A DNA stretch of 64,000 nucleotides from the NCBI RefSeq assembly GCF_004803715.2, contig NZ_CP039383.2, positions 62,001-126,000 of the forward strand. Reading direction: 5' to 3'. Both the position numbers and the translations under genes were made by a program. Origin of the DNA: Luteimonas yindakuii (GTDB lineage Bacteria; Pseudomonadota; Gammaproteobacteria; Xanthomonadales; Xanthomonadaceae). Shown here piece by piece: positions 1 through 64,000 of this stretch (its first letter is position 1; each line of letters starts with the position of its first letter). The notes under the pieces are model-generated. The model was not told the DNA's origin. It saw nothing but the letters and a program-made list of their open reading frames with translations, and searched no databases.

Positions 1-573
1 GCCGTACGCGAAGGCCCGCAGGGCGCGCGCGGGCTCAACGCCCGTATCGAGGACCTGCTGGCCGGCACCCGCCGCGGCGCTGGCCCTGCATCCACCGCCA
101 GCCGCTACTTCCATGGCCGCCTGCTGCTGGTCACCGAGAACAGCTACCGGCACCGGCTGTTCAACGGCGACATCGGCATCTGTCTGCGCGATGACGGCGG
201 CACGTTGATGGCGTGGTTCCCCGGCGACGATCCGCACAACCCGCGGCCGTTCCATCCGGCGGCGCTGCCCGCGCACGACAGCGCCTTCGCGATGACCGTG
301 CACAAGGCGCAGGGCAGCGAGTTCGACGCGGTGTGGCTGGTGCTGCCGGAACGCTTCAACCGCGTGCTGTCGCGGGAGCTGGTCTACACGGGGATGACGC
401 GGGCGCGCAGCGTGTTGCACGTGGCCGGCAGTGCCGACGTCATCACCGAAGCACTGGCGCGGCATGCCGGGCGGTGGTCGGGGCTTGGCTGGCGACTGGG
501 GGCGAACGCAGATGCGTCCGTGCATGACACGCCCGCCACTGTCGACGGCACCATGCAGGGCAGCCTGTTCTGA
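1..573 (+). CDS. recD: Exodeoxyribonuclease V alpha subunit, C-terminal part
   Basis: This is the last 190 residues of RecD, open from base 1 with its start outside the window. RecD is the 5'-3' helicase subunit of RecBCD, which processes double-strand breaks in the cytoplasm. The visible part holds the superfamily 1 helicase end motifs: TVHKAQGSEFD (motif V type) and LVYTGMTRAR (motif VI, arginine finger). The upstream residues (RLLLVTENSY, FNGDIGI) match the usual beta strands before motif V. The stop is 34 bp before mgtE. The family assignment is firm; only the upstream part cannot be judged. Confidence 0.92.
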   Translation, partial: AVREGPQGARGLNARIEDLLAGTRRGAGPASTASRYFHGRLLLVTENSYRHRLFNGDIGICLRDDGGTLMAWFPGDDPHNPRPFHPAALPAHDSAFAMTVHKAQGSEFDAVWLVLPERFNRVLSRELVYTGMTRARSVLHVAGSADVITEALARHAGRWSGLGWRLGANADASVHDTPATVDGTMQGSLF

Positions 574-607
574 TCCGTTCCGGTAGCCCTGCCTCCGGGA
601 CGCATCG

Positions 608-2011
608 ATGATCGAAACTCGCAATCCGCTCCTCGGGCCCCGCTTGGCCCACACCGACAGGCCCTTCGACCCCGAGCAGGCGGCTCGCGAGATCCGCCGC
701 TGCCTCGACCGCGATGACTGCGGCCTGCTGGAAACCTGGCTTGCCGATGCCTTGGCCGCGGACGTGGCCGAAGCCTTCGCCCACCTCGAGCCAGCGCACG
801 CGGCGCGCGCGCTGCAACTGATCGCGCCCGCCGAGCGCGCCTTCGTGTTCGGCTACCTGCCGCTGTCGGCACAGTCGGAGCTCATCGCCGAGCTGCCGCG
901 CGCCGCGCTGACCGAACTGCTCGAGCGCATGCCGGCCGACGTGCGCGCCGATCTCTTCAACCACCTGCCGCCTGCCGTGCGCGACCAGGTGCTGCCGGCG
1001 CTGGCCCAGGCCGAACGCGAGGACATCCGCCGCCTGAGTGCCTACGGCGCCGACACCGCCGGCGCGATCATGACCTCCGACTACGCCGCGCTGCCGCCGG
1101 GGTTGACCGCGCGCGAGGCGGTGGAGGAACTGCGCCGCGTCGCGCCCGATACCGAGACGATCTACACCGCCTACGTGATCGATGCCGGGCGCCGGCTGAT
1201 CGGCGTCACCACGCTGCGGCGGCTGATCACCGCCGCACCCGACGCCCTGGTCTCGGAACTGATGCAGGCCAACCCGATCGTTGCCCACGTCGACGACGAC
1301 CAGGAAACCGTGGCCACGCTGATCGGCCGCTACGACTTCATCGCCCTACCGATCCTCGACGGCGAAGGCCGGCTGGTCGGCATCGTCACCGCCGACGACG
1401 CGATGGACGTGGTCCGTGACGAGGCCACCGAGGACGCACTGCTGGCCGGCGGTACCGCGGGCCGGTTGGCCGGCACGGTGCGCGGCGCGTCGATCCGCCA
1501 GCTCTACCGGCTGCGCGTGTTCTGGCTGGTGCTGCTGGTGTTCGGCAACATCTTTTCCGGTGCCGGCATCGCCCATTTCGAGGACACCATCGCCGCGCAC
1601 CTCGCGTTGCTGTTCTTCCTGCCGTTGCTGATCGCAAGCGCCGGCAATGCGGGTTCGCAGTCGGCGATGCTGATGGTGCGCGCGCTGGCTACCGGCGACG
1701 TGCGCGCGCAGGACTGGAGCCGCATGCTCGGCCGCGAAGTGCTGGTGGCCGGCCTGCTGGGGCTGACGATGTCGGTGGCGATCTCGCTGATCGGCGCGTG
1801 GCGCGGCGGGCCGGACATCGCGGTAGTGGTGGCGATCACGATGCTGATCGTGGTGCTGGTGGGCAGCCTGATCGGCATGTCGCTGCCGTTCCTGCTGTCG
1901 AAGCTGCGGCTGGATCCCGCCACCGCCAGCGGCCCGCTGGTCACCTCCATCGCGGACGTCGCCGGCGTGCTCGTGTACTTCGGCATCGCGAGCGCGTTGC
2001 TGGGGCCGTGA
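608..2011 (+). CDS. mgtE: Magnesium transporter MgtE
   Basis: A 467-residue protein of the usual length for MgtE, the Mg2+-gated Mg2+ channel of the inner membrane. It has the N-terminal superhelical domain (about residues 15-135, including ELLERMPADVRADLFNHLP), two CBS domains (about 140-265, starting near GAIMTSDYAALP) and a C-terminal block of five hydrophobic helices (about 285-465). The conserved pore-region sequence GNAGSQSA lies near residue 345. It follows recD by 34 bp. That gap is too short for an Mg2+ riboswitch, so transcription may come from upstream. Confidence 0.95.
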   Translation: MIETRNPLLGPRLAHTDRPFDPEQAAREIRRCLDRDDCGLLETWLADALAADVAEAFAHLEPAHAARALQLIAPAERAFVFGYLPLSAQSELIAELPRAALTELLERMPADVRADLFNHLPPAVRDQVLPALAQAEREDIRRLSAYGADTAGAIMTSDYAALPPGLTAREAVEELRRVAPDTETIYTAYVIDAGRRLIGVTTLRRLITAAPDALVSELMQANPIVAHVDDDQETVATLIGRYDFIALPILDGEGRLVGIVTADDAMDVVRDEATEDALLAGGTAGRLAGTVRGASIRQLYRLRVFWLVLLVFGNIFSGAGIAHFEDTIAAHLALLFFLPLLIASAGNAGSQSAMLMVRALATGDVRAQDWSRMLGREVLVAGLLGLTMSVAISLIGAWRGGPDIAVVVAITMLIVVLVGSLIGMSLPFLLSKLRLDPATASGPLVTSIADVAGVLVYFGIASALLGP

Positions 2012-2194
2012 GCGTTGCGGCCTACCCGCATCCGCAGCCTGCCGGAAATGTGACGCTTTCCACATCGCGCGGCCCGCGCCAAGGTGCGGCAGGGGACGGG
2101 GAAACGCATGGGACGCGGCCGCAAGACCACGATGGATGATCTTTCCGGCATGCCGTGGCCGGTCCGCAAGAGGATGAGCATTCGTCGTAACCGC

Positions 2195-2785
2195 TCAACG
2201 GTTGTCACTGCCCTCCACCAGCATCTCCGCCATCCGCGCCTCCGCCTCCGCATGCAGCGCCCAGAAGTCCGCCACGCCTTCGCCGCGGATGCGTCGTTCC
2301 AGAACGGCCAGGTGCGCATGCCAGCCGCCGCCGAAGTTGAGCGCGTCGCTGCGGCCGCGCAGGCCGGTGTGGGTCAGCACCAGACGCGTCCTGCCGTTGC
2401 CGGCGTCGTCGAGTTCGATAGTGACTTCACCGGCGTCACCGTTCTCCCAGGTGAAGGCGAGCACGTGGGGCGGTTCGCAGCGGGTGATGCGTTCGCTCCA
2501 GCTGTGGCCGACGTAGGGGCGGTAGCGCTCCGGCGTGGGCACGTCGCGGTCGGAGAGCCGGTCGTGGTCCATGGTGAGGCCGATGCTGCCGCCCACCCTG
2601 GCATCGGTGGGCCCGGCCATGAACCAGCGCGCGCGCAGCTCGGGGTCCACCAGGTACTGCCAGACCCTGTCCACGGGCGCGTCCAGCAGCCGCTCGAAGC
2701 GCAGCATGGCAGGGGTGACCTGGTCGGTGTGCCGGGTGTCAGTCGTGGGTGTCCTCCTTGCGGGGTTTGCGTGGCGCGCGTGCAC
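2195..2785 (-). CDS. SRPBCC / AHSA1-family protein
   Basis: A 196-residue START-like protein. FERLLDAPVDRVWQYLVDPE at the start of the fold and ELDDAGNGRTRLVLTHTGLRGR toward the end are typical of the AHSA1/SRPBCC family, hydrophobic-ligand-binding proteins of the cytoplasm with poorly known roles. The start given is GTG at 2785. An in-frame ATG at 2707 begins directly before FERLLDAPV, and since residues 1-25 are low complexity the true start may lie nearer the ATG. No ArsR-type partner gene, common beside this family, is present. A decayed copy of residues near THTGLRGRSDALNFGGGW is found 1.6 kb away at 3983-4060. Confidence 0.82.
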   Translation of the reverse strand: MHARHANPARRTPTTDTRHTDQVTPAMLRFERLLDAPVDRVWQYLVDPELRARWFMAGPTDARVGGSIGLTMDHDRLSDRDVPTPERYRPYVGHSWSERITRCEPPHVLAFTWENGDAGEVTIELDDAGNGRTRLVLTHTGLRGRSDALNFGGGWHAHLAVLERRIRGEGVADFWALHAEAEARMAEMLVEGSDNR

Positions 2786-2927
2786 GGGGGGCGCGGCGTT
2801 GTCCGTTCCGCGAGGCGCTCAATTGGCGGACCGGGGTGACTTCGGCGACACGCCTGGCGCCATTCGCCGATGAACGGGGAGCACGACCCGGCGGCGTGGC
2901 ACCGTGCGGTCGCGGGCAGAGCCGGGC

Positions 2928-3329
2928 TCAGCGCGGCCGCGCTCGCGTCGCGCAGCGACGCCCGGCCACGCCGGCCCAGAACACGTAGCCATGGAGCACC
3001 GCGCCACTCAACGCCAAGAGCGTCCAGAACAGGTCGAGCGCCAGCACGACGTTCGCGGCGCCATCCAGGGGCGGCCAGCCGGAGCGCTGGAACCAGGCGC
3101 TTCCCGGGCCGAACAGCCGGTGCGCGGCCTGGTCGGTCGATAACGAATCCCAGTCGCCAGACCGGAACACGCCGGCGAAACCCCAGGCGATGCGGGTCGC
3201 CGCGCCCACGGCCAGCGCGCCGCCGATCCACAGCAACGCCTCGCCGACCCAGCGCTTACGCAACCACAGCTGCAGCGCGCCGAGCCACCAGGCCAGCGCG
3301 ATCAGCAGCAGGAGGAACAGCAGCCCCAT
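2928..3329 (-). CDS. Small integral membrane protein of unknown function
   Basis: A 133-residue protein with three clear hydrophobic stretches: about residues 1-20 (MGLLFLLLLIALAWWLGAL), 30-52 (ALLWIGGALAVGAATRIAW) and 92-120 (VVLALDLFWTLLALSGAVLHGY). The ends are basic. I do not recognise the family. It reads in the same direction as the DUF6630 gene 40 bp upstream and the AHSA1 gene downstream, so it could be cotranscribed. The coding frame is supported by the regular hydrophobic pattern rather than by homology. Confidence 0.65.
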   Translation of the reverse strand: MGLLFLLLLIALAWWLGALQLWLRKRWVGEALLWIGGALAVGAATRIAWGFAGVFRSGDWDSLSTDQAAHRLFGPGSAWFQRSGWPPLDGAANVVLALDLFWTLLALSGAVLHGYVFWAGVAGRRCATRARPR

Positions 3330-3369
3330 CAGCCGGGCCCGTCATCGAGGCCTCGGCCGCACGGCGGAA

Positions 3370-3921
3370 TCACACGCCGGCCCGCCGGGCATCGATCCCC
3401 AGCGCCGGCGCGATCACCCGCACCGCCTCGTCATCAGCCGCCAGCGTCATCCAACCCGCCACCGCATCGGTCCCGGTCTCCCAGGTCCACAACGTGTAGC
3501 CATCGAGCCGCAGCTGGTCGTGTGCAGTCACCAGCAGTTCGGTCGCTGACACGCTCCCGAGGAAAGCATCGTCAGTCGGATCCTCGACACCCCAGTCGAT
3601 CGCCAGGTTGAATCGCGCGGCCAGCTCGTTGATGCAATCGATCAGCGCGCCGGTCTCACTCTCGTCGAGATGGAACCCCGACTTCCAGTCGATCACATCC
3701 TTCAGCAGCCATGGCACGTCGACGTCACCGGCATCGCCACCACCCAGTGCATCCTGGAACGCCTCGAACTGCCGCATCGCGGCATCCTCGTCGCCGGGAT
3801 TGATCACCAGCAGCAGTTGCCAGACCAGCGCCTCGGCGCCGGCCGCGTCCTCGCTCTCCGCGCCCTCGGCCTCCTGCGCGTAGTTGTCGTCGGGATCGAA
3901 ATCGTCGTCGGGTAGGGTCAT
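3370..3921 (-). CDS. DUF6630 family protein
   Basis: A 183-residue acidic soluble protein. The start at 3921 (MTLPDDDFDPDDN) is preferred because the frame upstream encodes only a decayed repeat of another gene. LLLVINPGDEDAAMRQFEAF, the DWKSGFHLDE block, FNLAIDWGVEDP and DGYTLWTWETGTDAVAGW are the conserved pieces I associate with the DUF6630 family. No activity is known. It is probably cytoplasmic and sits immediately upstream of the small membrane protein at 2928-3329. Confidence 0.78.
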   Translation of the reverse strand: MTLPDDDFDPDDNYAQEAEGAESEDAAGAEALVWQLLLVINPGDEDAAMRQFEAFQDALGGGDAGDVDVPWLLKDVIDWKSGFHLDESETGALIDCINELAARFNLAIDWGVEDPTDDAFLGSVSATELLVTAHDQLRLDGYTLWTWETGTDAVAGWMTLAADDEAVRVIAPALGIDARRAGV

Positions 3922-3982
3922 CGCGGGCGCGCCATGGGCATGGGCGCGACAGTGTGCCGCATGTCGCGTGGTGGCCACGGGG

Positions 3983-4060
3983 GCGAACGCCAGCCGCCAT
4001 CGAAGTTCCAACGCGTCGCTGCGGCCGCGCAGCCCGGTGCGGGTCGGCACCAGGCGCGTA
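3983..4060 (-). pseudogene. Decayed duplicate of part of the AHSA1 gene
   Basis: These 78 bases align almost base for base with 2313-2390 inside the AHSA1 gene on the same strand. The shared core includes gcgtcgctgcggccgcgcag, then ccggtg-gggtc-gcaccag-cgcgt with a few substitutions. Translated, it still reads TGLRGRSDALE, matching TGLRGRSDALN of the intact gene, and then diverges. It has no start or stop of its own and lies just upstream of the DUF6630 gene. It is the remnant of a local duplication or a second AHSA1 gene. Confidence 0.75.
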
Positions 4061-4151
4061 GCGCGCCTTGAAACGTACCCGTCGGCCGGGGAGCGGCTTC
4101 CCGCGTGGCGCGTGCGCCACAATGCACGGCCCCGCACGATCAGGACGTCGC

Positions 4152-4370
4152 ATGGACGTTGAAGCTCTCCTCCGCGCAGCCCTTCGCGAAGCCGGCTACG
4201 GCCCCGACGCGATCGGCTCGGCGCTTCCCCGCATCATGCGCATCCTGCAGGCGGAGGACGTACGCATCGAAGCCGGTCGCGCCCTCTCGCGCAAGGAGCG
4301 CGAGTACGTGCGCGTGCAGCTCGAGATGGGCGTCGACGTGTCCGAGATCGTGGCAGGCCTCAAGCGCTGA
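4152..4370 (+). CDS. Small helical protein of unknown function
   Basis: A 72-residue protein starting at ATG 4152 (MDVEALLRAALREAGYG). It is predicted to be almost entirely helical and charged, with a pattern such as RKEREYVRVQLEMGVDVSEIVAGL near the C-terminus. I do not recognise it. The ORF stays open upstream to 4068, but that part is basic and low complexity, so the later start is chosen. No operon partner is obvious. Confidence 0.6.
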   Translation: MDVEALLRAALREAGYGPDAIGSALPRIMRILQAEDVRIEAGRALSRKEREYVRVQLEMGVDVSEIVAGLKR

Positions 4371-4549
4371 AAGCCAGGCCTGCCATCTGGTCGGGTGTTG
4401 ACCGGCGACTGGTCTGACCCCCGGACCGGCGAGCTTGAATGCTCTCCGGAGCCCTGCCGTCAGCCCGGGGCAATGCCCTATTCCCAGACACCACGGCCGA
4501 TCGCAGCACGTACGCCGCCATGTCGGCAGGGCGTAACGGATTGCGTCAT

Positions 4550-4566
4550 ATAACGGCATCCGTTAT
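4550..4566. promoter_or_regulatory. Probable HigA operator (inverted repeat)
   Basis: A perfect 6-bp inverted repeat, ATAACG-N5-CGTTAT, just upstream of higB. A -10-like TATAAC (4549-4554) lies inside its left arm and a half-site TAACGG lies at 4534-4539. HigA-type antitoxins repress their own operons by binding such palindromes over the promoter. The link to HigA is inferred from position. Confidence 0.7.
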
Positions 4567-4576
4567 GATCACCGCC

Positions 4577-4858
4577 GTGATACGGAGTTTCGCCGACAGG
4601 GAAGCGGAGAAGATCTGGCGCGGCGAACGCTCGCGCAGGTTGCCTATGGATATCCAGCAGACTGCCCGGCGCAAGCTGCGCATGCTCAATGCCGCCGCGG
4701 TGCTCGACGACCTGCGTATCCCCCCGGCGAACCGGCTTGAAGCGCTCAAGGGCGAGCGCAAGGGCCAGCACAGCATCCGGATCAACGATCAATGGCGCAT
4801 CTGCTTCAGATGGACGGAAGGCGGGGCCAGCGACGTCCAGATCGTCGATTACCACTAG
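4577..4858 (+). CDS. higB: Toxin of the HigB/RelE family
   Basis: A 93-residue mRNA-interferase toxin with the usual HigB length and order: IRSFADREAEKIWRGERSRR, then ARRKLRMLNAAAVLDDLR, PPANRLEALKGERKGQHSI and RINDQWRICFRW at the C-terminal sheet. HigB cleaves mRNA on the ribosome and is blocked by HigA. The GTG at 4577 matches the usual family start. An in-frame ATG at 4565 would overlap the operator. higA follows 18 bp downstream in the usual toxin-first order. No key residue appears to be missing. Confidence 0.9.
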   Translation: MIRSFADREAEKIWRGERSRRLPMDIQQTARRKLRMLNAAAVLDDLRIPPANRLEALKGERKGQHSIRINDQWRICFRWTEGGASDVQIVDYH

Positions 4859-4876
4859 TCCGAAGAGGATCGGCCC

Positions 4877-5167
4877 ATGGCTGCCTTGTCCAATGTCCAC
4901 CCAGGCGAAGTGCTGCAGGAAGAGTTCCTGATGCCGCTGGGTATCAGCCAGAATGCGCTGGCCCGCGCCATGGCCGTGCCTCCGCGTCGTATCAACGAGA
5001 TCGTGCTGGGCAAGCGCGGCGTTACCGCCGACACCGCCGTGCGCCTGGCTGCGGCCCTGGGCACCAGCGAGCGCTTCTGGCTCGGTCTGCAGGCTGACTA
5101 CGATCTGGAAGAAGCGCGCCGCGCGCTGGGCAGCCTGCCCGGCAGGATCAAGCGACTGGCAGCGTAA
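4877..5167 (+). CDS. higA: Antitoxin of the HigA family (XRE helix-turn-helix)
   Basis: A 96-residue protein of typical HigA length. It opens with VHPGEVLQEEFLMPLGISQN, continues through an XRE helix-turn-helix (ALARAMAVPPRRINEIVLGK, then the RGVTADTAVRLAAALG helices) and ends with the family signature SERFWLGLQADYDLEEARR. It neutralises HigB and probably represses the operon by binding the ATAACG-N5-CGTTAT palindrome. A GA-rich ribosome-binding site (AAGAGG, from 4863) precedes the ATG. Confidence 0.93.
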   Translation: MAALSNVHPGEVLQEEFLMPLGISQNALARAMAVPPRRINEIVLGKRGVTADTAVRLAAALGTSERFWLGLQADYDLEEARRALGSLPGRIKRLAA

Positions 5168-5200
5168 TCGGCCAGCCGAGCACTCCGATGCCTCTGCATC

Positions 5201-6112
5201 ATGTTGTATCGCCACGTCCCGGGCAGTGCGCAGGAGGTCGTGCATGCGACCTCCTTGGAAACGTATAGATCCAGGTTCGAATCGGAAACGATTCACTGCG
5301 TGCATTGCGGTGAGAGCGCGTACGGCTATTACGATCTGGACGACTGGCCATACGGCCTCACGGACTTCGAGCTGGCCTACAAGGAGGTGGCCGAACACAC
5401 GTTTGAAGTCCACGGCCTGGACGCGGACCATCCGCACGTACGTCTGCGCGGCGACGTCTGCGAGCGTCAGGCATCCTTGCATATCTGCCAGATGTGCGGT
5501 TGGTGGGCGGCGGTCGACAGCGCGGTCCTTCCTGCCGTCGGAAGCCAGCTCTGGCTCCTTAACCTGGTTGCGCCCGCCGTCCTGATGGAACTGGACGTGG
5601 GTGACCTGTCGGCACCGCTGGGCGAAGTGCGCAACTTCCTGCGTCGGCGCTACGACGCCAGGCACCATATCGCGCCGCGGCTGTTCGAGCGGGTTGTTGC
5701 CAGCGTCTTCAGGGACAGCGGATACGAGGCGGAAGCGACCGCCTACTCGAACGATGGCGGGATCGACATAGTGCTGTGCGATCGCGCAGGCCGGCATGCC
5801 GGCGTACAAGTAAAGCGTTGGGGTCGCGCCGTCGAGGTCGAGCAGATTCGAGCGTTCCTCGGTGCATTGATGCTGGGCGGCTACGCGCGGGGCGTGTTCG
5901 TATCCACGAGTGGGTTCCAGCGCGGGGCGGCACGCGCCGCGACGGCGTGTCGTCCGTGGGCGTCCATAGAGCTTGTCGATGCGCAACGCTTCTTCGATAT
6001 GTTGGGTATCGCCCAGCTACAGACCGGGATCGACCCTGAGAAGTGCGGCTTCTACGCAGCGGGCAAGCCGCCCGTACTCCTGCACTCTGCGTTTCATTTG
6101 AATTCGATCTAG
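5201..6112 (+). CDS. Mrr-like restriction endonuclease with zinc ribbon
   Basis: A 303-residue protein. The C-terminal half (about residues 145-265) is a Mrr_cat PD-(D/E)XK nuclease: FERVVASVFRDSGYEAE, the catalytic NDGGIDIVL, then GVQVKRW with the catalytic Lys, and GVFVSTSGF. The N-terminal half has paired cysteines, CVHCG near residue 33 and CQMCGWW near 96, that look like a split zinc ribbon. Mrr-type enzymes cut modified or foreign DNA. It lies 33 bp after higA, and its wobble positions look less GC-rich than those of mgtE or rtcB, so transfer together with higBA is plausible. The modification specificity cannot be read from the sequence. Confidence 0.82.
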   Translation: MLYRHVPGSAQEVVHATSLETYRSRFESETIHCVHCGESAYGYYDLDDWPYGLTDFELAYKEVAEHTFEVHGLDADHPHVRLRGDVCERQASLHICQMCGWWAAVDSAVLPAVGSQLWLLNLVAPAVLMELDVGDLSAPLGEVRNFLRRRYDARHHIAPRLFERVVASVFRDSGYEAEATAYSNDGGIDIVLCDRAGRHAGVQVKRWGRAVEVEQIRAFLGALMLGGYARGVFVSTSGFQRGAARAATACRPWASIELVDAQRFFDMLGIAQLQTGIDPEKCGFYAAGKPPVLLHSAFHLNSI

Positions 6113-6347
6113 GCCTGCTCTCTTTGGGTTGGAACGAAGCACCGCGACAGACGCCGCCTCTACGCCACGCAGCCGAGACTCCGGTGCTGAGGCATTTCGA
6201 GGCGCTGGCGCTTGGCGAAGCTGGCGGGTAGATCGTCAGGCCGACCGTGTTCGGCGGCCCGGATGGCGACGCCGTCAGCTGGTCAGGTGACGTAGATACC
6301 TCGTGCAGCACGGGCGCAGTTACAGAACTTCCTAGCGAATCAACGGG

Positions 6348-7565
<1,218 letters not shown>

Positions 7566-7723
7566 GCGGAAAGCATCGGGCCGTCCTGGCCCAGGCACTG
7601 CGGTGGAGCGGCTCGGCGGCCCGGCACACCGTCGTTTTCGAGGCCTTACATCCGGGCAGGCATGCTGGGCGCCAGACACGTACCGCGCCCGTTGTGCGGC
7701 GCACGCCCAAAGGAGTTCCCCGC

Positions 7724-8734
7724 ATGACCATCAGGACCCTCCACATCCCCGCCGGTGGCGGCTTCGAGCATGTGACCGTCGGCAGCACGCAACCGGTCGA
7801 ACCGCGCCCGGGCGAGATCACCGTGCGCCTGCGCGCGAGCTCGCTGAACTTCCACGATTACATGGTGGTGAAGGGCGTCACCGGGCCGACCGAGCAGCGC
7901 ATTCCGATGTCCGACGGTGCCGGCGAGGTCATCGCGGTGGGCGATGGCGTCAGCGGGTTCGACGTCGGCGACCACGTGGTCAGCACGTTCTTCCCGGACT
8001 GGCTCGACGGCGAGCCGCAGGTGGAAGGCTTCGCCCGTACCCCGGGTGACGGCATCGATGGCTATGCGCGCGAGCAGGTGAGCGCGCCGGCCACGTCATT
8101 CACCCGCGCGCCGCGCGGCTGGAGCCACGCCGAGGCCGCGACGCTCACCACCGCAGGGCTGACCGCGTGGCGGGCGCTGATGGACGACGGCGCGCTCAAG
8201 CCCGGTGAGGTGGTGCTGGTGCAGGGCACCGGCGGGGTGTCGATCTTCGCGCTGCAGTTCGCGAAGCTGGCCGGTGCGCGGGTGATCGCGACCTCGTCGA
8301 GCGATGCCAAGCTCGAGCGCCTGCGCGAACTGGGCGCCGACGAGGTGATCAACTACCGCGAGGATCCGGACTGGGGCCTTACCGCACGGCGAATGACCGG
8401 CGGCAACGGCGTCGACCACGTGCTCGACGTCGGCGGCCCGGCGACGTTGGCGCAATCCATGCTGGCCTCGCGCGTGGGCGGGCACGTGGCGCTGATCGGC
8501 GTGCTCACCGGTGTCGACGGCCAGCTGCCGCTGGGCCTGGCGCTGGGGCGGCAGCTGCGCCTGCAGGCACTGGTGGTCGGCAGCCGCCGCCAGCAGCAGG
8601 ACATGGTGCGCGCGCTGGAAGCCGGCACGCTGCGGCCGGTGATCGACCGGCACTTTGCGCTGGATGATCTGGTGGCGGCGTTCCGGCATCAGGAAAGCGG
8701 CAGCCACTTCGGCAAGATCGTCCTCGACATCTGA
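7724..8734 (+). CDS. Zinc-independent MDR family alcohol dehydrogenase
   Basis: A 336-residue medium-chain dehydrogenase/reductase. It shows the N-terminal GroES-like fold (SSLNFHDYMVVKG), the IPMSDGAGEVIAVGDGVSGF block, GDHVVSTFF, the nucleotide-binding turn VLVQGTGGVSIFALQFAKLAGA, and the C-terminal HFGKIVLDI. The cysteines of catalytic-zinc alcohol dehydrogenases are absent, so a quinone-oxidoreductase-like NADPH reductase is likely. The start is set by ATG 7724 with a strong AAGGAG (7710-7715) at 8-bp spacing. The substrate is unknown. Confidence 0.88.
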   Translation: MTIRTLHIPAGGGFEHVTVGSTQPVEPRPGEITVRLRASSLNFHDYMVVKGVTGPTEQRIPMSDGAGEVIAVGDGVSGFDVGDHVVSTFFPDWLDGEPQVEGFARTPGDGIDGYAREQVSAPATSFTRAPRGWSHAEAATLTTAGLTAWRALMDDGALKPGEVVLVQGTGGVSIFALQFAKLAGARVIATSSSDAKLERLRELGADEVINYREDPDWGLTARRMTGGNGVDHVLDVGGPATLAQSMLASRVGGHVALIGVLTGVDGQLPLGLALGRQLRLQALVVGSRRQQQDMVRALEAGTLRPVIDRHFALDDLVAAFRHQESGSHFGKIVLDI

Positions 8735-8816
8735 GTCACCGCACCGATCCGGAAGTCGGGGTCGGGGTCACGAGGTCCGGCTAGTTCGCACAGCGCCCAT
8801 GGCGGTACGCTGCGGC

Positions 8817-9371
8817 ATGGCCAACCGCACGCCGACCCGGGTCCGATTCGATGCACGCCTGCAGCGGCCTGCGCAGCCGGCGGATGCCGACTGGGCCTTC
8901 CTCGTCCTGCCCGCGGCGGCCAGCGCGAAGCTGCCGACGCGCAGCCAGGTGACCGTGGACGGCACGCTCGCGGGGACGCCGTTCCAGGCCACGCTGGAGC
9001 CGGACGGGCAGGGCAGCCACTGGCTCAGGGTCGGTCACGAATTGCTCGCCGCCGCCGATGTGCGGACCGGTGACACCGTGACCCTGGAGATCGCGCCAGT
9101 AACGGAGGAACCGGAACCCGAAGTGCCGCCGGACCTCCAGGCCGCGCTCGCCGCGAACACCGCCGCCAAGGCCACCTGGGACGACGTCACACCTGTCGCC
9201 CGCCGCGACTGGATCCAGTGGGTGACCTCCGGCAAGAAGGCCGAGACGCGCGCGAAGCGCATCGCCACCGCCTGCGACAAGCTGGCCTCGGGCCAGCGCC
9301 GTGCCTGCTGCTTCGACCGCTCCGGCATGTACAGCCGCGGCAACCTCGGCCCGCCGGAAGCGGCGGAGTGA
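8817..9371 (+). CDS. YdeI/OmpD-associated (OmdA) family protein
   Basis: A 184-residue cytoplasmic protein. Residues 5-95 form a DUF1905-type beta domain (VRFDARLQRP, DWAFLVLP, SQVTVDGTLAGTPFQATLEP). The C-terminal helices (PPDLQAALAANTAAKATWDD, RRDWIQWVTSGKKAETRAKR) are the OmdA/bacteriocin-protection YdeI signature. The function of the family is not settled. Start ATG 8817 (MANRTPTRVRFDAR) is preferred over ATG 8799 because the family begins near this point. Confidence 0.84.
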   Translation: MANRTPTRVRFDARLQRPAQPADADWAFLVLPAAASAKLPTRSQVTVDGTLAGTPFQATLEPDGQGSHWLRVGHELLAAADVRTGDTVTLEIAPVTEEPEPEVPPDLQAALAANTAAKATWDDVTPVARRDWIQWVTSGKKAETRAKRIATACDKLASGQRRACCFDRSGMYSRGNLGPPEAAE

Positions 9372-9475
9372 TTCACCTGCATTTCGTTCTGATCCGTCGG
9401 CAGTGCCAGTCTTCGGGTGTGAATTTCGATCGGCCGAAACCGGTCTGACCTGCTCGCGCAGCAATGGGAGGAACC

Positions 9476-9799
9476 ATGAGAGCTGTTGCTTTGATTCTTC
9501 TGCTCTCCATCACCGGATGCTCGAGTCATCAGGGTCCGCCGGAGGCTCTTCCGGATGACGTGAAACGGTTTATCGAACGACGGGACAACTGCGATTATTT
9601 CCGCGGCGAGCTTCCCGATCCCCGCGATACCGTGCGGATGACCGAGGTGATCTCCGGCATTGGCCGGTTCTGTACAGGGACGGATCGATCGCTCGCCGCC
9701 TTGAAGCGCAAGTACTCGGGGCGCAGCGAAATCGCTGACAGGCTCTCGAAGTACGACGAGATACTAGAGACGACCAAGGAGGCCAGTGGAGGATTCTGA
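9476..9799 (+). CDS. Small lipoprotein of unknown function
   Basis: A 107-residue protein with a lipoprotein signal ending in the lipobox SITGC, so it is probably anchored in the outer membrane. The mature part holds CDYFRGELPDP, FCTGTDRSLAALKRKY and a helical tail. I do not recognise a named domain. A clear Shine-Dalgarno GGGAGG (9467-9472) supports ATG 9476. It converges on the type VI effector module 36 bp away. An immunity-like or envelope role is a guess. Confidence 0.75.
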   Translation: MRAVALILLLSITGCSSHQGPPEALPDDVKRFIERRDNCDYFRGELPDPRDTVRMTEVISGIGRFCTGTDRSLAALKRKYSGRSEIADRLSKYDEILETTKEASGGF

Positions 9800-9835
9800 G
9801 ACGCGCGATCACCTGTGCGCCGGCCCATCCGATCA

Positions 9836-10312
9836 TCAGTGATAGGCGTACGTGATTGTGACCAGCGTGCCCAGGGTTAGACGCACTACCTCGACCTCGA
9901 TTGAAACATCCTCGGGCGTCAGGATCCGAGCGATCAAGCCGGTCGCGGTGTCTTCAGCCACGAAGCTCGACTGCGCCAACGCCTGGGCCAACAACGCGTG
10001 GACGTCGTCGGGGAAGACCAGCCGTGAGAGCTCTTCCGCAACATGTTGCCATCGCGGGTGCGAATCCTGGGGTCGTTCTGGAAACAGCCATAGCACAGCC
10101 GACATCCCGGAGTGCAGGCACCCCATTGCAGCAACCCGTAGCAAGCGCCCGTCTTTCAGCAGTACCGAAGCCCGGCCGCGATCTTGGTCGATGGTCGTCG
10201 CGATAACGTCCCTGCTCTGCTGCAGCCTCTCGATCGGCAGCGAAGGCGGCTGCATGGTGCAGGTATCGGCCCCGCCTATGGCGAGTCCCGCCGCGATGAG
10301 AACGCTGAGCAT
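9836..10312 (-). CDS. Exported protein, candidate immunity protein
   Basis: A 158-residue protein with a short hydrophobic N-terminus (LSVLIAAGLAIGGADTC), so likely periplasmic. The rest is a mixed alpha/beta protein with four cysteines (C18 near the N-terminus, C65) and no domain I recognise. The ATG lies 2 bp after the TGA of the peptidase-like gene upstream, so they are translated as a unit behind a PAAR gene. By position, and because the predicted toxin would act on periplasmic peptidoglycan, it is the natural candidate for the cognate immunity protein. That role is inferred. Confidence 0.7.
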   Translation of the reverse strand: MLSVLIAAGLAIGGADTCTMQPPSLPIERLQQSRDVIATTIDQDRGRASVLLKDGRLLRVAAMGCLHSGMSAVLWLFPERPQDSHPRWQHVAEELSRLVFPDDVHALLAQALAQSSFVAEDTATGLIARILTPEDVSIEVEVVRLTLGTLVTITYAYH

Positions 10313-10314
10313 CG

Positions 10315-10893
10315 TCAGATCTCCAGGTGGTACGCGGGGTCGCGCGGGGGTTGGAGGAAATGTCGCACGGCATTGTGGGCCTGAACCGCTGCCACGAATC
10401 GGGCCCGGGCACCAGCCGGTATCGAGCTAGGAGCGACATCGAACACGCAGATGCCATCCTGTGCGATGTGCCGGGAGACGTTCTCGGGACCGACCTCGCG
10501 AATACGGGCCGCCATGGCCGCGCGTATCCCGTGTTCGTCAAGACCTGCGCGAGCGCCTTCCTCGTAGGCGCTGACAACGGCCTGACCGGGAGCACGGTAG
10601 AGCGAGCGAACGGCGGCCGCACCTTGTCGCCGGATGTTTCCGTACATGATGCGAGCCTGATCTTCCACGGCGCGCGCGGTGCTTGTGATGGTCACCGAGC
10701 GGATGCAGGCGTTCGAGCAGATCTGGCGGAGAGCCGAGAGTGCTTCATCTGTCATCGCTTCACGTCGTGCATTGGGACCGTACTTGATCCGGACCTGCTC
10801 TGGGGCTGGGCACGATACGACCACATGCCGAGGAGACGTGTCGGATGCCGGTGTCAGCTTGCTCGCTTCGCTATGCACCATGTTCGGATTCAT
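10315..10893 (-). CDS. M15-like peptidoglycan hydrolase, candidate T6SS effector
   Basis: A 192-residue protein with no signal peptide. The centre reads IRSVTITSTARAVEDQARIMY, like the TSxxR..xxQ entry of peptidoglycan-degrading M15 enzymes. The C-terminus has the metal-site pattern: SRHIAQDGICVFDVAPSS gives His142 and Asp152, and DPAYHLEI gives His189, comparable with the SxH...D and W/YHxE of VanY-type peptidases. The His-Asp spacing is longer than in classical VanY. It overlaps the PAAR gene by 4 bp (ATGA). A peptidoglycan-cutting type VI cargo is the best reading; the bond cut is unknown. Confidence 0.72.
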   Translation of the reverse strand: MNPNMVHSEASKLTPASDTSPRHVVVSCPAPEQVRIKYGPNARREAMTDEALSALRQICSNACIRSVTITSTARAVEDQARIMYGNIRRQGAAAVRSLYRAPGQAVVSAYEEGARAGLDEHGIRAAMAARIREVGPENVSRHIAQDGICVFDVAPSSIPAGARARFVAAVQAHNAVRHFLQPPRDPAYHLEI

Positions 10894-11408
10894 GCCAGCA
10901 CCTCGATCACCGCATCCAGCGCAGTGGCACCCGTGACTCGCACAGTGGACCCGCGTTCGTCAGACACGCCCCCGATCGAACGGCCGTCCGAGAGCTTGAT
11001 GCGATAAGGCGTGTTGGGCAGGGGCTGACCGGATGCGCTGTTGCACAGCACGAAGGTGCGGTCGAATGCCATGGATGCCAACGAGGCGGATGCGGCTCGC
11101 GGGCCTGCTGCGCATGAGCGCGAGGAATCTCTGTCGCTCTGTGGATTCTGCTCGACGAAGGCGTGCACCTGGGACGAAATCAGCATCGCTCCGCAAGCTG
11201 CTCTGTCGCCATGTCTGGCGATTGGCTGACCGTCCACGATCAGTGTGGAATCACCGGATACGATTGCGGTGGGGCCATGGCGGCTACACACCACGCGGTC
11301 TCCAACGCGCGCCACGGGCCTGCCGTCGATATCGGTAAAAGGCGATCCCGATACGACGCTACCTCCATGGTCCAGCGCATCACCCACACAAACAATGGGC
11401 TTCGCCAT
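10890..11408 (-). CDS. PAAR domain protein with C-terminal extension
   Basis: A 172-residue protein. Residues 1-95 form a PAAR domain: AKPIVCVGDALDHGGSVVSGSP, RPVARVGDRVVC, HGPTAIVSGDSTLIVDGQPIAR and HGDRAACGA repeats. PAAR proteins cap the VgrG spike of the type VI secretion system. A linker (100-115) leads to a beta-rich tail (FVLCNSASGQPLPNTPYRI, DGRSIGGVSDERGST) of the kind that docks or extends cargo. It is the first gene of a three-gene unit with the peptidase-like gene and the exported protein. No other T6SS genes are in the window, so this is an orphan effector cluster. Confidence 0.88.
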   Translation of the reverse strand: MAKPIVCVGDALDHGGSVVSGSPFTDIDGRPVARVGDRVVCSRHGPTAIVSGDSTLIVDGQPIARHGDRAACGAMLISSQVHAFVEQNPQSDRDSSRSCAAGPRAASASLASMAFDRTFVLCNSASGQPLPNTPYRIKLSDGRSIGGVSDERGSTVRVTGATALDAVIEVLA

Positions 11409-11542
11409 TCGAGCGCTCCTTGCTCGTCCTGTGTGCTGCGAGCGTAGCAGCGTCCAGCGGTCTGACGTGATGTCTTAGCTGACCCGAGGGATCCAGAGAG
11501 CATCCGTGACTGCCGCCACACTCCAGTCGGGGGTACCAGCAC

Positions 11543-12403
11543 TCACCGATACGCCCCCGGCCCGCGCCACAGCATTTCGCCGCGCCGGTAGACGCCGTGC
11601 ATGGTGATGACCTCGCGGGCGTCGCCGATGCTGGCGAGTTCGGGGTCGTCGGGTTCGAGCAGGCGGCAGGGGCCGGATTCGCGGCGCAGCGCGGTTTCCA
11701 GCGGGCAGACCATGCGCTGGCGGGTGCCGGGAAGGGGGAAGAAGACCTCGGTCATGCCGGCGTCGCGCCAGGCGCGCAGGCGGGTTTCGCTGCGCAGGTC
11801 GTAGATCACCTGGTAGCCGCCGGCCTCCATGCTGGGGCCGCTGGAGGAATCGCGGCCGCGGCCACGGCCTGCCGTGATGTTGCGCCCGGTGCCGGCGTTC
11901 ACCGGCGAGGTCGCCTGCGGCAGCATGCCCGGCGGTTGGCCCCAGGTGCGCGTGCGCTGCGCGGTGGGCGGGCTGGTGGCGGCGCCGGCGACCGGCGCGG
12001 GTGATGGCGGTGGCGGATGCGGGACAGGTGGCTGCGGAAGCAGCTCGGTAATCGCCGGGGTCTGCGCGTCGGATTCCTGCGGACGCGCCTCGTCGGCGCG
12101 GATGACCTCGGTGGTGCGCACGCGCGAGGGCGCGGCCCGGGTCGGCGTGCGTGGGCGCGGGGGCGGCGGGCTGGCGTGTGGTGCCTGCACCGGTTGCGGC
12201 GGGGTGAGGCCGACGAAATCGACCACCATCGGGCTGCCGGCCTCGGCGCCCTGCGGGTCGTTGGGCGTCATCGGCGTGGTGGACAGCAGCAGCCACGCAA
12301 GCCACAGGTGCAGCAGCACGCTGACCAGCACCGCGGTCGCGCGCTGCACGCCTTCGATGCGGGGTGCGTGGCCGGAAGCGGTCCGCGTCGACGCCTTGCT
12401 CAT
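11543..12403 (-). CDS. TonB-like, proline-rich inner-membrane protein
   Basis: A 286-residue protein with a single N-terminal membrane helix (about residues 22-42, ATAVLVSVLLHLWLAWLLL), a long Pro-rich periplasmic stretch (about 70-150) and a C-terminal globular region from about residue 190 (GGYQVIYDLRSETRLRAW, then VFFPLPGTRQRMVCPLE). The layout is that of TonB, but the C-terminus is not a clear TonB domain and no exbB or exbD is adjacent. A 134-bp gap separates it from the PAAR gene. Its function is unknown. Confidence 0.68.
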   Translation of the reverse strand: MSKASTRTASGHAPRIEGVQRATAVLVSVLLHLWLAWLLLSTTPMTPNDPQGAEAGSPMVVDFVGLTPPQPVQAPHASPPPPRPRTPTRAAPSRVRTTEVIRADEARPQESDAQTPAITELLPQPPVPHPPPPSPAPVAGAATSPPTAQRTRTWGQPPGMLPQATSPVNAGTGRNITAGRGRGRDSSSGPSMEAGGYQVIYDLRSETRLRAWRDAGMTEVFFPLPGTRQRMVCPLETALRRESGPCRLLEPDDPELASIGDAREVITMHGVYRRGEMLWRGPGAYR

Positions 12404-12574
12404 GCGGCCGGGGTGGCGTCGGGATTGCGGACCTTCATGCAGTGGGAAGCGTGCGTTCGACGGAGCCGCATCCTACCGCGCGCGATGGCGCTTTCCGTAC
12501 GTGCACGCCGCCGCGTGATGCAGCCACCCGTGTGCAGCGCGCGGTCGGTACTCCGGCATACCCCACCACGACGA

Positions 12575-12594
12575 AGGCCCGCTTGCCCGGGCCT
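12575..12594 (-). terminator. Stem-loop terminator after dcp
   Basis: The inverted repeat AGGCCCG-N6-CGGGCCT lies 28 bp downstream of the dcp stop on the minus strand and is followed there by TCGTCGTGG. The T-tract is weak, so it could act as a Rho-assisted or 3'-protecting hairpin. Confidence 0.6.
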
Positions 12595-12621
12595 CCGGTG
12601 TGGCGACACTGCGGCGTGCGC

Positions 12622-14775
12622 TTACTTCAGCCCGCGGTGCTCCAGCAGCGGCTCCACGCTCGGATCCTTGCCGCGGAACTCGCGATACGCCTGGGCAAGA
12701 TCGCGCGAGTGGCCGATCGACAGCACCTTGTCGCGGAAGACCTGCCCGTTCTCGCGGGTCAGCCCGCCGTTCTCGCGGAACCACTGGAAGGCGTCGTGGT
12801 CGAGCACCTCGGCACCGAAGTAGGCGTAGTAGCCCGCCGCGTAGCCGCCGCCCCAGATGTGGCTGAAGTAGTTGGTGCGGTAGCGCGGCGGCACCGCGGC
12901 CATGTCGACCTTGTAGCGCGCCAGCGCCTCGCGTTCGAACGTGTCCACGTCCTTCTGCGCATCACCGGCGGGCAGCGTGTGCCAGGCCATGTCCAGCAGC
13001 GCCGCCGACAGGTACTCGGTGGTCGCGTAGCCCTGGTTGAAGGTGCGCGCACGCACGATCCTGTCCACCAGCTCCTGCGGCATCGGCTCGCCGGTCTGGT
13101 AGTGCTTGGCATAGTTCGCGAACACCTTCGGGTCCAGCGCCCAGTGCTCGTTGAACTGCGACGGGAACTCGACGAAGTCGCGAGGAACATTCGTGCCGGC
13201 CACGCTCGGATACGCCGTCTTCGAAAAGATGCCGTGCAGTGCATGGCCGAACTCGTGGAACAGGGTGGTGGTGTCGTCCCAGCTCAACAGCGCGGGCTGG
13301 CCTTCGACCGGCCTGGTGTAGTTCTCGACGTTGTAGATCACCGGGATGGTGCCGGTCAGGCCGTTCTGCTCGACGAAGTTGCCCATCCACGCGCCGCCCT
13401 GCTTGCTCTCGCGCTGGAACGGGTCGAGATAGAACAGCGCGAGCTGGGTGCCGTCGGCATCGAAGATGTCGAACACGCGCACGTCCGGATGGTAGACGGG
13501 CAGGTCGGTGCGCTCCTTCGCGGTGATGCCGTACAGCTGCCCGGCGGCGAAGAACACGCCGTCCTTGAGCACGCGGTCGAGCTCGAAGTAGGGCTTGATC
13601 TGCGCCTCGTCGAGGTCGTATTCGGCCTTGCGTACCTGCTCGGCGTAGTGGTCCCAGTCGGCGGCGCCGACCTGGAAACCGCCACCCTGTGCATCCACCA
13701 CCGCCTGGATCTTGGCGAGCTCGGAGCGCGCGCGTGCGGTCGCCGCGGGCACCGTGTCGGTCAGCAGCTTGAGTGCGACCTCCGGCGTGCCGGCCATCTG
13801 GTCGGCGATGCTGTAGGCGGCGTAGTTCGGGTAGCCCAGCAGCTCGGCCTTGCGCGCGCGCAGTTCGGCCAGGCGCTGGATGGTGGCGCGGGTGTCGTTG
13901 TCGTCGCCCTTCTGCGCCCGCTCCAGCGATGCGGCCATCACCTGCTCGCGCAGTTCGCGGTTCGTCAGCGACGCCAGCACCGGCTGCTGGGTGGTGTTCT
14001 GCAGCACCAGCAGCCACTGGCCTTCGTGGCCGTCGGTCTTCGCGGCTTCGGCGGCAGCGGCGATGGTGGCTTCGTCGAGACCATCGAGCTTCGCCACGTC
14101 GTCCACCAGCACGCCGCCGGCCTTGGTCGCGGCCAGCAGCTTGTTGGAGAAGGCGGTGGTCAGCGAGGACTCCTCGCTGTTGAGCTTGCGCAGCTCGGCT
14201 TTCTGCGCCTCGTCGAGCTGCGCGCCGGCGCGCACGAAGTTGTCGTAGGTGTGCTCGAGCACCGTCGCCTGTTCGCCGGTGAGCCCAAGGCTGTCGCGCT
14301 GGTCGTACAGCGACTTCACCCGCGCGAACAGCGCCGGGTCGAGGTGGATGGCGTCCGAATGCTCGGCGAGCTTCGGTGCCAGCGCTTCCTCGGCGGCCTG
14401 CAGCGCGGGGTTGGTGTTGGCCGAGGTCATCGCGAAGAACACCGAAGCGCTGCGGGTCAGCAGCTCGCCGCTGCGCTCCAGTGCTTCGATGGTGTTGGCA
14501 AAAGACGGCGCTTCGGCGTTGTCGGCGATCGTGCGCACCTCGGCGAGGTGCTGGCGCATGCCTTCCTCGATCGCCGGCTGGTAGTGCGCATCCTGGATGC
14601 GGTCGAACGGTGGCGCCTGGAACGCCAGCGTGCTGGCGACGAGCAGCGGGTTCTCGCCCTGCGCGGGCGTGGTCTGTTGGGCAGCGTTGGTGGGCATCGG
14701 GGACTCGGTGGCGGAGCGGTCGCAGGCCGACAGGGCCAGCGCAATCGCGGAAGACAGCAACAGCGTGCGCAACAT
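12622..14775 (-). CDS. dcp: Peptidyl-dipeptidase Dcp (M3 family), lipoprotein
   Basis: A 717-residue M3 zinc metallopeptidase that releases C-terminal dipeptides. The zinc motif is LFHEFGHALHG (HExxH, mid C-terminal third) and the downstream Glu lies in the following helix. The terminal WGGGYAAGYYAYFGAEVLDHD block is the M3 substrate-binding Tyr/His region. The start at 14775 (MLRTLLLSSAIALALSACDR) gives a lipobox SAC, so an envelope location is likely, unlike the cytoplasmic E. coli enzyme. The gene stands alone between hairpins. Confidence 0.93.
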   Translation of the reverse strand: MLRTLLLSSAIALALSACDRSATESPMPTNAAQQTTPAQGENPLLVASTLAFQAPPFDRIQDAHYQPAIEEGMRQHLAEVRTIADNAEAPSFANTIEALERSGELLTRSASVFFAMTSANTNPALQAAEEALAPKLAEHSDAIHLDPALFARVKSLYDQRDSLGLTGEQATVLEHTYDNFVRAGAQLDEAQKAELRKLNSEESSLTTAFSNKLLAATKAGGVLVDDVAKLDGLDEATIAAAAEAAKTDGHEGQWLLVLQNTTQQPVLASLTNRELREQVMAASLERAQKGDDNDTRATIQRLAELRARKAELLGYPNYAAYSIADQMAGTPEVALKLLTDTVPAATARARSELAKIQAVVDAQGGGFQVGAADWDHYAEQVRKAEYDLDEAQIKPYFELDRVLKDGVFFAAGQLYGITAKERTDLPVYHPDVRVFDIFDADGTQLALFYLDPFQRESKQGGAWMGNFVEQNGLTGTIPVIYNVENYTRPVEGQPALLSWDDTTTLFHEFGHALHGIFSKTAYPSVAGTNVPRDFVEFPSQFNEHWALDPKVFANYAKHYQTGEPMPQELVDRIVRARTFNQGYATTEYLSAALLDMAWHTLPAGDAQKDVDTFEREALARYKVDMAAVPPRYRTNYFSHIWGGGYAAGYYAYFGAEVLDHDAFQWFRENGGLTRENGQVFRDKVLSIGHSRDLAQAYREFRGKDPSVEPLLEHRGLK

Positions 14776-14940
14776 GGATGTGCTCCGGGCAGGAAGATTG
14801 CAAGGGTGCCGGCGCGCGGCCGGCCGCATAGCGTGCGCCTGTGCGCGGCGCCGGCATAGGGTGCCGGACGGCATGGTCGCGGATACCGCCGGGGGCGCCA
14901 GCGCAGGGCCCGAGCCGGCAAACCGTGACGCGCACAGCAC

Positions 14941-14962
14941 GAAGCCGCCATCAGGCGGCTTC
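14941..14962. terminator. Bidirectional hairpin, distal
   Basis: The perfect inverted repeat GAAGCCGCC-ATCA-GGCGGCTTC lies 3' of the fasciclin/DUF378 pair on the minus strand. No long T-tract follows. With the hairpin at 14976-15010 it forms a double stem-loop end. Confidence 0.6.
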
Positions 14963-14975
14963 GCAGTGGGTAGGT

Positions 14976-15010
14976 GCCAGCCCTGCGGGGGAGCAGACCG
15001 CAGGGCTGGC
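14976..15010 (-). terminator. Terminator hairpin after the DUF378 gene
   Basis: A perfect 13-bp stem, GCCAGCCCTGCGG / CCGCAGGGCTGGC, with a 9-base loop, 45 bp downstream of the DUF378 stop on the minus strand. Confidence 0.68.
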
Positions 15011-15055
15011 GGTTGACCGCCGGCCGGCACGGAGGCGCCGGTCGACGGGTGGGGC

Positions 15056-15283
15056 TCAGCGGCGCGCCTGGGCGTGCACTTCGCCGGTGCTGCCTGCGCG
15101 CATCAGCGGCATGATCTGCCACAGCGCCGACAGGCCGACCAGGGTGTAGACCACCCGGGCGAGCAGGGCGTCCTGGCCGCCGAAGATCGCGGCTACGAGA
15201 TCGAACTGGGCCACGCCGACCAGGCCCCAGTTGATGCCACCGATGATCACCAGCGCCAGCGTCACGAGATTGAGCGTTTTCAT
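15056..15283 (-). CDS. DUF378 family membrane protein
   Basis: A 75-residue inner-membrane protein. LVTLALVIIGGINWGLVGV at residues 6-24 is the DUF378 signature, followed by FDLVAAIFGG and a second helix (ARVVYTLVGLSALWQIM). The role of the family is unknown. A GGAGA Shine-Dalgarno precedes the ATG. It follows the fasciclin gene by 37 bp in the same direction, so the two probably form an operon controlled from the promoter facing the MerR-B12 gene. Confidence 0.88.
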   Translation of the reverse strand: MKTLNLVTLALVIIGGINWGLVGVAQFDLVAAIFGGQDALLARVVYTLVGLSALWQIMPLMRAGSTGEVHAQARR

Positions 15284-15320
15284 GGGGGTGTCTCCGTATG
15301 CGGTTGGGAAGACGCCGCGC

Positions 15321-15854
15321 TCAGCGCGGCATCAGCACCTTGTCGATGACGTGGATGACGCCGTTGCTGGCCATCACGTCGGCGGTGACGACATTGGCGT
15401 TGCCGACCATCACCTTGCCGGCGTTGGCGCGGATCCCGACGGGGGCGCCGTTGACGGTGGTGGCGGAATCCATCGTGGCGACGCGTGCGGCCGGCACCCG
15501 GCCCTGCACCACGTGGTAGGTCAGCAATGCGACCAGCTGGTCCTTGTTCTCGGGCTTGAGCAGGTTGTCCACGGTGCCCGCCGGCAACGCGGCAAAGGCG
15601 GCATCGGTCGGTGCGAACACGGTGAACGGACCTGCGCCCTTCAGCGTGTCGACAAGGCCGGCTGCAGTGAGGGCGGCAGCGAGGGTCTTGAACTGGCCGG
15701 CGGCCACGGCGGTGTCGACGATGTCGGCCGAGGCGCGCGTGGCCGGTGCGGCGGTGGCGGTCGACGGCTGGGCGGCGAACGCCAACGGTGCGGAAAGGCC
15801 CAGCGCGAGGGCGAGGGCAAGCGAGCGGACGGGGGATCGGGTGATGCGGTTCAT
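15321..15854 (-). CDS. Exported fasciclin-domain protein
   Basis: A 177-residue protein with a signal peptide ([19 protein letters not shown]) and one FAS1 domain (about residues 43-176). It has the H1 motif [17 protein letters not shown], the YHVVQGRV motif and the final [15 protein letters not shown]1 proteins mediate adhesion or bind small ligands in the periplasm or outside the cell. AGGAG precedes the ATG. It is divergent from the MerR-B12 gene with 80 bp between starts, which suggests regulation by it. Confidence 0.93.
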
Positions 15855-15914
15855 GGGAAAGCTCCTGTGGGATGACAGGTGCAGCTTCCGCCCCGCGCCG
15901 TTAATCGGCTGTCC

Positions 15915-15940
15915 AATACAAGATTGTACGAAACATGTAC
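15915..15940. promoter_or_regulatory. TGTAC direct repeats in the divergent promoter region
   Basis: TGTAC occurs at 15925-15929 and 15936-15940, 11 bp apart, with a weaker AATAC unit 10 bp further at 15915. Direct repeats at about one helical turn are how CarH/LitR-type MerR-B12 regulators bind DNA. The site lies between the fasciclin operon and the regulator and touches the latter's upstream ATG. Confidence 0.5.
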
Positions 15941-16849
15941 ATTGCGACCATGTTTCCGGTCAAGGCCACTGCCGAACTCACCGGGCTCACCCCGGAGACG
16001 CTGCGCGCCTGGGAACGGCGCCATGCGGCCGTGGTGCCGCATCGCGACGAGGCCGGGCGGCGCCTGTATGACGCCGCGATGGTGGATCGCCTGTGCCACC
16101 TGCATCGGCTGACTGCCCGCGGCCATCCGATCCGCGACCTCGCCGCGCTCGATTCCGCGGCGCTGGAACGTCTTGCCGCGGAAAGCCGCGACACCGGCTA
16201 CGGCGGGCTCGATGCGTTGCCCGGGCGCATGCTGGATGCGATCGCCGACTACCGCATCGACGAGTTCGACCGCGACCTGTCGGTGTCCATCGCGACGCTG
16301 CCGGTGACCGTGCTGGTGTCGCGCGTGGTGTCGCCGCTGCTGCGCGAAGTGGGAGTGCGCTGGGCGGACGGGCGGCTGGCGATCGCACAGGAACGCCTGG
16401 TCAGCAGCCTGCTGCGGGCGCGGCTGATGTCGGTGCTCACCCAGCACCCGGGGGCGGCGCGTCCGCGGGTGCTGTTCGCGACCCTGCCCGGCGAACCGCA
16501 CGAGCTCGGCCTGCTCGGCGCGGCGCTGCATGCGCACGAGGCCGGCGCGTCGGTGCTGTACCTGGGCACCGGCCTGCCGGCGGAAGAGCTGGCCACGGTG
16601 GCGGGCCGCCTCGATGCGGCGGCGGTGGCGGTGAGCTCGATCGACCCCGGCCAGGCCATTCCTGCCGTGGCCGAACTGCGCGCGCTGGATGCCGCGCTCG
16701 CCGCCGAGGTGCCGGTGTGGCTCGGCGGCGCCAATGCGCGTTACCTCGCCGAGGCGGTGGGGTCGGTGCGGATGCAGGCGGTGGTCGATCCGGCAGCGTT
16801 GACCGGACTGATCCGGCGTCGTGCGGCGGCGAGGCGTCCTTCGCGATAG
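15935..16849 (+). CDS. MerR-family regulator with B12-binding domain
   Basis: A 304-residue CarH/LitR-like repressor. It has an N-terminal MerR helix-turn-helix ([24 protein letters not shown]), a four-helix bundle (about 95-170) and a cobalamin-binding Rossmann domain (about 177-295) with GEPHELG, in which His189 would be the lower cobalt ligand, and YLGTGLP. The CarH W-x9-EH motif is altered: Trp143 and Glu153 are present, but the following residue is Arg154, and the residue after the Trp, a His in T. thermophilus CarH, is Ala144. It may therefore bind B12 without classical light switching. An alternative ATG at 15950 would free the TGTAC repeats from the coding region. Confidence 0.87.
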
Positions 16850-17099
16850 CGGCCATGGGTACGACGCCGCTCACGCAATGACGCAGCACGCGTAGGTGCC
16901 AGGTTGTCACCCCGGCGCAGGCAACGTGGGCCGTGTAGACCACGCATCCCGAGTGGCGGTGGAATCCACGCGACACGTCTTGGCGATGACGTGCATGTCC
17001 GGGCGGCCCGAGCGCTGACGGCGGGAGCTATGGAGGGCGTCCCTGTGTTCCGGCATGCCTGCATGCGAGGATGCCAACCTGTCCAGTCGACGCCGTTGC

Positions 17100-17528
17100 A
17101 TGCGTAAAGACACTGCATCTCCATTGCGGTTCCAGCCGCGACTGGCGGCTACGGCTTTCCATCTTCTGTTGCTTGCCGCCGTGCTCGCCCTGTTCGCCGG
17201 CCGCAAGCCGGGCCTGTTTCGTTCCCGGGCCATCCTCGATCTGCTACCCGGTTTCTACAGCCATGTTTCCAACTTCGCGCTGTCGTACCTGTTCTTCACC
17301 GGCGTGGGCTTCGCGTGGCTGATGACCGGCGTGCGCGTGCATGCGTTGGTGCTGGCCGCGCTGGTGCTGTGCGGCGCCAATGTCGCCTACGAACTGCTGC
17401 TGCCGCTGTTGAACACCCGCGATCCCATGGATGCGGTCCATGGCGTGGCAGGCACGCTGCTCGGGCTGGCGTGGCTGCTGGTCCTGCGTCGTTTCGGGCT
17501 GCGGCGCGCACCCGATTCGGCCGCCTGA
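17100..17528 (+). CDS. VanZ-like family membrane protein
   Basis: A 142-residue protein with four hydrophobic segments: AATAFHLLLLAAVLALFAG (about 15-33), HVSNFALSYLFFTGVGFAW, ALVLAALVLCGANVAYELL and AVHGVAGTLLGLAWLLVL. The family features, a Phe-rich second helix, a Glu after an alanine-rich helix (YELLLPLLNTRDPMDAVHG) and an Asp-rich loop, fit VanZ-like proteins. The function is unknown outside teicoplanin resistance. ATG 17100 is chosen because the 15 codons upstream are not family-like. The 250 bp before it hold no feature I can support. Confidence 0.75.
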   Translation: MRKDTASPLRFQPRLAATAFHLLLLAAVLALFAGRKPGLFRSRAILDLLPGFYSHVSNFALSYLFFTGVGFAWLMTGVRVHALVLAALVLCGANVAYELLLPLLNTRDPMDAVHGVAGTLLGLAWLLVLRRFGLRRAPDSAA

Positions 17529-17616
17529 GCAAGGCACGCGCACGTCCGTCGGACAACACCGCGTTTGCAGGCATGACGGAAGAGCCACCCGCACCGCCTG
17601 CGACACGGCACGTGAC

Positions 17617-17645
17617 CACCAGCCCGGGGACCCTCCGGGCTGGTG
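17617..17645. terminator. Bidirectional hairpin between convergent genes
   Basis: An 11-bp stem CACCAGCCCGG / CCGGGCTGGTG with a 7-base loop, lying between the VanZ-like stop (17528, plus) and the outer-membrane protein stop (17657, minus). It has no marked T-tract on either side. Confidence 0.65.
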
Positions 17646-17656
17646 TGGAGCATGGA

Positions 17657-18418
17657 TCAGAAGCGGACTTCAGCGCCCAGCATCAGCGTGTCGGCACGGT
17701 TGACGTCGTAGTCGTTCCAGTAGTTGTAGTTCTCGAAATACACGTGGTTGGTGTAGACCAGGCTCATGTTGAAATGGCGGCCGAAATCCGCGCCGACGCC
17801 GACGCCCACATAGGCGCCGTCGATGTCGGCGGACCACTGGTTGTCGATGCTTGCTTCCGCAGCCCAGTAGCCGGCGCGGACCAGCGCATACACGGGGTTG
17901 TTCCGGCCGAAGTTGAAGCGCGCATTGGCGCCGATGCTGGCGTAGTCGACCTCGTCGTAGCGGAACCAGGTGTCGCGTTTTTCCGCGAGCTGGCCGCGTG
18001 CCACTTCGATCCCGACCAGGGTGACCGCGCCGGCCTGCCAGCGGTAGCCGGCACTGAGCATGCGCGCGGTCTGCTCGACATCCGCGTACACCTCGCCCTT
18101 GCCGCCATGCACGCCGACGAAGAAGCCGCCGCGGTTGGCGTAGGGTGCCGGCCTGTCGGGCGTGGCGTATGTGGCCGGTGCGACGGGCGCGGCCTGTGCG
18201 GCAGTGGTGTCGACCACGGGCAGCGCGTCGGCGGTGCGGGTGGCGCCGGTCGTCGTGGCCGGCACGCGCTTGGCCGGATCCATTTCCTGCGGCTGGGCCT
18301 GCGGCTGCGGCGTCCAGGTCTGCAGCGGCTGGTTCTGTGCCTGCGCGGTGGTCGCCACGACCAGGCACGCACCGATGACGAGGGCGCCCATCGCGGGCCC
18401 CGGATTACTGTACTTCAT
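17657..18418 (-). CDS. Outer-membrane beta-barrel protein
   Basis: A 253-residue exported protein with a signal peptide (GALVIGACLVVATTAQAQ), a Pro/Gln/Ala-rich linker (about 28-90) and a C-terminal barrel of alternating strands, each Tyr/Trp and Gly rich (GGFFVGVHGGKGEVY, GYRWQAGAVTLVGIEV, YVGVGVGADFG). It ends in a classical Phe-terminal strand, DTLMLGAEVRF, as needed for BAM-dependent insertion. It is related in type to OmpA-like or Ail-like porins of about eight strands, but I cannot name a family. The start at 18418 has GGGGA upstream. Confidence 0.78.
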   Translation of the reverse strand: MKYSNPGPAMGALVIGACLVVATTAQAQNQPLQTWTPQPQAQPQEMDPAKRVPATTTGATRTADALPVVDTTAAQAAPVAPATYATPDRPAPYANRGGFFVGVHGGKGEVYADVEQTARMLSAGYRWQAGAVTLVGIEVARGQLAEKRDTWFRYDEVDYASIGANARFNFGRNNPVYALVRAGYWAAEASIDNQWSADIDGAYVGVGVGADFGRHFNMSLVYTNHVYFENYNYWNDYDVNRADTLMLGAEVRF

Positions 18419-18638
18419 GCTGTCCCCTGTTCCGTTGTGTCCACGCGTCGCGGATGCGGGCGTGTTGCACGGAGGGGCATCGCAACGTCGACGGCGCTGC
18501 CGTCTGCTGTCCATGCGCCGGGGCGTCGTGTGCGCCGGCCTCCACCTCCGTGTCGGCGCGCAGAGTGGAGAGCGCCCTGCGAAGTGTCAATACCGTCACA
18601 TTTTTGGCGCGATCGCGGCTCCAGGCCGACGCACTCAC

Positions 18639-18724
18639 CGTCACCCCCGCGAAGGCGGGGTCCATGGACGTCGAACGCAACGGTACGAAACGTCCATGGA
18701 TGCCCGCCTGCGCGGGCATGACGG
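18639..18724. repeat. REP-like palindromic doublet
   Basis: Two units face each other: ACCCCCGCGAAGGCGGGG on the left and ATGCCCGCCTGCGCGGGCAT on the right. Each is a stem-loop. They are joined through a perfect inner inverted repeat TCCATGGACGT (18661-18671) / ACGTCCATGGA (18690-18700). Related units occur at 48151-48246. This is a BIME-like dispersed repeat. Confidence 0.75.
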
Positions 18725-18785
18725 GTGGATGGCTGTGGGTGGCGGGCTCGCAGGACGGGAAATAGAGGTCCGCGGAGGCCGTCCC

Positions 18786-18814
18786 CATGTGTGCGAGGGA
18801 TCAGCGCACACATG
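18786..18814. terminator. Strong hairpin behind the glycosyltransferase gene
   Basis: A perfect 10-bp stem CATGTGTGCG / CGCACACATG with a 9-base loop, 29 bp past the glycosyltransferase stop on the minus strand. There is no T-tract. It probably ends or stabilises that transcript. Confidence 0.6.
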
Positions 18815-18843
18815 CCAGCCCACGCCGGGCATGACGGACCCGG

Positions 18844-20043
18844 CTAACGGTCGCCCGCGTAATGTTCGACCAGTGCCACGGCCGCCGCGGTGCCGTCCCC
18901 GTCGCGCATCCGCATGCCCAGTGCCGCTGCGCGCCGGCGGGCATCGGCGCCTCCGGCATGGTCGATGGCCGCTGCAAGCCGGGCGGCGGTGATGGTGCTG
19001 CCGCGCAGCGTGTGACGCATCACTCCGAGCGCACGCAGGCGGGTGTTCCAGAAGAACTGGTCGCCGGCGAACGGCACGATCACCGATGGAATGCCGGCGC
19101 GGCAGGCGGAGTGCGTGGTGCCGGAGCCGCCGTGGTGGATCGCCAGTGCGCAGCGCGGCAGCAGCCAGTCGTGCGGCACATGGCCGACCGGATGGAAGTT
19201 GGCCGGCAGGCTGTGCGCATCGATGCCGCTCCAGCCGGCGGAGAACAGCGCGCGTCGCGCGCCGATCGCGCCCACCACCGCACGCAGCAGGCGTGCGTTG
19301 TCGAAGCCGGCCATGCTGCCGAAGCCGACATAGACCGGTGGTTCGCCCGCATCGAGGAAGTCGACGAGTTCGCGCGGCGGCGTCCACGCCGGTGCCGGCG
19401 CGATCCATTGCCCGCACAGATGGGTGGTCGCCGGCCAGTCGTGCGGGCGCGGCAGCAACACCGGCGAGATGCCGTAGAGCATCGGATGGTCGGTCCGCAG
19501 CGCCCACTGCGGCGGCAGGCCCACGTGCCGGCGTGCGCGGTTGGTGGCGGGGCGGAACAGCCGCCAGCTGGCATGGCCGAACAGCCAGTGGCTGGCGCGG
19601 TTGAACGCGCGTGGCGCCGGCCCCGGGACGAATGGCGATGCGAATGCGGCGGTGGGCGTGATCGGGATCAGCATCGCGCCGATCGCCGGCACCTGCAGTG
19701 CGTCGGCTGCCGCCTGGCCGACGAAGGCGGCCAGCCCCGACACGACCACCGCGTCGCAGCCGCGCCCGGCGGCGATCGCCTGCTGCAGCCAGTCCTGCGT
19801 GTGCGCGATCGTCAGGCGTGCGAGGTTGGAGGTGATGCGGCGCATCGCGCCCTCGGCGGCAATGGTGGCGCGGATGTCGCCGGCCAGCGCCGTGCAGGGC
19901 ACGCCGAGCGCTTGCGCAGTGCCGAGCGTGGCGGCATCGGCGAGCAGGTGCACATCGTGTCCGCCGCGCATCAGTGCATGGCCCAGTGCCGCCAGCGGAC
20001 GGGTATCGCCTTCGGTGCCGCAGGTGATGATCAGCAGGCGCAT
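18844..20043 (-). CDS. UGT-like glycosyltransferase (GT1)
   Basis: A 399-residue GT-B enzyme. The N-terminus MRLLIITCGTEGDTRPLAALG with GHDVHLLAD is typical of UDP-glycosyltransferases that modify lipids, sterols or macrolides. The C-terminal half shows PPVYVGFGSMAG and the donor-binding block HHGGSGTTHSACRAGIPSVI followed by PFAGDQFFWNTRL. Acceptor and donor sugar are unknown. The gene stands alone, 76 bp from the DUF421 gene, in the same direction. In other bacteria such enzymes make glycolipids or detoxify small molecules. Confidence 0.9.
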   Translation of the reverse strand: MRLLIITCGTEGDTRPLAALGHALMRGGHDVHLLADAATLGTAQALGVPCTALAGDIRATIAAEGAMRRITSNLARLTIAHTQDWLQQAIAAGRGCDAVVVSGLAAFVGQAAADALQVPAIGAMLIPITPTAAFASPFVPGPAPRAFNRASHWLFGHASWRLFRPATNRARRHVGLPPQWALRTDHPMLYGISPVLLPRPHDWPATTHLCGQWIAPAPAWTPPRELVDFLDAGEPPVYVGFGSMAGFDNARLLRAVVGAIGARRALFSAGWSGIDAHSLPANFHPVGHVPHDWLLPRCALAIHHGGSGTTHSACRAGIPSVIVPFAGDQFFWNTRLRALGVMRHTLRGSTITAARLAAAIDHAGGADARRRAAALGMRMRDGDGTAAAVALVEHYAGDR

Positions 20044-20119
20044 GCGTCGTCAGCCGGCCTGGGCCATCGCCCGGGACAAGGCGGCGGCACAGACGCGGCG
20101 CAGTGGCAACGGCAAACGG

Positions 20120-20611
20120 CTACGACCTGGTGACGAAAGTGATCTGCCCCTCGCTTTCCACGTAGGCGCATTTGACCTTGGCGATGTCGTCGATGTCGTT
20201 CTGGCGCAGATGGCTCTGCAGTTCGTCCTCGGTGACGAACTCGCGGCGCATGTTGCGGCGCTGGATGTGGCCGTCGATCACGATCGGGATCGGCGGCGAG
20301 GACACCAGCCGCTCCAGCCACTTCACCCGGTAGCTGAGCGCATTGACCAGGAAGTTGAGCAGCATCACGGTGACGATGAGCAGCAGCCCGTCGCCGAGCG
20401 AGGAGTAGTCGCCGAGTGCGTGCGCCGCCGCTTCGGTCATCAGCAGGATCAGCACCAGGTCCATCGTCGCCAGCTCGCCGCCGGTGCGCCGCGGCATGAT
20501 CCGCAGCAGGAACAGGATGCCGAAATAGAGCACGCCGGCGCGCGCCAGCAGCTCCAGCAGCGGCATCTCGGGGGTCCAGATGCCGGCCCAGTCGTCGGGG
20601 AAGAAGTCCAT
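20120..20611 (-). CDS. DUF421 (YetF-like) membrane protein
   Basis: A 163-residue protein with helices at about residues 17-38 (LLARAGVLYFGILFLLRIM), 48-65 and 70-92 (GLLLIVTVMLLNFLVNALSYR). The soluble DUF421 domain follows: PPIPIVIDGHIQRRNMRRE, VTEDELQSHLRQNDIDDI and VESEGQITFV at the C-terminus. The function is unknown; related proteins affect envelope stress in Bacillus. The ATG at 20611 (MDFFPDDW) is preferred. A GTG at 20659 would add 16 basic residues. Confidence 0.88.
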   Translation of the reverse strand: MDFFPDDWAGIWTPEMPLLELLARAGVLYFGILFLLRIMPRRTGGELATMDLVLILLMTEAAAHALGDYSSLGDGLLLIVTVMLLNFLVNALSYRVKWLERLVSSPPIPIVIDGHIQRRNMRREFVTEDELQSHLRQNDIDDIAKVKCAYVESEGQITFVTRS

Positions 20612-20743
20612 GCCGCGGATGCTGTGCCGCGCGTTGCGTCGGCTGCGTGAAGCCGGCACGCCATGGGCACCGGGACTTTTGTCCCACGCATGCGGCCACC
20701 GCGGCCGCTATGGTCGACGGTTTGCCCCAGCCGGACCCGCCGC

Positions 20744-23700
20744 ATGACCCGAAACGTCCTCGCCCTCGCGCTTGCCTGCGCGCTCGCCTCTGCTCCGGTG
20801 CTCGCGCAACAGCCGCAGCCCACGCCCGCGCCGGAGGCGCAGGCCGATGACCGCGACGACCGCCGCGACCCCAACGTCGAACTCGAGCAGGACGCGCTCG
20901 ACGCCGCCGGCATGGACCACGCCGAGGCGCCGCTCGACAGTGCGCGCGGCCTGCGCGACGACGCGGAAGCGGAGGACGCGAAGCCGTGGAACGTCGACAG
21001 CGTGCAGGGCGCGGCGAAGACGGTGCGCTTCGAGACCGACGAAGGCACCTGGATGGATGTCGATGTCTCGCCCGACGGCCGCGAGCTGGTGTTCTCGCTG
21101 CTCGGAGACCTCTACCGCATGCCGGTCGCCGGCGGCAGCGCCACCCGCATCACCACCGGCCGCGCCTGGGACATCCAGCCGCGCTGGTCGCCCGACGGCG
21201 GGCGCATCGCGTTCACCTCCGACCGCAGCGGCGGCAACAACATCTGGACGATCGCCGCCGACGGCAGCGACCCGCGCCAGGTCAGCAACGAGACCTTCCG
21301 CCTGCTCAACAACCCGGCGTGGACGCCGGACGGGCAGTACCTGGTCGCGCGCAAGCACTTCACCGCGACGCGCTCGCTCGGTGCCGGCGAGTTGTGGCTG
21401 TTCCACGCCGCCGGCACCAGCACCGGCATGCAGCTCGTCGAGAAGCCCAACGAGCAGCAGGACATCGGCGAACCCGCGGTCTCGCCCGACGGCCACTACG
21501 TCTACTACTCGCAGGACGTCAGCCCCGGCCCGACGTTCGAATACAACCGCGATCCGCACGGGGTGATCTACGCGATCAAGCGCTTCGACCGCCACACCGG
21601 CAAGACCGAGAACGTGGTGGCGACGCCGGGCGGCGCGGTGCGCCCGCAGGTGTCGCCGGACGGCAGGACACTCGCCTTCGTCAAGCGCGTGCGCGATGCC
21701 AGCGTGCTGCACCGGCTCGACCTCGCCAGCGGCGAAGTGCGCCCAGTGTGGGACGGCCTCAGCCACGACCAGCAGGAGGCGTGGTCGATCTTCGGCCCGT
21801 ATTCCGGCTTCGACTGGACGCCGGATTCGAAGCACGTGGCGATCTGGGCGCAGGGCGGGCTGTGGCGCGTCGACATGGCCAGCGGCGAAGCGGCGAAGAT
21901 CCCGTTCACCGCACAGGTCGAACAGGTGGTGGCGGAGCCGCTGCGCTTCGCGCAGTCGCTGCCGGAAGGCAGCTTTGCGCCGCGGATGATCCGCGACGTC
22001 GCCACCTCCGCCGATGGCGGCACGCTGGTGTTCCATGCACTCGGCCAGCTGTGGCGGAAATCGCTCCCCGGCGGCACCCCGCAACAGCTGACCGGCAGCC
22101 GCGACGTGTACGAATACCAGCCGAGCTTCAGTGCCGACGGCCGCCAGCTGCTCTACACGACATGGTCCGACGCGGCACTCGGCGCGATCCACGTGCGCAG
22201 CGCCAGCGGGACCGGCAGCGGGCGCACGCTCACCCGCGAGCGCGGCTTCTACTACCACCCGCGCTTCTCGCCGGATGGCCGCCACGTGGTCTACGCGCGC
22301 AGCGGTGGCGGCGGGCTCACCGGCAGCCTGTGGTCGGGCGACCGCGGCATCTACGTGGTGCCGGTGGCCGGTGGTGCGCCGGTGCGCGTGGCCGAAACCG
22401 GCCAGGCCCCGCAGTTCAACCATGACGGCAGCCGCGTGCTCTACCTCACCGGTGGCGGCATGGAGAAGAAGCTGATGTCGGTCGGCCTGCACGGCGAGGA
22501 TCCGCGCGAGGTGTTCGACCTCAAGTACGTCGATTCGGTGCAGATCAGCCCGGACGGCAAGTGGGTGGCGTTCACCGAACTGTTCAACGCCTACGTGGCG
22601 CCGATGCCGGAGACCGGTCGGGTGATCGCGCTGGATCGGCAGACGAAGGCTCTGCCGGTGCGCCAGGTCAGCGCCGATGTCGGCAGCTACCTGCACTGGG
22701 CGGCGGACTCGCACTCGTTGCACTGGATGGTCGGCGACCGTTACCACTCGCGCCGGCTCGACGAGACCTTCGCCTTCCTGCCGGGCGCGCCGCAGGAGAT
22801 CGCCACGCCTGCACCGGGTGGCGGCATCCCGGTGGGCCTGGAGGCGCCGGTGCAGGCTCCGCGCGAGGTGGTGGCGTTCACCAATGCGCGCATCGTCACC
22901 ATGCGCAATGCGGAAGAGCAACAGGAGGTGATCGAGAACGGCACGATCGTCCTCGACGGCAACACCATCCGCGCGGTCGGCGCGACCGGTGCGGTGCAGG
23001 TGCCGGCCGGTGCGCGGGTGATCGACGCCAGCGGCAAGACGATCATGCCCGGCATCATCGACGTGCACGCGCATGCCTCGCACTTCGGCCAGGGCGTGGT
23101 GCCGCAGCAGAACTGGGCGTACTACACCAACCTCGCCTTCGGCGTGACCACGCTGCACGATCCGTCGGCCACCACCGAGTTCGTGTTCTCGCAGGCGGAG
23201 CTGGTGCAGGCCGGGCGCATGGTGGGCCCGCGCATCTTCTCCACCGGCACGATCCTGTACGGCGCCGATGGCGGCTACAAGGCGGAGATCGATTCGCTCG
23301 ATGACGCGCGCAGCCATCTGCGCCGCATGCAGGCACACGGCGCGTTCTCGGTGAAGAGCTACAACCAGCCGCGCCGCGACCAGCGCCAGCAGGTCAACCA
23401 GGCCGCGCGCGAGCTCGGCATGCTGGTGGTGGAGGAGGGCGGTTCCACCTTCCACCACAACATGACGATGATCCTCGACGGTGCCACCGGCATCGAGCAC
23501 AACCTGCCGGTCGCACCGCTCTACAAGGACGTGGTCAACCTGTGGAAGGAAACCGACGTGCGCAACACGCCGACGCTGGTGGTGAGCTACGGCGGGCTGT
23601 CGGGCGAGTACTGGTTCTACGCGCGCGACAACGTGTGGGAGGACGCCAAGCTCAACCGCTTCTTCCCGCGCGAGACGCTGGACGCACGTGCGATCCGCCG

Positions 23701-24175
23701 CGAGATCGCGCCGGACTGGGACTACCACCACATCGAAGTGGCGAAGGCGCTCAAGGGCCTGCGCGATGCCGGGGTCAAGGTGCAGGTCGGCGGCCACGGC
23801 CAGCTGCAGGGCCTGGCCACCCACTGGGAGATCTGGATGTTGCCGCAGGGTGGCTTCAGCAACTTCGAGGCATTGCGCGCGGCGACCATCGACGGCGCCG
23901 ACTACATCGGCTTCGGCTCGCAACTGGGCTCCCTGGAAGTCGGCAAGCGTGCCGACCTGGTGGTGCTCGACGGCAACCCGCTGGAGAACATCCGCCACAC
24001 CGCGGATACCCGCTACGTGATGGTCGACGGCCGCCTGTTCGACGTCGCCGCCGACATGGCCGAGATCGGCAACCAGGCGGTGCCTGCACCGACGTTCTAC
24101 TGGCAGCAACACCGCCAGGGCCAGACCTTCGGCGAAGCCTTCGGCCCGACCGCGGTCTGCCACGGCGTGCATTGA
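20744..24175 (+). CDS. Exported TolB-propeller / amidohydrolase
   Basis: A 1143-residue two-part protein. A signal peptide (VLALALACALASAPVLAQ) is followed by an acidic linker. Then comes a long WD40/TolB-like propeller (about 95-700) with repeated SPDG-type loops (VSPDGRELVF, WSPDGGRIAF, SPDGHYVYYS). The C-terminal amidohydrolase (about 720-1110) has the metal HxH in IIDVHAHASHF, a Lys in FSVKSYNQ, and the late SLEVGKRADLVVLDGNPL strand. It is probably a periplasmic, zinc-dependent hydrolase of peptide- or imidazolone-like substrates, typical of Xanthomonadaceae. The substrate is not deducible. Confidence 0.9.
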   Translation: MTRNVLALALACALASAPVLAQQPQPTPAPEAQADDRDDRRDPNVELEQDALDAAGMDHAEAPLDSARGLRDDAEAEDAKPWNVDSVQGAAKTVRFETDEGTWMDVDVSPDGRELVFSLLGDLYRMPVAGGSATRITTGRAWDIQPRWSPDGGRIAFTSDRSGGNNIWTIAADGSDPRQVSNETFRLLNNPAWTPDGQYLVARKHFTATRSLGAGELWLFHAAGTSTGMQLVEKPNEQQDIGEPAVSPDGHYVYYSQDVSPGPTFEYNRDPHGVIYAIKRFDRHTGKTENVVATPGGAVRPQVSPDGRTLAFVKRVRDASVLHRLDLASGEVRPVWDGLSHDQQEAWSIFGPYSGFDWTPDSKHVAIWAQGGLWRVDMASGEAAKIPFTAQVEQVVAEPLRFAQSLPEGSFAPRMIRDVATSADGGTLVFHALGQLWRKSLPGGTPQQLTGSRDVYEYQPSFSADGRQLLYTTWSDAALGAIHVRSASGTGSGRTLTRERGFYYHPRFSPDGRHVVYARSGGGGLTGSLWSGDRGIYVVPVAGGAPVRVAETGQAPQFNHDGSRVLYLTGGGMEKKLMSVGLHGEDPREVFDLKYVDSVQISPDGKWVAFTELFNAYVAPMPETGRVIALDRQTKALPVRQVSADVGSYLHWAADSHSLHWMVGDRYHSRRLDETFAFLPGAPQEIATPAPGGGIPVGLEAPVQAPREVVAFTNARIVTMRNAEEQQEVIENGTIVLDGNTIRAVGATGAVQVPAGARVIDASGKTIMPGIIDVHAHASHFGQGVVPQQNWAYYTNLAFGVTTLHDPSATTEFVFSQAELVQAGRMVGPRIFSTGTILYGADGGYKAEIDSLDDARSHLRRMQAHGAFSVKSYNQPRRDQRQQVNQAARELGMLVVEEGGSTFHHNMTMILDGATGIEHNLPVAPLYKDVVNLWKETDVRNTPTLVVSYGGLSGEYWFYARDNVWEDAKLNRFFPRETLDARAIRREIAPDWDYHHIEVAKALKGLRDAGVKVQVGGHGQLQGLATHWEIWMLPQGGFSNFEALRAATIDGADYIGFGSQLGSLEVGKRADLVVLDGNPLENIRHTADTRYVMVDGRLFDVAADMAEIGNQAVPAPTFYWQQHRQGQTFGEAFGPTAVCHGVH

Positions 24176-24182
24176 GCAAGCG

Positions 24183-24340
24183 TGCCCTCACCCGCCCCTT
24201 CGGGGCACCCTCTCCCGCAGGCGGGAGAGGGGTGTTGCAGAGACAGCGACTGCTCCCAGTCCCGTTTCGAAAGAAGGCCACCCGCCAGCAACCGCGGTCC
24301 CCCCTCTCCCGCCCGCGGGAGAGGGGCAGGGGTGAGGGCA
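24183..24340. repeat. REP-like doublet with long outer arms
   Basis: Between two convergent genes. An outer perfect inverted repeat TGCCCTCACCC (24183-24193) / GGGTGAGGGCA (24330-24340) encloses two hairpins: CCCTCTCCCGC...GCGGGAGAGGG at left and CCCCTCTCCCG...CGGGAGAGGGG at right. Related copies are at 29020-29043 and, inside a gene, at 44106-44167. Confidence 0.8.
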
Positions 24341-24388
24341 ACGCGCGTCGAGCCGGTCGCGATCCGGCTCGGCTGGAACGGTTCCCTC

Positions 24389-24880
24389 TCAGTGGCTCGC
24401 GTTGCCCGCGCGTGCCGCCTCGATGGTGGCGATGTCGATCTTCCGCATCGTCATCATCGCCTCCATCGCACGCCGGGCCGCGTTGCGGTCCGGGTCGGCC
24501 ATCGCCTCCATCAGCGCGCGTGGAGTGATCTGCCACGAGAAGCCCCAGCGGTCCCGGCACCAGCCGCACTCGCTGGCCTCGCCGCCGTTGCCGATGATTG
24601 CGTCCCAGTAGCGGTCGGTCTGCGCCTGGTCGTCGGTCAGCACCTGGAAGCTCACCGCCTCGTTCGGCCTGAAGTGCGGCCCGCCGTTGAGACCGAGGAA
24701 GCGCCGGCCGAGCACGGTGAAGCCGACGGTGAGTTCGTCGCCTTCCTGGCCGTCCGGGTAGTCGGCGGGCGCGGCAAGGACGCTGTCGACATGGCTGTCG
24801 GGAAATACCGAGGCGTAGAACTCCGCGGCGGTGCGCGCCTGGCGCTGGTCGAACCACAGGCAGGGAACGAGTTCGGTCAT
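24389..24880 (-). CDS. PhnB-like VOC family protein
   Basis: A 163-residue protein of the PhnB/3-dmu-9_3-mt class. LVPCLWFDQRQARTAAEFYASVFPDS opens the fold. GFTVLGRRFLGLNGGPHFRPNEAVSF and WCRDRWGFSWQITP carry the metal-face pattern of the VOC superfamily. The exact reaction is unknown. The start overlaps the stop of the double-VOC gene by 4 bp and has GGAGG upstream. It is the third gene of a GST-VOC-VOC unit. Confidence 0.88.
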   Translation of the reverse strand: MTELVPCLWFDQRQARTAAEFYASVFPDSHVDSVLAAPADYPDGQEGDELTVGFTVLGRRFLGLNGGPHFRPNEAVSFQVLTDDQAQTDRYWDAIIGNGGEASECGWCRDRWGFSWQITPRALMEAMADPDRNAARRAMEAMMTMRKIDIATIEAARAGNASH

Positions 24881-25680
24881 GACGGATCCTCCGTGTGTGC
24901 GATGCGCGGGCCGACCAGGCCGAACCGCGCGCCCTGTGGATCGCGGGCAACCAGCGAATACTGGCCGCCGGGAATTTCCATCGGTTCCTGCAGCGCATCG
25001 CCGCCCGCGGCGAGCAGCCGGTCGCGCGCGCGGTCGATGTCGGCGACGTGGAAATAGAACAGCCAGCCGCGGTCGCTGCCCGGCACCGGGCCCATCACCG
25101 CACCGAAACAGTGGCCGGCCGCGTGCAGGAAGCGGTATTCACCGAGGTCGCCCATCGGCACGCCGCCTTCCTGGCGCCAGCCAAGACGGCCGGCATAGAA
25201 GCCGATCGCAGCGTCGGGATCGGGCGTGGTGAGTTCGCACCAGACCACATGGCCGAGCGCGTTGTCGTCGGCGGCGCCCATGCACTGCCTGAGCACGGTG
25301 CTGGTCTCGTCGCTGGCACCGCGCATGACATGGAGCGCGACGCCCTGCGGGTCGGTGACCATCGCCATGCGCCCGACGCCATCCAGCGTGGTCGGCGGCA
25401 TGTGGATGGCACCGCCGGCGTCGGCGAAGGCGCGCGCGCTGGTATCGACATCGTCCACCGCGACGTAGCCCAGCCAGACCGGCCCGGTGTCCATGTCCGC
25501 CGGCATCCGCATCAGTCCGCCCACCTGCTCGCCGGCGGCATGCAGCAGGCGGTAGTCGATGCCCGGCATGCCGCTGGGCCGGGCGGTCCAGCCGAGCACT
25601 TCGCCATAGAAGGTCTGTGCGGCATCGGGATCGCTGGTCAGCAGTTCGAACCAGATCCATTCGCCGTGCGTATTGGCCAT
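24877..25680 (-). CDS. Double VOC-domain (glyoxalase-like) protein
   Basis: A 267-residue protein made of two VOC modules, about residues 5-122 (GEWIWFELLTSDPDAAQTFY ... TDPQGVALHVM) and 140-258 (HVVWCELTTPDPDAAIGFY ... RDPQGARFGLV). Related two-module proteins act as hydroxylase- or glyoxalase-like enzymes or bind antibiotics; none can be assigned here. GAGGAGG precedes the ATG. It is cotranscribed with the GST upstream (33-bp gap) and the PhnB-like gene downstream. Confidence 0.9.
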   Translation of the reverse strand: MANTHGEWIWFELLTSDPDAAQTFYGEVLGWTARPSGMPGIDYRLLHAAGEQVGGLMRMPADMDTGPVWLGYVAVDDVDTSARAFADAGGAIHMPPTTLDGVGRMAMVTDPQGVALHVMRGASDETSTVLRQCMGAADDNALGHVVWCELTTPDPDAAIGFYAGRLGWRQEGGVPMGDLGEYRFLHAAGHCFGAVMGPVPGSDRGWLFYFHVADIDRARDRLLAAGGDALQEPMEIPGGQYSLVARDPQGARFGLVGPRIAHTEDPS

Positions 25681-25713
25681 CGGTGCTTCCTCCTCGAGGG
25701 TGCGCGCTGCCGC

Positions 25714-26382
25714 TCAGGCGGCGGCGGGTGCGGGCTGGAAATCGGCCAGTTGCGCACGCAGGGCGGCGGCGAATGCCGGTCGCGCGATGCCGCGCTGCAG
25801 GTACGCGGCCAAGCCCGGGCGGCTGTCGAGCAGGCCGGTATCGCCGACGCCGCGCAGCACCGTGACCATGGCGATGTCGGCGATGCTGAAGTCGCCGGCC
25901 AGCCAGTCGCGCGTGCCCAGTGCGGCCTGCAGCCGGTCCAGGCGCTGACCCGCTTCGGCCAGCAGGCCCGGGCGGCGCAGCCGGGCCCAGGGTTCGTCCC
26001 TGCAGAAGATCTCGACGTTGCCGATCTCCATGAACACCGGCTCGACCGTGTTGTAGGCGGCGAACAGCCAGCTGGTCACCCGCGCGCGGGCTTCGCGGTC
26101 GCGCGGCAACAGGCGCTCGTCCTTCGCGCCCAGGTGCAGCAGGATCGCGCCGCTTTCGAAGAGGGTCAGTCCGTCGTCCTCGAGCACCGGGACCTGGCCC
26201 CAGGGCTGCTCGTCGAAGTACTCCGGCGGCCGTTCGACGGCGCTGATCAGGCGGGTGGCATAGGGCAGGCCGATCTCCTCGCAGGCCCAGCGCGGGCGCA
26301 GGTCGCGGACATGGCCACGGGCGAAGCGGGGCACCCACTCGAAGGCGGTGATCCGCAGCGGTGCGTTCTGGTCGACCGGCAT
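25714..26382 (-). CDS. Glutathione S-transferase family protein
   Basis: A 222-residue GST. The N-terminal thioredoxin fold shows RWACEEIGLPYATRLI, PPEYFDEQPWGQVPVLED and LFESGAILLHLG, where the cis-Pro and Glu-Ser bind glutathione. The helical domain shows DWLAGDFSIADIAMVTVLRG, the family folding motif. The class and substrate are unknown. GGAGG precedes the start at 26382. It heads the GST-VOC-VOC operon and is divergent from the HxlR-SCP2 regulator, 117 bp apart. Confidence 0.9.
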   Translation of the reverse strand: MPVDQNAPLRITAFEWVPRFARGHVRDLRPRWACEEIGLPYATRLISAVERPPEYFDEQPWGQVPVLEDDGLTLFESGAILLHLGAKDERLLPRDREARARVTSWLFAAYNTVEPVFMEIGNVEIFCRDEPWARLRRPGLLAEAGQRLDRLQAALGTRDWLAGDFSIADIAMVTVLRGVGDTGLLDSRPGLAAYLQRGIARPAFAAALRAQLADFQPAPAAA

Positions 26383-26499
26383 CGTGTTCCTCCCTATGGT
26401 GTCCCCGGGCGGGGCATTGCCTGGCAGCACGGCGGGTGGAACGGACTGGGCCACCGGGCTACGGCCGATCCTATGCGCATTAGGTTATAAAAAACAATC

Positions 26500-27201
26500 A
26501 TGAAGTCAGAAAAAACTACCGAAACTCGCGAGGACCTGGCGAAACGCTGGTACCAGGACGCCTGCGGCACCGCGCTGGCGCTGGAATTCGTGGGCGAACG
26601 CTGGGCCCTGCTGGTGATCCGCGAGCTGATGCTGGGCCCGCGCCGGTTCTCCGACCTGCGTGCCGACCTCGCCGGGATCAGCGCCAATGTGCTGACCCAG
26701 CGCCTCGCCGGGCTGGAGCGCTCGGGAGTGGTGCGGCGGCGCAGGCTGCCACCCCCGGCCGCGGTGCAGGTGTACGAACTCACCGCCTGGGGCCGCGAGG
26801 CCGAGCCGATCTTCCAGGCGATGGGTCGCTGGGCACTGCGTTCGCCGCGCCACGACCCCACCCTGCCGCTGTCGCCGGTGTCGGCGATGCTGTCGCTGCG
26901 CACGATGATCCGCGCCGACCGCGAGCCGCTGACGATGACGCTGCAGTTCCGTTTTCCCGGATCGACGTTCACCGGCCGGCTCTCGCCCACGGACCTCGGG
27001 ATCGAACGTGGCGACGCTGCCGCGGCGGACGTCGTCTTCGAGACCGACCCCACCACCTTCGTCGGGCTGGTCTACGGCAAACGCCCGTTCGAACCGGCCG
27101 AGGCCGATGGCCGGCTGCGGCTGGAGGGCGATCGCACGCTGGCGCAGCGCTTCATCGACTGCTTCGCGCTGCCACCGAAGCTGCCGGCGACGGCCGACTG
27201 A
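26500..27201 (+). CDS. HxlR-type regulator fused to an SCP2-like domain
   Basis: A 233-residue protein. Residues 22-105 form a winged helix of the HxlR type (GERWALLVIRELMLGPRRFS, ANVLTQRLAGLERSGVVRRR). Residues 125-225 resemble an SCP2 sterol-carrier domain (LTMTLQFRFPG, ADVVFETDPTTFVGLVYGK, LRLEGDRTLAQRFIDCF), which may sense a hydrophobic ligand. It faces the GST-VOC-VOC operon across 117 bp that contain an AT-rich TTATAAAAAACA stretch just before its ATG, so autoregulation and control of the operon are plausible. Confidence 0.87.
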   Translation: MKSEKTTETREDLAKRWYQDACGTALALEFVGERWALLVIRELMLGPRRFSDLRADLAGISANVLTQRLAGLERSGVVRRRRLPPPAAVQVYELTAWGREAEPIFQAMGRWALRSPRHDPTLPLSPVSAMLSLRTMIRADREPLTMTLQFRFPGSTFTGRLSPTDLGIERGDAAAADVVFETDPTTFVGLVYGKRPFEPAEADGRLRLEGDRTLAQRFIDCFALPPKLPATAD

Positions 27202-27261
27202 CGCGCGTACACCGCGTCGCACCGCGCGCGCTGGTGCACTATCGGGGCTCAACCCGACCGG

Positions 27262-28938
27262 ATGAGCCCGATGCAGCGCGTACTGGGACCGATCCTGGCC
27301 AGCCTGGCACTGGCGGCGTGCGTGGCCACGCCTTCGACCGGGCGCGACGGCGCGCCTGCCGGTGCCATCAGCAGTGACAACCTCGCCGCGCATCTGCGCG
27401 TGCTCGCTTCGGACGAATTCGAAGGCCGCGCACCCGACACTCCGGGCGAGGAGAAGACCGTCGCCTGGATCAGCGAACGGTTCGCCGCCGCGGGGTTGCA
27501 GCCCGCCGGCGACGATGGCGGCTGGGCCCAGGCGGTGACGCTGGAACGCACCGCGATCGCCGGCCCGGTGCGGGCGGCGTTCGCGATCCGCGGCACCCGG
27601 CGCGGGCTTGCCAACGGCGACGACATCGCGCTGGAAACCCTGCATCCGGACGGCAACGTCGACCTGCGCGACGTGCCGCTGGTGTTCGCCGGCTACGGCA
27701 TCACCGCGCCCGAGCTCGACTGGGACGACTACGCCGGCCTCGACGTGCGCGGCAAGGTGGTGGTGGTGCTGATCAACGATCCGGACTTCGAAACCGCGCC
27801 GGGCCGCTTTGGCGGTCGCGCGATGACCTGGTACGGGCGCTGGGCCTACAAGTACCTCGAGGCGGCGAAGCGTGGCGCGGCCGGCGTGCTGATCGTGCAC
27901 GAGACCGCGCCCGCGGCGTATCCATGGGCGACGGTGCGCAACGGCCGTGCGGCGCCGCAGTTCGGCATCGTGCGCGCCGATGCCGCCAACCATCACCTGC
28001 CGGTGCGCGGCTGGATCCAGCGCGCCACCGCCGAGCGCCTGTTCGCCGATGCCGGGTTGTCGTTCGACGACGCGAAGCGCGCGGCGCAGCAGCATGGCTT
28101 CCGCGCCCACGCGCTAACCGATGCGACCTTCTCCACGGCCTTCGATGTGCAACGCAGCCGCATCACCAGCCGCAACGTGGCCGGCCTGCTGCCCGGATCC
28201 GGCCGCGCCGACGAGACGGTGATCGTCTCCGGGCACTGGGACAGCTTCGGTATCGGCGAACCCGATGCCAGCGGCGACGCGATCATCAACGGCGCGGTCG
28301 ACAACGCCACCGCGATCGCTTCGATGATCGAGATCGCGCGGGTCATGGCCGCGGGCCCGCCGCCGGCGCGCAGCGTGCTGTTCATCGCGCTGACGGCGGA
28401 GGAAAGCGGGCTGCTCGGCGCCACCCACTACGCAGCGAACCCGCTACGGCCGCTGGCGACCACCGCGGCGGCGATCAACATGGAGATGTGGAGCCCGGAC
28501 GGCCCCACCCGCGACATCTCCAGCTGGGGCGTGGGCCGGGTGTCGCTGGAGCGCGCGCTGCAGGATGCGGCCAAGGCCGAGGGCCGCACCTATTCCACCG
28601 ATCCCAACCTGGAAGCCGGATTCTTCTACCGCGCCGACCATTTCGCGTTCGCGCAGGCCGGCGTGCCGGCGATTACCGTGGGGCCGGGCATGGACCAGAT
28701 CGACGGCGGCGTGGCGGGCGGCATGGCCGCGCGCGCGGCGTACTTCGCCGAGCGCTACCACCAGCCCGGCGACGAGTTCAACGAGGATTGGGACATGCGC
28801 GGGCCGACCGCGGACACCACGGTGGTATTGCGGCTGGTGCGCGGGATCGCGGATTCGGCGCAGTGGCCGCAGTGGGATGCGGACAGCGAGTTCCGTGGGG
28901 TGCGCGAGGCCAGCGACAGCGAGCGCGTGCAGCGCTGA
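27262..28938 (+). CDS. M28 family metallopeptidase, lipoprotein
   Basis: A 558-residue aminopeptidase-like enzyme. A lipoprotein signal (LGPILASLALAACVA) gives envelope anchoring. It has a PA-domain-like insert (about 100-260) and an M28 core with VIVSGHWDSFGIG (His, Asp ligands), GAVDNATAIASMIEIAR (bridging Asp), LTAEESGLLGA (catalytic Glu pair) and a terminal His block (YHQPGDEFNEDW). It probably degrades peptides in the periplasm. The start may be 27262 or the ATG at 27271. A small gene-free gap with a REP-like hairpin follows. Confidence 0.92.
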   Translation: MSPMQRVLGPILASLALAACVATPSTGRDGAPAGAISSDNLAAHLRVLASDEFEGRAPDTPGEEKTVAWISERFAAAGLQPAGDDGGWAQAVTLERTAIAGPVRAAFAIRGTRRGLANGDDIALETLHPDGNVDLRDVPLVFAGYGITAPELDWDDYAGLDVRGKVVVVLINDPDFETAPGRFGGRAMTWYGRWAYKYLEAAKRGAAGVLIVHETAPAAYPWATVRNGRAAPQFGIVRADAANHHLPVRGWIQRATAERLFADAGLSFDDAKRAAQQHGFRAHALTDATFSTAFDVQRSRITSRNVAGLLPGSGRADETVIVSGHWDSFGIGEPDASGDAIINGAVDNATAIASMIEIARVMAAGPPPARSVLFIALTAEESGLLGATHYAANPLRPLATTAAAINMEMWSPDGPTRDISSWGVGRVSLERALQDAAKAEGRTYSTDPNLEAGFFYRADHFAFAQAGVPAITVGPGMDQIDGGVAGGMAARAAYFAERYHQPGDEFNEDWDMRGPTADTTVVLRLVRGIADSAQWPQWDADSEFRGVREASDSERVQR

Positions 28939-29019
28939 GCCGGCGGCGACGTGTCCGGGCCGCTACGTGAATTCACGCGTGCGGCGACTGGAAACCGGGC
29001 TTGCGCTGCGGCAGATGAA

Positions 29020-29043
29020 CCCCCTCCCGTGGCGGGAGAGGGG
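29020..29043. repeat. Partial REP-like hairpin
   Basis: CCCCTCCCG-TGG-CGGGAGAGGGG behind the M28 gene resembles the half-units at 24183-24340 and 44106-44167. Confidence 0.6.
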
Positions 29044-29085
29044 CAGAAGCGCTGGTCCGCCCGGGGGCGGAGCCAACTGCTGCGC

Positions 29086-29295
29086 TTATTCGCTCGAACG
29101 CAGGTGGACGCGCGGCGCCGCGGGTGCGTTGGTGGTGCTGTCGTCGGCAGGTTCGGGCGCTGCCGGCTGCGGTTCGGTCGCGGTCTGCGCGGCGGCCTCG
29201 CGGGCCTCACGCTTCTTCGCGTCCTTGGCGTCCTGCTTGCGCTTCTTTGCCAGCTCGCGCTGGCGCTTCTCGAAGTTGTAGTTGGGTTTTGCCAA
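29086..29295 (-). CDS. Small highly charged protein
   Basis: A 69-residue protein with a Lys/Arg/Glu-rich helical N-terminal half (NYNFEKRQRELAKKRKQD, then AKDAKKREAREAAA) and an Ala/Pro-rich tail. The first residues MAKPNYNFEKRQRELAKK look like a conserved family start, but I do not know a function. Possible roles include RNA binding. It is third in line after the YkgJ-type gene and an 81-residue gene, all on the minus strand. Confidence 0.72.
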   Translation of the reverse strand: MAKPNYNFEKRQRELAKKRKQDAKDAKKREAREAAAQTATEPQPAAPEPADDSTTNAPAAPRVHLRSSE

Positions 29296-29310
29296 TGTGC
29301 TCTCCGTATA

Positions 29311-29556
29311 TCAGCGGCGGGTGCGCGTGGCCGGCGTTGCCGCAGGCTTCGCGGGGGTGGTGTCGAGTGCGGGGTCGATGCGCTGCAGCGTCCGGGTGAC
29401 GCCCAGCACCTCGATGCGGCCTCCGGACTTGCGGAACGCGTCGAGGTCGGCGGCGATGCGCTCGTGGGTCATCGATGCGCCCTGGCCCTTGGCGGGCGAG
29501 GAGCGGGGGGCCTTGACGGCGGGGGTGGCGGAAGTGGCGCGGACGGGGCGGGACAT
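29311..29556 (-). CDS. Small protein of unknown function
   Basis: An 81-residue protein with a Pro/Ala/Ser-rich N-terminus, a short amphipathic core (MTHERIAADLDAFRKSGGRI then VLGVTRTLQRIDPAL) and a basic Ala/Thr tail. The internal ATG at about 29472 could be the true start. It lies 12 bp after the YkgJ-type gene and 15 bp before the charged small gene, so the three are likely cotranscribed. I do not recognise the family. Confidence 0.6.
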   Translation of the reverse strand: MSRPVRATSATPAVKAPRSSPAKGQGASMTHERIAADLDAFRKSGGRIEVLGVTRTLQRIDPALDTTPAKPAATPATRTRR

Positions 29557-29568
29557 GCGGGTCTCCGG

Positions 29569-29889
29569 TCAGTAAAGGCGCAGCGGAACGCGGCGGGCGG
29601 TGCGGTCGCTGTGGTCGGCACGCACGTCCTGGCAGTAGGGCCCGGACATGACGAACCGGCGGCAGACCTCGGGTCGGCTGTCGTAGATGGAGCAATGCAT
29701 ACGCGCGGCATCCACTGCCACGCACCAGCCTTCGTCATCGCGCGCCATCACTTCCAGGCCGGCATCGGTGAAGGTGGTGAGGTGCGCGGGCATGCGGTCT
29801 TCAGGCTGCACGACAACCGTCAGGCGGCAGCAGACCGCATCGCAGCGGGCGCACAGGGGGGTATCCGGGATGGCGCAGGTCGCGCTCAA
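29569..29889 (-). CDS. YkgJ family cysteine-cluster protein
   Basis: A 106-residue protein if translated from TTG 29889. The cysteine set PLCARCDAVCCRL, MHCSIYDSRPEVCRRF and GPYCQDV is the metal-binding cluster of YkgJ/Fliw-type (CxxCxxxCC) proteins, thought to hold Zn or Fe-S. No in-frame ATG is available. The codon before the upstream residues HDPPFPPDHAQ is CTA, so a lost start codon or a single-base change upstream is possible. The catalytic role is unknown. Confidence 0.66.
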   Translation of the reverse strand: MSATCAIPDTPLCARCDAVCCRLTVVVQPEDRMPAHLTTFTDAGLEVMARDDEGWCVAVDAARMHCSIYDSRPEVCRRFVMSGPYCQDVRADHSDRTARRVPLRLY

Positions 29890-30124
29890 CTGCGCGTGGT
29901 CCGGCGGGAAGGGCGGGTCATGTAGCCCGGCATGGGCGCTCCGGTGAAGGCGTGGTGCCGAGCAGCACGACGCGGAGTGGAAAGCGCAGCGAGCGACGAT
30001 GTTGGCGGTCGGACGGGACGCAAAAGATGAGCAAGACGCGGACCATCCTACGCCATTGGCGCCGGCGACGATGACCGCAGCGGGAACGTGCCTACAATTG
30101 CCCGCCCTGTGGACCGCACGGCCA

Positions 30125-30670
30125 ATGGCTCCCAACGCAACCATCTACAAGGCCGAGCTGCAGGTCAGCGACATGGACCGGCAGTACTACGCCGAGCACA
30201 ACCTGACCCTGGCGCAGCATCCGTCTGAGACCCCGCAGCGGCTGATGGCGCGGCTGATCGCGTTCGTGCTGTTCGCCGACGATCGGCTCGAGTTCGGCCG
30301 TGGGCTCAGCAACGAGGACGAGCCCGACCTCTGGCAGCGTGACTACACCGGCGACATCGAGCGCTGGATCGATCTCGGCCAGCCGACCGAGACGCGCATC
30401 CGCAAGGCCTGCGCCCGCGCGCGCCATGTCGGCGTGGTCAGCTACAGCGGTGGCAGCGCGGCGATCTGGTGGGGCAAGCAGGCCGGCGCGCTGTCGCGGC
30501 TGAAGAACCTGACCGTCATCGACCTCGACCCCGACGCGCTGGAGGCGGCGACCGCGCTGCTCGCGCGCGGCATGCGCCTGACCGCGCTGATCCAGGACGG
30601 CGAACTGCAACTGATGGGTGGCGAGGGCAGCGTCGCGCTGCTGCCACGGGTGCTGCAGAAGGCGGCCTGA
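30125..30670 (+). CDS. YaeQ family protein
   Basis: A 181-residue protein. ATIYKAELQVSDMDRQYYAE, then LTLAQHPSETPQRLMARLIAF, ALEFG-like (LEFGRGLSNEDEPDLW) and VVSYSGGSAAIWWGK are the family's conserved blocks. YaeQ adopts a PD-(D/E)XK nuclease-like fold of unknown activity. It converges on the DUF885 gene with 51 bp between stops, and that gap holds no clear terminator. Confidence 0.92.
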   Translation: MAPNATIYKAELQVSDMDRQYYAEHNLTLAQHPSETPQRLMARLIAFVLFADDRLEFGRGLSNEDEPDLWQRDYTGDIERWIDLGQPTETRIRKACARARHVGVVSYSGGSAAIWWGKQAGALSRLKNLTVIDLDPDALEAATALLARGMRLTALIQDGELQLMGGEGSVALLPRVLQKAA

Positions 30671-30721
30671 GCGTCGCCGCGGCCCCCGGCCCTGCCATGC
30701 GGCGGAGCCGGGTGATCGTGA

Positions 30722-32587
30722 TCAGCCCGCCTTGCGGCTGGCGATCCACGCATCCACGCGACGCTCCAGCAGGTCCAGCGGCATCGCGCCGCCGCCTAGC
30801 ACGGTGTCGTGGAAGCCGCGGATGTCGAAGGCCTCGCCGAGCTCGCCTTCCGCCTTCGCACGCAGCTGCTGGATCCTGATCATGCCGACCTTATAGGCGG
30901 TGGCCTGGCCCGGCATGATCAGGTAGCGACGCACTTCCGAGCGGATCGCCGCCTCCGGCACCGAGGCGTTCTGGCGGAAATAGTCGACCGCCTGCTCCTC
31001 GGTCCAGCCCTTGGCGTGCATGCCGGTGTCGACCACCAGGCGGATCGCGCGCCACATCTCCGACATCAGCCGGCCGTATTCGGAGTACGGGTCGGTGTAG
31101 GTGTCGGGCATCTCCTTGGCCAGCCACTCCGAATACAGGCCCCAGCCTTCCGAATACGCGGTGCTCGAGTACTGGGTGCGGAAGGTCGGCACGCCCTCGA
31201 GTTCCTGCGCGATCGAGATCTGCATGTGGTGGCCGGGCAGGCCCTCGTGGTAGGCGATCACCTCGAGCTCGGTCTTCGGCATCGCGCCCATGTCCGACAG
31301 GTGCGCGTAGTAGATGCCGGGGCGGGCGCCGTCCGGGGTGCCGGGGAAGTAGTGCTGCGCGGCGCCGTCCTGCTCGCGGAACGCTTCCACGCGTTTCACC
31401 ACCAGGTCGGCCTTCGGCAGCAGGCCGAAATAGGCCGGCAGGTGCTGCTTGATGTTGTCGATCGCCCTGGTGGCGTCGTCGATATAGGCCTGGCGGCCGG
31501 CGTCGGTATCCGGATAGCGGAACTGCGGGCTGGTGTTGATGTGCTGGAAGAACGCCTGCAGGTCGCCCTTGAAGCCGACCTGCGCCATCACCGCTTCCAT
31601 CTCGCCGCGCAGGCGCGCGACCTCGTCGAGGCCGAGCTGGTGGATCTCGTCGGCACTCATCGCGGTGGTGGTGTTCTCGTGCAGCTGGAACGCGTAGTAG
31701 TCGGCACCGTCGGGATGGGTGGTGCCCACGCCGGCCGGATTCTCCAGTGCCTGCGCGAGTTCGCCCTCGCTCCAGGCGATGACGCGCTCGTAGGCCGGCT
31801 TGACCTGCTCCAGCAGCGCGCTGCGCGCCTGCGCCTTGAGTGCGTCGGCACGCGCGGCGTCGATCACGCCGTTCCTGACCAGCGCATCGGCCTTGGCGAC
31901 CAGGTCCGCCCACAGCGCGCTGGGGTCGCCGTCGTCGAATGGCGCGCCGCCGATCACCTTGCGCGACTGCTCGATGACCCCCTCGTAGGCGAACTTCGGT
32001 GCGCGGATGCCCTTTGCCGCCGATGCCTGGCCCCGCGCGATCAGCTGGTCGAACAGCCGCGCGCTGGCGCCGAGGCGGCTGATATAGGCCTGGTAGTCCT
32101 GTTCGGTGTCGACCTTGTGGAAGTTGATCAGCAGCGTCGGCAGCATGCTGTGCATGCCGTTCATCTGGTCGAAGGCATAGCCGTGTTCGATGAACCGCTC
32201 GCCGTCGCGGGCGCTCTCGTAGCGGCGCTTCCACAGGTCCCAGGACAGCCGGGTCTCGGCGTCGAGCGCGTCGTAGTCGAACCGCGACTCCATGGTCTCC
32301 ACCGAGGTCCTCATCCACGCCAGCTGCCTGCGCTGCGCTTCCGGCGAGACATCGTCGAGCTGGTCGTAGAGCTCCTTGCGGCCGAGGAAGGTCATCCGCA
32401 GCGGGCTGAACTGCAGCGCCTGCTCGTACTGTTCGTCGAACCAGGCGTTGAGTTGCGCGGACTGGTCGCCGGCGCGCTGCTGCGCATCGGTGGTCACCGC
32501 ACCACTGGGGTGGGCGGCGGACGGCTGCGCGCAGGCGGCCAGGGCCAGTGCGACGGCAAGGGTGGTGCAGGCGAAGGCGGTGCGCAC
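30722..32587 (-). CDS. DUF885 family lipoprotein (probable metallopeptidase)
   Basis: A 621-residue protein. GTG 32587 is the start that gives a lipoprotein signal (TTLAVALALAACAQ) and has GGAGA upstream. The C-terminal half has AYHEGLPGHHMQ, an HExxxxH-like zinc motif characteristic of DUF885, and SEGWGLYSEWL with the further acidic ligand, then LRAKAEGELG and FHDTVLGGGAMPLDLLERRV. It probably cleaves peptides in the envelope. It stands alone and is divergent from the tandem-paralog pair. Confidence 0.9.
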   Translation of the reverse strand: MRTAFACTTLAVALALAACAQPSAAHPSGAVTTDAQQRAGDQSAQLNAWFDEQYEQALQFSPLRMTFLGRKELYDQLDDVSPEAQRRQLAWMRTSVETMESRFDYDALDAETRLSWDLWKRRYESARDGERFIEHGYAFDQMNGMHSMLPTLLINFHKVDTEQDYQAYISRLGASARLFDQLIARGQASAAKGIRAPKFAYEGVIEQSRKVIGGAPFDDGDPSALWADLVAKADALVRNGVIDAARADALKAQARSALLEQVKPAYERVIAWSEGELAQALENPAGVGTTHPDGADYYAFQLHENTTTAMSADEIHQLGLDEVARLRGEMEAVMAQVGFKGDLQAFFQHINTSPQFRYPDTDAGRQAYIDDATRAIDNIKQHLPAYFGLLPKADLVVKRVEAFREQDGAAQHYFPGTPDGARPGIYYAHLSDMGAMPKTELEVIAYHEGLPGHHMQISIAQELEGVPTFRTQYSSTAYSEGWGLYSEWLAKEMPDTYTDPYSEYGRLMSEMWRAIRLVVDTGMHAKGWTEEQAVDYFRQNASVPEAAIRSEVRRYLIMPGQATAYKVGMIRIQQLRAKAEGELGEAFDIRGFHDTVLGGGAMPLDLLERRVDAWIASRKAG

Positions 32588-32803
32588 GGCGTTCTCCAGT
32601 GGCGGAAGGGCATTCGGCGATTGGCCATTCTGCGACCGTCGCGGCGCGGCCGCCCCCTGCTGGATGTCATGGGCGCGCACGGTGGCCAGTGACGATCTGA
32701 ATGACAGGTATCGCGACGATACCGCTGCGCATGGATTTCACCGTCCGGCCACCGGGCGAACGCCTAAGGTCACCGCGTCCCCTCCGCATCGCCTCCCCTT
32801 TCC

Positions 32804-33172
32804 ATGCACAAGCGCCCGTTCCATTCCACTGCCGCCTCCGTCTCCAGCGGGGTGGCCGTGGCCGGACAGCCGCGCCCGGGCGAGTCGGAGTACGAGTACT
32901 ACCGGCGCATCTATCGCGACATGCCCTACTTCTCCAGCGGCCGCGCGTGGACCGATTACGCACCGGCCTATCGTTATGCGATGGAGCAGGTGGCAATGCT
33001 GGACATCGGCGGGGCCTCGTTCGAAGCGATCGAGGCCCGGCTGCAAGGCGGCTGGGACGACGCCCGCGACGGCTCGCGGTTGAGTTGGCCGGAGGCGCGG
33101 GGCGCGGTGCGCCATGTGTTCGAGGACGCGGACGCGCGGCGCCGCGCGCGCGCCCCGAGGAGGGAATCATGA
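32804..33172 (+). CDS. Conserved hypothetical protein, first of a paralog pair
   Basis: A 122-residue protein. Its central block, [38 protein letters not shown] and AVRHVF, is repeated in the next gene. The N-terminus is Ser/Val rich and the C-terminus Arg rich. No enzyme motif is visible. The block is a short motif (DYAPAY...RxGSRL...A..AV.HV) seen in several proteins of this clade, by my recollection. It overlaps the following gene by 4 bp (ATGA), indicating an operon. Confidence 0.74.
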
Positions 33173-33645
33173 GTCGGCTGCAGAAGGTGCACGTCGCCGG
33201 GGCGGGCATCGGCGCGATCGCCGCCGGTTTCGTCATGGGCGGCATCGGCTACCTGCCGTTCGGCGTGCCCGGGCTGGTGGTGGGGGTGGTGATCGGCGCG
33301 GCGATCGGCGCCATCGTCGGCCACCGCAGCATCGAGGCGATCGATCCACGGGGCGATCTGGGCCACTTCCAGCAGGTCTACCGCACCACCGGCTACTACG
33401 CCGACGGCATGGCCTGGGACGACTATGCGCCGGCCTACCAGCTGGGACTGGACACCTTCGAGCGCCGCCAGCGCGATCCCGACCTCACTGGCGCCGAACT
33501 GGAAGCGCGCTGGCCGGCGGTGCGGGGCGGCTCGCGGCTGGAGTTCGCGCAGGCGTACCCGGCCGTCCAGCATGTCTGGAGGGAGCTGGGCCAGCGCGAA
33601 CGCGCGCTGCGCGACAGCGAAGCCGGCGCCCCGCGCGGCAGCTGA
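33169..33645 (+). CDS. Glycine-zipper membrane protein, second of a paralog pair
   Basis: A 158-residue protein. The N-terminus has a glycine-zipper hydrophobic segment (about 10-50: [18 protein letters not shown] and [17 protein letters not shown]), so membrane insertion is likely. The C-terminal block ([20 protein letters not shown], then [19 protein letters not shown]) repeats the core of the preceding gene. Glycine-zipper proteins often act in envelope stress, but no role can be assigned. The start is fixed by the ATGA overlap with the upstream stop. Confidence 0.76.
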
Positions 33646-33692
33646 CCCCGGGCGGCGCGGTACCATGGCGGGCCCCCGCCGCCGGAAGCGCC

Positions 33693-34298
33693 ATGGCCGA
33701 CCCCACCCCCCGCGATCCCGACGTCACCCGCGAACAGGCGGAGGACGCCGTACGCACGCTGTTGCGCTGGGCCGGTGACGACCCCCGGCGCGAGGGCCTG
33801 CTCGACACCCCGAAGCGCGTGGTCAAGGCCTACCGCGAATGGTTCAGCGGCTACGCGCTCGACGCCGATGAGTACCTCGCGCGTACCTTCGAGGAGGTCG
33901 AGGGCTACGACGAGATGATCGTGCTGCGCGACATCGACTACGAAAGCCACTGCGAACACCACATGGCGCCGATCATCGGCCGCGTGCACGTGGGTTACCT
34001 GCCGGCCGGCAAGGTGGTCGGCATCAGCAAGCTGGCGCGGGTGGTCGATGCCTACGCCAGGCGCTTCCAGGTGCAGGAGAAGATGACCGCGCAGATCGCC
34101 GGCTGCATCCAGCGCGCGCTCGCGCCGCTGGGCGTGGCGGTGGTGGTCGAGGGCGCGCACGAATGCATGACCACCCGCGGCGTGCACAAGCGCGGCGTGA
34201 GCATGGTGACGTCGACGATGCTCGGCAGCTTCCGCGAGGACGCGCGCACCCGCGCCGAATTCCTGCAGTTCATCGACGTCGCCAGCCCGCGGCGCTGA
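33693..34298 (+). CDS. folE: GTP cyclohydrolase I
   Basis: A 201-residue FolE that converts GTP to 7,8-dihydroneopterin triphosphate in the cytoplasm, the first step to folate. It has [20 protein letters not shown], the zinc site [41 protein letters not shown] and the second Cys site [16 protein letters not shown]. All catalytic His and Cys are present. The stop overlaps the start of the SEC-C gene (TGATG), so translation is coupled. A paralog elsewhere cannot be excluded. Confidence 0.96.
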
Positions 34299-34675
34299 TG
34301 GCCGACCTCTGCCCCTGCGGCAGCGGTCGCGGCTATGCGGCCTGCTGCGGTCCGGTGCATGCAGGCGCGCTCGCCGCCGATGCCGAAGCGCTGATGCGCT
34401 CGCGCTACAGCGCGTACGTGCGCGAGGACGCGGACTATCTGCTGCGCAGCTGGCATCCGTCGACGCGGCCGCCGGCGATCGCCTTCGACGACGGCGGCCG
34501 ACCGGCCTGGCTCGGTCTCACCGTGTCGCGCCACGAGGCCCGCGGCGACACCGCCGAGGTCGAGTTCGTCGCCCGTTACCGGATCGGCGGCGGCAGCGCG
34601 GTGCGCATGCGCGAACACAGCCGCTTCGTCCGCGAAGACGGGCAGTGGTACTACCTCGACGCGATCAGCAGCTGA
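34298..34675 (+). CDS. YchJ family SEC-C protein
   Basis: A 125-residue protein. The N-terminal SEC-C zinc motif [16 protein letters not shown] is complete and is followed by [27 protein letters not shown], then the NTF2-like core (FVARYRIGG ... [18 protein letters not shown]). It is a UPF0225-type YchJ protein of unknown biochemical role. The ATG overlaps the folE stop by one base, so it is likely cotranscribed with folE. Confidence 0.9.
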
Positions 34676-34728
34676 GGCGGGCATCGGCCATGACGCCGCC
34701 CTAATCCGCGCGCAATCAGACTTCGCGG

Positions 34729-36009
34729 ATGCTGGCCAGCCCTGTCGAACCCGCCATCCCGGTGGATGCACCCGCCAACCTGTTCGCGCAGGTCCGCAAC
34801 CGCACGTGCGTCCTCGCGGCACCGCTCTCGGCGGAGGACGCGATGGTGCAGAGCATGGCCGATGCCAGTCCGGCCAAGTGGCACCTCGCACACACCACCT
34901 GGTTCCTCGAACGCTTCGTCCTCGCCCCGCGGCCCGGCCATGTGCCGTTCGCGCCGCAATGGGACCGCCTGCTCAACAGCTACTACCACAGCGCCGGGCC
35001 GATGCATGCGAGGCCACAGCGTGGGCACCTGTCGCGGCCGTCGCTCGACGAGGTGCTGGCGTACCGGCACGCGGTCGACGCCTGCGTGCAGGCGCGCCTC
35101 GACGCCGGTGACCTGGATGACACCGCGCGGCGCAACCTGCTGCTGGCGCTGCAGCACGAGCAGCAGCACCAGGAGCTGCTGCTGACCGACATCAAGCACG
35201 CGTTCTGGTGCAATCCGCTGCGCCCCGCCTATCGCGAGGACCTGCCGGTGCCGGCGCCCGCGGAAGCACCACCGCTGCAGTGGATCGGGGTGGAGGAAAC
35301 CCTCGCCTGGATCGGCGCACCGGCGTGGCCGGGCGCGGACGGATTCGCCTACGACAACGAGTCGCCACGCCATCGCGTGGTCGTGCCCGCGCACGCGCTG
35401 GCATCGCGGCCGGTGTCGAACGCGGAGTACCGCGCCTTCGTCGAGGATGGCGGTTATCGCCAGCCGTTGCTGTGGCTGAGCGACGGCTGGGCCACCGTGC
35501 AGGCGGAAGGGTGGACGCGACCGCTGTACTGGGACGAGGACCTCGAACACGCACACACGCTCGGTGGCCATCGGCGCCTCGATCCGGCCGCCCCGGTCTG
35601 CCATCTCGCCCATTACGAAGCCGACGCCTACGCGCGCTGGGCCGGCGCGCGCCTGCCGACCGAATCCGAATGGGAGCACGCGGCACAGGGCGTGGCGGGC
35701 GCCGGCAACTTCGCCGACGACGGCGTGCTCGAGCCGGTGGCGGCGCCGGCGGGTGCCGCCGGCGCGCCGGTGCAGCTGTTCGGCGATGTCTGGGAATGGA
35801 CCTCCAGCGCGTACGGCGCGTATCCGGGCTACCGGCCGTGGACCGGTGGCATCGGCGAATACAACGGCAAGTTCATGGTCGGGCAATGGGTGCTGCGCGG
35901 CGGCAGCTGCGCCACGGCGCGCGGGCATGCGCGGGCGAGCTATCGCAACTTCTTCCCACCGGCGGCGCGCTGGCAGTTCGCCGGCGTGCGCCTGGCACGC
36001 GACTGCTGA
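34729..36009 (+). CDS. egtB: Ergothioneine biosynthesis sulfoxide synthase EgtB
   Basis: A 426-residue EgtB of the usual length. It couples hercynine to a thiol (gamma-glutamylcysteine or cysteine) using O2 and Fe(II). The N-terminal DinB-like domain provides metal ligands in KWHLAHTTWFLE and LALQHEQQHQELLL (the HxxxHxE pattern). The C-terminal formylglycine-type fold shows PRHRVVVPAHALASRPVSNAEY, RLPTESEWEHAA and GDVWEWTSSAYGAYPGY, ending FFPPAARWQFAGVRLARD. egtD follows by 3 bp. No OvoA-type methyltransferase fusion is present, so ergothioneine rather than ovothiol is the expected product. Confidence 0.93.
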   Translation: MLASPVEPAIPVDAPANLFAQVRNRTCVLAAPLSAEDAMVQSMADASPAKWHLAHTTWFLERFVLAPRPGHVPFAPQWDRLLNSYYHSAGPMHARPQRGHLSRPSLDEVLAYRHAVDACVQARLDAGDLDDTARRNLLLALQHEQQHQELLLTDIKHAFWCNPLRPAYREDLPVPAPAEAPPLQWIGVEETLAWIGAPAWPGADGFAYDNESPRHRVVVPAHALASRPVSNAEYRAFVEDGGYRQPLLWLSDGWATVQAEGWTRPLYWDEDLEHAHTLGGHRRLDPAAPVCHLAHYEADAYARWAGARLPTESEWEHAAQGVAGAGNFADDGVLEPVAAPAGAAGAPVQLFGDVWEWTSSAYGAYPGYRPWTGGIGEYNGKFMVGQWVLRGGSCATARGHARASYRNFFPPAARWQFAGVRLARDC

Positions 36010-36012
36010 TCG

Positions 36013-36975
36013 ATGGCGCCCGAGCACGCGCTGGTCGATCTCCAGCCCACCCCGGAACGCATCCTCGCCGAGGTGGTCGAGGGTCTCTCGCACTCGCCGC
36101 GCTGGCTGCCGTCGAAGTACTTCTACGATGCCGAGGGCTCGCGCCTGTTCGAGGCCATCACCCGGCAGCCGGAGTACACGCTCACGCGCACCGAGCTGAC
36201 GCTGCTGGAGGCGGTGCTGCCGCAGATCGCCAGCGCGGTCGGGCCGGGCCTGCAGGTGGTCGAATACGGCAGTGGCAGCGGCCGCAAGACCGGACTGCTG
36301 CTGGCCGGGCTGGACGACGTGGTGGCCTACGCACCGGTGGAGATCTCGCGCAGCGCGCTGGAAGCCAGCGTGGCACGCCTGCGCGCGCAGTTCCCCGCGG
36401 TCGAGATGCTGCCGGTACTGGCCGACTTCACCCGTGCGGTCGAGCTGCCGGCGCCGCGCCGTCCGGCACGCGACGTGCTGGTGTTCTTCCCCGGGTCGAC
36501 GCTGGGCAACTTCACCCATGCGCAGGCGGTGGGGCTGTTGGCCATCATGCGCGCGCTGCTCGGCCCGCAGGGACATGCGCTGGTCGGCTTCGACCTCGAC
36601 AAGGATCCGCGCGTGCTCGAGGCCGCCTACAACGATGCCGCCGGAGTGACCGCGGCGTTCACCCTGAACCTGCTGCGCCGGCTCAACCGCGAGATCGGCA
36701 GCGATTTCGACCTCGACGGCTTCGCCCATCGCGCGGTCTATGCCGGTGAGCGCATGCGCATCGAGACCTCGCTGGTCAGCCTGCGCGCGCAGACGGTGCG
36801 TGTCGGCGGACACCGGTTCGCTTTCACGGCCGGCGAGGCGATCGCGGTGGAGATCAGCCAGAAGTACACCCGCGGCAGCGTCGCCGGGCTGGCCGCGGAA
36901 GCCGGGCTGCGGCTGGCTGGCTGGTGGACCGATGCCGACCACGGCTTCGCCCTCGGACTGCTGGCTCCGGACTGA
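36013..36975 (+). CDS. egtD: L-histidine N(alpha)-methyltransferase EgtD
   Basis: A 320-residue SAM-dependent enzyme that trimethylates histidine to hercynine. The DUF2260-type signature is clear: LPSKYFYDAEGSRLFEAITRQPEYTLTR (split at about residues 35-60), the SAM site VVEYGSGSGRKTGLLL, the motif VFFPGSTLGNF, the substrate loop DLDKDP and the C-terminal QKYTRGSVAGLAAEAG. It starts 3 bp after egtB, so the two form an operon. egtA, egtC and egtE are not next to them, as is usual in proteobacteria. Confidence 0.94.
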   Translation: MAPEHALVDLQPTPERILAEVVEGLSHSPRWLPSKYFYDAEGSRLFEAITRQPEYTLTRTELTLLEAVLPQIASAVGPGLQVVEYGSGSGRKTGLLLAGLDDVVAYAPVEISRSALEASVARLRAQFPAVEMLPVLADFTRAVELPAPRRPARDVLVFFPGSTLGNFTHAQAVGLLAIMRALLGPQGHALVGFDLDKDPRVLEAAYNDAAGVTAAFTLNLLRRLNREIGSDFDLDGFAHRAVYAGERMRIETSLVSLRAQTVRVGGHRFAFTAGEAIAVEISQKYTRGSVAGLAAEAGLRLAGWWTDADHGFALGLLAPD

Positions 36976-37051
36976 CGGCGCTGGCGCGCTGCATGCTGCC
37001 GATACACGGGGTGCTGGATATGCTGCCGCGCCCGGTCCCACGGTGCCACCC

Positions 37052-38278
37052 ATGTTCCGAGCCGCTGTCCTCGCCTGCCTGTGTGCATTGCCTGCGCTGC
37101 AGGCGTCCGCGCAGGCGCCCGCATCCACCGCGTCGGCTGCCGATCCCGCGTTCGCGCGCTGCCTGTCCACGCTCAGGCAGGACGCCGCCGGCAAGGGCGT
37201 CGGCGCCGCCAGCTTCGACCGCTTCACCGCCGGCCTGGTGCCCGACCGCAGCGTGCTCGCGCTGCTCGACGCGCAGCCGGAGTTCACCACGCCGATCTGG
37301 GACTACCTGGCAGGCCTGGTCGACGACGAGCGCGTCGCCGATGGCCGCGCGCGGCTGGCCGAACACGCGGAGCTGCTGGCGCGCATCGAGGCGCGCTACG
37401 GCGTCGATCCCGCCACCGTGGTCGCGGTGTGGGGCGTGGAAAGCGACTACGGCCGCATCTTCGGCAAGCGCCCGCTGCTGGTGTCGCTGGCGACGCTGTC
37501 GTGCGAGGGCCGCCGGCAGCCGTTCTTCCGCGGCGAGTTCATCACCACGCTGCGCCTGCTGCAGGCCGGCGACATCCAGGCCGAAGGGCTGACCGGCTCG
37601 TGGGCCGGCGCGTTCGGCCACACCCAGTTCATGCCCAGCACCTACGAACGCATCGCGGTCGATTTCGATGGCGACGGCCGCCGCGACCTGGTCGGCAACA
37701 TCCCCGACGCGCTCGCCTCCACCGCCAATTACCTGAAGCAGTCCGGCTGGCGCAGCGGCCAGCCGTGGGGCTTCGAGGTGCGCGTGCCGGAGGGCTTCGA
37801 TGCATCGCTGGCCGGGCGCACCAGCCGCCGTCCGCTGTCCGAGTGGGCCGCCCGCGGCGTGCGCCGGTTCGACGGTTCGCCGCTGGTGGCGAACGGCATC
37901 GCCGCGGATACGCGTTCGGCCCTGCTGCTGCCGGCCGGACCACGCGGCCCGGCATTCGTGGTGCTCCGCAACTACGACGCGATCTACTCCTACAACGCCG
38001 CCGAGAGCTACGCGCTGGCGATCGCGTTCCTGGCCGAGCGCCTGCGCGGCGGCAACGTGCCGCGGGCCGCGTGGCCCACCGACGACCCCGGCCTGTCGCG
38101 CGCGTTGCGGCGCGAACTGCAGACGCTGCTGCTGGCGCGCGGGCACGACATCGGCGAGGTCGACGGCATGATCGGCAGCAATACCCGCCGCGCGATCCAG
38201 GCCGAGCAGCAGCGCCTCGACCTGCAGCCCGCCGACGGCCGCGCCGGCGTGCGCATCCTCGAGGCGTTGCGCCGGTGA
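37052..38278 (+). CDS. MltB-like lytic murein transglycosylase
   Basis: A 408-residue periplasmic enzyme (signal peptide FRAAVLACLCALPALQASAQ) that cleaves peptidoglycan glycan strands. The catalytic Glu is in VVAVWGVESDYGR. GSWAGAFGHTQFMPSTY and FDGDGRRDLVGNIPDALAST are the MltB motifs, and a C-terminal peptidoglycan-binding domain (LQTLLLARGHDIGEVDGMIG) follows. No lipobox Cys is seen, so it is probably the soluble type. The end overlaps the mutarotase start by 4 bp (GTGA). Confidence 0.93.
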   Translation: MFRAAVLACLCALPALQASAQAPASTASAADPAFARCLSTLRQDAAGKGVGAASFDRFTAGLVPDRSVLALLDAQPEFTTPIWDYLAGLVDDERVADGRARLAEHAELLARIEARYGVDPATVVAVWGVESDYGRIFGKRPLLVSLATLSCEGRRQPFFRGEFITTLRLLQAGDIQAEGLTGSWAGAFGHTQFMPSTYERIAVDFDGDGRRDLVGNIPDALASTANYLKQSGWRSGQPWGFEVRVPEGFDASLAGRTSRRPLSEWAARGVRRFDGSPLVANGIAADTRSALLLPAGPRGPAFVVLRNYDAIYSYNAAESYALAIAFLAERLRGGNVPRAAWPTDDPGLSRALRRELQTLLLARGHDIGEVDGMIGSNTRRAIQAEQQRLDLQPADGRAGVRILEALRR

Positions 38279-39171
38279 GTGCGGTGCCGGCCACCGGCGA
38301 TGCCGTCACCGCGGTGCGCGAAGGCGTGCACGCCGGCACCGCCTGCTGGATCGTGGACACCGCGCATGCGCATGCGGCGATCGCCATGCACGGGGGCCAG
38401 CTGCTGGCATGGCGCCCCGCCGATGCCGCGCACGACGTGCTGTGGCTGTCGCCACTGGCGAAGCGGCCGCCTGCACCGCTGCGTGGCGGCGTGCCGCTGT
38501 GCTGGCCGTGGTTCGGCAGTGGCGAGGGCGATCTTCCCGCGCACGGGCTGGCGCGCACGCGTGCCTGGGCGCTCGACGACTGGCGGCTGGACGACGACGG
38601 CAGCGTGGCGTTGATCCTGCGGCCCGAGACCCAGCCGGTGCCGGGGCTGGAGGTGATCGAACACCTGCGCATCGGCGGTGTGCTCGAGCAGACCCTGGAA
38701 ACCCGCAACACCGGCGACGTACCGCTGGCCATCACCCAGGCGCTGCACAGCTACTTCCACGTCGGCGACGTCGCGCAGGTGGAGGTCGACGGGCTCGATG
38801 GCCACGACTACCTGGACAAGTACGAAGGCTATGCCGCCGCCCGCCACCAGCGCGGCGCCTGGCGGCTGGACGATCCCCGCGACCCCGGCCGCAGCGACCG
38901 CGTCTATCTGGGAACCGGCGGACGCTACCTGTTGCGCGACCCGGTGCTCGCACGCTCGCTGGCGATCACCTCCGCAGGCAGCCATTCGCTGGTGGTGTGG
39001 AATCCGGGCGCCACTGGTGGTCGCGCGATGGACGACGTCGGCGACGGCTGGCGTCACTACCTGTGCCTGGAAGTGGCCAACGCCGTCACCGACCGCGTGC
39101 AGCTCGCACCCGGCACCACCCACCGCCTGTCGCAGCGGGTGGAAGTGCAGGAAAGCCACGCCACCGGATAG
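38275..39171 (+). CDS. D-hexose-6-phosphate mutarotase (YeaD-like)
   Basis: A 298-residue aldose 1-epimerase-fold protein. MHGGQLLAWRP, RGGVPLCWPWFG, LTLE-type ALHSYFHVGDV (catalytic His), GHDYLDKY and VVWNPGATGGRAMDDVG (catalytic Glu region) are typical of YeaD. It interconverts anomers of hexose 6-phosphates in the cytoplasm. The start is GTG 38275, overlapping the transglycosylase stop. Pairing with a murein hydrolase may be chance but suggests cotranscription. Confidence 0.9.
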   Translation: MSAVPATGDAVTAVREGVHAGTACWIVDTAHAHAAIAMHGGQLLAWRPADAAHDVLWLSPLAKRPPAPLRGGVPLCWPWFGSGEGDLPAHGLARTRAWALDDWRLDDDGSVALILRPETQPVPGLEVIEHLRIGGVLEQTLETRNTGDVPLAITQALHSYFHVGDVAQVEVDGLDGHDYLDKYEGYAAARHQRGAWRLDDPRDPGRSDRVYLGTGGRYLLRDPVLARSLAITSAGSHSLVVWNPGATGGRAMDDVGDGWRHYLCLEVANAVTDRVQLAPGTTHRLSQRVEVQESHATG

Positions 39172-39224
39172 CGCAAGCGCATCCTGATGGGAACCGGCCA
39201 CGGCGGGTCAGGCATGGAGGTCCG

Positions 39225-39253
39225 AAAAGAAAATGCCACCCCGGAGGGTGGCA
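39225..39253 (-). terminator. Rho-independent terminator
   Basis: On the minus strand, TGCCACCC-TCCG-GGGTGGCA is followed by TTTTCTTTT. It is the clearest intrinsic terminator in the window, 38 bp downstream of the small lipoprotein stop. Confidence 0.85.
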
Positions 39254-39291
39254 AGTCGTCGACCTTGGAGAGAGAGAGATGACGTCGTGCG

Positions 39292-39621
39292 TCAGCGGGT
39301 CGGCGGCTGTTCCGGGTCCTCGGGCGGGACCTGTGCATCAGTGGGATCGAGTGGTGGCGGATCCGTGACCGGATTGCCGGTCGGCGGAAGGTCCGCGGTC
39401 TGGCTGGGCGGCGTGGTGCCGTCGATGGGGTCCTGGGTGATCGGTGTTTCCACCGGCTCGGATCCGTACGGGCCGGCGCTGGTGTCGGCGGATGCGCTGG
39501 GCTCGGTTGCTGCGGCATTGGTCGCCGGTGGCACCACGTCGTTGTTGTTGGTGTTGGACGGGCTGCAGGCCGCCAGCCCGAATGCGAGCGCGGGCAGAAG
39601 TGCGATTGTCGGATGGCGCAT
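39292..39621 (-). CDS. Small Pro/Thr-rich lipoprotein
   Basis: A 109-residue lipoprotein: signal with LPALAFGLAACSPS (lipobox AAC) followed by an unstructured Asn/Pro/Thr/Asp-rich tail (SNTNNNDVVPPA ... PPEDPEQPPTR). Nothing in the tail is a known domain. It is anchored in the envelope and probably acts as a tether or coat. A strong terminator follows it. An upstream gap of 89 bp separates it from the I78-like gene. Confidence 0.75.
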   Translation of the reverse strand: MRHPTIALLPALAFGLAACSPSNTNNNDVVPPATNAAATEPSASADTSAGPYGSEPVETPITQDPIDGTTPPSQTADLPPTGNPVTDPPPLDPTDAQVPPEDPEQPPTR

Positions 39622-39710
39622 GCGTGGACCCTCGCGATCGGAAGTCGCAGCCTCACCCACCACGCGTGTTGCGGGCGTCATGGAAACGCTAACGAAACGC
39701 GAAGGCGGCC

Positions 39711-40028
39711 TTATCCGCAGTCGATCGCGGTAACCACATCGCCTTCGTCCACGCGGATGTTGAGCCGGCCCTCGAGATACTCGAGCGTGACCATCTGGTC
39801 CGGCCTGAGGGTGCGTGCGGTGGCCGCGCCGGCCGCGGCACGCGCGCGTTCCACCAGCTCGGACGTCGCGGCCTGGCCGACGAAGGCCTGTGCCCGGCTC
39901 GCATCGCAGCGCTCGGTGACGACGGGCGTGGCCACGGTGTCTGCAACGACCGCATCGCGCGGGCCGGCACAGGCGGTCAGTGCCAGCAGGGCGGTGGTGC
40001 AGGCCACGGACGGAAGCGAACGGGTCAT
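39711..40028 (-). CDS. I78 family peptidase inhibitor-like lipoprotein
   Basis: A 105-residue lipoprotein (lipobox ALTACAG). The domain CDASRAQAFVGQAATSELVERAR, TARTLRPDQMVTLEYLEGRLNI and VDEGDVVTAIDCG matches the I78/serine-peptidase-inhibitor-like family (PF11720). The two Cys may form a disulfide. It probably protects envelope components from exogenous proteases. It reads toward the small lipoprotein gene in the same direction. Confidence 0.88.
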   Translation of the reverse strand: MTRSLPSVACTTALLALTACAGPRDAVVADTVATPVVTERCDASRAQAFVGQAATSELVERARAAAGAATARTLRPDQMVTLEYLEGRLNIRVDEGDVVTAIDCG

Positions 40029-40136
40029 GGGCGAGTTCTCCTGGGCGGGTGCACAGGCTGCAGGCCACGGCGTTGCGGGCAGGTCAAGGCGATGCGTTGG
40101 CGTCGCGTTGACGCAGGGCTGCAGAAGCTGCCGTGC

Positions 40137-41291
40137 ATGAGTCCATCTTCCGCTGCGGCCGCACCGCCGACCGCCGATCCCGTGCGCGACGCCCGCCAGG
40201 CGGGCCTGCTGTACGTCAGCGACACCGAGCCCGGCATCAGCCGTCGGCGCACCGGCACGGGCTTTTCCTACCGCCTGCCCGATGGCAGCGTGCTGCGCGA
40301 CCGCGACGAACTGGCGCGCATCCGCGCGCTCGCGATCCCGCCGGCCTATACAGAGGTCTGGATCTGCAGCCATCCGCGCGGCCACCTGCAGGCGACCGGT
40401 CGCGACGCGCGCCGGCGCAAGCAGTACCGCTACCACCCGCAGTGGGCGGAGGCGCGCGGGCTCGGCAAATTCGACCGCGTGATCGCCTTCGGCCGCGCAC
40501 TGCCACGGCTGCGCCGGCGGCTGCGGCGCGACCTGCGCCAGCCCGGCTTCCCGCGCGACAAGGTGCTGGCGGTGGTCGTGTCGCTGATGGCGGAAACGCT
40601 GGTGCGGGTCGGCAACGCCTGTTACGCCAGCAGCAACCGCTCGTACGGGCTGACCACGCTGCGCAACCGGCATATCGATTTCCTGCGCGGCGGCCGCGCG
40701 CGCCTGCGCTTCCGCGGCAAGGGCGGGCTCGATCACGACCTCGAGATCGACGACGCCCAGCTGGTGAAGCTGGTGCGCGCCTGCCAGGAACTGCCCGGGC
40801 AGGCGCTGTTCCAGTACCACGACGACGCCGGCACGCTGCAGCCGGTTGATTCCAGCGACGTCAACGCCTATCTGCGCGAAGCCACCGGCGAGCAGTTCAC
40901 CGCCAAGGACTTCCGCACCTGGGGCGCCACGCTGGAAGCCTTCCGCATCCTCGCCACCACCCCGTTGCCGCCGCCGTCGCGCACCGGTGCGCCCAGCGAA
41001 CGTGCGCTGGCGCAGGCGAAGAACGCGGTGGTCGCCGAGGTGGCATCGGTGCTGTGCAACACGCCCTCGGTATGTCGCAAGGCCTATATCGACCCGCGCG
41101 TGTTCGCCGGCTGGGAGGACGGCAGCCTGGCCCGCGCCGCGGCCACCGCACGCGGGGCGCGCCAGTGGGAACAGGCGGCGCTGAAGTTCCTTGCCGGCTG
41201 CGATCGGGCACGTGCCGCCGCGGCCAGGCGGGCGCCGAGGGCGCCGGCAGCGGCGCGTCGCGCACGACGCACGACAACAGCGCGCAATTGA
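40137..41291 (+). CDS. DNA topoisomerase IB
   Basis: A 384-residue poxvirus-type topoisomerase IB that relaxes supercoils through a 3'-phosphotyrosine link. It has the DNA-binding N-domain (RRTGTGFSYRLPDGS, PPAYTEVWICSHPRGHLQATGRD), the catalytic Arg in LVRVGNACYASSNRSYGLTTLRNRH, FRGKGGLDH with the catalytic Lys, TAKDFRTWGAT (Arg) and the Tyr in SVCRKAYIDPRV. The usual His after the Tyr is Asp here. The C-terminal 25 residues are Arg/Ala-rich. The start at 40137 follows a divergent gap of 108 bp. Confidence 0.95.
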   Translation: MSPSSAAAAPPTADPVRDARQAGLLYVSDTEPGISRRRTGTGFSYRLPDGSVLRDRDELARIRALAIPPAYTEVWICSHPRGHLQATGRDARRRKQYRYHPQWAEARGLGKFDRVIAFGRALPRLRRRLRRDLRQPGFPRDKVLAVVVSLMAETLVRVGNACYASSNRSYGLTTLRNRHIDFLRGGRARLRFRGKGGLDHDLEIDDAQLVKLVRACQELPGQALFQYHDDAGTLQPVDSSDVNAYLREATGEQFTAKDFRTWGATLEAFRILATTPLPPPSRTGAPSERALAQAKNAVVAEVASVLCNTPSVCRKAYIDPRVFAGWEDGSLARAAATARGARQWEQAALKFLAGCDRARAAAARRAPRAPAAARRARRTTTARN

Positions 41292-41355
41292 CTTCCGGCA
41301 CCTGAAACCGCTGCGAGCGTCGCGCATCCTGCGGCCCTGCTTACGGAGTGCCGCC

Positions 41356-42834
41356 ATGCGTCATGCCCGCCGCGTTGTGCCGTTGCTGTTGCTGGTCGCC
41401 CTGCTCGGCGGGTGTGGCCGCGACGACGCCGCGGCTGCGGACGCACCGCTGCCGCCGGAACTTGCCTGCCAGGCCGGCGCCTGGCGGCTGCCCGATGGCC
41501 AGGCCATGGCGCTGACGCCGGCAACCGGCGGCATGCGCTACCGGACGATGGATGGCCGCAGCGGCCTGTTCGCGGTCGCCGACCGTGGGCCGGACGGGAC
41601 CTATCGCGCGCGCACCGGCTGGCGCGCGCAGGGCGGGTTCGACGCGCGCGCGGTGTTCGACGACTGCGCCGCGGGGCGGCTGGATTTCCGTCATGCGCAG
41701 GGTCCGGATGGCGAAGCGCGGCGCCTTGCGCTCGACATCCGCGAGACGCGGTTCGCCAGCGGCGACCTCGACCTGCAGGGCCGTCTGCTGATGCCGGCCG
41801 GTGCCCGCGCGCCGCTCCCGCTGGCGGTGCTGGTGCACGGTTCCGAACCCTATTCCGCGATCGTGCACCAGCCACTGCAGTACCTGCTGCCGGCCCAGGG
41901 CATCGCGGTGTTCGTCTATGACAAACGCGGCACCGGTGGATCCACCGGGCGTTACAGCCAGGATTTCCATGCGCTGGCCGGCGACGCGGTGGCGGCGCTG
42001 GCGGAGGCCCGGCGTCTGGCCCCGGGTGCGTTCGCGCATGCGGGGTTCGTCGGTGGCAGCCAGGGCGGCTGGATCGGGCCATTGGCGGCCTCGCGCAGCG
42101 ATGCCGACTACGTCGTGGCGCTCTATGGCCTCGCCGATGGCGCGTTGGCCGAGGACCGCGAGCAGGTGCTCGACGGCCTGCGCGCGCGCGGCCATGGCGA
42201 CGACGTGCTGGCGCAGGCGCGCGAGGTGACCGACGCCACGGGCCAGTTGATGGCGTCCGGCTTCACCCGGGGGTTCGATGCGTTGCGCGACGTACGCCGC
42301 CGCTACGGCGACGTGCCCTGGTTCGCCGAACTCGAAGGCGAGTTCACCGGCGAGCTGGTGCGCATCCCCGGCTGGCTTCCGCACTGGCTGGTGCGGCGGA
42401 TCGCCATGCGCCGCGACGTCGCCACCTCGTGGGACTACGAGCCGCTGCCGGTGCTCGAAGCCCTGCGCATCCCGCAACTGTGGGTGATCGCCGCGCAGGA
42501 CGAGGAAGCGCCCAACGCCGAAACGCTGCGGCGCATCGCCCACCTGCAGCGCCGTGGGCAACCGGTCGATCTCGCCCTGTTTCCGCGCACCGACCACGGC
42601 ATCCTCGAGTTCGAGGAGGTCGACGGCGAGCGCACGCCGCTGCGCCACCCGCCCGGCTACTTCCCGTTGCTGGCGGAATGGATCGCCGGCACGGCGGTGG
42701 ACGCGTCCGCCGACCACGGCACCGCGACGATCACTCCGCGCAGCGGCGCCACGCAGGTCGATCAGGCGCGCAACGGCCTACAGCCAGCGCCGCACCCGCG
42801 CCCGGTAGGCGAGATAGGCATCGCCGAACAGTGA
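41356..42834 (+). CDS. Alpha/beta-hydrolase lipoprotein
   Basis: A 492-residue lipoprotein (lipobox LLGGCG). After an N-terminal domain of about 140 residues comes an alpha/beta-hydrolase: PLAVLVHGSEPYSAI, FVYDKRGTGGSTGRY, the nucleophile GFVGGSQGGWIGPLAA and a late FPRTDHGILEF with the catalytic His. It is probably an acyl-peptidase or esterase of the envelope. The last 19 codons overlap the convergent methyltransferase gene by 57 bp. The substrate cannot be told. Confidence 0.88.
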   Translation: MRHARRVVPLLLLVALLGGCGRDDAAAADAPLPPELACQAGAWRLPDGQAMALTPATGGMRYRTMDGRSGLFAVADRGPDGTYRARTGWRAQGGFDARAVFDDCAAGRLDFRHAQGPDGEARRLALDIRETRFASGDLDLQGRLLMPAGARAPLPLAVLVHGSEPYSAIVHQPLQYLLPAQGIAVFVYDKRGTGGSTGRYSQDFHALAGDAVAALAEARRLAPGAFAHAGFVGGSQGGWIGPLAASRSDADYVVALYGLADGALAEDREQVLDGLRARGHGDDVLAQAREVTDATGQLMASGFTRGFDALRDVRRRYGDVPWFAELEGEFTGELVRIPGWLPHWLVRRIAMRRDVATSWDYEPLPVLEALRIPQLWVIAAQDEEAPNAETLRRIAHLQRRGQPVDLALFPRTDHGILEFEEVDGERTPLRHPPGYFPLLAEWIAGTAVDASADHGTATITPRSGATQVDQARNGLQPAPHPRPVGEIGIAEQ

Positions 42835-43314
42835 CTGCATGCGCGCTTCCTCGAACGGGATCATCACCCGCTGGAGTTGCAGCAGCGGCAGGGCCAGCAG
42901 CGGCAACGCCCAGGGCATGCGCAGCTGCAGTGCCAGGCCCACGTAGGCCGCGACCAGGCTCACGTACATCGGATTGCGGCTGAAGCGATAGGGGCCATGC
43001 ACCACCAGCCGCGAGGCCGCGCCCGAGGGCAGGATGGTGGTGCGCTCGCGGGCGAACAGGCCGAGGCTCGCCAGCGACAGCAGCAATGCGGCCATCGCCA
43101 GCAGGCCGCCGGCGGTCTGCAGCGTGGCCACCCACGGCCCGGTGTAGACCGGCAAAGCGAGCACCCGCTGCAGCAGTGCGCCCGCAAGCAGGCAACCCGC
43201 GAATGTCAGAGGTGCCGGAAACGCCGCCAGCCATGGCGCGTGGGCGCCATCCCGGTCGGCCCGGGTGGCGCCCGCATGCAGCCCGGGCACGGCCCGGGCA
43301 TCTCCATCGCTCAT
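42778..43314 (-). CDS. Isoprenylcysteine carboxyl methyltransferase-like membrane protein
   Basis: A 178-residue ICMT-family protein with four to five hydrophobic segments (APLTFAGCLLAGALLQRVL, LLAMAALLLSLASLGLFA, LVAAYVGLALQL, ALPLLALPLLQL). The conserved VHGPYRFSRNPMYVSLV motif and a C-terminal SAM-related block (PFEEARMQSLFGDAYLAYRARVRRWL) identify it. The start is ATG 43314. It is likely an inner-membrane methyltransferase of unknown substrate. It converges on the hydrolase gene with a 57-bp overlap. Confidence 0.85.
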   Translation of the reverse strand: MSDGDARAVPGLHAGATRADRDGAHAPWLAAFPAPLTFAGCLLAGALLQRVLALPVYTGPWVATLQTAGGLLAMAALLLSLASLGLFARERTTILPSGAASRLVVHGPYRFSRNPMYVSLVAAYVGLALQLRMPWALPLLALPLLQLQRVMIPFEEARMQSLFGDAYLAYRARVRRWL

Positions 43315-43351
43315 CGTGTCCGTCCCCTGCGCGTTGCGCGTCGTCCTGACG

Positions 43352-43384
43352 CCCGGCGCGCCCGCTCCCCGCGGGCGTGCCGGG
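43352..43384 (-). terminator. GC-rich hairpin at the end of the oxidoreductase gene
   Basis: A 14-bp stem (CCCGGCGCGCCCGC / GCGGGCGTGCCGGG, one G-U pair) with a 5-base loop, starting 7 bp after the stop codon of the oxidoreductase gene on the minus strand. There is no T-tract. Confidence 0.6.
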
Positions 43385-43391
43385 TGGCGGC

Positions 43392-46300
43392 TCAGGCCGC
43401 CTGTACCTGCACCACCCGCAGTGGGTTGTCCCACTCGCGCAGCAGTTCGGCTTCGCGCGCCTTCGCTGCGTGCAGGTGCGCTTCCTTGACGTGGCCGAAG
43501 CCGCGGATGTGTTCCGGGATGCTGGCGATCTCGGCGGCGAGATCGACGTTGCCGCCGTCGAGCTTCGCCAGCAGGCCGCCGATGGTGCGCTCGTAGTCGG
43601 CGATCAGCTGGCGCTCCATCTTCCGTTCGGTGGTATGGCCGAACACGTCGAGCGGCGTACCGCGCAGGCCGCGCAGCTTCGCCAGCACGCCGAAGGCCTT
43701 GAACACCCACGGCCCGTACTCGCGCTTGACCAGTTCGCCCTTGGCGTTCTTCTTCGCCAGCAGCGGCGGCGCCAGGTGGAAGTGCAACCTGTAGTCACCC
43801 TCGAACTGCTGTTCCAGCCGGCGACGGAACTCGCCGCTGGTGTACAGGCGCGCGACCTCGTACTCGTCCTTGTAGGCCATCAGCTTGAACAGCGAGCGGG
43901 AGACGGCTTCGGTGAGGTCGGTCGAGCCGGGCGCCTTCGCGGCTTCGGCATTGCGCACGCGGGCGACGAAGTCGGCGTAGCGGCGTGCGTACTTCGCGTT
44001 CTGGTAGTCGGTGAGGAAGGCGGTGCGGCGGCTGACGAGCTCGTCGAGCGAGCGCGACAGGCGCAGGTCGTCTAGGGGGAGGAAGGCGACATCACCGTTG
44101 CCTTGTCCCCTCACCCCACCGTCGGCTCCGCCGACGGTTCCCCCCTCTCCTGTGGTACGGGAGAGGGACGCGTGCGCGCGGCCTGCGGCCGCGGGCGTCT
44201 TTTCGGGCAGATGGCGCAGGTCGTCCTCGTCGCGTGCCGGCTTCGGTGCCGCGGTGGCGCCGGCCTCGGTGCTTTCCCACTCGCCGGGCGGCAGCGCCTC
44301 CAGTGCGTGCGGCGTGGTTTCGGCCCGCGTGCGCAGCGTGGGCTCGAGGCCTGCAGCCTCGCGCACCGCATCCGGATCCACTGCGGCCAGTCGGCCCCAG
44401 GCGAACGCGGTCTTGTTCATCTCGACCGCGGCGCCGTTGAGTTCGATCGCGCGGGCCAGCGACTCGAACGACAGCGGCACCCAGCCGCGCTGCCAGGCAT
44501 AGCCGAGCATGAACAGGTTCGCTGCGATCGCGTCGCCCATCAGCGCGGTGGCGAGCTGCGTGGCATCGACCACGTTCAACGCACCGGCCGGCGCGGCGTC
44601 GCCGCCCAGCGCGGTGCGCACCGCGCTGATGATGTCGGCGGCCGGGAATTCCATGTCCGGCCGGGTGGTGAAGCTGCCGGGCATCGCCTCGTAGCTGTTG
44701 AGCACCACGTGGCTGCGGCCCTCGCGGATCTTCGACAGCGCCCAGTAGTCGTTGACCACGACCATGTCGCAGCCGAGCACGAGGTCGGCCTCGCCGGCGG
44801 CGATGCGCACCGCGTGGATGTCGGCCGGGGTCTTTGCGAAGCGGATGTGGGTGGTGACCGCGCCGCCCTTCTGGGCGAGGCCGGTCTGGTCGAGCACGGT
44901 CGAGCCGCGGCCTTCCAGGTGCCCGGCCATGCCGAGCAGCGCGCCGATGGTGACCACACCGGTGCCGCCGACGCCGGTGATCAGGATGTTCCACGGCTGC
45001 GACAGGTCGCTGGCGAACACCGGCTGCGGCAGGCTGGCCAGCCGCTCGGCGGCGTTGACCTTGCGCCCCTTGCGTGGCTTGCCGCCATGCACGGTGACGA
45101 AGCTCGGGCAGAAGCCCTCGACGCAGCTGTAGTCCTTGTTGCAGGCGGACTGGTCGATCGCGCGCTTGCGGCCGAACTCGGTTTCCTGCGGCAGCACCGA
45201 CACGCAGAAGCTCTTCTTGCCGCAATCGCCGCAGCCCTCGCAGACCAGGGTGTTGACGAACACGCGCTTGGCCGGATCCGGCAACTTGCCGCGCTTGCGG
45301 CGGCGGCGCTTCTCGGTGGCGCAGGTCTGGTCGTAGATCAGGATCGACACGCCCGGCACCTCGCGCAGGCGCTGCTGCACCGCGTCCAGTTCCTTGCGGT
45401 CGTGGAACTCGACGCCTGCGGGGAAGATTGTCGGATCCGACCACTTGGCGATGTCGTCGCTCACCAGCACGATCGCCTGCACGCCCTCGGCGCGCATCTG
45501 CTGGGCGATGTCGGGCACGGTCAGGGTGCCGTCCACCGGCTGGCCGCCGGTCATCGCCACCGCGTCGTTGTAGAGGATCTTGTAGGTGATGTTGACCTTG
45601 GCCGCGATCGCCTGGCGGATCGCCAGCGAGCCGGAATGGAAGTAGGTGCCGTCGCCGAGGTTCTGGAAGATGTGCGGGGTGTCGGTGAACGCGGCTTGGC
45701 CCGCCCAGGTGACGCCTTCGCCGCCCATGTGGGTGAAGGTGTCGGTGCTGCGGTCCATCCAGGTGACCATGTAGTGGCAGCCGATGCCACCCTGCGCGCG
45801 CGAGCCTGCCGGCACCTTTGTGGAGGTGTTGTGCGGGCAGCCCGAGCAGTAGTGCGGCACGCGCGGGAACTGCGCCCGCGGCAGCGCCAGTGCGCTTTCC
45901 TTCTGTTCCCATCCACGCAAGCGTCTGGCGGATGTGCTCGGAGTCATGGAAGCGCTGGATGCGGCGCGCGATCACGCCGGCAATCGTGGCCGGGGTGAGT
46001 TCGCCGGTCGACGGCAGGATCCAGTGGCCGTCCTCGTCGTACTTGCCGACGATCGACGGGCGACTGCCGTCACCGCGCGCGAAGTCGAAGTTGTAGAACA
46101 TCTCCTTCATCTGGCTTTCGATGAAGGACAGCTTCTCCTCGACCACCAGGATGTCCTCGAGCCCGCGCGCGAACGCGCGGATGCCCATCGGCTCCAGCGG
46201 CCAGGTCATGCCGACCTTGTAGACGCGGATGCCGAGCTCGGCGCAGGCACGCGCGTCGAGGCCGAGGTATTCCAGCGCCTGCAGCACGTCGAGGTAGCTC

Positions 46301-47216
46301 TTGCCGGTGGTGACGATGCCCAGCCGCGCGTTCGGCGAATCGATCACCATGCGGTCGATGCGGTTGGCGCGCGCGAACGCCTGCGCGGCCTTCACCGCGT
46401 AGCGGTGCAGGCGCATCTCCTGCTCCATCGGCGGATCCGGCCAGCGGATGTTGAGGCCGCCCGGCGGCAGCTCGAAATCGTCCCGGGGTGGCGATCTCCA
46501 GCGCGAACGGGTTGACGTCGACCGAAGCCGACGATTCCACCGTCTCGGCGATCGTCTTGAAGCCCACCCAGCGGCCGGTGTAGCGGCTCATCGCCCAGCC
46601 GACCAGGCCCATGTCGAGGATGTCCTGCACGCCGGCCGGGTTGAGGATCGGCATCAGCGCGCTGGTGAATTCGCCCTCGCTGCCGTGCGGCAGGGTCGAG
46701 CTGCGGCAGGCATGGTCGTCGGCGGCCAGCGCCAGCACGCCGCCATGCGGGTTGGTGCCGGCGGCGTTGGCGTGCTTGAACACGTCGCCGCAGCGGTCCA
46801 CGCCCCGGGCCCTTGCCGTACCACATCGCGTAGACGCCATCGACGTTGGCGCCCGGGAACAGCCCGGTCTGCTGGGTGCCCCAGACCATGGTCGCGCCAA
46901 GGTCCTCGTTGAGCCCGGGCTGGAACTTCACCCGCGCCTGCTCGAGGTGCTTGCGCGCGCGCCACAGCTCGAGGTCGAAGCCACCCAGCGGCGAGCCGCG
47001 ATAGCCGGAAATGAAGCCGCCGGTGTTCAGGCCCGCCGCCTGGTCGCGCAGCCGCTGCATCAGCGGCAGCCGCACCAGCGCCTGCACGCCGGACAGGTAG
47101 ATGCGCCCCTCGGTGCGGGTGTAACGGTGGTCGAGGGCGTAATCGGCATCCACCGCGCTCCGCGTGAGCGAGGTATTGGCGGACGCGGGAGACGACAGTT
47201 CGGCAGTGCTGGTCAT
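43392..47216 (-). pseudogene. Indolepyruvate ferredoxin oxidoreductase, fused, interrupted by three frameshifts
   Basis: It reads as one protein of about 1270 residues in the order alpha (MTSTAELS..., RIYLSGVQALVRLP), thiamine-binding core, Fe-S cluster CEGCGDCGKKSFC / CNKDYSCVEGFC, and the gamma-like C-terminal part (LITGVGGTGVVTIGALLG, LDQTGLAQKGGAV). The enzyme oxidises aryl pyruvates with ferredoxin. Frame changes occur at about 46805 (extra base in a CCCC run), 46485 (GGGG run) and 45907 (TTCCC), each +1. The sequence on both sides stays conserved. Either it is a recently broken gene or the assembly holds homopolymer errors. A REP-like palindrome lies inside the coding region near 44106-44167. 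Confidence 0.88.
44106..44167. repeat. REP-like palindrome inside a coding region
   Basis: CCCTCACCC, then hairpin ACCGTCGGC-TCC-GCCGACGGT, then CCCTCTCC...GGGAGAGGG. It is the same modular order as the intergenic doublet at 24183-24340. It falls in a linker of the oxidoreductase gene and stays in frame (SLSRTTGEGG on the minus strand). Confidence 0.75.
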
Positions 47217-47440
47217 GGCGGAGTCTTGGCTTGCGCGCGCGGCGCTGGCGGCCATGGCGGATGCCGGATGGCGCGACGGGTGGAGCCGGGAGGGCCCGGC
47301 CGGGAGGCGCGCGATTGTAGCAGCGGCCCTTGGACCGGCCGGCGGGCGATGCCGGGGCTGCGACACACGTCGGGCACGGTCCTTGGGGCTCGCCTTAGAA
47401 TGTCCGCCGCGAGAACACGCATTACCTCAGGGGGAACACC

Positions 47441-48079
47441 ATGAATCCACGCACCTTCGCCTGCCTGGCGCTGCTGTGGCTGTGCGTGCTGGCGCCGACG
47501 GCGCTGGCGCAGTCACTGCCCGCGGTCCGGGAGTTCTATTTCGACGACGACCAGGCGGCGCGGCCGATCCGGGTCGTCGAAGGCAGCGACGACGCGGCGG
47601 TGGATCAGTTGATGCGCACGATGGAGCGGCGCCAGCGCCATGCCGAACTGGCCACCGCGCAGCTGGCGCATATCGCACTGGCCGGGGGACGTGCCGAGAC
47701 CGCGCATGCGCTGTACCGGCAGGCGCTCGACACCACCGCGCCGCGCAGCACGCAGCGCCAGCAGGTGCAGTGGAACTACGGTTGGGACCTGCTGCGCGCG
47801 GGCGATGCCGAGGGCGCGCTGGTGCAGTTCGCCGGGGTCATGGAAGGCCGCCGCCAGCAGCCGGAATGGCTGCCGCCGACCCTGGCGCTGGCACTGTGGC
47901 GGCTCGACCGCCGCGCCGAAGCCGTGGCCTGGTTTGCCGCCGCCGTGCGCACCCACCCCGATCGCTGGCCGTACGCCGCCAACCTGCCGGCCCTGCTGCC
48001 CGACTGGCGCGACGACGAGCGCGCCACGCTTGCGCAGGTGCAGGCCGCCTGGGTCGCCAATCCACCGGCCTGGCCCTGA
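47441..48079 (+). CDS. Exported TPR-like protein
   Basis: A 212-residue protein with a signal peptide (FACLALLWLCVLAPTALAQ). It has alpha-helical repeats of TPR type (about 65-200), for example ETAHALYRQALDTTAPRST and NYGWDLLRAGDAEGALVQFAGV, and DRRAEAVAWFAAAVRTHPD. It probably mediates protein contacts in the periplasm. AGGGGGA ends 5 bp before the ATG. It starts divergently from the oxidoreductase gene, 224 bp apart, and no neighbour suggests a pathway. Confidence 0.82.
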   Translation: MNPRTFACLALLWLCVLAPTALAQSLPAVREFYFDDDQAARPIRVVEGSDDAAVDQLMRTMERRQRHAELATAQLAHIALAGGRAETAHALYRQALDTTAPRSTQRQQVQWNYGWDLLRAGDAEGALVQFAGVMEGRRQQPEWLPPTLALALWRLDRRAEAVAWFAAAVRTHPDRWPYAANLPALLPDWRDDERATLAQVQAAWVANPPAWP

Positions 48080-48150
48080 GCGGACCGCTGACGGCTTGCC
48101 GTCATCCCTGCAGGCGTGGTCGAAGGCCGCCTACTTCCGGGCCAGGTCTC

Positions 48151-48246
48151 TGCATCCCCGCAAAGGGCGGGATCCCGGTGCCGTCATCCCGGCGGAGGCT
48201 GGCATCGAGATACCCGTCATCCCCGCGAAGGCGGGGATCCAGGGAC
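48151..48246. repeat. Cluster of REP-like units
   Basis: Three related units in a 96-bp stretch: TGCATCCCCGCAAAGGGCGG, CGTCATCCCGGCGGAGGCTGG and CGTCATCCCCGCGAAGGCGG. These are the same CCCGCGAAGGCGGG-type sequence as at 18639-18724. The region lies between the TPR-like and ankyrin genes. Confidence 0.7.
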
Positions 48247-48353
48247 TTTGCCTTCCCGTTGCGGCGGAGCAGCGCGCGCTGCACCTCGGACTCGCTGCAA
48301 TAGGGCCACGCAGGGCACCGATCGACATCCCGCCTCGGCGGGAGCGCCCTCTC

Positions 48354-49088
48354 TCAGTCCGCGTCCTGCACGGCCGCTTCCAGCGGCACGCCATTGGCCT
48401 TGAGCCAGGCCACGACCTGGCGGCGCTCGTCGAGCGCGCGGTCGTTGAGGAGGTCGCGGCGGTAGCCGAAGTAATACGGCTGGAAGCTCCTGCCGCCGGA
48501 GTTGGTCGCCAGCGGTGATGCGCCGGCTGCCAGCAGGCGCAGGATCGCGGCACCGGCGTTGGTGCGTGCCGCGACGTGCAGGGGGGTGTCGCCATTGAGG
48601 TCGGCGACGTCGGCATCCGCGCCTGCGTCCAGCAGCACCTCGTACTGGCGGGCCTCCGGCGACAGCAGTGCCGACACCAGGGGCGTCGCGCCGGTGTTCG
48701 GATTGCGCACGTTGGGGTCGCCGCCGCCGGCGAGCACCGCCCTCAGCAGCGCGGCATTGCCGGAGAACGCCGCCGCATGCACCGCGGTGTCGCCGCGTGC
48801 GTTCGGGCGGTTGGGATCGGCACCGCCGGCCAGCAGCGCCTGCACGCTGGCGGCCTGGCCCTGGCGGATGGCCTCGATCAGCAGGGTGGAACCGTCGCTG
48901 CCCGGCGTGTTCGCATCGACCCGCTCCAGCTGGCGGCGGATCTCGGCGTCATCGCCACGGCGCACCGCGTCGGCCAGCGATGCGACCTCGGGGTTGGTGA
49001 AGGCATCGGTGCTCATGGACGGTTGGGCGCACCCCGGGGCGCAGGTAAGGGCCAGGGCGCCGGCGATCGACCGCAGGAAAAGGCGCAT
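48354..49088 (-). CDS. Ankyrin-repeat lipoprotein
   Basis: A 244-residue protein. The signal LRSIAGALALTCAPGCAQ ends in a lipobox. About six ankyrin repeats follow, for example DGSTLLIEAIRQGQAASVQALL, ARGDTAVHAAAFSGNAALLRAVLAGG and NGDTPLHVAARTNAGAAILRLLAAG. Ankyrin lipoproteins bind proteins in the envelope; some are immunity or anti-toxin partners. Start alternatives exist at 49097 and 49124. It reads toward the REP-rich gap, and the lipase-like gene lies 46 bp upstream in the same direction. Confidence 0.86.
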   Translation of the reverse strand: MRLFLRSIAGALALTCAPGCAQPSMSTDAFTNPEVASLADAVRRGDDAEIRRQLERVDANTPGSDGSTLLIEAIRQGQAASVQALLAGGADPNRPNARGDTAVHAAAFSGNAALLRAVLAGGGDPNVRNPNTGATPLVSALLSPEARQYEVLLDAGADADVADLNGDTPLHVAARTNAGAAILRLLAAGASPLATNSGGRSFQPYYFGYRRDLLNDRALDERRQVVAWLKANGVPLEAAVQDAD

Positions 49089-49134
49089 GGAAGCCATTTC
49101 AATCCCGATCGCCGCCAGGCGCAAGCGTCATCGC

Positions 49135-50742
49135 TCAACGTCCGAACAGGCCACCGACGAAGTCGGTCACGCCCTGTGCCACCTTGCCGGCGCCATCGGC
49201 GAGCACCTCGACCACCTGGCCGGTGCCGTCGGCGACGAACTCGACCGCGCTGCCGCCCACGTTGACCGCACCCGACAGCAGGTCGCCGGCCCAGCCGTCG
49301 ACGCGGTCATCGATCTTCGCCGCCAGCGCATCGGCATAGCGGTCGACGGTGTCACCGGTGGAGTTGAAGAAGCCCTCGGCGAAATCACCGGCGATGCTGA
49401 AGCCGCCCGCCACGTACTGGCCGTTGGCGAACTGGTTGGCGACCACGCCGTCGATGTCGGTGGCGAAGTCATGGGTGTTGCGGGCGTAGTCATCCTTCAG
49501 CTCGCCCGGCAGCAGGTCCTGCAGTTCGCGGCCGAGGGAGGTGGGATTCTCGTAGCCGGCCTGCCAGGGCTGGTGTTCGATCATCCCCGCAGTCAGGGCG
49601 TTCGGGCTGTGGCTGATCCCGGCATAGCCCAGGGTGCCCGCCAGGTTGGCCGCGCCGGTGACCAGCCCGGTGACCGGGTTGAGCGGCAGGAACGGCGTGT
49701 GCCGCCCAACCTCGACGCCGGCGTTGATCAGGCGGCTCTGCTCCGGCGAGAAGCCTTCCATCGGCCCGTAATTGCTGAACATGTTGTGCTCGTCGGCGCT
49801 GGTCGGCGCCACCACGATCCGCGTGCCCACCGCATCCGGCGCGACCAGGCCGGTGGCCCAGCTGTCCTGCGCGCGCGTGAGTGCATCGCCCGACAGCGAG
49901 TAGGCGCGGATCTGCCCGCCCTCGGCGACGTCGCGTGCGCGCTGCGGGTCGATGCCGATGCGGTCGAAGGTATTGGGGTGGATGCCCGAGGCATCGAAGG
50001 TCACCGCGGGCACGCCGCTGGCCAGTGCGCCGACACTGGCGAGGCCACCACCCTGCGAGTGGCCGGTGATCGCCAGGTTGGTGGATTCGCCACCCGGGTT
50101 GTCGCCGAACACCTGCGCGAACTCCCTGGCGGTGTTGACCGCGGTGACGCTGAACTTGTCGCCATCACGGGTCTCGTAGCCCAGGCCCTGGCGGAAGTTG
50201 TTGTCCCAGTCGTCTGCGCCCTCGGCGGTGCCGCGGTAGGACAGCACGTAGTTGCCCTCGCCGTCGCTGTAGACCTCGGCGCGGAATTCCTGGTCGTTGC
50301 CGGGCACGCTGTCGTTGGCGCCGAGGTACTGCAGGCGCCAGGCCTGCACCTGTTCCGGCGAGGCGGGCCGTTCCGGCGTGCCGATGCGCTGGGCGAGGTC
50401 GGCATCCGACACCGCGCTCCAGCTTTCCGGCGGATCGCCGCGGGTGCCGTAGACCGCGGTGGCCAGCTGCGACAGGGTGACGTCGAACGGCTGCGCGCGG
50501 GTGCCGCTGGCGGTGGCGCCGAGCGTGCTGCCGTTGGGGATGCCGTATTGGCCGCCGGCGGCCGAAGGCGCCTGGGCGGTGTTCGCACCGGGTGCCTGGA
50601 TCTGCGGGTGGAACGCCGGCTCCGGACGGTAACCGCCCTGTCGCGGCGCCAGGCACTGCGGCGGCTGCGCGGGCGGCGCTGGCGGCTCCTGCCGCAGCAG
50701 GGGGCGATGGATGGCACCACTGTCGGAGATGGTCATGACCAT
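49135..50742 (-). CDS. Large lipase-like protein, candidate secreted effector
   Basis: A 535-residue protein with no signal peptide. The first 90 residues are Pro/Gln/Ala-rich. The core (about 110-330) is a lipase fold with ENYVLSYRGTAEGADDWDNN-like entry (GNYVLSYRGTAEGADDWDNN), the nucleophile LAITGHSQGGGLAS, and downstream GIHPNTFDRIGIDPQ. The C-terminal 150 residues are Gly/Asp-rich with repeated GxVxxxVDG patterns. The Mbeg1/DUF2974-like lipase type is possible. Absence of a signal and proximity to an ankyrin lipoprotein fit a T6SS- or T4SS-type effector, but no XVIPCD tail is visible. Start 50742 or 50736. Confidence 0.7.
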   Translation of the reverse strand: MVMTISDSGAIHRPLLRQEPPAPPAQPPQCLAPRQGGYRPEPAFHPQIQAPGANTAQAPSAAGGQYGIPNGSTLGATASGTRAQPFDVTLSQLATAVYGTRGDPPESWSAVSDADLAQRIGTPERPASPEQVQAWRLQYLGANDSVPGNDQEFRAEVYSDGEGNYVLSYRGTAEGADDWDNNFRQGLGYETRDGDKFSVTAVNTAREFAQVFGDNPGGESTNLAITGHSQGGGLASVGALASGVPAVTFDASGIHPNTFDRIGIDPQRARDVAEGGQIRAYSLSGDALTRAQDSWATGLVAPDAVGTRIVVAPTSADEHNMFSNYGPMEGFSPEQSRLINAGVEVGRHTPFLPLNPVTGLVTGAANLAGTLGYAGISHSPNALTAGMIEHQPWQAGYENPTSLGRELQDLLPGELKDDYARNTHDFATDIDGVVANQFANGQYVAGGFSIAGDFAEGFFNSTGDTVDRYADALAAKIDDRVDGWAGDLLSGAVNVGGSAVEFVADGTGQVVEVLADGAGKVAQGVTDFVGGLFGR

Positions 50743-50887
50743 CGGTCTGTCCTGTACGCAGAGTCCTGCGCCCGTTATCCCCAGCCCGGCACCGCGTGGC
50801 AATCCGGGGCTGACCCTAGGCGCCCGCGCTTCGGCGCCGGCCACCGACGCCGTACCATCGGGGTTCCCGCCGTTGCCCGTGACGCCC

Positions 50888-52597
50888 ATGCCTGCCCACC
50901 GCCTGCCCGCGTTCGCCGCACTGCTGTGCTGCCTGCCGCTCACGCTTGCCGCTGCCGACCGCATCACCGGGCAGCCGTTCGCCACCCGCAGCGAGGTGCA
51001 TGCGCCGCATGCGATGGCCGCCACCTCGCACCCGCTGGCGACCCAGATCGCGCTCGACATCATGAAGGCCGGTGGCTCGGCGGTGGATGCGGCGATCGCC
51101 GCCAACGCCGCGCTCGGCCTGATGGAGCCGACCGGCAACGGCATCGGTGGCGACCTGTTCGCGATCGTCTGGGATCCGGCCACCCGCAAGCTGCACGGCT
51201 ACGACGGCTCCGGGCGCTCGCCGCGCACGCTGACCATGGAGGAGTTCCGCCGCCGCGGGCTCACCGAGATCCCCTCGCACGGCCCGCTGCCGGTGACGGT
51301 GCCCGGCACCGTGGATGGCTGGTTCGCCCTGCACGAACGCTTCGGCCGGCTGCCGATGGCCGACAACCTCGCGCCGACCATCCGCTACGCACGCAACGGC
51401 CACCCGGTGCACGAGGTGGTCGCGTACTACTGGGACCGCTCGGTGCCGCGGCTGTCGAAGTGGCCGGGCTTCAGCGCGCAGTTCACCATCGACGGCCGCG
51501 CCCCGCGCAACGGCGAGACCTGGAAGAATCCCCACCTCGCCGACACCCTGCAGAAGATCGCCGACGGCGGCCGCGACGCGTTCTACAAGGGCGACATCGC
51601 CCGCACCATCGGCGACTACTTCGCCGCCAACGATGGATTCCTGGGCTACGACGACCTCGCCGCGCACACCGGCAACTGGGTCGAGCCGGTGTCCACCAAC
51701 TACCGCGGCGTCGACGTGTGGGAACTGCCGCCAAGCGGGCAGGGCATCGCCGCGCTGCAGATCCTCAACCTGCTCGAGCCCCATGACCTCAAGGCCTACG
51801 GCTTCGGCAGCCCCGAGCACGTGCACCTGTTCGTCGAGGCGAAGAAGCTGGCGTTCGCCGACCGCGCGCGCTGGTATGCGGACCCCGAGTTCCATCCGGC
51901 ACCGGTGGCGCGGCTGATCTCCAAGGACTATGCGCGCGAGCGCGGCCGGCTGATCTCGATGGACACCGCGTTGCGCGAGGTGCAGCCGGGCACGCCGACG
52001 CAGCTCGACGAGGGGGACACCATCTACATGACCACCGCCGATGCCAGCGGGATGATGGTCTCGCTGATCCAGTCCAACTACCGCGGCATGGGCAGCGGCA
52101 TGGCGCCGCCGGGGCTGGGCTTCATCCTGCAGGACCGCGGCGAGCAGTTCGTGCTCAAGGACGGGCATCCCAACAGCTACGCGCCGGGCAAGCGGCCGTT
52201 CCACACCATCATCCCCGCGTTCGCGACGAAGGACGGCGAGCCGTGGCTGTCGTTCGGGGTGATGGGTGGCGCGATGCAGCCGCAGGGGCATGCGCAGATC
52301 ATCATCAACATGGTCGACTTCGGCATGAACCTGCAGGAAGCCGGCGACGCGCCGCGCATCCACCATGACGGTTCCACCGAGCCCGCCGGCCAGAACGTGG
52401 CGATGACCGACGGCGGGCGCATCGAACTGGAATCCGGGTTCCCCTACGAAACCGTGCGCGGGCTGATGCGCCGCGGCCACCGCGTGCAGTTCGCCGACGG
52501 CCCCTACGGCGGCTACCAGGCGATCATGAAGAACCCGCACGGCGGCTGGACCGGCGCCAGCGAATCGCGCAAGGACGGCCAGGCGGCGGGGTATTGA
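50888..52597 (+). CDS. ggt: Gamma-glutamyltransferase
   Basis: A 569-residue periplasmic Ntn hydrolase (signal LPAFAALLCCLPLTLAAAD). It transfers or hydrolyses gamma-glutamyl groups of glutathione. The large subunit has AATSHPLATQIALDIMKAGG and EPTGNGIGGDLFAIVWD. Autocleavage occurs before the Thr in LDEGDTIYMTTAD. The small subunit shows SNYRGMGSG, GVMGGAMQPQGHAQ and NLQEAGDAPR. All expected motifs are present, although GDTTHF is GDTIYM here. It starts divergently from the lipase-like gene, 145 bp apart. Confidence 0.94.
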   Translation: MPAHRLPAFAALLCCLPLTLAAADRITGQPFATRSEVHAPHAMAATSHPLATQIALDIMKAGGSAVDAAIAANAALGLMEPTGNGIGGDLFAIVWDPATRKLHGYDGSGRSPRTLTMEEFRRRGLTEIPSHGPLPVTVPGTVDGWFALHERFGRLPMADNLAPTIRYARNGHPVHEVVAYYWDRSVPRLSKWPGFSAQFTIDGRAPRNGETWKNPHLADTLQKIADGGRDAFYKGDIARTIGDYFAANDGFLGYDDLAAHTGNWVEPVSTNYRGVDVWELPPSGQGIAALQILNLLEPHDLKAYGFGSPEHVHLFVEAKKLAFADRARWYADPEFHPAPVARLISKDYARERGRLISMDTALREVQPGTPTQLDEGDTIYMTTADASGMMVSLIQSNYRGMGSGMAPPGLGFILQDRGEQFVLKDGHPNSYAPGKRPFHTIIPAFATKDGEPWLSFGVMGGAMQPQGHAQIIINMVDFGMNLQEAGDAPRIHHDGSTEPAGQNVAMTDGGRIELESGFPYETVRGLMRRGHRVQFADGPYGGYQAIMKNPHGGWTGASESRKDGQAAGY

Positions 52598-52653
52598 GAC
52601 GCCGCCGCGGCGCAGATGCCCCGCCACGGGACACACATCAAGGAACGCATGAC

Positions 52654-53700
52654 ATGCAGATGGATCGCACAACCCCTGTGACCCCGAACCCCCGCCGGCG
52701 TGCCATGTCACTGCTGGCAGCGGTGTTGCTCACGCTGGCGGCGCCGCTGGCGCATGCGCAGCGCGTCGCGGACACGGAGGCGACGGCGGTGGACCGGGCC
52801 GCTGCCGCGGCGCAGCGCGACTACATCGGACGCCTCGCGGAGACGCTGGCGGCCGAAGGGAGCGCGCGCGGGCTGGCCCACGCCGCGTGGCTCAGGGACT
52901 GGCAGCAGGGTCTGGACGGCACCGCGGCGACGGCCGCGATAAGTCATCCGCAGGCACAGGCGTGGCGCGAGCTCGCATTGCAGCGTGCCGGCACCGACAC
53001 CGTGGTACTGGCGATGCTCGCCGGCGCCGATGATCCGTCGTCCGCGCAGGCGGTCACGCGTTGGCGGCAGCTGGCGCCCGGCAACCTAGTGCCGGTGCTG
53101 TTCGCCGGACTGGAGCCGGAGGCGCTGCTCGCCGCCGCGGCACGGACCAGCCATGCGCAGGGACACACGATCGAGCAGCTGCGCTGGATCGTGGATGCCG
53201 TGCGGCGCTCCCCGCCCGTTCCGGACACGCTCGCGCAGCTCGTCCCCGACGGGGTCGGCATCGACGGTTTCGCGGTGATGCACGGCTGGGCCTACCTCGC
53301 CACCTTCGCCACACCGGACTTCGCGACACTGGTCGAGGCCTGTCGCGCCGCCGGGCAGCGCGGCGCCGATGCCGCGGAGGCCTGTGGCAACGCTGCACGC
53401 GTGCTGCAGGGCGGCGATACCCGCCTGCTGCAGATGGTCGGCACCGGCCTGGCGGGCGAAGTCGCCACGAATGCCGGCGACCGCCAACGGGCCGACGCGG
53501 CGCGCCGCCGCCTTGATTGGCAGATGTACGAACTCGGCCGCCTGAGCAGCAGCCAACCTGACCAGGGCCTTGCCGAACACGCGGCGCTGCTCGCCGATCC
53601 CGCACTCGACAGCGAGGCCGCACTCAACGAGGCGCAGCTGCGCCGTGCGGGCATCCCGCTGGATCCGCCGGCGGGCTGGCAACCGCCGCCGTATCGATGA
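52654..53700 (+). CDS. Exported helical protein of unknown function
   Basis: A 348-residue protein with a signal peptide (MSLLAAVLLTLAAPLAHAQ, in the processed part), then a wholly alpha-helical body of Ala-rich repeats. It has paired Cys (EACRAAGQRGADAAEACGN) and no enzyme signature. The start at 52654 has AAGGA upstream. It overlaps the next gene by 4 bp. TPR- or Sel1-like repeats are possible but not clear enough to claim. Confidence 0.72.
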   Translation: MQMDRTTPVTPNPRRRAMSLLAAVLLTLAAPLAHAQRVADTEATAVDRAAAAAQRDYIGRLAETLAAEGSARGLAHAAWLRDWQQGLDGTAATAAISHPQAQAWRELALQRAGTDTVVLAMLAGADDPSSAQAVTRWRQLAPGNLVPVLFAGLEPEALLAAAARTSHAQGHTIEQLRWIVDAVRRSPPVPDTLAQLVPDGVGIDGFAVMHGWAYLATFATPDFATLVEACRAAGQRGADAAEACGNAARVLQGGDTRLLQMVGTGLAGEVATNAGDRQRADAARRRLDWQMYELGRLSSSQPDQGLAEHAALLADPALDSEAALNEAQLRRAGIPLDPPAGWQPPPYR

Positions 53701-54224
53701 CGGGCGTACGCGTCGCGGCAGGCCTGTTCCTGTTGTTGGCGACGGGCTGTGCCACCCAGGTCGGCCGCGTCGATCGCGAGATGGTCCTGCCGCCGGGTGC
53801 CGTGCGCCATGTGCTCGACGACCGGCAGCGCTTCCTGATGGCGGTGCCGGTGTCGGATCCGATGCCGGTGTTTCCTGAAGACCTCCGGTTGCGGACACAG
53901 GCCGTGGTCTGCGCGAGCTTTGTGGTCGACGCCGACGGCAACACCGTCGATGTCAGCACGGCGGAGGCAGGGCCCGCTTGCGTGGGCTCCGCAGGCATCG
54001 ATGCCGCACAACACGCACGGCTGCGCGAGGCGGTGGCACACGCTCTGTCGCAGTGGACCTGGTTCGGCGCGGCTGTGTGCACGTTCCCGGGTGATGTCGA
54101 GCCAGACGACGCCTGTCGCACCGAACGTGTCGCCATCCAGCCGGTGCCGCTGCGGCTGGACTACCGGTTCGTGTTCGCGCCGGGAGGGCGGGTGAGCGCG
54201 GACCGGAGCCCGGGCCGGAATTGA
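53697..54224 (+). CDS. Lipoprotein with TonB-like C-terminal fold
   Basis: A 175-residue lipoprotein (VAAGLFLLLATGCATQ). The mature part, PVFPEDLRLRTQAVVCASFVVDADG then TVDVSTAEAG and AVAHALSQWTWFGA, matches the TonB C-terminal pattern (PxYP...G.VxVxFVVDxxGxV) but lacks a transmembrane anchor. It might help form a periplasmic complex. It overlaps the previous gene by 4 bp and converges on the AAA ATPase gene, 67 bp apart. Confidence 0.72.
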   Translation: MTGVRVAAGLFLLLATGCATQVGRVDREMVLPPGAVRHVLDDRQRFLMAVPVSDPMPVFPEDLRLRTQAVVCASFVVDADGNTVDVSTAEAGPACVGSAGIDAAQHARLREAVAHALSQWTWFGAAVCTFPGDVEPDDACRTERVAIQPVPLRLDYRFVFAPGGRVSADRSPGRN

Positions 54225-54291
54225 TCGCGTAGCTGCGGCGGATGCGCTCAACCGTGTGCGCTTCGCTCGAAAAGCCGGCCAGCGGACACCG

Positions 54292-55779
54292 TCAATCCGC
54301 CGGCACCGTCCGCGTCGCCGCCCATTCGCGCAATCCATCCACCTGCTCGCGCATCACCACCGACAGCGGCCGCGTCTGCCTGAGTTCGGCGCGCAGGCCG
54401 AAGTCGGTCAGCGGTGCGTCGGCCGCATGCGCGGCGTACAGCGCGGACACGACCGCCTGCTCGATCTCCGCCCCTGAAAACCCGTCGGACGCCGCCGCCA
54501 GCGCGTCGAGATCGAAGCTGCCCGGATCGAACCCGCGCGAGGCGAGATGCAGCACGAACACCTCGCGGCGCACCTCGGCCACCGGCAGGTCGACGAAGAA
54601 GATCTCGTCGAAGCGGCCCTTGCGCAGCAGCTCCGCCGGCAGCTCCTGCACCTGGTTGGCGGTGGCGACCAGGAACACCCTGGACCTGCGCTCGGCCATC
54701 CACGTCAGCAGGTAGCCGAGCACCCGCCGCGACACGCCACCGTCCTCGCCGCTGGCCGATGCCGCTAGGCCCTTCTCGATCTCGTCGATCCACAGCACGC
54801 ACGGCGCCAGCTGTTCGGTGGAGGCGAGTGCCGATCGCAGGTTGGCCTCGGTCTCGCCGTGGTACTTGTTGTAGAGGGTGCCGAAATCCAGCCGCACCAG
54901 CGGCACGCCGAAGCCGCCGGCGATCGCCTTGGCCAGCATCGACTTGCCGCAACCCTGCACGCCCAGCAGCAGCACGCCCTTGGGCGGATCGAGGCCGGGC
55001 GGCGCGTCGCCGTCGACGAACACGCGCCGGCGCTGCTCGATCCAGCGCTTGAGCCGGCGCGCACCGGCCACCTCGTCGAAGCGCGCGGTGTCGTATTCGA
55101 AATGCAGATGCCCACTGCGGTTGAGCAGCTCGAAGCGCAGCTTCTGCAGCTTCGGCAGGTCGTCCTCGCACAGCACGCCGTCGTCGAACACCAGATGCCG
55201 CGCGATGCGCTGGGCGTCGGGCAGGCTCAGGCCCTGCAGGTTGCGCACGATGCGCTGGACGATCCGCTCATCCATCTCCACCCGCCGCCTGCCGTGCTCA
55301 GTGGCATACGCGTTCGCGACTTCGCGCACCACCCGCAGCAGGGCGGCCTGGTCGGGCAGCCGCGGCACGTGGCGCACGGCGATCGCCTCGAGTTCGTCGG
55401 GCAATTCCACCCGGTGGCCGACCAGCACGACCACATGCGGCAGGCAATCGCGCCGCTGCAGCAGGTCGCGCAGCTGGCGGCGGGTGCCGGCCACGTCCAG
55501 GTAGGGGTGCATGTCGAGCAGCAGGTAGACACCGCGCTGCTCGGCGCTGCGGATCGCGCGCAGCAGCGTGCCGACATCGGCCGAACCCTCGGCCGCGTCC
55601 TCGCGGTCGAGATCGATGCGGCGCAGCCCCTCGGTGATCGACCAGCGGTACATCGCCCGCCAGACATGCCGCAGCGTCTGCCGGAACAGCGCCACCGCGC
55701 CCGGCTCGTCCTGGGTTTCGACGACGATCAACGGCGTGTCGGCGCGGATCAGCGCCACCAGGTCCTGCAGTTCGCTCAT
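54292..55779 (-). CDS. AAA family ATPase, Ycf46-like
   Basis: A 495-residue ATPase. The N-terminal half (SELQDLVALIRADTPLIVVETQD, LLLDMHPYL) is the Ycf46-type NTD. The AAA core has Walker A GVQGCGKS, Walker B CVLWIDEIEK, sensor VFLVATANQ and the arginine finger LRKGRFDEIFFVDLP. Ycf46-like proteins have been linked to photosynthesis or CO2 utilisation in cyanobacteria; the role here is unknown. GGGGAG precedes the ATG. It is divergent from the ParA gene across 90 bp. Confidence 0.92.
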   Translation of the reverse strand: MSELQDLVALIRADTPLIVVETQDEPGAVALFRQTLRHVWRAMYRWSITEGLRRIDLDREDAAEGSADVGTLLRAIRSAEQRGVYLLLDMHPYLDVAGTRRQLRDLLQRRDCLPHVVVLVGHRVELPDELEAIAVRHVPRLPDQAALLRVVREVANAYATEHGRRRVEMDERIVQRIVRNLQGLSLPDAQRIARHLVFDDGVLCEDDLPKLQKLRFELLNRSGHLHFEYDTARFDEVAGARRLKRWIEQRRRVFVDGDAPPGLDPPKGVLLLGVQGCGKSMLAKAIAGGFGVPLVRLDFGTLYNKYHGETEANLRSALASTEQLAPCVLWIDEIEKGLAASASGEDGGVSRRVLGYLLTWMAERRSRVFLVATANQVQELPAELLRKGRFDEIFFVDLPVAEVRREVFVLHLASRGFDPGSFDLDALAAASDGFSGAEIEQAVVSALYAAHAADAPLTDFGLRAELRQTRPLSVVMREQVDGLREWAATRTVPAD

Positions 55780-55869
55780 GCGTGCTCCCCCGAAGCCGCG
55801 TGAAGATATCAGTTCGGCGGGCGCCATCGGCGCGGTGTACGCTCCGGCTTCCACTCGGCGGAGGGCGCG

Positions 55870-56508
55870 ATGAAGACGATCCTGGTGGCGAGTTCCAAGG
55901 GCGGGGTGGGCAAGACCACCATCGCCACCCACCTCGCGGCACGTTCCGCCCTCGACGGCCAGCGCACGGTGCTGGTGGATGCGGATCCGCAGGGGTCGTC
56001 GATGCGCTGGGCCGAACGCCGCGCCGGGCTTGAAAGCGCGGTGCTGCCCGTCGACGGCAGCCGGCGCCGCAAGCAGGCCTGGAATTCGATTCCCGGCGAT
56101 GCCGAGACCGTGGTGATCGACGCCGGTGCCGGTGCGATGCGCGAGGACCTCGATGCCTGGCTCGAACATGCGTCGGCGCTGGTGGTGCCGGTGCTGCCAT
56201 CGGCGCTCGACATCGATGCGACCGTGGCCTTCCTCAACGGCATCGCCGAGCATCCGCGGGTGCGCGCGCGCGAACTGCGCGTCGGCCTGGTCGGCAACCG
56301 CCTGCGGCCGTGGACCAACGCCTCGCAGCAGGCGATGGACCTGCTCGCGCAGTGGCCGTACCCGGTGGTGGCCCAGTTGCGCGACAGCCAGGCCTATGTG
56401 GTGATGGTCGCGCTCGGCCGCAGCCTGTTCGACTACAACTCGCAGCAGGTGCGCGAGCACCAGGCCGACTGGCAGCCGCTGCTGAAGTGGGTCCGCCGCA
56501 AGCCATGA
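55870..56508 (+). CDS. ParA/MinD family ATPase
   Basis: A 212-residue deviant Walker ATPase. It has SKGGVGKTTIATHLAARSA (Walker A with the signature Lys), VLVDADPQGSS (Walker A') and VVIDAGAGAMREDL (Walker B). It is chromosomal but has no parB partner next to it, so cell-pole or protein-localisation roles are more likely than plasmid segregation. It heads a run of ParA, SixA, YceI and phospholipase D-like genes on the plus strand. Confidence 0.9.
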   Translation: MKTILVASSKGGVGKTTIATHLAARSALDGQRTVLVDADPQGSSMRWAERRAGLESAVLPVDGSRRRKQAWNSIPGDAETVVIDAGAGAMREDLDAWLEHASALVVPVLPSALDIDATVAFLNGIAEHPRVRARELRVGLVGNRLRPWTNASQQAMDLLAQWPYPVVAQLRDSQAYVVMVALGRSLFDYNSQQVREHQADWQPLLKWVRRKP

Positions 56509-56551
56509 CCCCGTTTCCCGTGCGCCGTGTTGGCGCGATGCCGAGTCCCCG

Positions 56552-57028
56552 ATGCGCGAACTGATCCTGCTCCGCCACGCCCACGCCGAATCGGCGCTGC
56601 CCGACCAGCCCGATCTCGACCGGCCGCTGTCCGCCGATGGCCTCGCCGAGGCCGAAGCCGCGGCACGCTGGCTGCTCGAACAACGGCTGATCCCCGACCA
56701 GGTGCTGTGCTCGCCGGCGCGGCGCACGCGCGAGACGCTGGAGGCCGCGCTCGCGGTCCTGGGCTATGTCGACCAGCGCCTGGAACCGTCGATCTACGAG
56801 GCCACGCCGGGCGCGCTGGCAACGCTGCTCGATCGCTACCGCGACACCGAGCGCGTGCTGCTGGTCGGCCACAACCCCGGGCTCGAACGGCTGGTGGCAC
56901 TGCTGCACAGCGGCCAGTCCGGCGACTACCGGGGCATGCCGCCGGCCGCCGTGGCGGTGCTGGAGTTCGACGAGGGAGTCCCGGTCGAGCCGGGCGCGGC
57001 GCGGCTGTCCGCGTTCTGGTGGCCGTGA
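56552..57028 (+). CDS. sixA: Phosphohistidine phosphatase SixA
   Basis: A 158-residue histidine-phosphatase. The catalytic motif LLRHAHAESA (RHG-like, with RHA), DRPLSADGLAEAEAAARWL, LCSPARRTRET and the second-His LLVGHNPGLERLV match SixA, which dephosphorylates HPt domains or PTS components. The stop overlaps the YceI gene start (GTGA). Forty-three bases separate it from the ParA gene. Confidence 0.92.
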   Translation: MRELILLRHAHAESALPDQPDLDRPLSADGLAEAEAAARWLLEQRLIPDQVLCSPARRTRETLEAALAVLGYVDQRLEPSIYEATPGALATLLDRYRDTERVLLVGHNPGLERLVALLHSGQSGDYRGMPPAAVAVLEFDEGVPVEPGAARLSAFWWP

Positions 57029-57612
57029 CGCGCACCATCGCGGAACGCTGGTGCTGTGCCTGGCTGTTGCTGTTACTCGCCTGCCTGCCGCGGCCGTCGG
57101 CTGCCGCGGAGGTCACCCGGGTCGATCCACGCACATCGGACGTCGGCTTCGTGCTGCGCACGCGCTGGGGCCAGCGCCTGGAAGGTCGCATCCCGGTGCT
57201 GGCCGGCGATGTCCGCCCGGTCGGCGCGGGCCTGCGCCAGGTCCGGTTGCGGCTGTCGGCGCGCGATGTCGAGATCGTCGGCTATCCGCGCTACACCCAG
57301 TTGACCCGCGACGAGGCGTTCTTCGATGCCGACCGGCATCCGGAGGTGACCTTCGTGTCCGACCCCTTCGGTCCCGACCTCGTGCGCACCGGCGGCGCGC
57401 TGGTGGGCGTGCTGCAGCTGCGCGGGGTGGAGCGGCGCGAGACCTTCCGGGTCGAACCCGCGCCCTGCGACCGGCCGCTGCTCGACTGCGCGGTGGTGGC
57501 CGCAGGCGTCGTGAACCGTGGCGACTACGCGATGGACCGCTGGAGCTTCGCACTCGGCGAGCGCGTGCAGTTCCGCCTGTCGCTGCGTGGCGAGGAGGCG
57601 GCCGCGCCGTGA
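57025..57612 (+). CDS. YceI family exported protein
   Basis: A 195-residue lipocalin-like periplasmic protein. The signal peptide (LLLLLACLPRPSAAAE) precedes RVDPRTSDVGFVLRTRWGQRLEGR, SAR-D-VEI, FDADRHPEVTFVSDPF and GVVNRGDYAMDRWSFALGERVQF, the YceI blocks that bind polyisoprenoids. The start is GTG 57025, overlapping the sixA stop. The end overlaps the next GTG start by 4 bp. Confidence 0.9.
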   Translation: MTRTIAERWCCAWLLLLLACLPRPSAAAEVTRVDPRTSDVGFVLRTRWGQRLEGRIPVLAGDVRPVGAGLRQVRLRLSARDVEIVGYPRYTQLTRDEAFFDADRHPEVTFVSDPFGPDLVRTGGALVGVLQLRGVERRETFRVEPAPCDRPLLDCAVVAAGVVNRGDYAMDRWSFALGERVQFRLSLRGEEAAAP

Positions 57613-59618
57613 ACGTCGTGATGCGAGCGGCATTGGCCGCGCTGCTGGCGCTGGCCGCGGGCGGCTGCGCCGGGCTGGGTGCCGTGCAGCGTGCGGAAGC
57701 GCAACGCATCGCCGAGGCCGCGCGCGACACCGCGCTGGAATGCGATGACCCGGTCGGGCGCTGCGCGCGCGAGTCGCCGTTGCGTGCGCTCGCCAGCCGC
57801 GCCTATGCCGCCAGCACGCCGGATGCGCCGCGGCACTACGCGCTGATGCTCGACTACGGCCAGGACGCGCTGCTGGCGCGGCTGGACATGATCCGCAGCG
57901 CGCGCGAATCGATCGACCTGCAGACCTACATCTTCGACGAGGACGATTCCGGTCATCTGATCCTCGACGAGCTGCTGGCCGCGGCGCGGCGCGGCGTGCG
58001 CGTGCGCATGCTCGTCGACCAGCTCTCCGCGTTGCGCAATGTCGACACGCTGGCGGCGCTGGTATCGACCCACGCCAACTTCGAACTCAAGGTCTACAAC
58101 CCGGTGCTGGGCCGCGCACGCATCAGCTACCCGATGTACGTCGCCGCGGCCGCCTGCTGCTGGCGCCAGCTCAACCGCCGCATGCACAACAAGATGCTGC
58201 TGGTCGACGGCATCGTCGGGCTGACCGGCGGCCGCAACTACCAGGACAAGTATTTCGACTGGGACTCGAGCTACAACTTCCGCGACCGCGACATCCTCAT
58301 CGGCGGCCCGGTCACCCGCGAGATGCAGGCCAACTTCAATGCGTTCTGGGTCGCGCCACTGAGCATCCCCGCCGCGCAGCTGGCCGACGTCGGGCGCCGC
58401 CTGCTGCGCACCGGCGCACCGGAGATGCCGCACGAGCCGTTCGAGGCACCGGACCGCGTGGCGGCGGTATCGCGCCAGGCCGACGACCCGTTGCTGCTCG
58501 GACACCGGCTGGCGGATGCGGTGCTCGCGGTGGGCGAGGTCGAGTTCATCGCCGACACGCCGGCCAAGCACCGTCCGGGCCAGCGTGCGCTGGCGCCCTC
58601 GACCGGGCGGCTGCGCGCGCTGATCGAATCGGCCGACGCGGAAGTGCTGCTGCAGACGCCCTACCTGGTGCTGTCGCGGCCGGCGCAGGACATGTTCCGC
58701 GCACTGCACGCACGCGAGGACGGCCCGCGCGTGGTGGTGTCGACCAACAGCCTGGCGGCCACCGACTCCTTCATCACCTACGCGCTGTCGTACAAGTACA
58801 AGCGCCGCTACCTGCGCGAGTTCGGCTTCAACATCTACGAGTACAAGCCGTTCCCGCAGAACGCGCCGATCGACCTCGACGCCACCCGTGGGCTCGATCC
58901 CGGCTGGGACCTGGCGATGGCGGGCGAGGCCGACGCCGGGACGCGCGCACTGGCAGGGATCGACGCCGAGCATCGCGACGACGCCCGCCGCAGCGGTCCG
59001 CCACGTGTGGCGACGCGCTCGGGCGACAGCCGCCCGCCGCCGGGCCAGCGCACCCAGCAGCAGCGCCTGCCGCTCGATCGCGAGTATTCCGCGCTGCGCT
59101 ATGCCGGCGTCGGCGTCAACCGTCCCGTGCCACTGCGTCGCGCCGGCCTGCGCTTCGGCCTGCATTCGAAGTCGCTGGTCATCGACGAACGCGTCGGCGT
59201 GGTCGGCACCCACAACTTCGATCCGCGTGGCGACAACCTCAATACCGAAAGCGCGGTGGTGATCGACGATCCCGCATTCGCGCGTGCGCTGGCGGCCAGC
59301 ATCCGCAACGACATGCTGCCGCAGAACTCGTGGGCGATCGGCCCGCGCGACAAGGCGCCGGTGTTCCCGGGGCTGGACTACTCGCTGGGCAAGGCGTCGG
59401 AACGGCTGCCGCTGTTCGACCTGTGGCCGATGCGCTACGCCACCAGTTACGAGTTCGTGCCCGGGCCCGCGTGCCCGCTGCCACCGCCGCCCGACCACCC
59501 GGATTTCCGCGCCTGCCATCGCCCGGTCGGTGATTTCCCCGAGGTCAGCATCGGGCTGAAACCACTGCTGACGCGGATCGTGACCGCATTCGGGGCGGGG
59601 CTCGCGCCGATCCTCTAG
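57609..59618 (+). CDS. Phospholipase D-like lipoprotein (cardiolipin synthase type)
   Basis: A 669-residue lipoprotein (LAALLALAAGGCAG) with two HKD motifs: MHNKMLLVDGIVGLTGGRNY near residue 195 and LHSKSLVIDERVGVVGTHN near 520, each with the conserved Asp, Lys and Gly. SIDLQTYIFDEDDSG and VRMLVDQLSA precede the first. Both domains are complete, so transphosphatidylation such as cardiolipin synthesis, or hydrolysis, is expected at the envelope. The start is GTG 57609, or ATG 57621. A weak hairpin at 59649-59674 follows. Confidence 0.9.
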   Translation: MNVVMRAALAALLALAAGGCAGLGAVQRAEAQRIAEAARDTALECDDPVGRCARESPLRALASRAYAASTPDAPRHYALMLDYGQDALLARLDMIRSARESIDLQTYIFDEDDSGHLILDELLAAARRGVRVRMLVDQLSALRNVDTLAALVSTHANFELKVYNPVLGRARISYPMYVAAAACCWRQLNRRMHNKMLLVDGIVGLTGGRNYQDKYFDWDSSYNFRDRDILIGGPVTREMQANFNAFWVAPLSIPAAQLADVGRRLLRTGAPEMPHEPFEAPDRVAAVSRQADDPLLLGHRLADAVLAVGEVEFIADTPAKHRPGQRALAPSTGRLRALIESADAEVLLQTPYLVLSRPAQDMFRALHAREDGPRVVVSTNSLAATDSFITYALSYKYKRRYLREFGFNIYEYKPFPQNAPIDLDATRGLDPGWDLAMAGEADAGTRALAGIDAEHRDDARRSGPPRVATRSGDSRPPPGQRTQQQRLPLDREYSALRYAGVGVNRPVPLRRAGLRFGLHSKSLVIDERVGVVGTHNFDPRGDNLNTESAVVIDDPAFARALAASIRNDMLPQNSWAIGPRDKAPVFPGLDYSLGKASERLPLFDLWPMRYATSYEFVPGPACPLPPPPDHPDFRACHRPVGDFPEVSIGLKPLLTRIVTAFGAGLAPIL

Positions 59619-59874
59619 CGCCGGCATCGCGGCAGCGTCGCCGTGAGGCCCACGAAGATGAATAGGCTCGTGGGTCCTGTTCAGAAAACCGCCTGATCCG
59701 TGGAAAACCGACCGTTCGTCGGCACGGGTTCAGTTGCCTGTCCCTATAATCGCTTTCAAATCAACAGCTTGGATCGGATCCGCAGACGGCGTGACTTCCG
59801 GCACATGGTTTTGCGGCTAGGTGTTGTAGTCTACCAGCACACCGCAGCACTACTTGCCCACAACGGAGTCCCCC
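59619..59874. other. Leader region of the small tandem genes
   Basis: A 256-bp gap. It holds a hairpin CCCACGA-N12-TCGTGGG (59649-59674) that may end the phospholipase transcript, a repeated GAAAACCG (59685 and 59703), and a -10-like TATAAT (59745-59750) with no convincing -35. An untranslated leader of about 110 bases would follow. No coding frame is supported. Confidence 0.5.
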
Positions 59875-60069
59875 ATGAACGTCCAGATCCTCACCACCGC
59901 CTCCCGTCGCGAGCCCTCGACCCAGGCGTTTTACGCCGCCCGCCAGGCCCCCAGCGCGTCAGCGCATCGCTATCGCGAATTCGGCATCGGCTACGGCAGC
60001 AGCAGCGGTTACGGCCGCCCGGTCCGTTACGTCGACCCGAGCCCCGCGCTGCGCTTCCGCCTCGGCTGA
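59875..60069 (+). CDS. Micro-protein with EFG...RFR motif, copy 1
   Basis: A 64-residue basic, Tyr/Ser/Arg-rich protein. GGAG (59865-59868) precedes the ATG. The second half reads YREFGIGYGSSSGYGRPVRY then PSPALRFRLG, which is alignable with the tail of the next small gene (HEFGNYARSTYLN...SRFRIA). Hydrophobic stretches and a signal peptide are absent. I do not recognise it. Shared features and the tandem layout suggest a real gene pair. Confidence 0.68.
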   Translation: MNVQILTTASRREPSTQAFYAARQAPSASAHRYREFGIGYGSSSGYGRPVRYVDPSPALRFRLG

Positions 60070-60099
60070 GCATCCACCCACCCAACAGGAGTGTCATCG

Positions 60100-60270
60100 A
60101 TGAAACATACCGCCCCCCAGTCCGTCCCCGCGCCACGTCCGGCCGACGAGCGTCCCCGCAGCGAACGCAGCACGCGCAGCCACGAGTTCGGCAACTACGC
60201 GCGCAGCACCTACCTCAACCATCGCCGCTATGCGTACACCCCGATGACATCGCGCTTCCGCATCGCGTGA
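60100..60270 (+). CDS. Micro-protein with EFG...RFR motif, copy 2
   Basis: A 56-residue ORF starting at ATG 60100 and ending at TGA 60268-60270, with AGGAG (60087-60091) at 8-bp spacing. It reads MKHTAPQSVPAPRP, an Arg/Glu-rich stretch, then SHEFGNYARSTYLNHRRYAY and SRFRIA. Positions of EFG, Tyr, Ser-x-Tyr and RFR match copy 1, so the pair arose by duplication. Length and charge exclude a membrane helix. Function unknown. Confidence 0.66.
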   Translation: MKHTAPQSVPAPRPADERPRSERSTRSHEFGNYARSTYLNHRRYAYTPMTSRFRIA

Positions 60271-60385
60271 TCGATGCACCACGCCGCACCTGCAAGGAAC
60301 GCCTGCATGATCCGGTCGCACCGACGGCCAGCCCGGTAACCCGCGCGCTGGCCGTCCCGACGGCGCCTCGGCTATCGTGCCGCGG

Positions 60386-60862
60386 ATGAACGACTCCGCC
60401 ACCAGCACCACTGCCCGTCCGTTGTTCCGCGGTAGCCCCGACCTCGACGCGCTCAATGCGATGTCACGCGGGACCGCGATGGAAACCCTGGGCATCGTTT
60501 TCACCGAGATCGGCCCCGACTACCTGCGCGCGACCATGCCGGTCGATGCGCGCACCCACCAGCCCTACGGCCTGCTGCATGGCGGCGCGTCGGCGTTGCT
60601 GGCCGAAACCGTCGGCAGCAGTGCCGGGATGCTCGCCGTCGACGAAGGCAAGGGCTGCGTCGGCATCGAGATCAACGCCAACCACCTGCGCGCGGTGCGC
60701 AGCGGCATCGTGACCGCGACCGCGCGAGCGCTGCATGCCGGCCGCCAGACCCAGGTGTGGGAGATCCGCATCGAGGATGCGCACGCGCGCCTGGTGTGCG
60801 TGTCGCGACTGACGCTGGCGGTCATCCCGCTGCCTCCGCCGCACCAGCCGCCTGCAGGCTGA
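60386..60862 (+). CDS. Hotdog-fold thioesterase (PaaI/MenI-like)
   Basis: A 158-residue acyl-CoA thioesterase. THQPYGLLHGGASALLAETVG is the hotdog signature with HGG and the catalytic Glu. It continues with GIEINANHLRAVRSGIVTA and VWEIRIED. Hydrolysis of 1,4-dihydroxy-2-naphthoyl-CoA or aryl-CoA thioesters is possible. A GTG lies in frame at 60377, and ATG 60386 is preferred. It is flanked by the micro-protein genes and plsC. Confidence 0.9.
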   Translation: MNDSATSTTARPLFRGSPDLDALNAMSRGTAMETLGIVFTEIGPDYLRATMPVDARTHQPYGLLHGGASALLAETVGSSAGMLAVDEGKGCVGIEINANHLRAVRSGIVTATARALHAGRQTQVWEIRIEDAHARLVCVSRLTLAVIPLPPPHQPPAG

Positions 60863-60931
60863 GCCGGCAGGGCCCGTCGCCGGCTGACGCATAATCGACG
60901 TCGTTCGCGCGCCCGCGCCGCCTTTCGCACA

Positions 60932-61780
60932 ATGACCACCACCGCACCCATCCCGCCCTCCGGCACGTTCGCCCGCGCGCTGCGCTACCTGCTGCGCACG
61001 CCGCTGCTGGTGTGGCATCTCCTCGTGCACCTGACGGTGGTGATGGTCGTGGTGGTGTCGCCGCTGGGCCGCCTGCGCCTGCGCAGCGGCGAATCCCTCG
61101 GCCACCGCATCATCCGCGCGTGGCAGGCCGGCCTGATGCGGCTGTTCGGCTTCCGCCTGCGTCGCAGCGGCACGCCGTTGCCGGGCGCGGTGCTGTTCGT
61201 GGCCAACCACGTGAGCTGGATCGACATCGTCGCCCTGCACAGCCAGCACATGATGGGCTTCGTGGCGAAGAAGGAAATCGCCGGCTGGCCGGTGGTCGGC
61301 TGGCTTGCCGGGCACGGTGAAACGATCTTCCACCAGCGCGGCAGCCAGGAGTCGCTGGGCGGCGTGCTGGTGGAGATGCAGGCACGCCTGCGCGAGGGTC
61401 GCGCGGTGGGCGTGTTCCCGGAGGGGCGCACCCGCGAGGGTGGCGAGCTCGGGCCGTTCCATGCACGGATCTTCCTTGCCGCGGTGGAAACCGGGGTGCC
61501 GGTGCAACCGGTCGCGCTGCGGTATGGCGCGCAGGGCGAGGCCCAGCGCGTGGTCGCGTTCCGTGGCCGTGAGAGCTTCGTCGCCAACTTCTTTCGCCTG
61601 CTGGGGGAGCCGCCGCGCGAGGCCGAAGTCGCCTTCCTCGAGCCGATCCTGCCCGGCGATGCCGATGGCCGCCGGCGCATCGCCGAGGTGTCGCGCGAAC
61701 GCATCATGGCCGCGCTCGGCCAGGCATCGCGCCGGCGCGAGCGTCGCGACGCCGGCGAGGTCGCCACCGATGCAGGCTAG
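60932..61780 (+). CDS. plsC: 1-acyl-sn-glycerol-3-phosphate acyltransferase
   Basis: A 282-residue PlsC-type enzyme that acylates lysophosphatidic acid in the inner membrane. An N-terminal hydrophobic segment (LVWHLLVHLTVVMVVVVSP) precedes the catalytic NHVSWIDIVA (H-x4-D), FVAKKEIAGWPVVGWLA, and VFPEGRTREG. All acyltransferase motifs are present. The end overlaps the YheT-type gene by 11 bp, indicating coupled translation. Confidence 0.92.
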   Translation: MTTTAPIPPSGTFARALRYLLRTPLLVWHLLVHLTVVMVVVVSPLGRLRLRSGESLGHRIIRAWQAGLMRLFGFRLRRSGTPLPGAVLFVANHVSWIDIVALHSQHMMGFVAKKEIAGWPVVGWLAGHGETIFHQRGSQESLGGVLVEMQARLREGRAVGVFPEGRTREGGELGPFHARIFLAAVETGVPVQPVALRYGAQGEAQRVVAFRGRESFVANFFRLLGEPPREAEVAFLEPILPGDADGRRRIAEVSRERIMAALGQASRRRERRDAGEVATDAG

Positions 61781-62786
61781 GCGGACCGACCCCGTCGTCG
61801 CCTATGCCCCGCCGTCCTGGTTGCGCAACGCGCATCTGCAGTCGGTGCTGGGCAGCAGCGGGTGGCGACGCCTGCGCGGCGCACGCGCGCTTGCCGCCAC
61901 CGGGGCGGTGACCACCGCGCACCTGCTCGACGGCGGCGACGGCGTGCGCCTGCTCGGCCTGCACAGCAGCATCGGCGGCCGCGCCCCGCGCGGGCTGGCG
62001 CTGCTGCTGCATGGCTGGGAAGGCAGTGCCGAATCCGGCTACATGCGCCTGACCGCCGCGCATTTCCTGCGCCGTGGCTTCGACGTGTTCCGGCTCAATT
62101 TCCGCGACCACGGTCCCACCCACCACCTCAACGAGGAACTGTTCCACTCCAATCGCATCGACGAGGTGGTGCACGCCGCACGCGACCTGTGTGCGCGCTT
62201 CCCGAGCCGGCCACTGGTGGCGGCGGGGTTCTCGCTGGGCGGCAACTTCGCATTGCGGGTGGCACAGCGCGCACCCGCGGCCGGACTGCCGCTGGCGGCG
62301 GTGGCCGCGGTGTGCCCGGTGCTCGATCCCGCGCTGACCCTGCAGCAGATGGAACGCGGCATGCCGCTGTACCTGCGCCATTTCGAGCGCAAGTGGCGCG
62401 AATCGCTGCTGCGCAAGCGCGCGCTGTTCCCCCAGCTCAGGACCATGGACGACCGCGTGCTGCGCATGGGCATGCGCGACCTCACCGAGTGGCTGGTGCT
62501 GCGGCACACCACGTTCGGCTCGCTCGACGAATACTTCGCCGGCTATTCGATCGCCGGCGAGCGCCTCGCGGGCCTTGCGGTCTCCGCGCATGTGCTGACC
62601 AGCGAGGACGATCCGGTGATCCCCGCCGACGGTTTCCGCGCGCTGCCCGACAACCCCTGCCTGCAGGTGGAGATCGCGCGCTGGGGCGGGCACTGCGGGT
62701 TCATCGAGAACGCGCGGCTCGACGGCTATGCCGAGCGCTGGGCGGTCGAGCGCCTGCTCGCCGATCCCCGGGTCGCCAGCCACTGA
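61770..62786 (+). CDS. YheT family alpha/beta hydrolase
   Basis: A 338-residue hydrolase. APPSWLRNAHLQSVLGSS, then LALLLHGWEGSAESGYMRL, FRLNFRDHGPTHHLNEELFHS and the nucleophile VAAGFSLGGNFALRVA define YheT. The acid is probably in TSEDDPVIP and the His in WGGHCGF. It overlaps the plsC stop. Its substrate is unknown; it is often near lipid genes. Confidence 0.93.
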   Translation: MQARRTDPVVAYAPPSWLRNAHLQSVLGSSGWRRLRGARALAATGAVTTAHLLDGGDGVRLLGLHSSIGGRAPRGLALLLHGWEGSAESGYMRLTAAHFLRRGFDVFRLNFRDHGPTHHLNEELFHSNRIDEVVHAARDLCARFPSRPLVAAGFSLGGNFALRVAQRAPAAGLPLAAVAAVCPVLDPALTLQQMERGMPLYLRHFERKWRESLLRKRALFPQLRTMDDRVLRMGMRDLTEWLVLRHTTFGSLDEYFAGYSIAGERLAGLAVSAHVLTSEDDPVIPADGFRALPDNPCLQVEIARWGGHCGFIENARLDGYAERWAVERLLADPRVASH

Positions 62787-62864
62787 CGCCCCGCGGGCGC
62801 CTTGGCCACGGCCGCTACAATGGCCGGCCCGGCCGTGTGGCCGAAGTCTGCGGATCCGCGCCCC

Positions 62865-64000
62865 ATGTACGACAGCATTCTCGATGCCCTGCGCCGCGGC
62901 GCGCCCGGCGAGGCCCTGGCCGCCGCGCGCGACCTCACCACCACCCGCCCCGACGATGGCCGGGCCTGGGAGCTGATGGCGCAGGCGCAGCGGATGGGTG
63001 GCGACGCCGACGGCGCGCTCGCCAGCCTCGACCACGCGATCGCGCTGCAGCCCGACGAAGCCGCGCTGCAGTTCCAGCGCGCCGCCATCCTGCTGGCCCG
63101 GCGCGACATCGACGCCGCGACCACCGCGCTGACGCGCACGCTCGAACTCGACCCCAACCGCTACCAGGCCTACATCGTGCAGGCCGAACTCGCGATCGGC
63201 CGCGGCGACCTCGACGAGGCCGAGCGGCTGGAGAAGATGGCCGCGCGGCTCGGCGAGGGCGATCCGGGCCTGTCCGCGGTGCGCGGCATGATCGCGCTGC
63301 GCCGCGGCGACCGCGACCGCGCGCTGTCGATCCTGTCCAGTGCCGTCGAGCGCCACGCCGACGACCCGCAGCTGCTCAACGCGCTCGCCTTCGCCTACAT
63401 CGCCAAGGACCACCTCGCCTTCGCCGAGCAGACCCTCCTGCGCCTGGTGCAGCTGGTGCCGGGCAACACCCCGGCGCGTCGCCTGCTGGCCGACGTGGTG
63501 CTGCGCCAGGGCCGCCCGGCCGAGGCGGCCACCCATATCGAGCAGGTGCTGGCCGCCGGCCCGGCGTCGACCGAGCACCTGCGCTTTGCCGGCGCGCTCG
63601 ACCTCCAGCTCGGCCAGCTGCCGCAGGCGGTGGCGCGGCTCAAGCAGGTGCTGGCACGCACGCCCGACGACCGCACCGCGCTCGACCTGCTGATGCGCGC
63701 CTGGGAGCTGCAGGACGATCGCGACGACGCCCGCGCCACCCTCGAGGCCGCGCTCGCCACCAGCCCGCGCAACCCGGCGCTGTGGGATGCGCGGCTCGGC
63801 GTGGACGGCAGCGATCCCGCCGCCGCCCTGGCGGTGGTCGAGCGCTGGAACGCGGCGATGCCGGATTCGGTACCCGCGGTGCAGGCACGCGTGAGCGTGG
63901 CCCAGGCCGCCGGCGACCAGCCCGCAGCGGAAGCCGCCGCGCGCGAGCTCACGCGCCGCCTGCCCGGCGATGCGCGTGCGCAGACGCTGCTGCTGGACCT
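62865..64000 (+). CDS. TPR-repeat protein, N-terminal part (partial)
   Basis: The first 378 codons of a TPR protein that runs off the window. MYDSILDALRRGAPGEALAA starts an array of about ten 34-residue helical repeats, for example AWELMAQAQRMGGDADGALA, DEAALQFQRAAILLARRDIDA and GRPAEAATHIEQVLAAGPAS. No signal peptide is seen. Such proteins can be sulfotransferase-TPR or PEP-CTERM types, but the C-terminal part is needed to tell. It follows the hydrolase gene by 78 bp. Confidence 0.8.
   Translation, partial: MYDSILDALRRGAPGEALAAARDLTTTRPDDGRAWELMAQAQRMGGDADGALASLDHAIALQPDEAALQFQRAAILLARRDIDAATTALTRTLELDPNRYQAYIVQAELAIGRGDLDEAERLEKMAARLGEGDPGLSAVRGMIALRRGDRDRALSILSSAVERHADDPQLLNALAFAYIAKDHLAFAEQTLLRLVQLVPGNTPARRLLADVVLRQGRPAEAATHIEQVLAAGPASTEHLRFAGALDLQLGQLPQAVARLKQVLARTPDDRTALDLLMRAWELQDDRDDARATLEAALATSPRNPALWDARLGVDGSDPAAALAVVERWNAAMPDSVPAVQARVSVAQAAGDQPAAEAAARELTRRLPGDARAQTLLLD

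What the first reader, a model, noticed from the sequence alone, without database searches (positions are those of the whole stretch)
9836..11408. Orphan PAAR-effector-immunity module with an M15-like toxin candidate
Three genes form one unit: PAAR with a beta-rich tail, a 192-residue protein with His142, Asp152 and His189 in an M15-like metal pattern, and an exported protein whose ATG follows 2 bp after the toxin stop. No other T6SS gene is nearby. The toxin has no signal, as expected for PAAR-delivered cargo. The His-Asp spacing (x9) differs from VanY-type M15 (x6), so it could be a divergent, undescribed subfamily.
Basis: partly seen in the sequence, partly recalled or inferred. Interest (0 to 1): 0.75.

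Follow-up and report, generated by a model that had tools for sequence, protein, structure and literature searches.

The report
PAAR-linked M15-like cell-wall toxin module
A Lysobacter-family bacterium carries a three-gene weapon cassette (spike tip, zinc-peptidase-like toxin, exported antidote) whose toxin belongs to an uncatalogued family that also appears in phage and other bacterial cell-wall-cutting proteins.

The parts
10890..11408 (-). PAAR spike-tip protein, 172 aa, with a C-terminal beta-rich tail, probably transthyretin-like (inferred; about residues 115-165)
   Evidence: PF05488 E 3.4e-26; phrog_5348 E 8.7e-34; tail residues 118-161 match, at E 0.0021, a stretch upstream of the toxin domain in L017
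10315..10893 (-). 192-aa M15-like zinc peptidase toxin candidate (S71-x2-R74-x4-Q79, H142, D152, D185, H189, E191)
   Evidence: Alignment A1 and the 41-row family; AlphaFold model mean pLDDT 92.8; fold matches
9836..10312 (-). 158-aa exported immunity protein candidate, C18, C65 and G69 invariant in 12 rows
   Evidence: A profile built without the window or its sister finds it at E 2e-14; alignment A2; model mean pLDDT 86.1; whole-genome search
9464..9799 (+). 111-aa lipoprotein-like gene, converging; presumed antidote gene without its partner (homologue of the gene beside a second PAAR/M15-type module in the sister genome)
   Evidence: phmmer E 2.2e-25 to L001 7121-7525; 47 of 106 aligned residues identical; sister also has PAAR2 and an effector with SRHIDGHAID

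Best explanation
The unit is a stand-alone T6SS cargo cassette. The PAAR protein caps a VgrG spike of the T6SS encoded elsewhere in the genome, and its transthyretin-like tail docks the 192-residue toxin (inferred). In the rival's periplasm the toxin binds zinc through His142, Asp152 and His189 and cuts a peptide bond of peptidoglycan, more probably a lysis-causing endopeptidase cut than terminal trimming, because phage relatives sit in lysis contexts (inferred). The exported third protein, held by a Cys18-Cys65 disulfide (inferred), blocks the toxin in the producer's own periplasm. Shown here: gene order, conserved metal pattern, confident model, co-occurrence of the immunity family, presence of T6SS genes. 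Not shown: zinc binding, cleavage, toxicity, secretion, neutralisation.
Confidence: 0.78

Rival explanations
1. The toxin is a periplasm-acting zinc enzyme of another substrate class (for example a protease or another hydrolase) that only shares a metal-site geometry with M15.
For: Profile and Foldseek PDB comparisons with M15 are not significant; H-x9/10-D and D-x3-H spacings differ from M15.
Against: Fusions to SLT, LysM, PG-binding and NlpC/P60 domains and phage lysis contexts point to peptidoglycan; S-x2-R-x4-Q, S-x-H, D and H occur in the VanY order.
Confidence: 0.12
2. The domain is mainly a phage or tail-associated lysin and the copy here is a housekeeping or prophage-derived lysin, not a T6SS effector.
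For: Nine IMG/VR loci, some in tail or lysis neighbourhoods by eye; the module's GC (62-64%) is lower than the window's 70%.
Against: A PAAR gene overlaps its start; an exported partner family follows; of six neighbouring genes scanned against PHROGs none hits a phage structural or lysis family; T6SS neighbours in unrelated relatives.
Confidence: 0.06
3. The cassette is decaying or unused in this strain.
For: The sister's toxin gene is split over two frames, and the window lacks the sister's neighbouring second module apart from its presumed antidote gene.
Against: All three window reading frames are intact; low pN/pS in the toxin's C-terminal part (0.082/0.581); T6SS genes are present.
Confidence: 0.05

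Closest known systems
M15B peptidases VanXY / VanY / LdcB (peptidoglycan D,D- and L,D-carboxypeptidases)
   Same: S-x2-R-x4-Q, then S-x-H, D, H in the same order (12 of 12 VanY sequences printed have the S/R/Q spacing); highest-ranked peptidase fold matches
   Different: H-x8..13-D instead of H-x6-D; D-x3-H instead of E/D-x2-H; 62 residues between the motif Q and the first metal His against 28 in the own-genome VanY, the extra stretch modelled as helices 92-139; no significant profile match
Known or predicted M15-type T6SS effectors: Acinetobacter Tpe14 (Peptidase M15_3), Neisseria LysM1, WHIX-linked Peptidase M15-like
   Same: T6SS cargo predicted to cut peptidoglycan (passages seen in PMC6833914, PMC10210955, PMC12135965)
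   Different: Those carry named M15 domains; this family matches no such model, sits behind a PAAR-with-tail gene and has its own immunity family
Stenotrophomonas rhizophila Tse2a (Slt-like) and Tse2b (Zn-dependent DD-peptidase)
   Same: Same bacterial family by that paper's naming; lysozyme-like and zinc-peptidase effectors side by side, as in the SLT fusions here (passages seen in PMC13340143)
   Different: Encoded in a vgrG operon; its sequence was not compared
Tsi3, immunity protein of the muramidase effector Tse3
   Same: Highest Foldseek probability in the list shown for the immunity model (0.57; three Tsi3 entries listed)
   Different: Not significant (E 0.17); sequences not compared

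Membership tests
M15 peptidases (LAS / clan MD; motif definitions recalled) | His, Asp, His metal ligands in order | tested here: met
   H142 41/41, D152 40/41, H189 40/40; metal binding itself not tested
M15 peptidases | H-x6-D spacing (SxHxxGxAxD) | tested here: not met
   x9 in the window; x10 in 34 of 41, x13 in 4, x8 and x11 in one each
M15 peptidases | Catalytic E/D with two residues between it and the last metal His (E/D-x2-H) | tested here: not met
   D185-x3-H189; D in 35 of 41 rows
M15B (VanY type) | S-x2-R-x4-Q motif | tested here: met
   S71 and R74 in 39 of 41, Q79 in 41 of 41; same spacing in 12 of 12 VanY sequences printed
M15 peptidases | Match to a curated family model | tested here: not met
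   No Pfam or NCBIfam hit for the window protein at E 10; one of 28 family members hits VanY at E 0.049
M15 peptidases | M15/LAS fold | tested here: inconclusive
T6SS PAAR-delivered cargo effector | PAAR gene in the same putative transcription unit | tested here: met
   4-bp overlap of PAAR and toxin genes; transcription not tested
T6SS PAAR-delivered cargo effector | T6SS in the same genome | tested here: met
   VipB, VgrG, ClpV-like ATPase, TssF, TssG, Hcp, TssL, TssM, TagF; other core genes not tested
T6SS PAAR-delivered cargo effector | Cognate immunity gene adjacent, exported for a periplasmic toxin | tested here: met
   By sequence only: conserved family directly downstream
T6SS PAAR-delivered cargo effector | T6SS-dependent secretion and toxicity neutralised by the immunity protein | not testable with these tools
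   Needs bench work

The most novel reading that the evidence does not exclude
The toxin is a member of an undescribed peptidoglycan-peptidase family of the M15 (LAS) clan, marked by a lengthened metal loop (H-x8..13-D), a helical insertion and a D-x3-H end. The family is shared by T6SS cargo, Rhs toxins, lysozyme-like fusions and phage lysins, has its own periplasmic immunity family in Proteobacteria, and may cut a different stem-peptide bond from known M15 enzymes.
Probability: 0.6. Interest if true: 0.62.

Novelty: new variant of a known kind. Interest (0 to 1): 0.52.

Why it matters
It gives a concrete, testable, so far unmodelled wall-cutting domain shared by T6SS weapons and phage lysins, together with a matching antidote family. 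It would allow automatic annotation of proteins now called hypothetical, and offers a case for asking how a PAAR tail chooses its cargo. The sister comparison shows a spot where such modules seem to come and go, leaving an antidote gene behind.

Tried and rejected

Rows dropped: five of the 32 loci (L001, L028, L029, L031, L032; frame-split or partial) were left out of A1. Of the later matches only those of over 110 residues went into the 41 rows; L062 and L068-L073 (short or weak) did not. For hhalign, of 29 Peptidase_M15_3 loci two (L102, L103) were not taken up and four more were dropped as short or wrongly read; of 14 Peptidase_M15_4 loci two were dropped likewise; 12 of 17 VanY loci were used. 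In one search, L013 (590-aa protein at +65), L026 and L055 (holin-like) reach the hydropathy of counted partners but were not counted, by judgement. In one search the L031 row begins at a non-start codon. The ORFs searched come from loci fetched for toxin searches, so that call cannot show the immunity family elsewhere; one search was made to test this.

Full report
Observation. The window's minus strand holds three abutting genes: PAAR 10890-11408, a 192-aa protein 10315-10893 and a 158-aa protein 9836-10312. PAAR overlaps the second gene by 4 bp, and the third starts 2 bp after the second ends. PAAR matches PF05488 at E 3.4e-26; the other two match nothing in Pfam or NCBIfam. The module's GC is 62-64%, against 70% for the window. 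Neighbouring genes are RtcB, alcohol dehydrogenase, OmdA/DUF1905 and Peptidase_M3, plus two without a Pfam match: 9464-9799 and the 286-aa neighbour 11543-12403, which I call TonB-like by eye only.

Genome. The genome (one contig, 3.04 Mb) has T6SS genes: VipB at 1.883 Mb, and VgrG, a ClpV-like Clp ATPase, TssG, TssF, Hcp, TssL, TssM and TagF by Pfam. Three PAAR genes were found, this one included. Among 61 genomes searched, own included, PAAR and VipB were found in the same 18 (lists compared by eye). So the cassette lies away from the apparatus but not without one.

Family. A genome-contig scan gave 32 loci encoding relatives. After five broken or partial ones were dropped, 27 were aligned with the window protein (A1). 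Thirteen further relatives came from plasmids, a phage record, viral contigs and whole genomes (selected). In the resulting 41 rows His142 is kept in 41, Asp152 in 40 (Asn in L030), and His189 in the 40 rows that have a residue there. Ser71 and Arg74 are kept in 39, Gln79 in 41. The His-Asp gap is 10 residues in 34 rows, 13 in four, and 8, 9 and 11 in one each; the window's 9 is the single case. Caution: DPAYHLEI and EDQARIMY were among the search patterns, so conservation there is inflated; His142 lay outside the patterns. The family is rare: 5 of 369 sampled genomes of the class and 3 of 398 of the phylum at E 1e-4, own genome included in both.

Contexts. SLT fusion in L007 (PF01464 E 2.5e-13), with like architecture by eye in L009, L012, L016, L018 and L026; PG_binding_1 and NlpC/P60 in L020; LysM in L075. 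Rhs-like N-terminal parts in L011 and L019 by eye. On a Rahnella plasmid the gene lies between two annotated vgrG genes; in L030 a VgrG with a weak SLT_2 match lies upstream, one short gene between; in L075 a PAAR (E 2.9e-22) follows the partner gene. In phage-like locus L055 the gene stands before a small membrane protein (phrog_1322 E 0.0025); in L053 a holin (phrog_199 E 2.9e-7) lies on the other strand nearby. The PAAR tail's residues 118-161 match a stretch upstream of the toxin domain in L017 at E 0.0021. Transthyretin-like tails of VgrG, thought to deliver cargo, are described in passages of PMC7376260; calling this PAAR tail transthyretin-like is my inference.

Immunity. Of 43 loci examined, 18 (window included) have a same-strand exported or lipoprotein-like gene starting from 3 nt before to 30 nt after the end of the toxin gene (counted by judgement, exceptions under Tried and rejected). 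A profile from eight such proteins, without the window and its sister, finds the window's third protein at E 2e-14 and five other new loci; the matches at E<=1 lie directly downstream of a toxin gene or piece. That set was made of loci fetched for the toxin, so I also searched 369 whole genomes of the class with A2: two matched at E 1e-4, the own genome and G446, and both matches adjoin the toxin match. In the other direction, three of the five toxin-hit genomes (G177, G271, G297) have no match, so the pairing is not universal. In 12 aligned members C18, C65 and G69 are invariant. Bacteroidota loci (L011, L019, L027, L052) have a different, lipoprotein-like partner by eye. The immunity model (mean pLDDT 86.1) has no significant PDB match; the highest Foldseek probability in the list shown is Tsi3, antidote of the muramidase Tse3 (0.57, E 0.17).

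Sister locus. Converging on it is a second module: PAAR2 (E 7.4e-20), an effector with SRHIDGHAID (the ordinary H-x6-D; no Pfam hit at E 0.1), and a lipoprotein-like gene. The window has only a homologue of the last, 9464-9799 (E 2.2e-25; 47 of 106 identical). Synonymous differences in the module (pS 0.58-0.67) far exceed those in the TonB-like neighbour (0.27), so the modules were probably exchanged rather than simply inherited (pS this high is near saturation).

Literature. Passages seen: PMC6833914, PMC10210955, PMC12135965, PMC13340143, PMC7376260, PMC11148199, PMC11796386, PMC3482391. Three of them (PMC6833914, PMC10210955, PMC12135965) list M15-type T6SS effectors, so that kind is known. 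In searches (listings) I saw no description of this family or its immunity family. Papers cannot be searched by sequence, so this is no proof of absence.

Verdict. New variant of a known kind: PAAR-delivered antibacterial effector with a divergent M15-like domain and a dedicated antidote family. Confidence 0.78 in the mechanism class; bond, zinc, toxicity and delivery untested.

Noticed in passing
window 9464-9799 (+): Lipoprotein-like gene homologous to the gene beside a second PAAR/M15-type module in the sister genome; that module's PAAR and effector are not at this locus, so it looks like a left-behind antidote gene. Its GC is 58% against 70% for the window.
   Followed up: yes
L001 7121-9006 (-): Sister genome's second module: PAAR with tail, effector with ordinary H-x6-D motif (SRHIDGHAID) but no Pfam hit at E 0.1, and lipoprotein-like gene.
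   Followed up: partly
L063 about 4020-5830 (own genome, 1.272-1.274 Mb): Peptidase_M15_4 protein (SCHQYGLALD) directly before a short PAAR gene, with TssM and TagF downstream; arrangement recalls TagX (TagX arrangement from memory).
   Followed up: partly
L064 5096-6328 (-) (own genome, 1.371 Mb): Third PAAR protein, fused through a similar tail to an HExxH-containing C-terminus (HEMTHVWQYQ), followed by a lipoprotein-like gene.
   Followed up: no
Burkholderia phage KL3 39583-40032: Phage protein annotated as PAAR, similar to the window's PAAR over 90% of its length including most of the tail (34% identity, E 3e-10).
   Followed up: no
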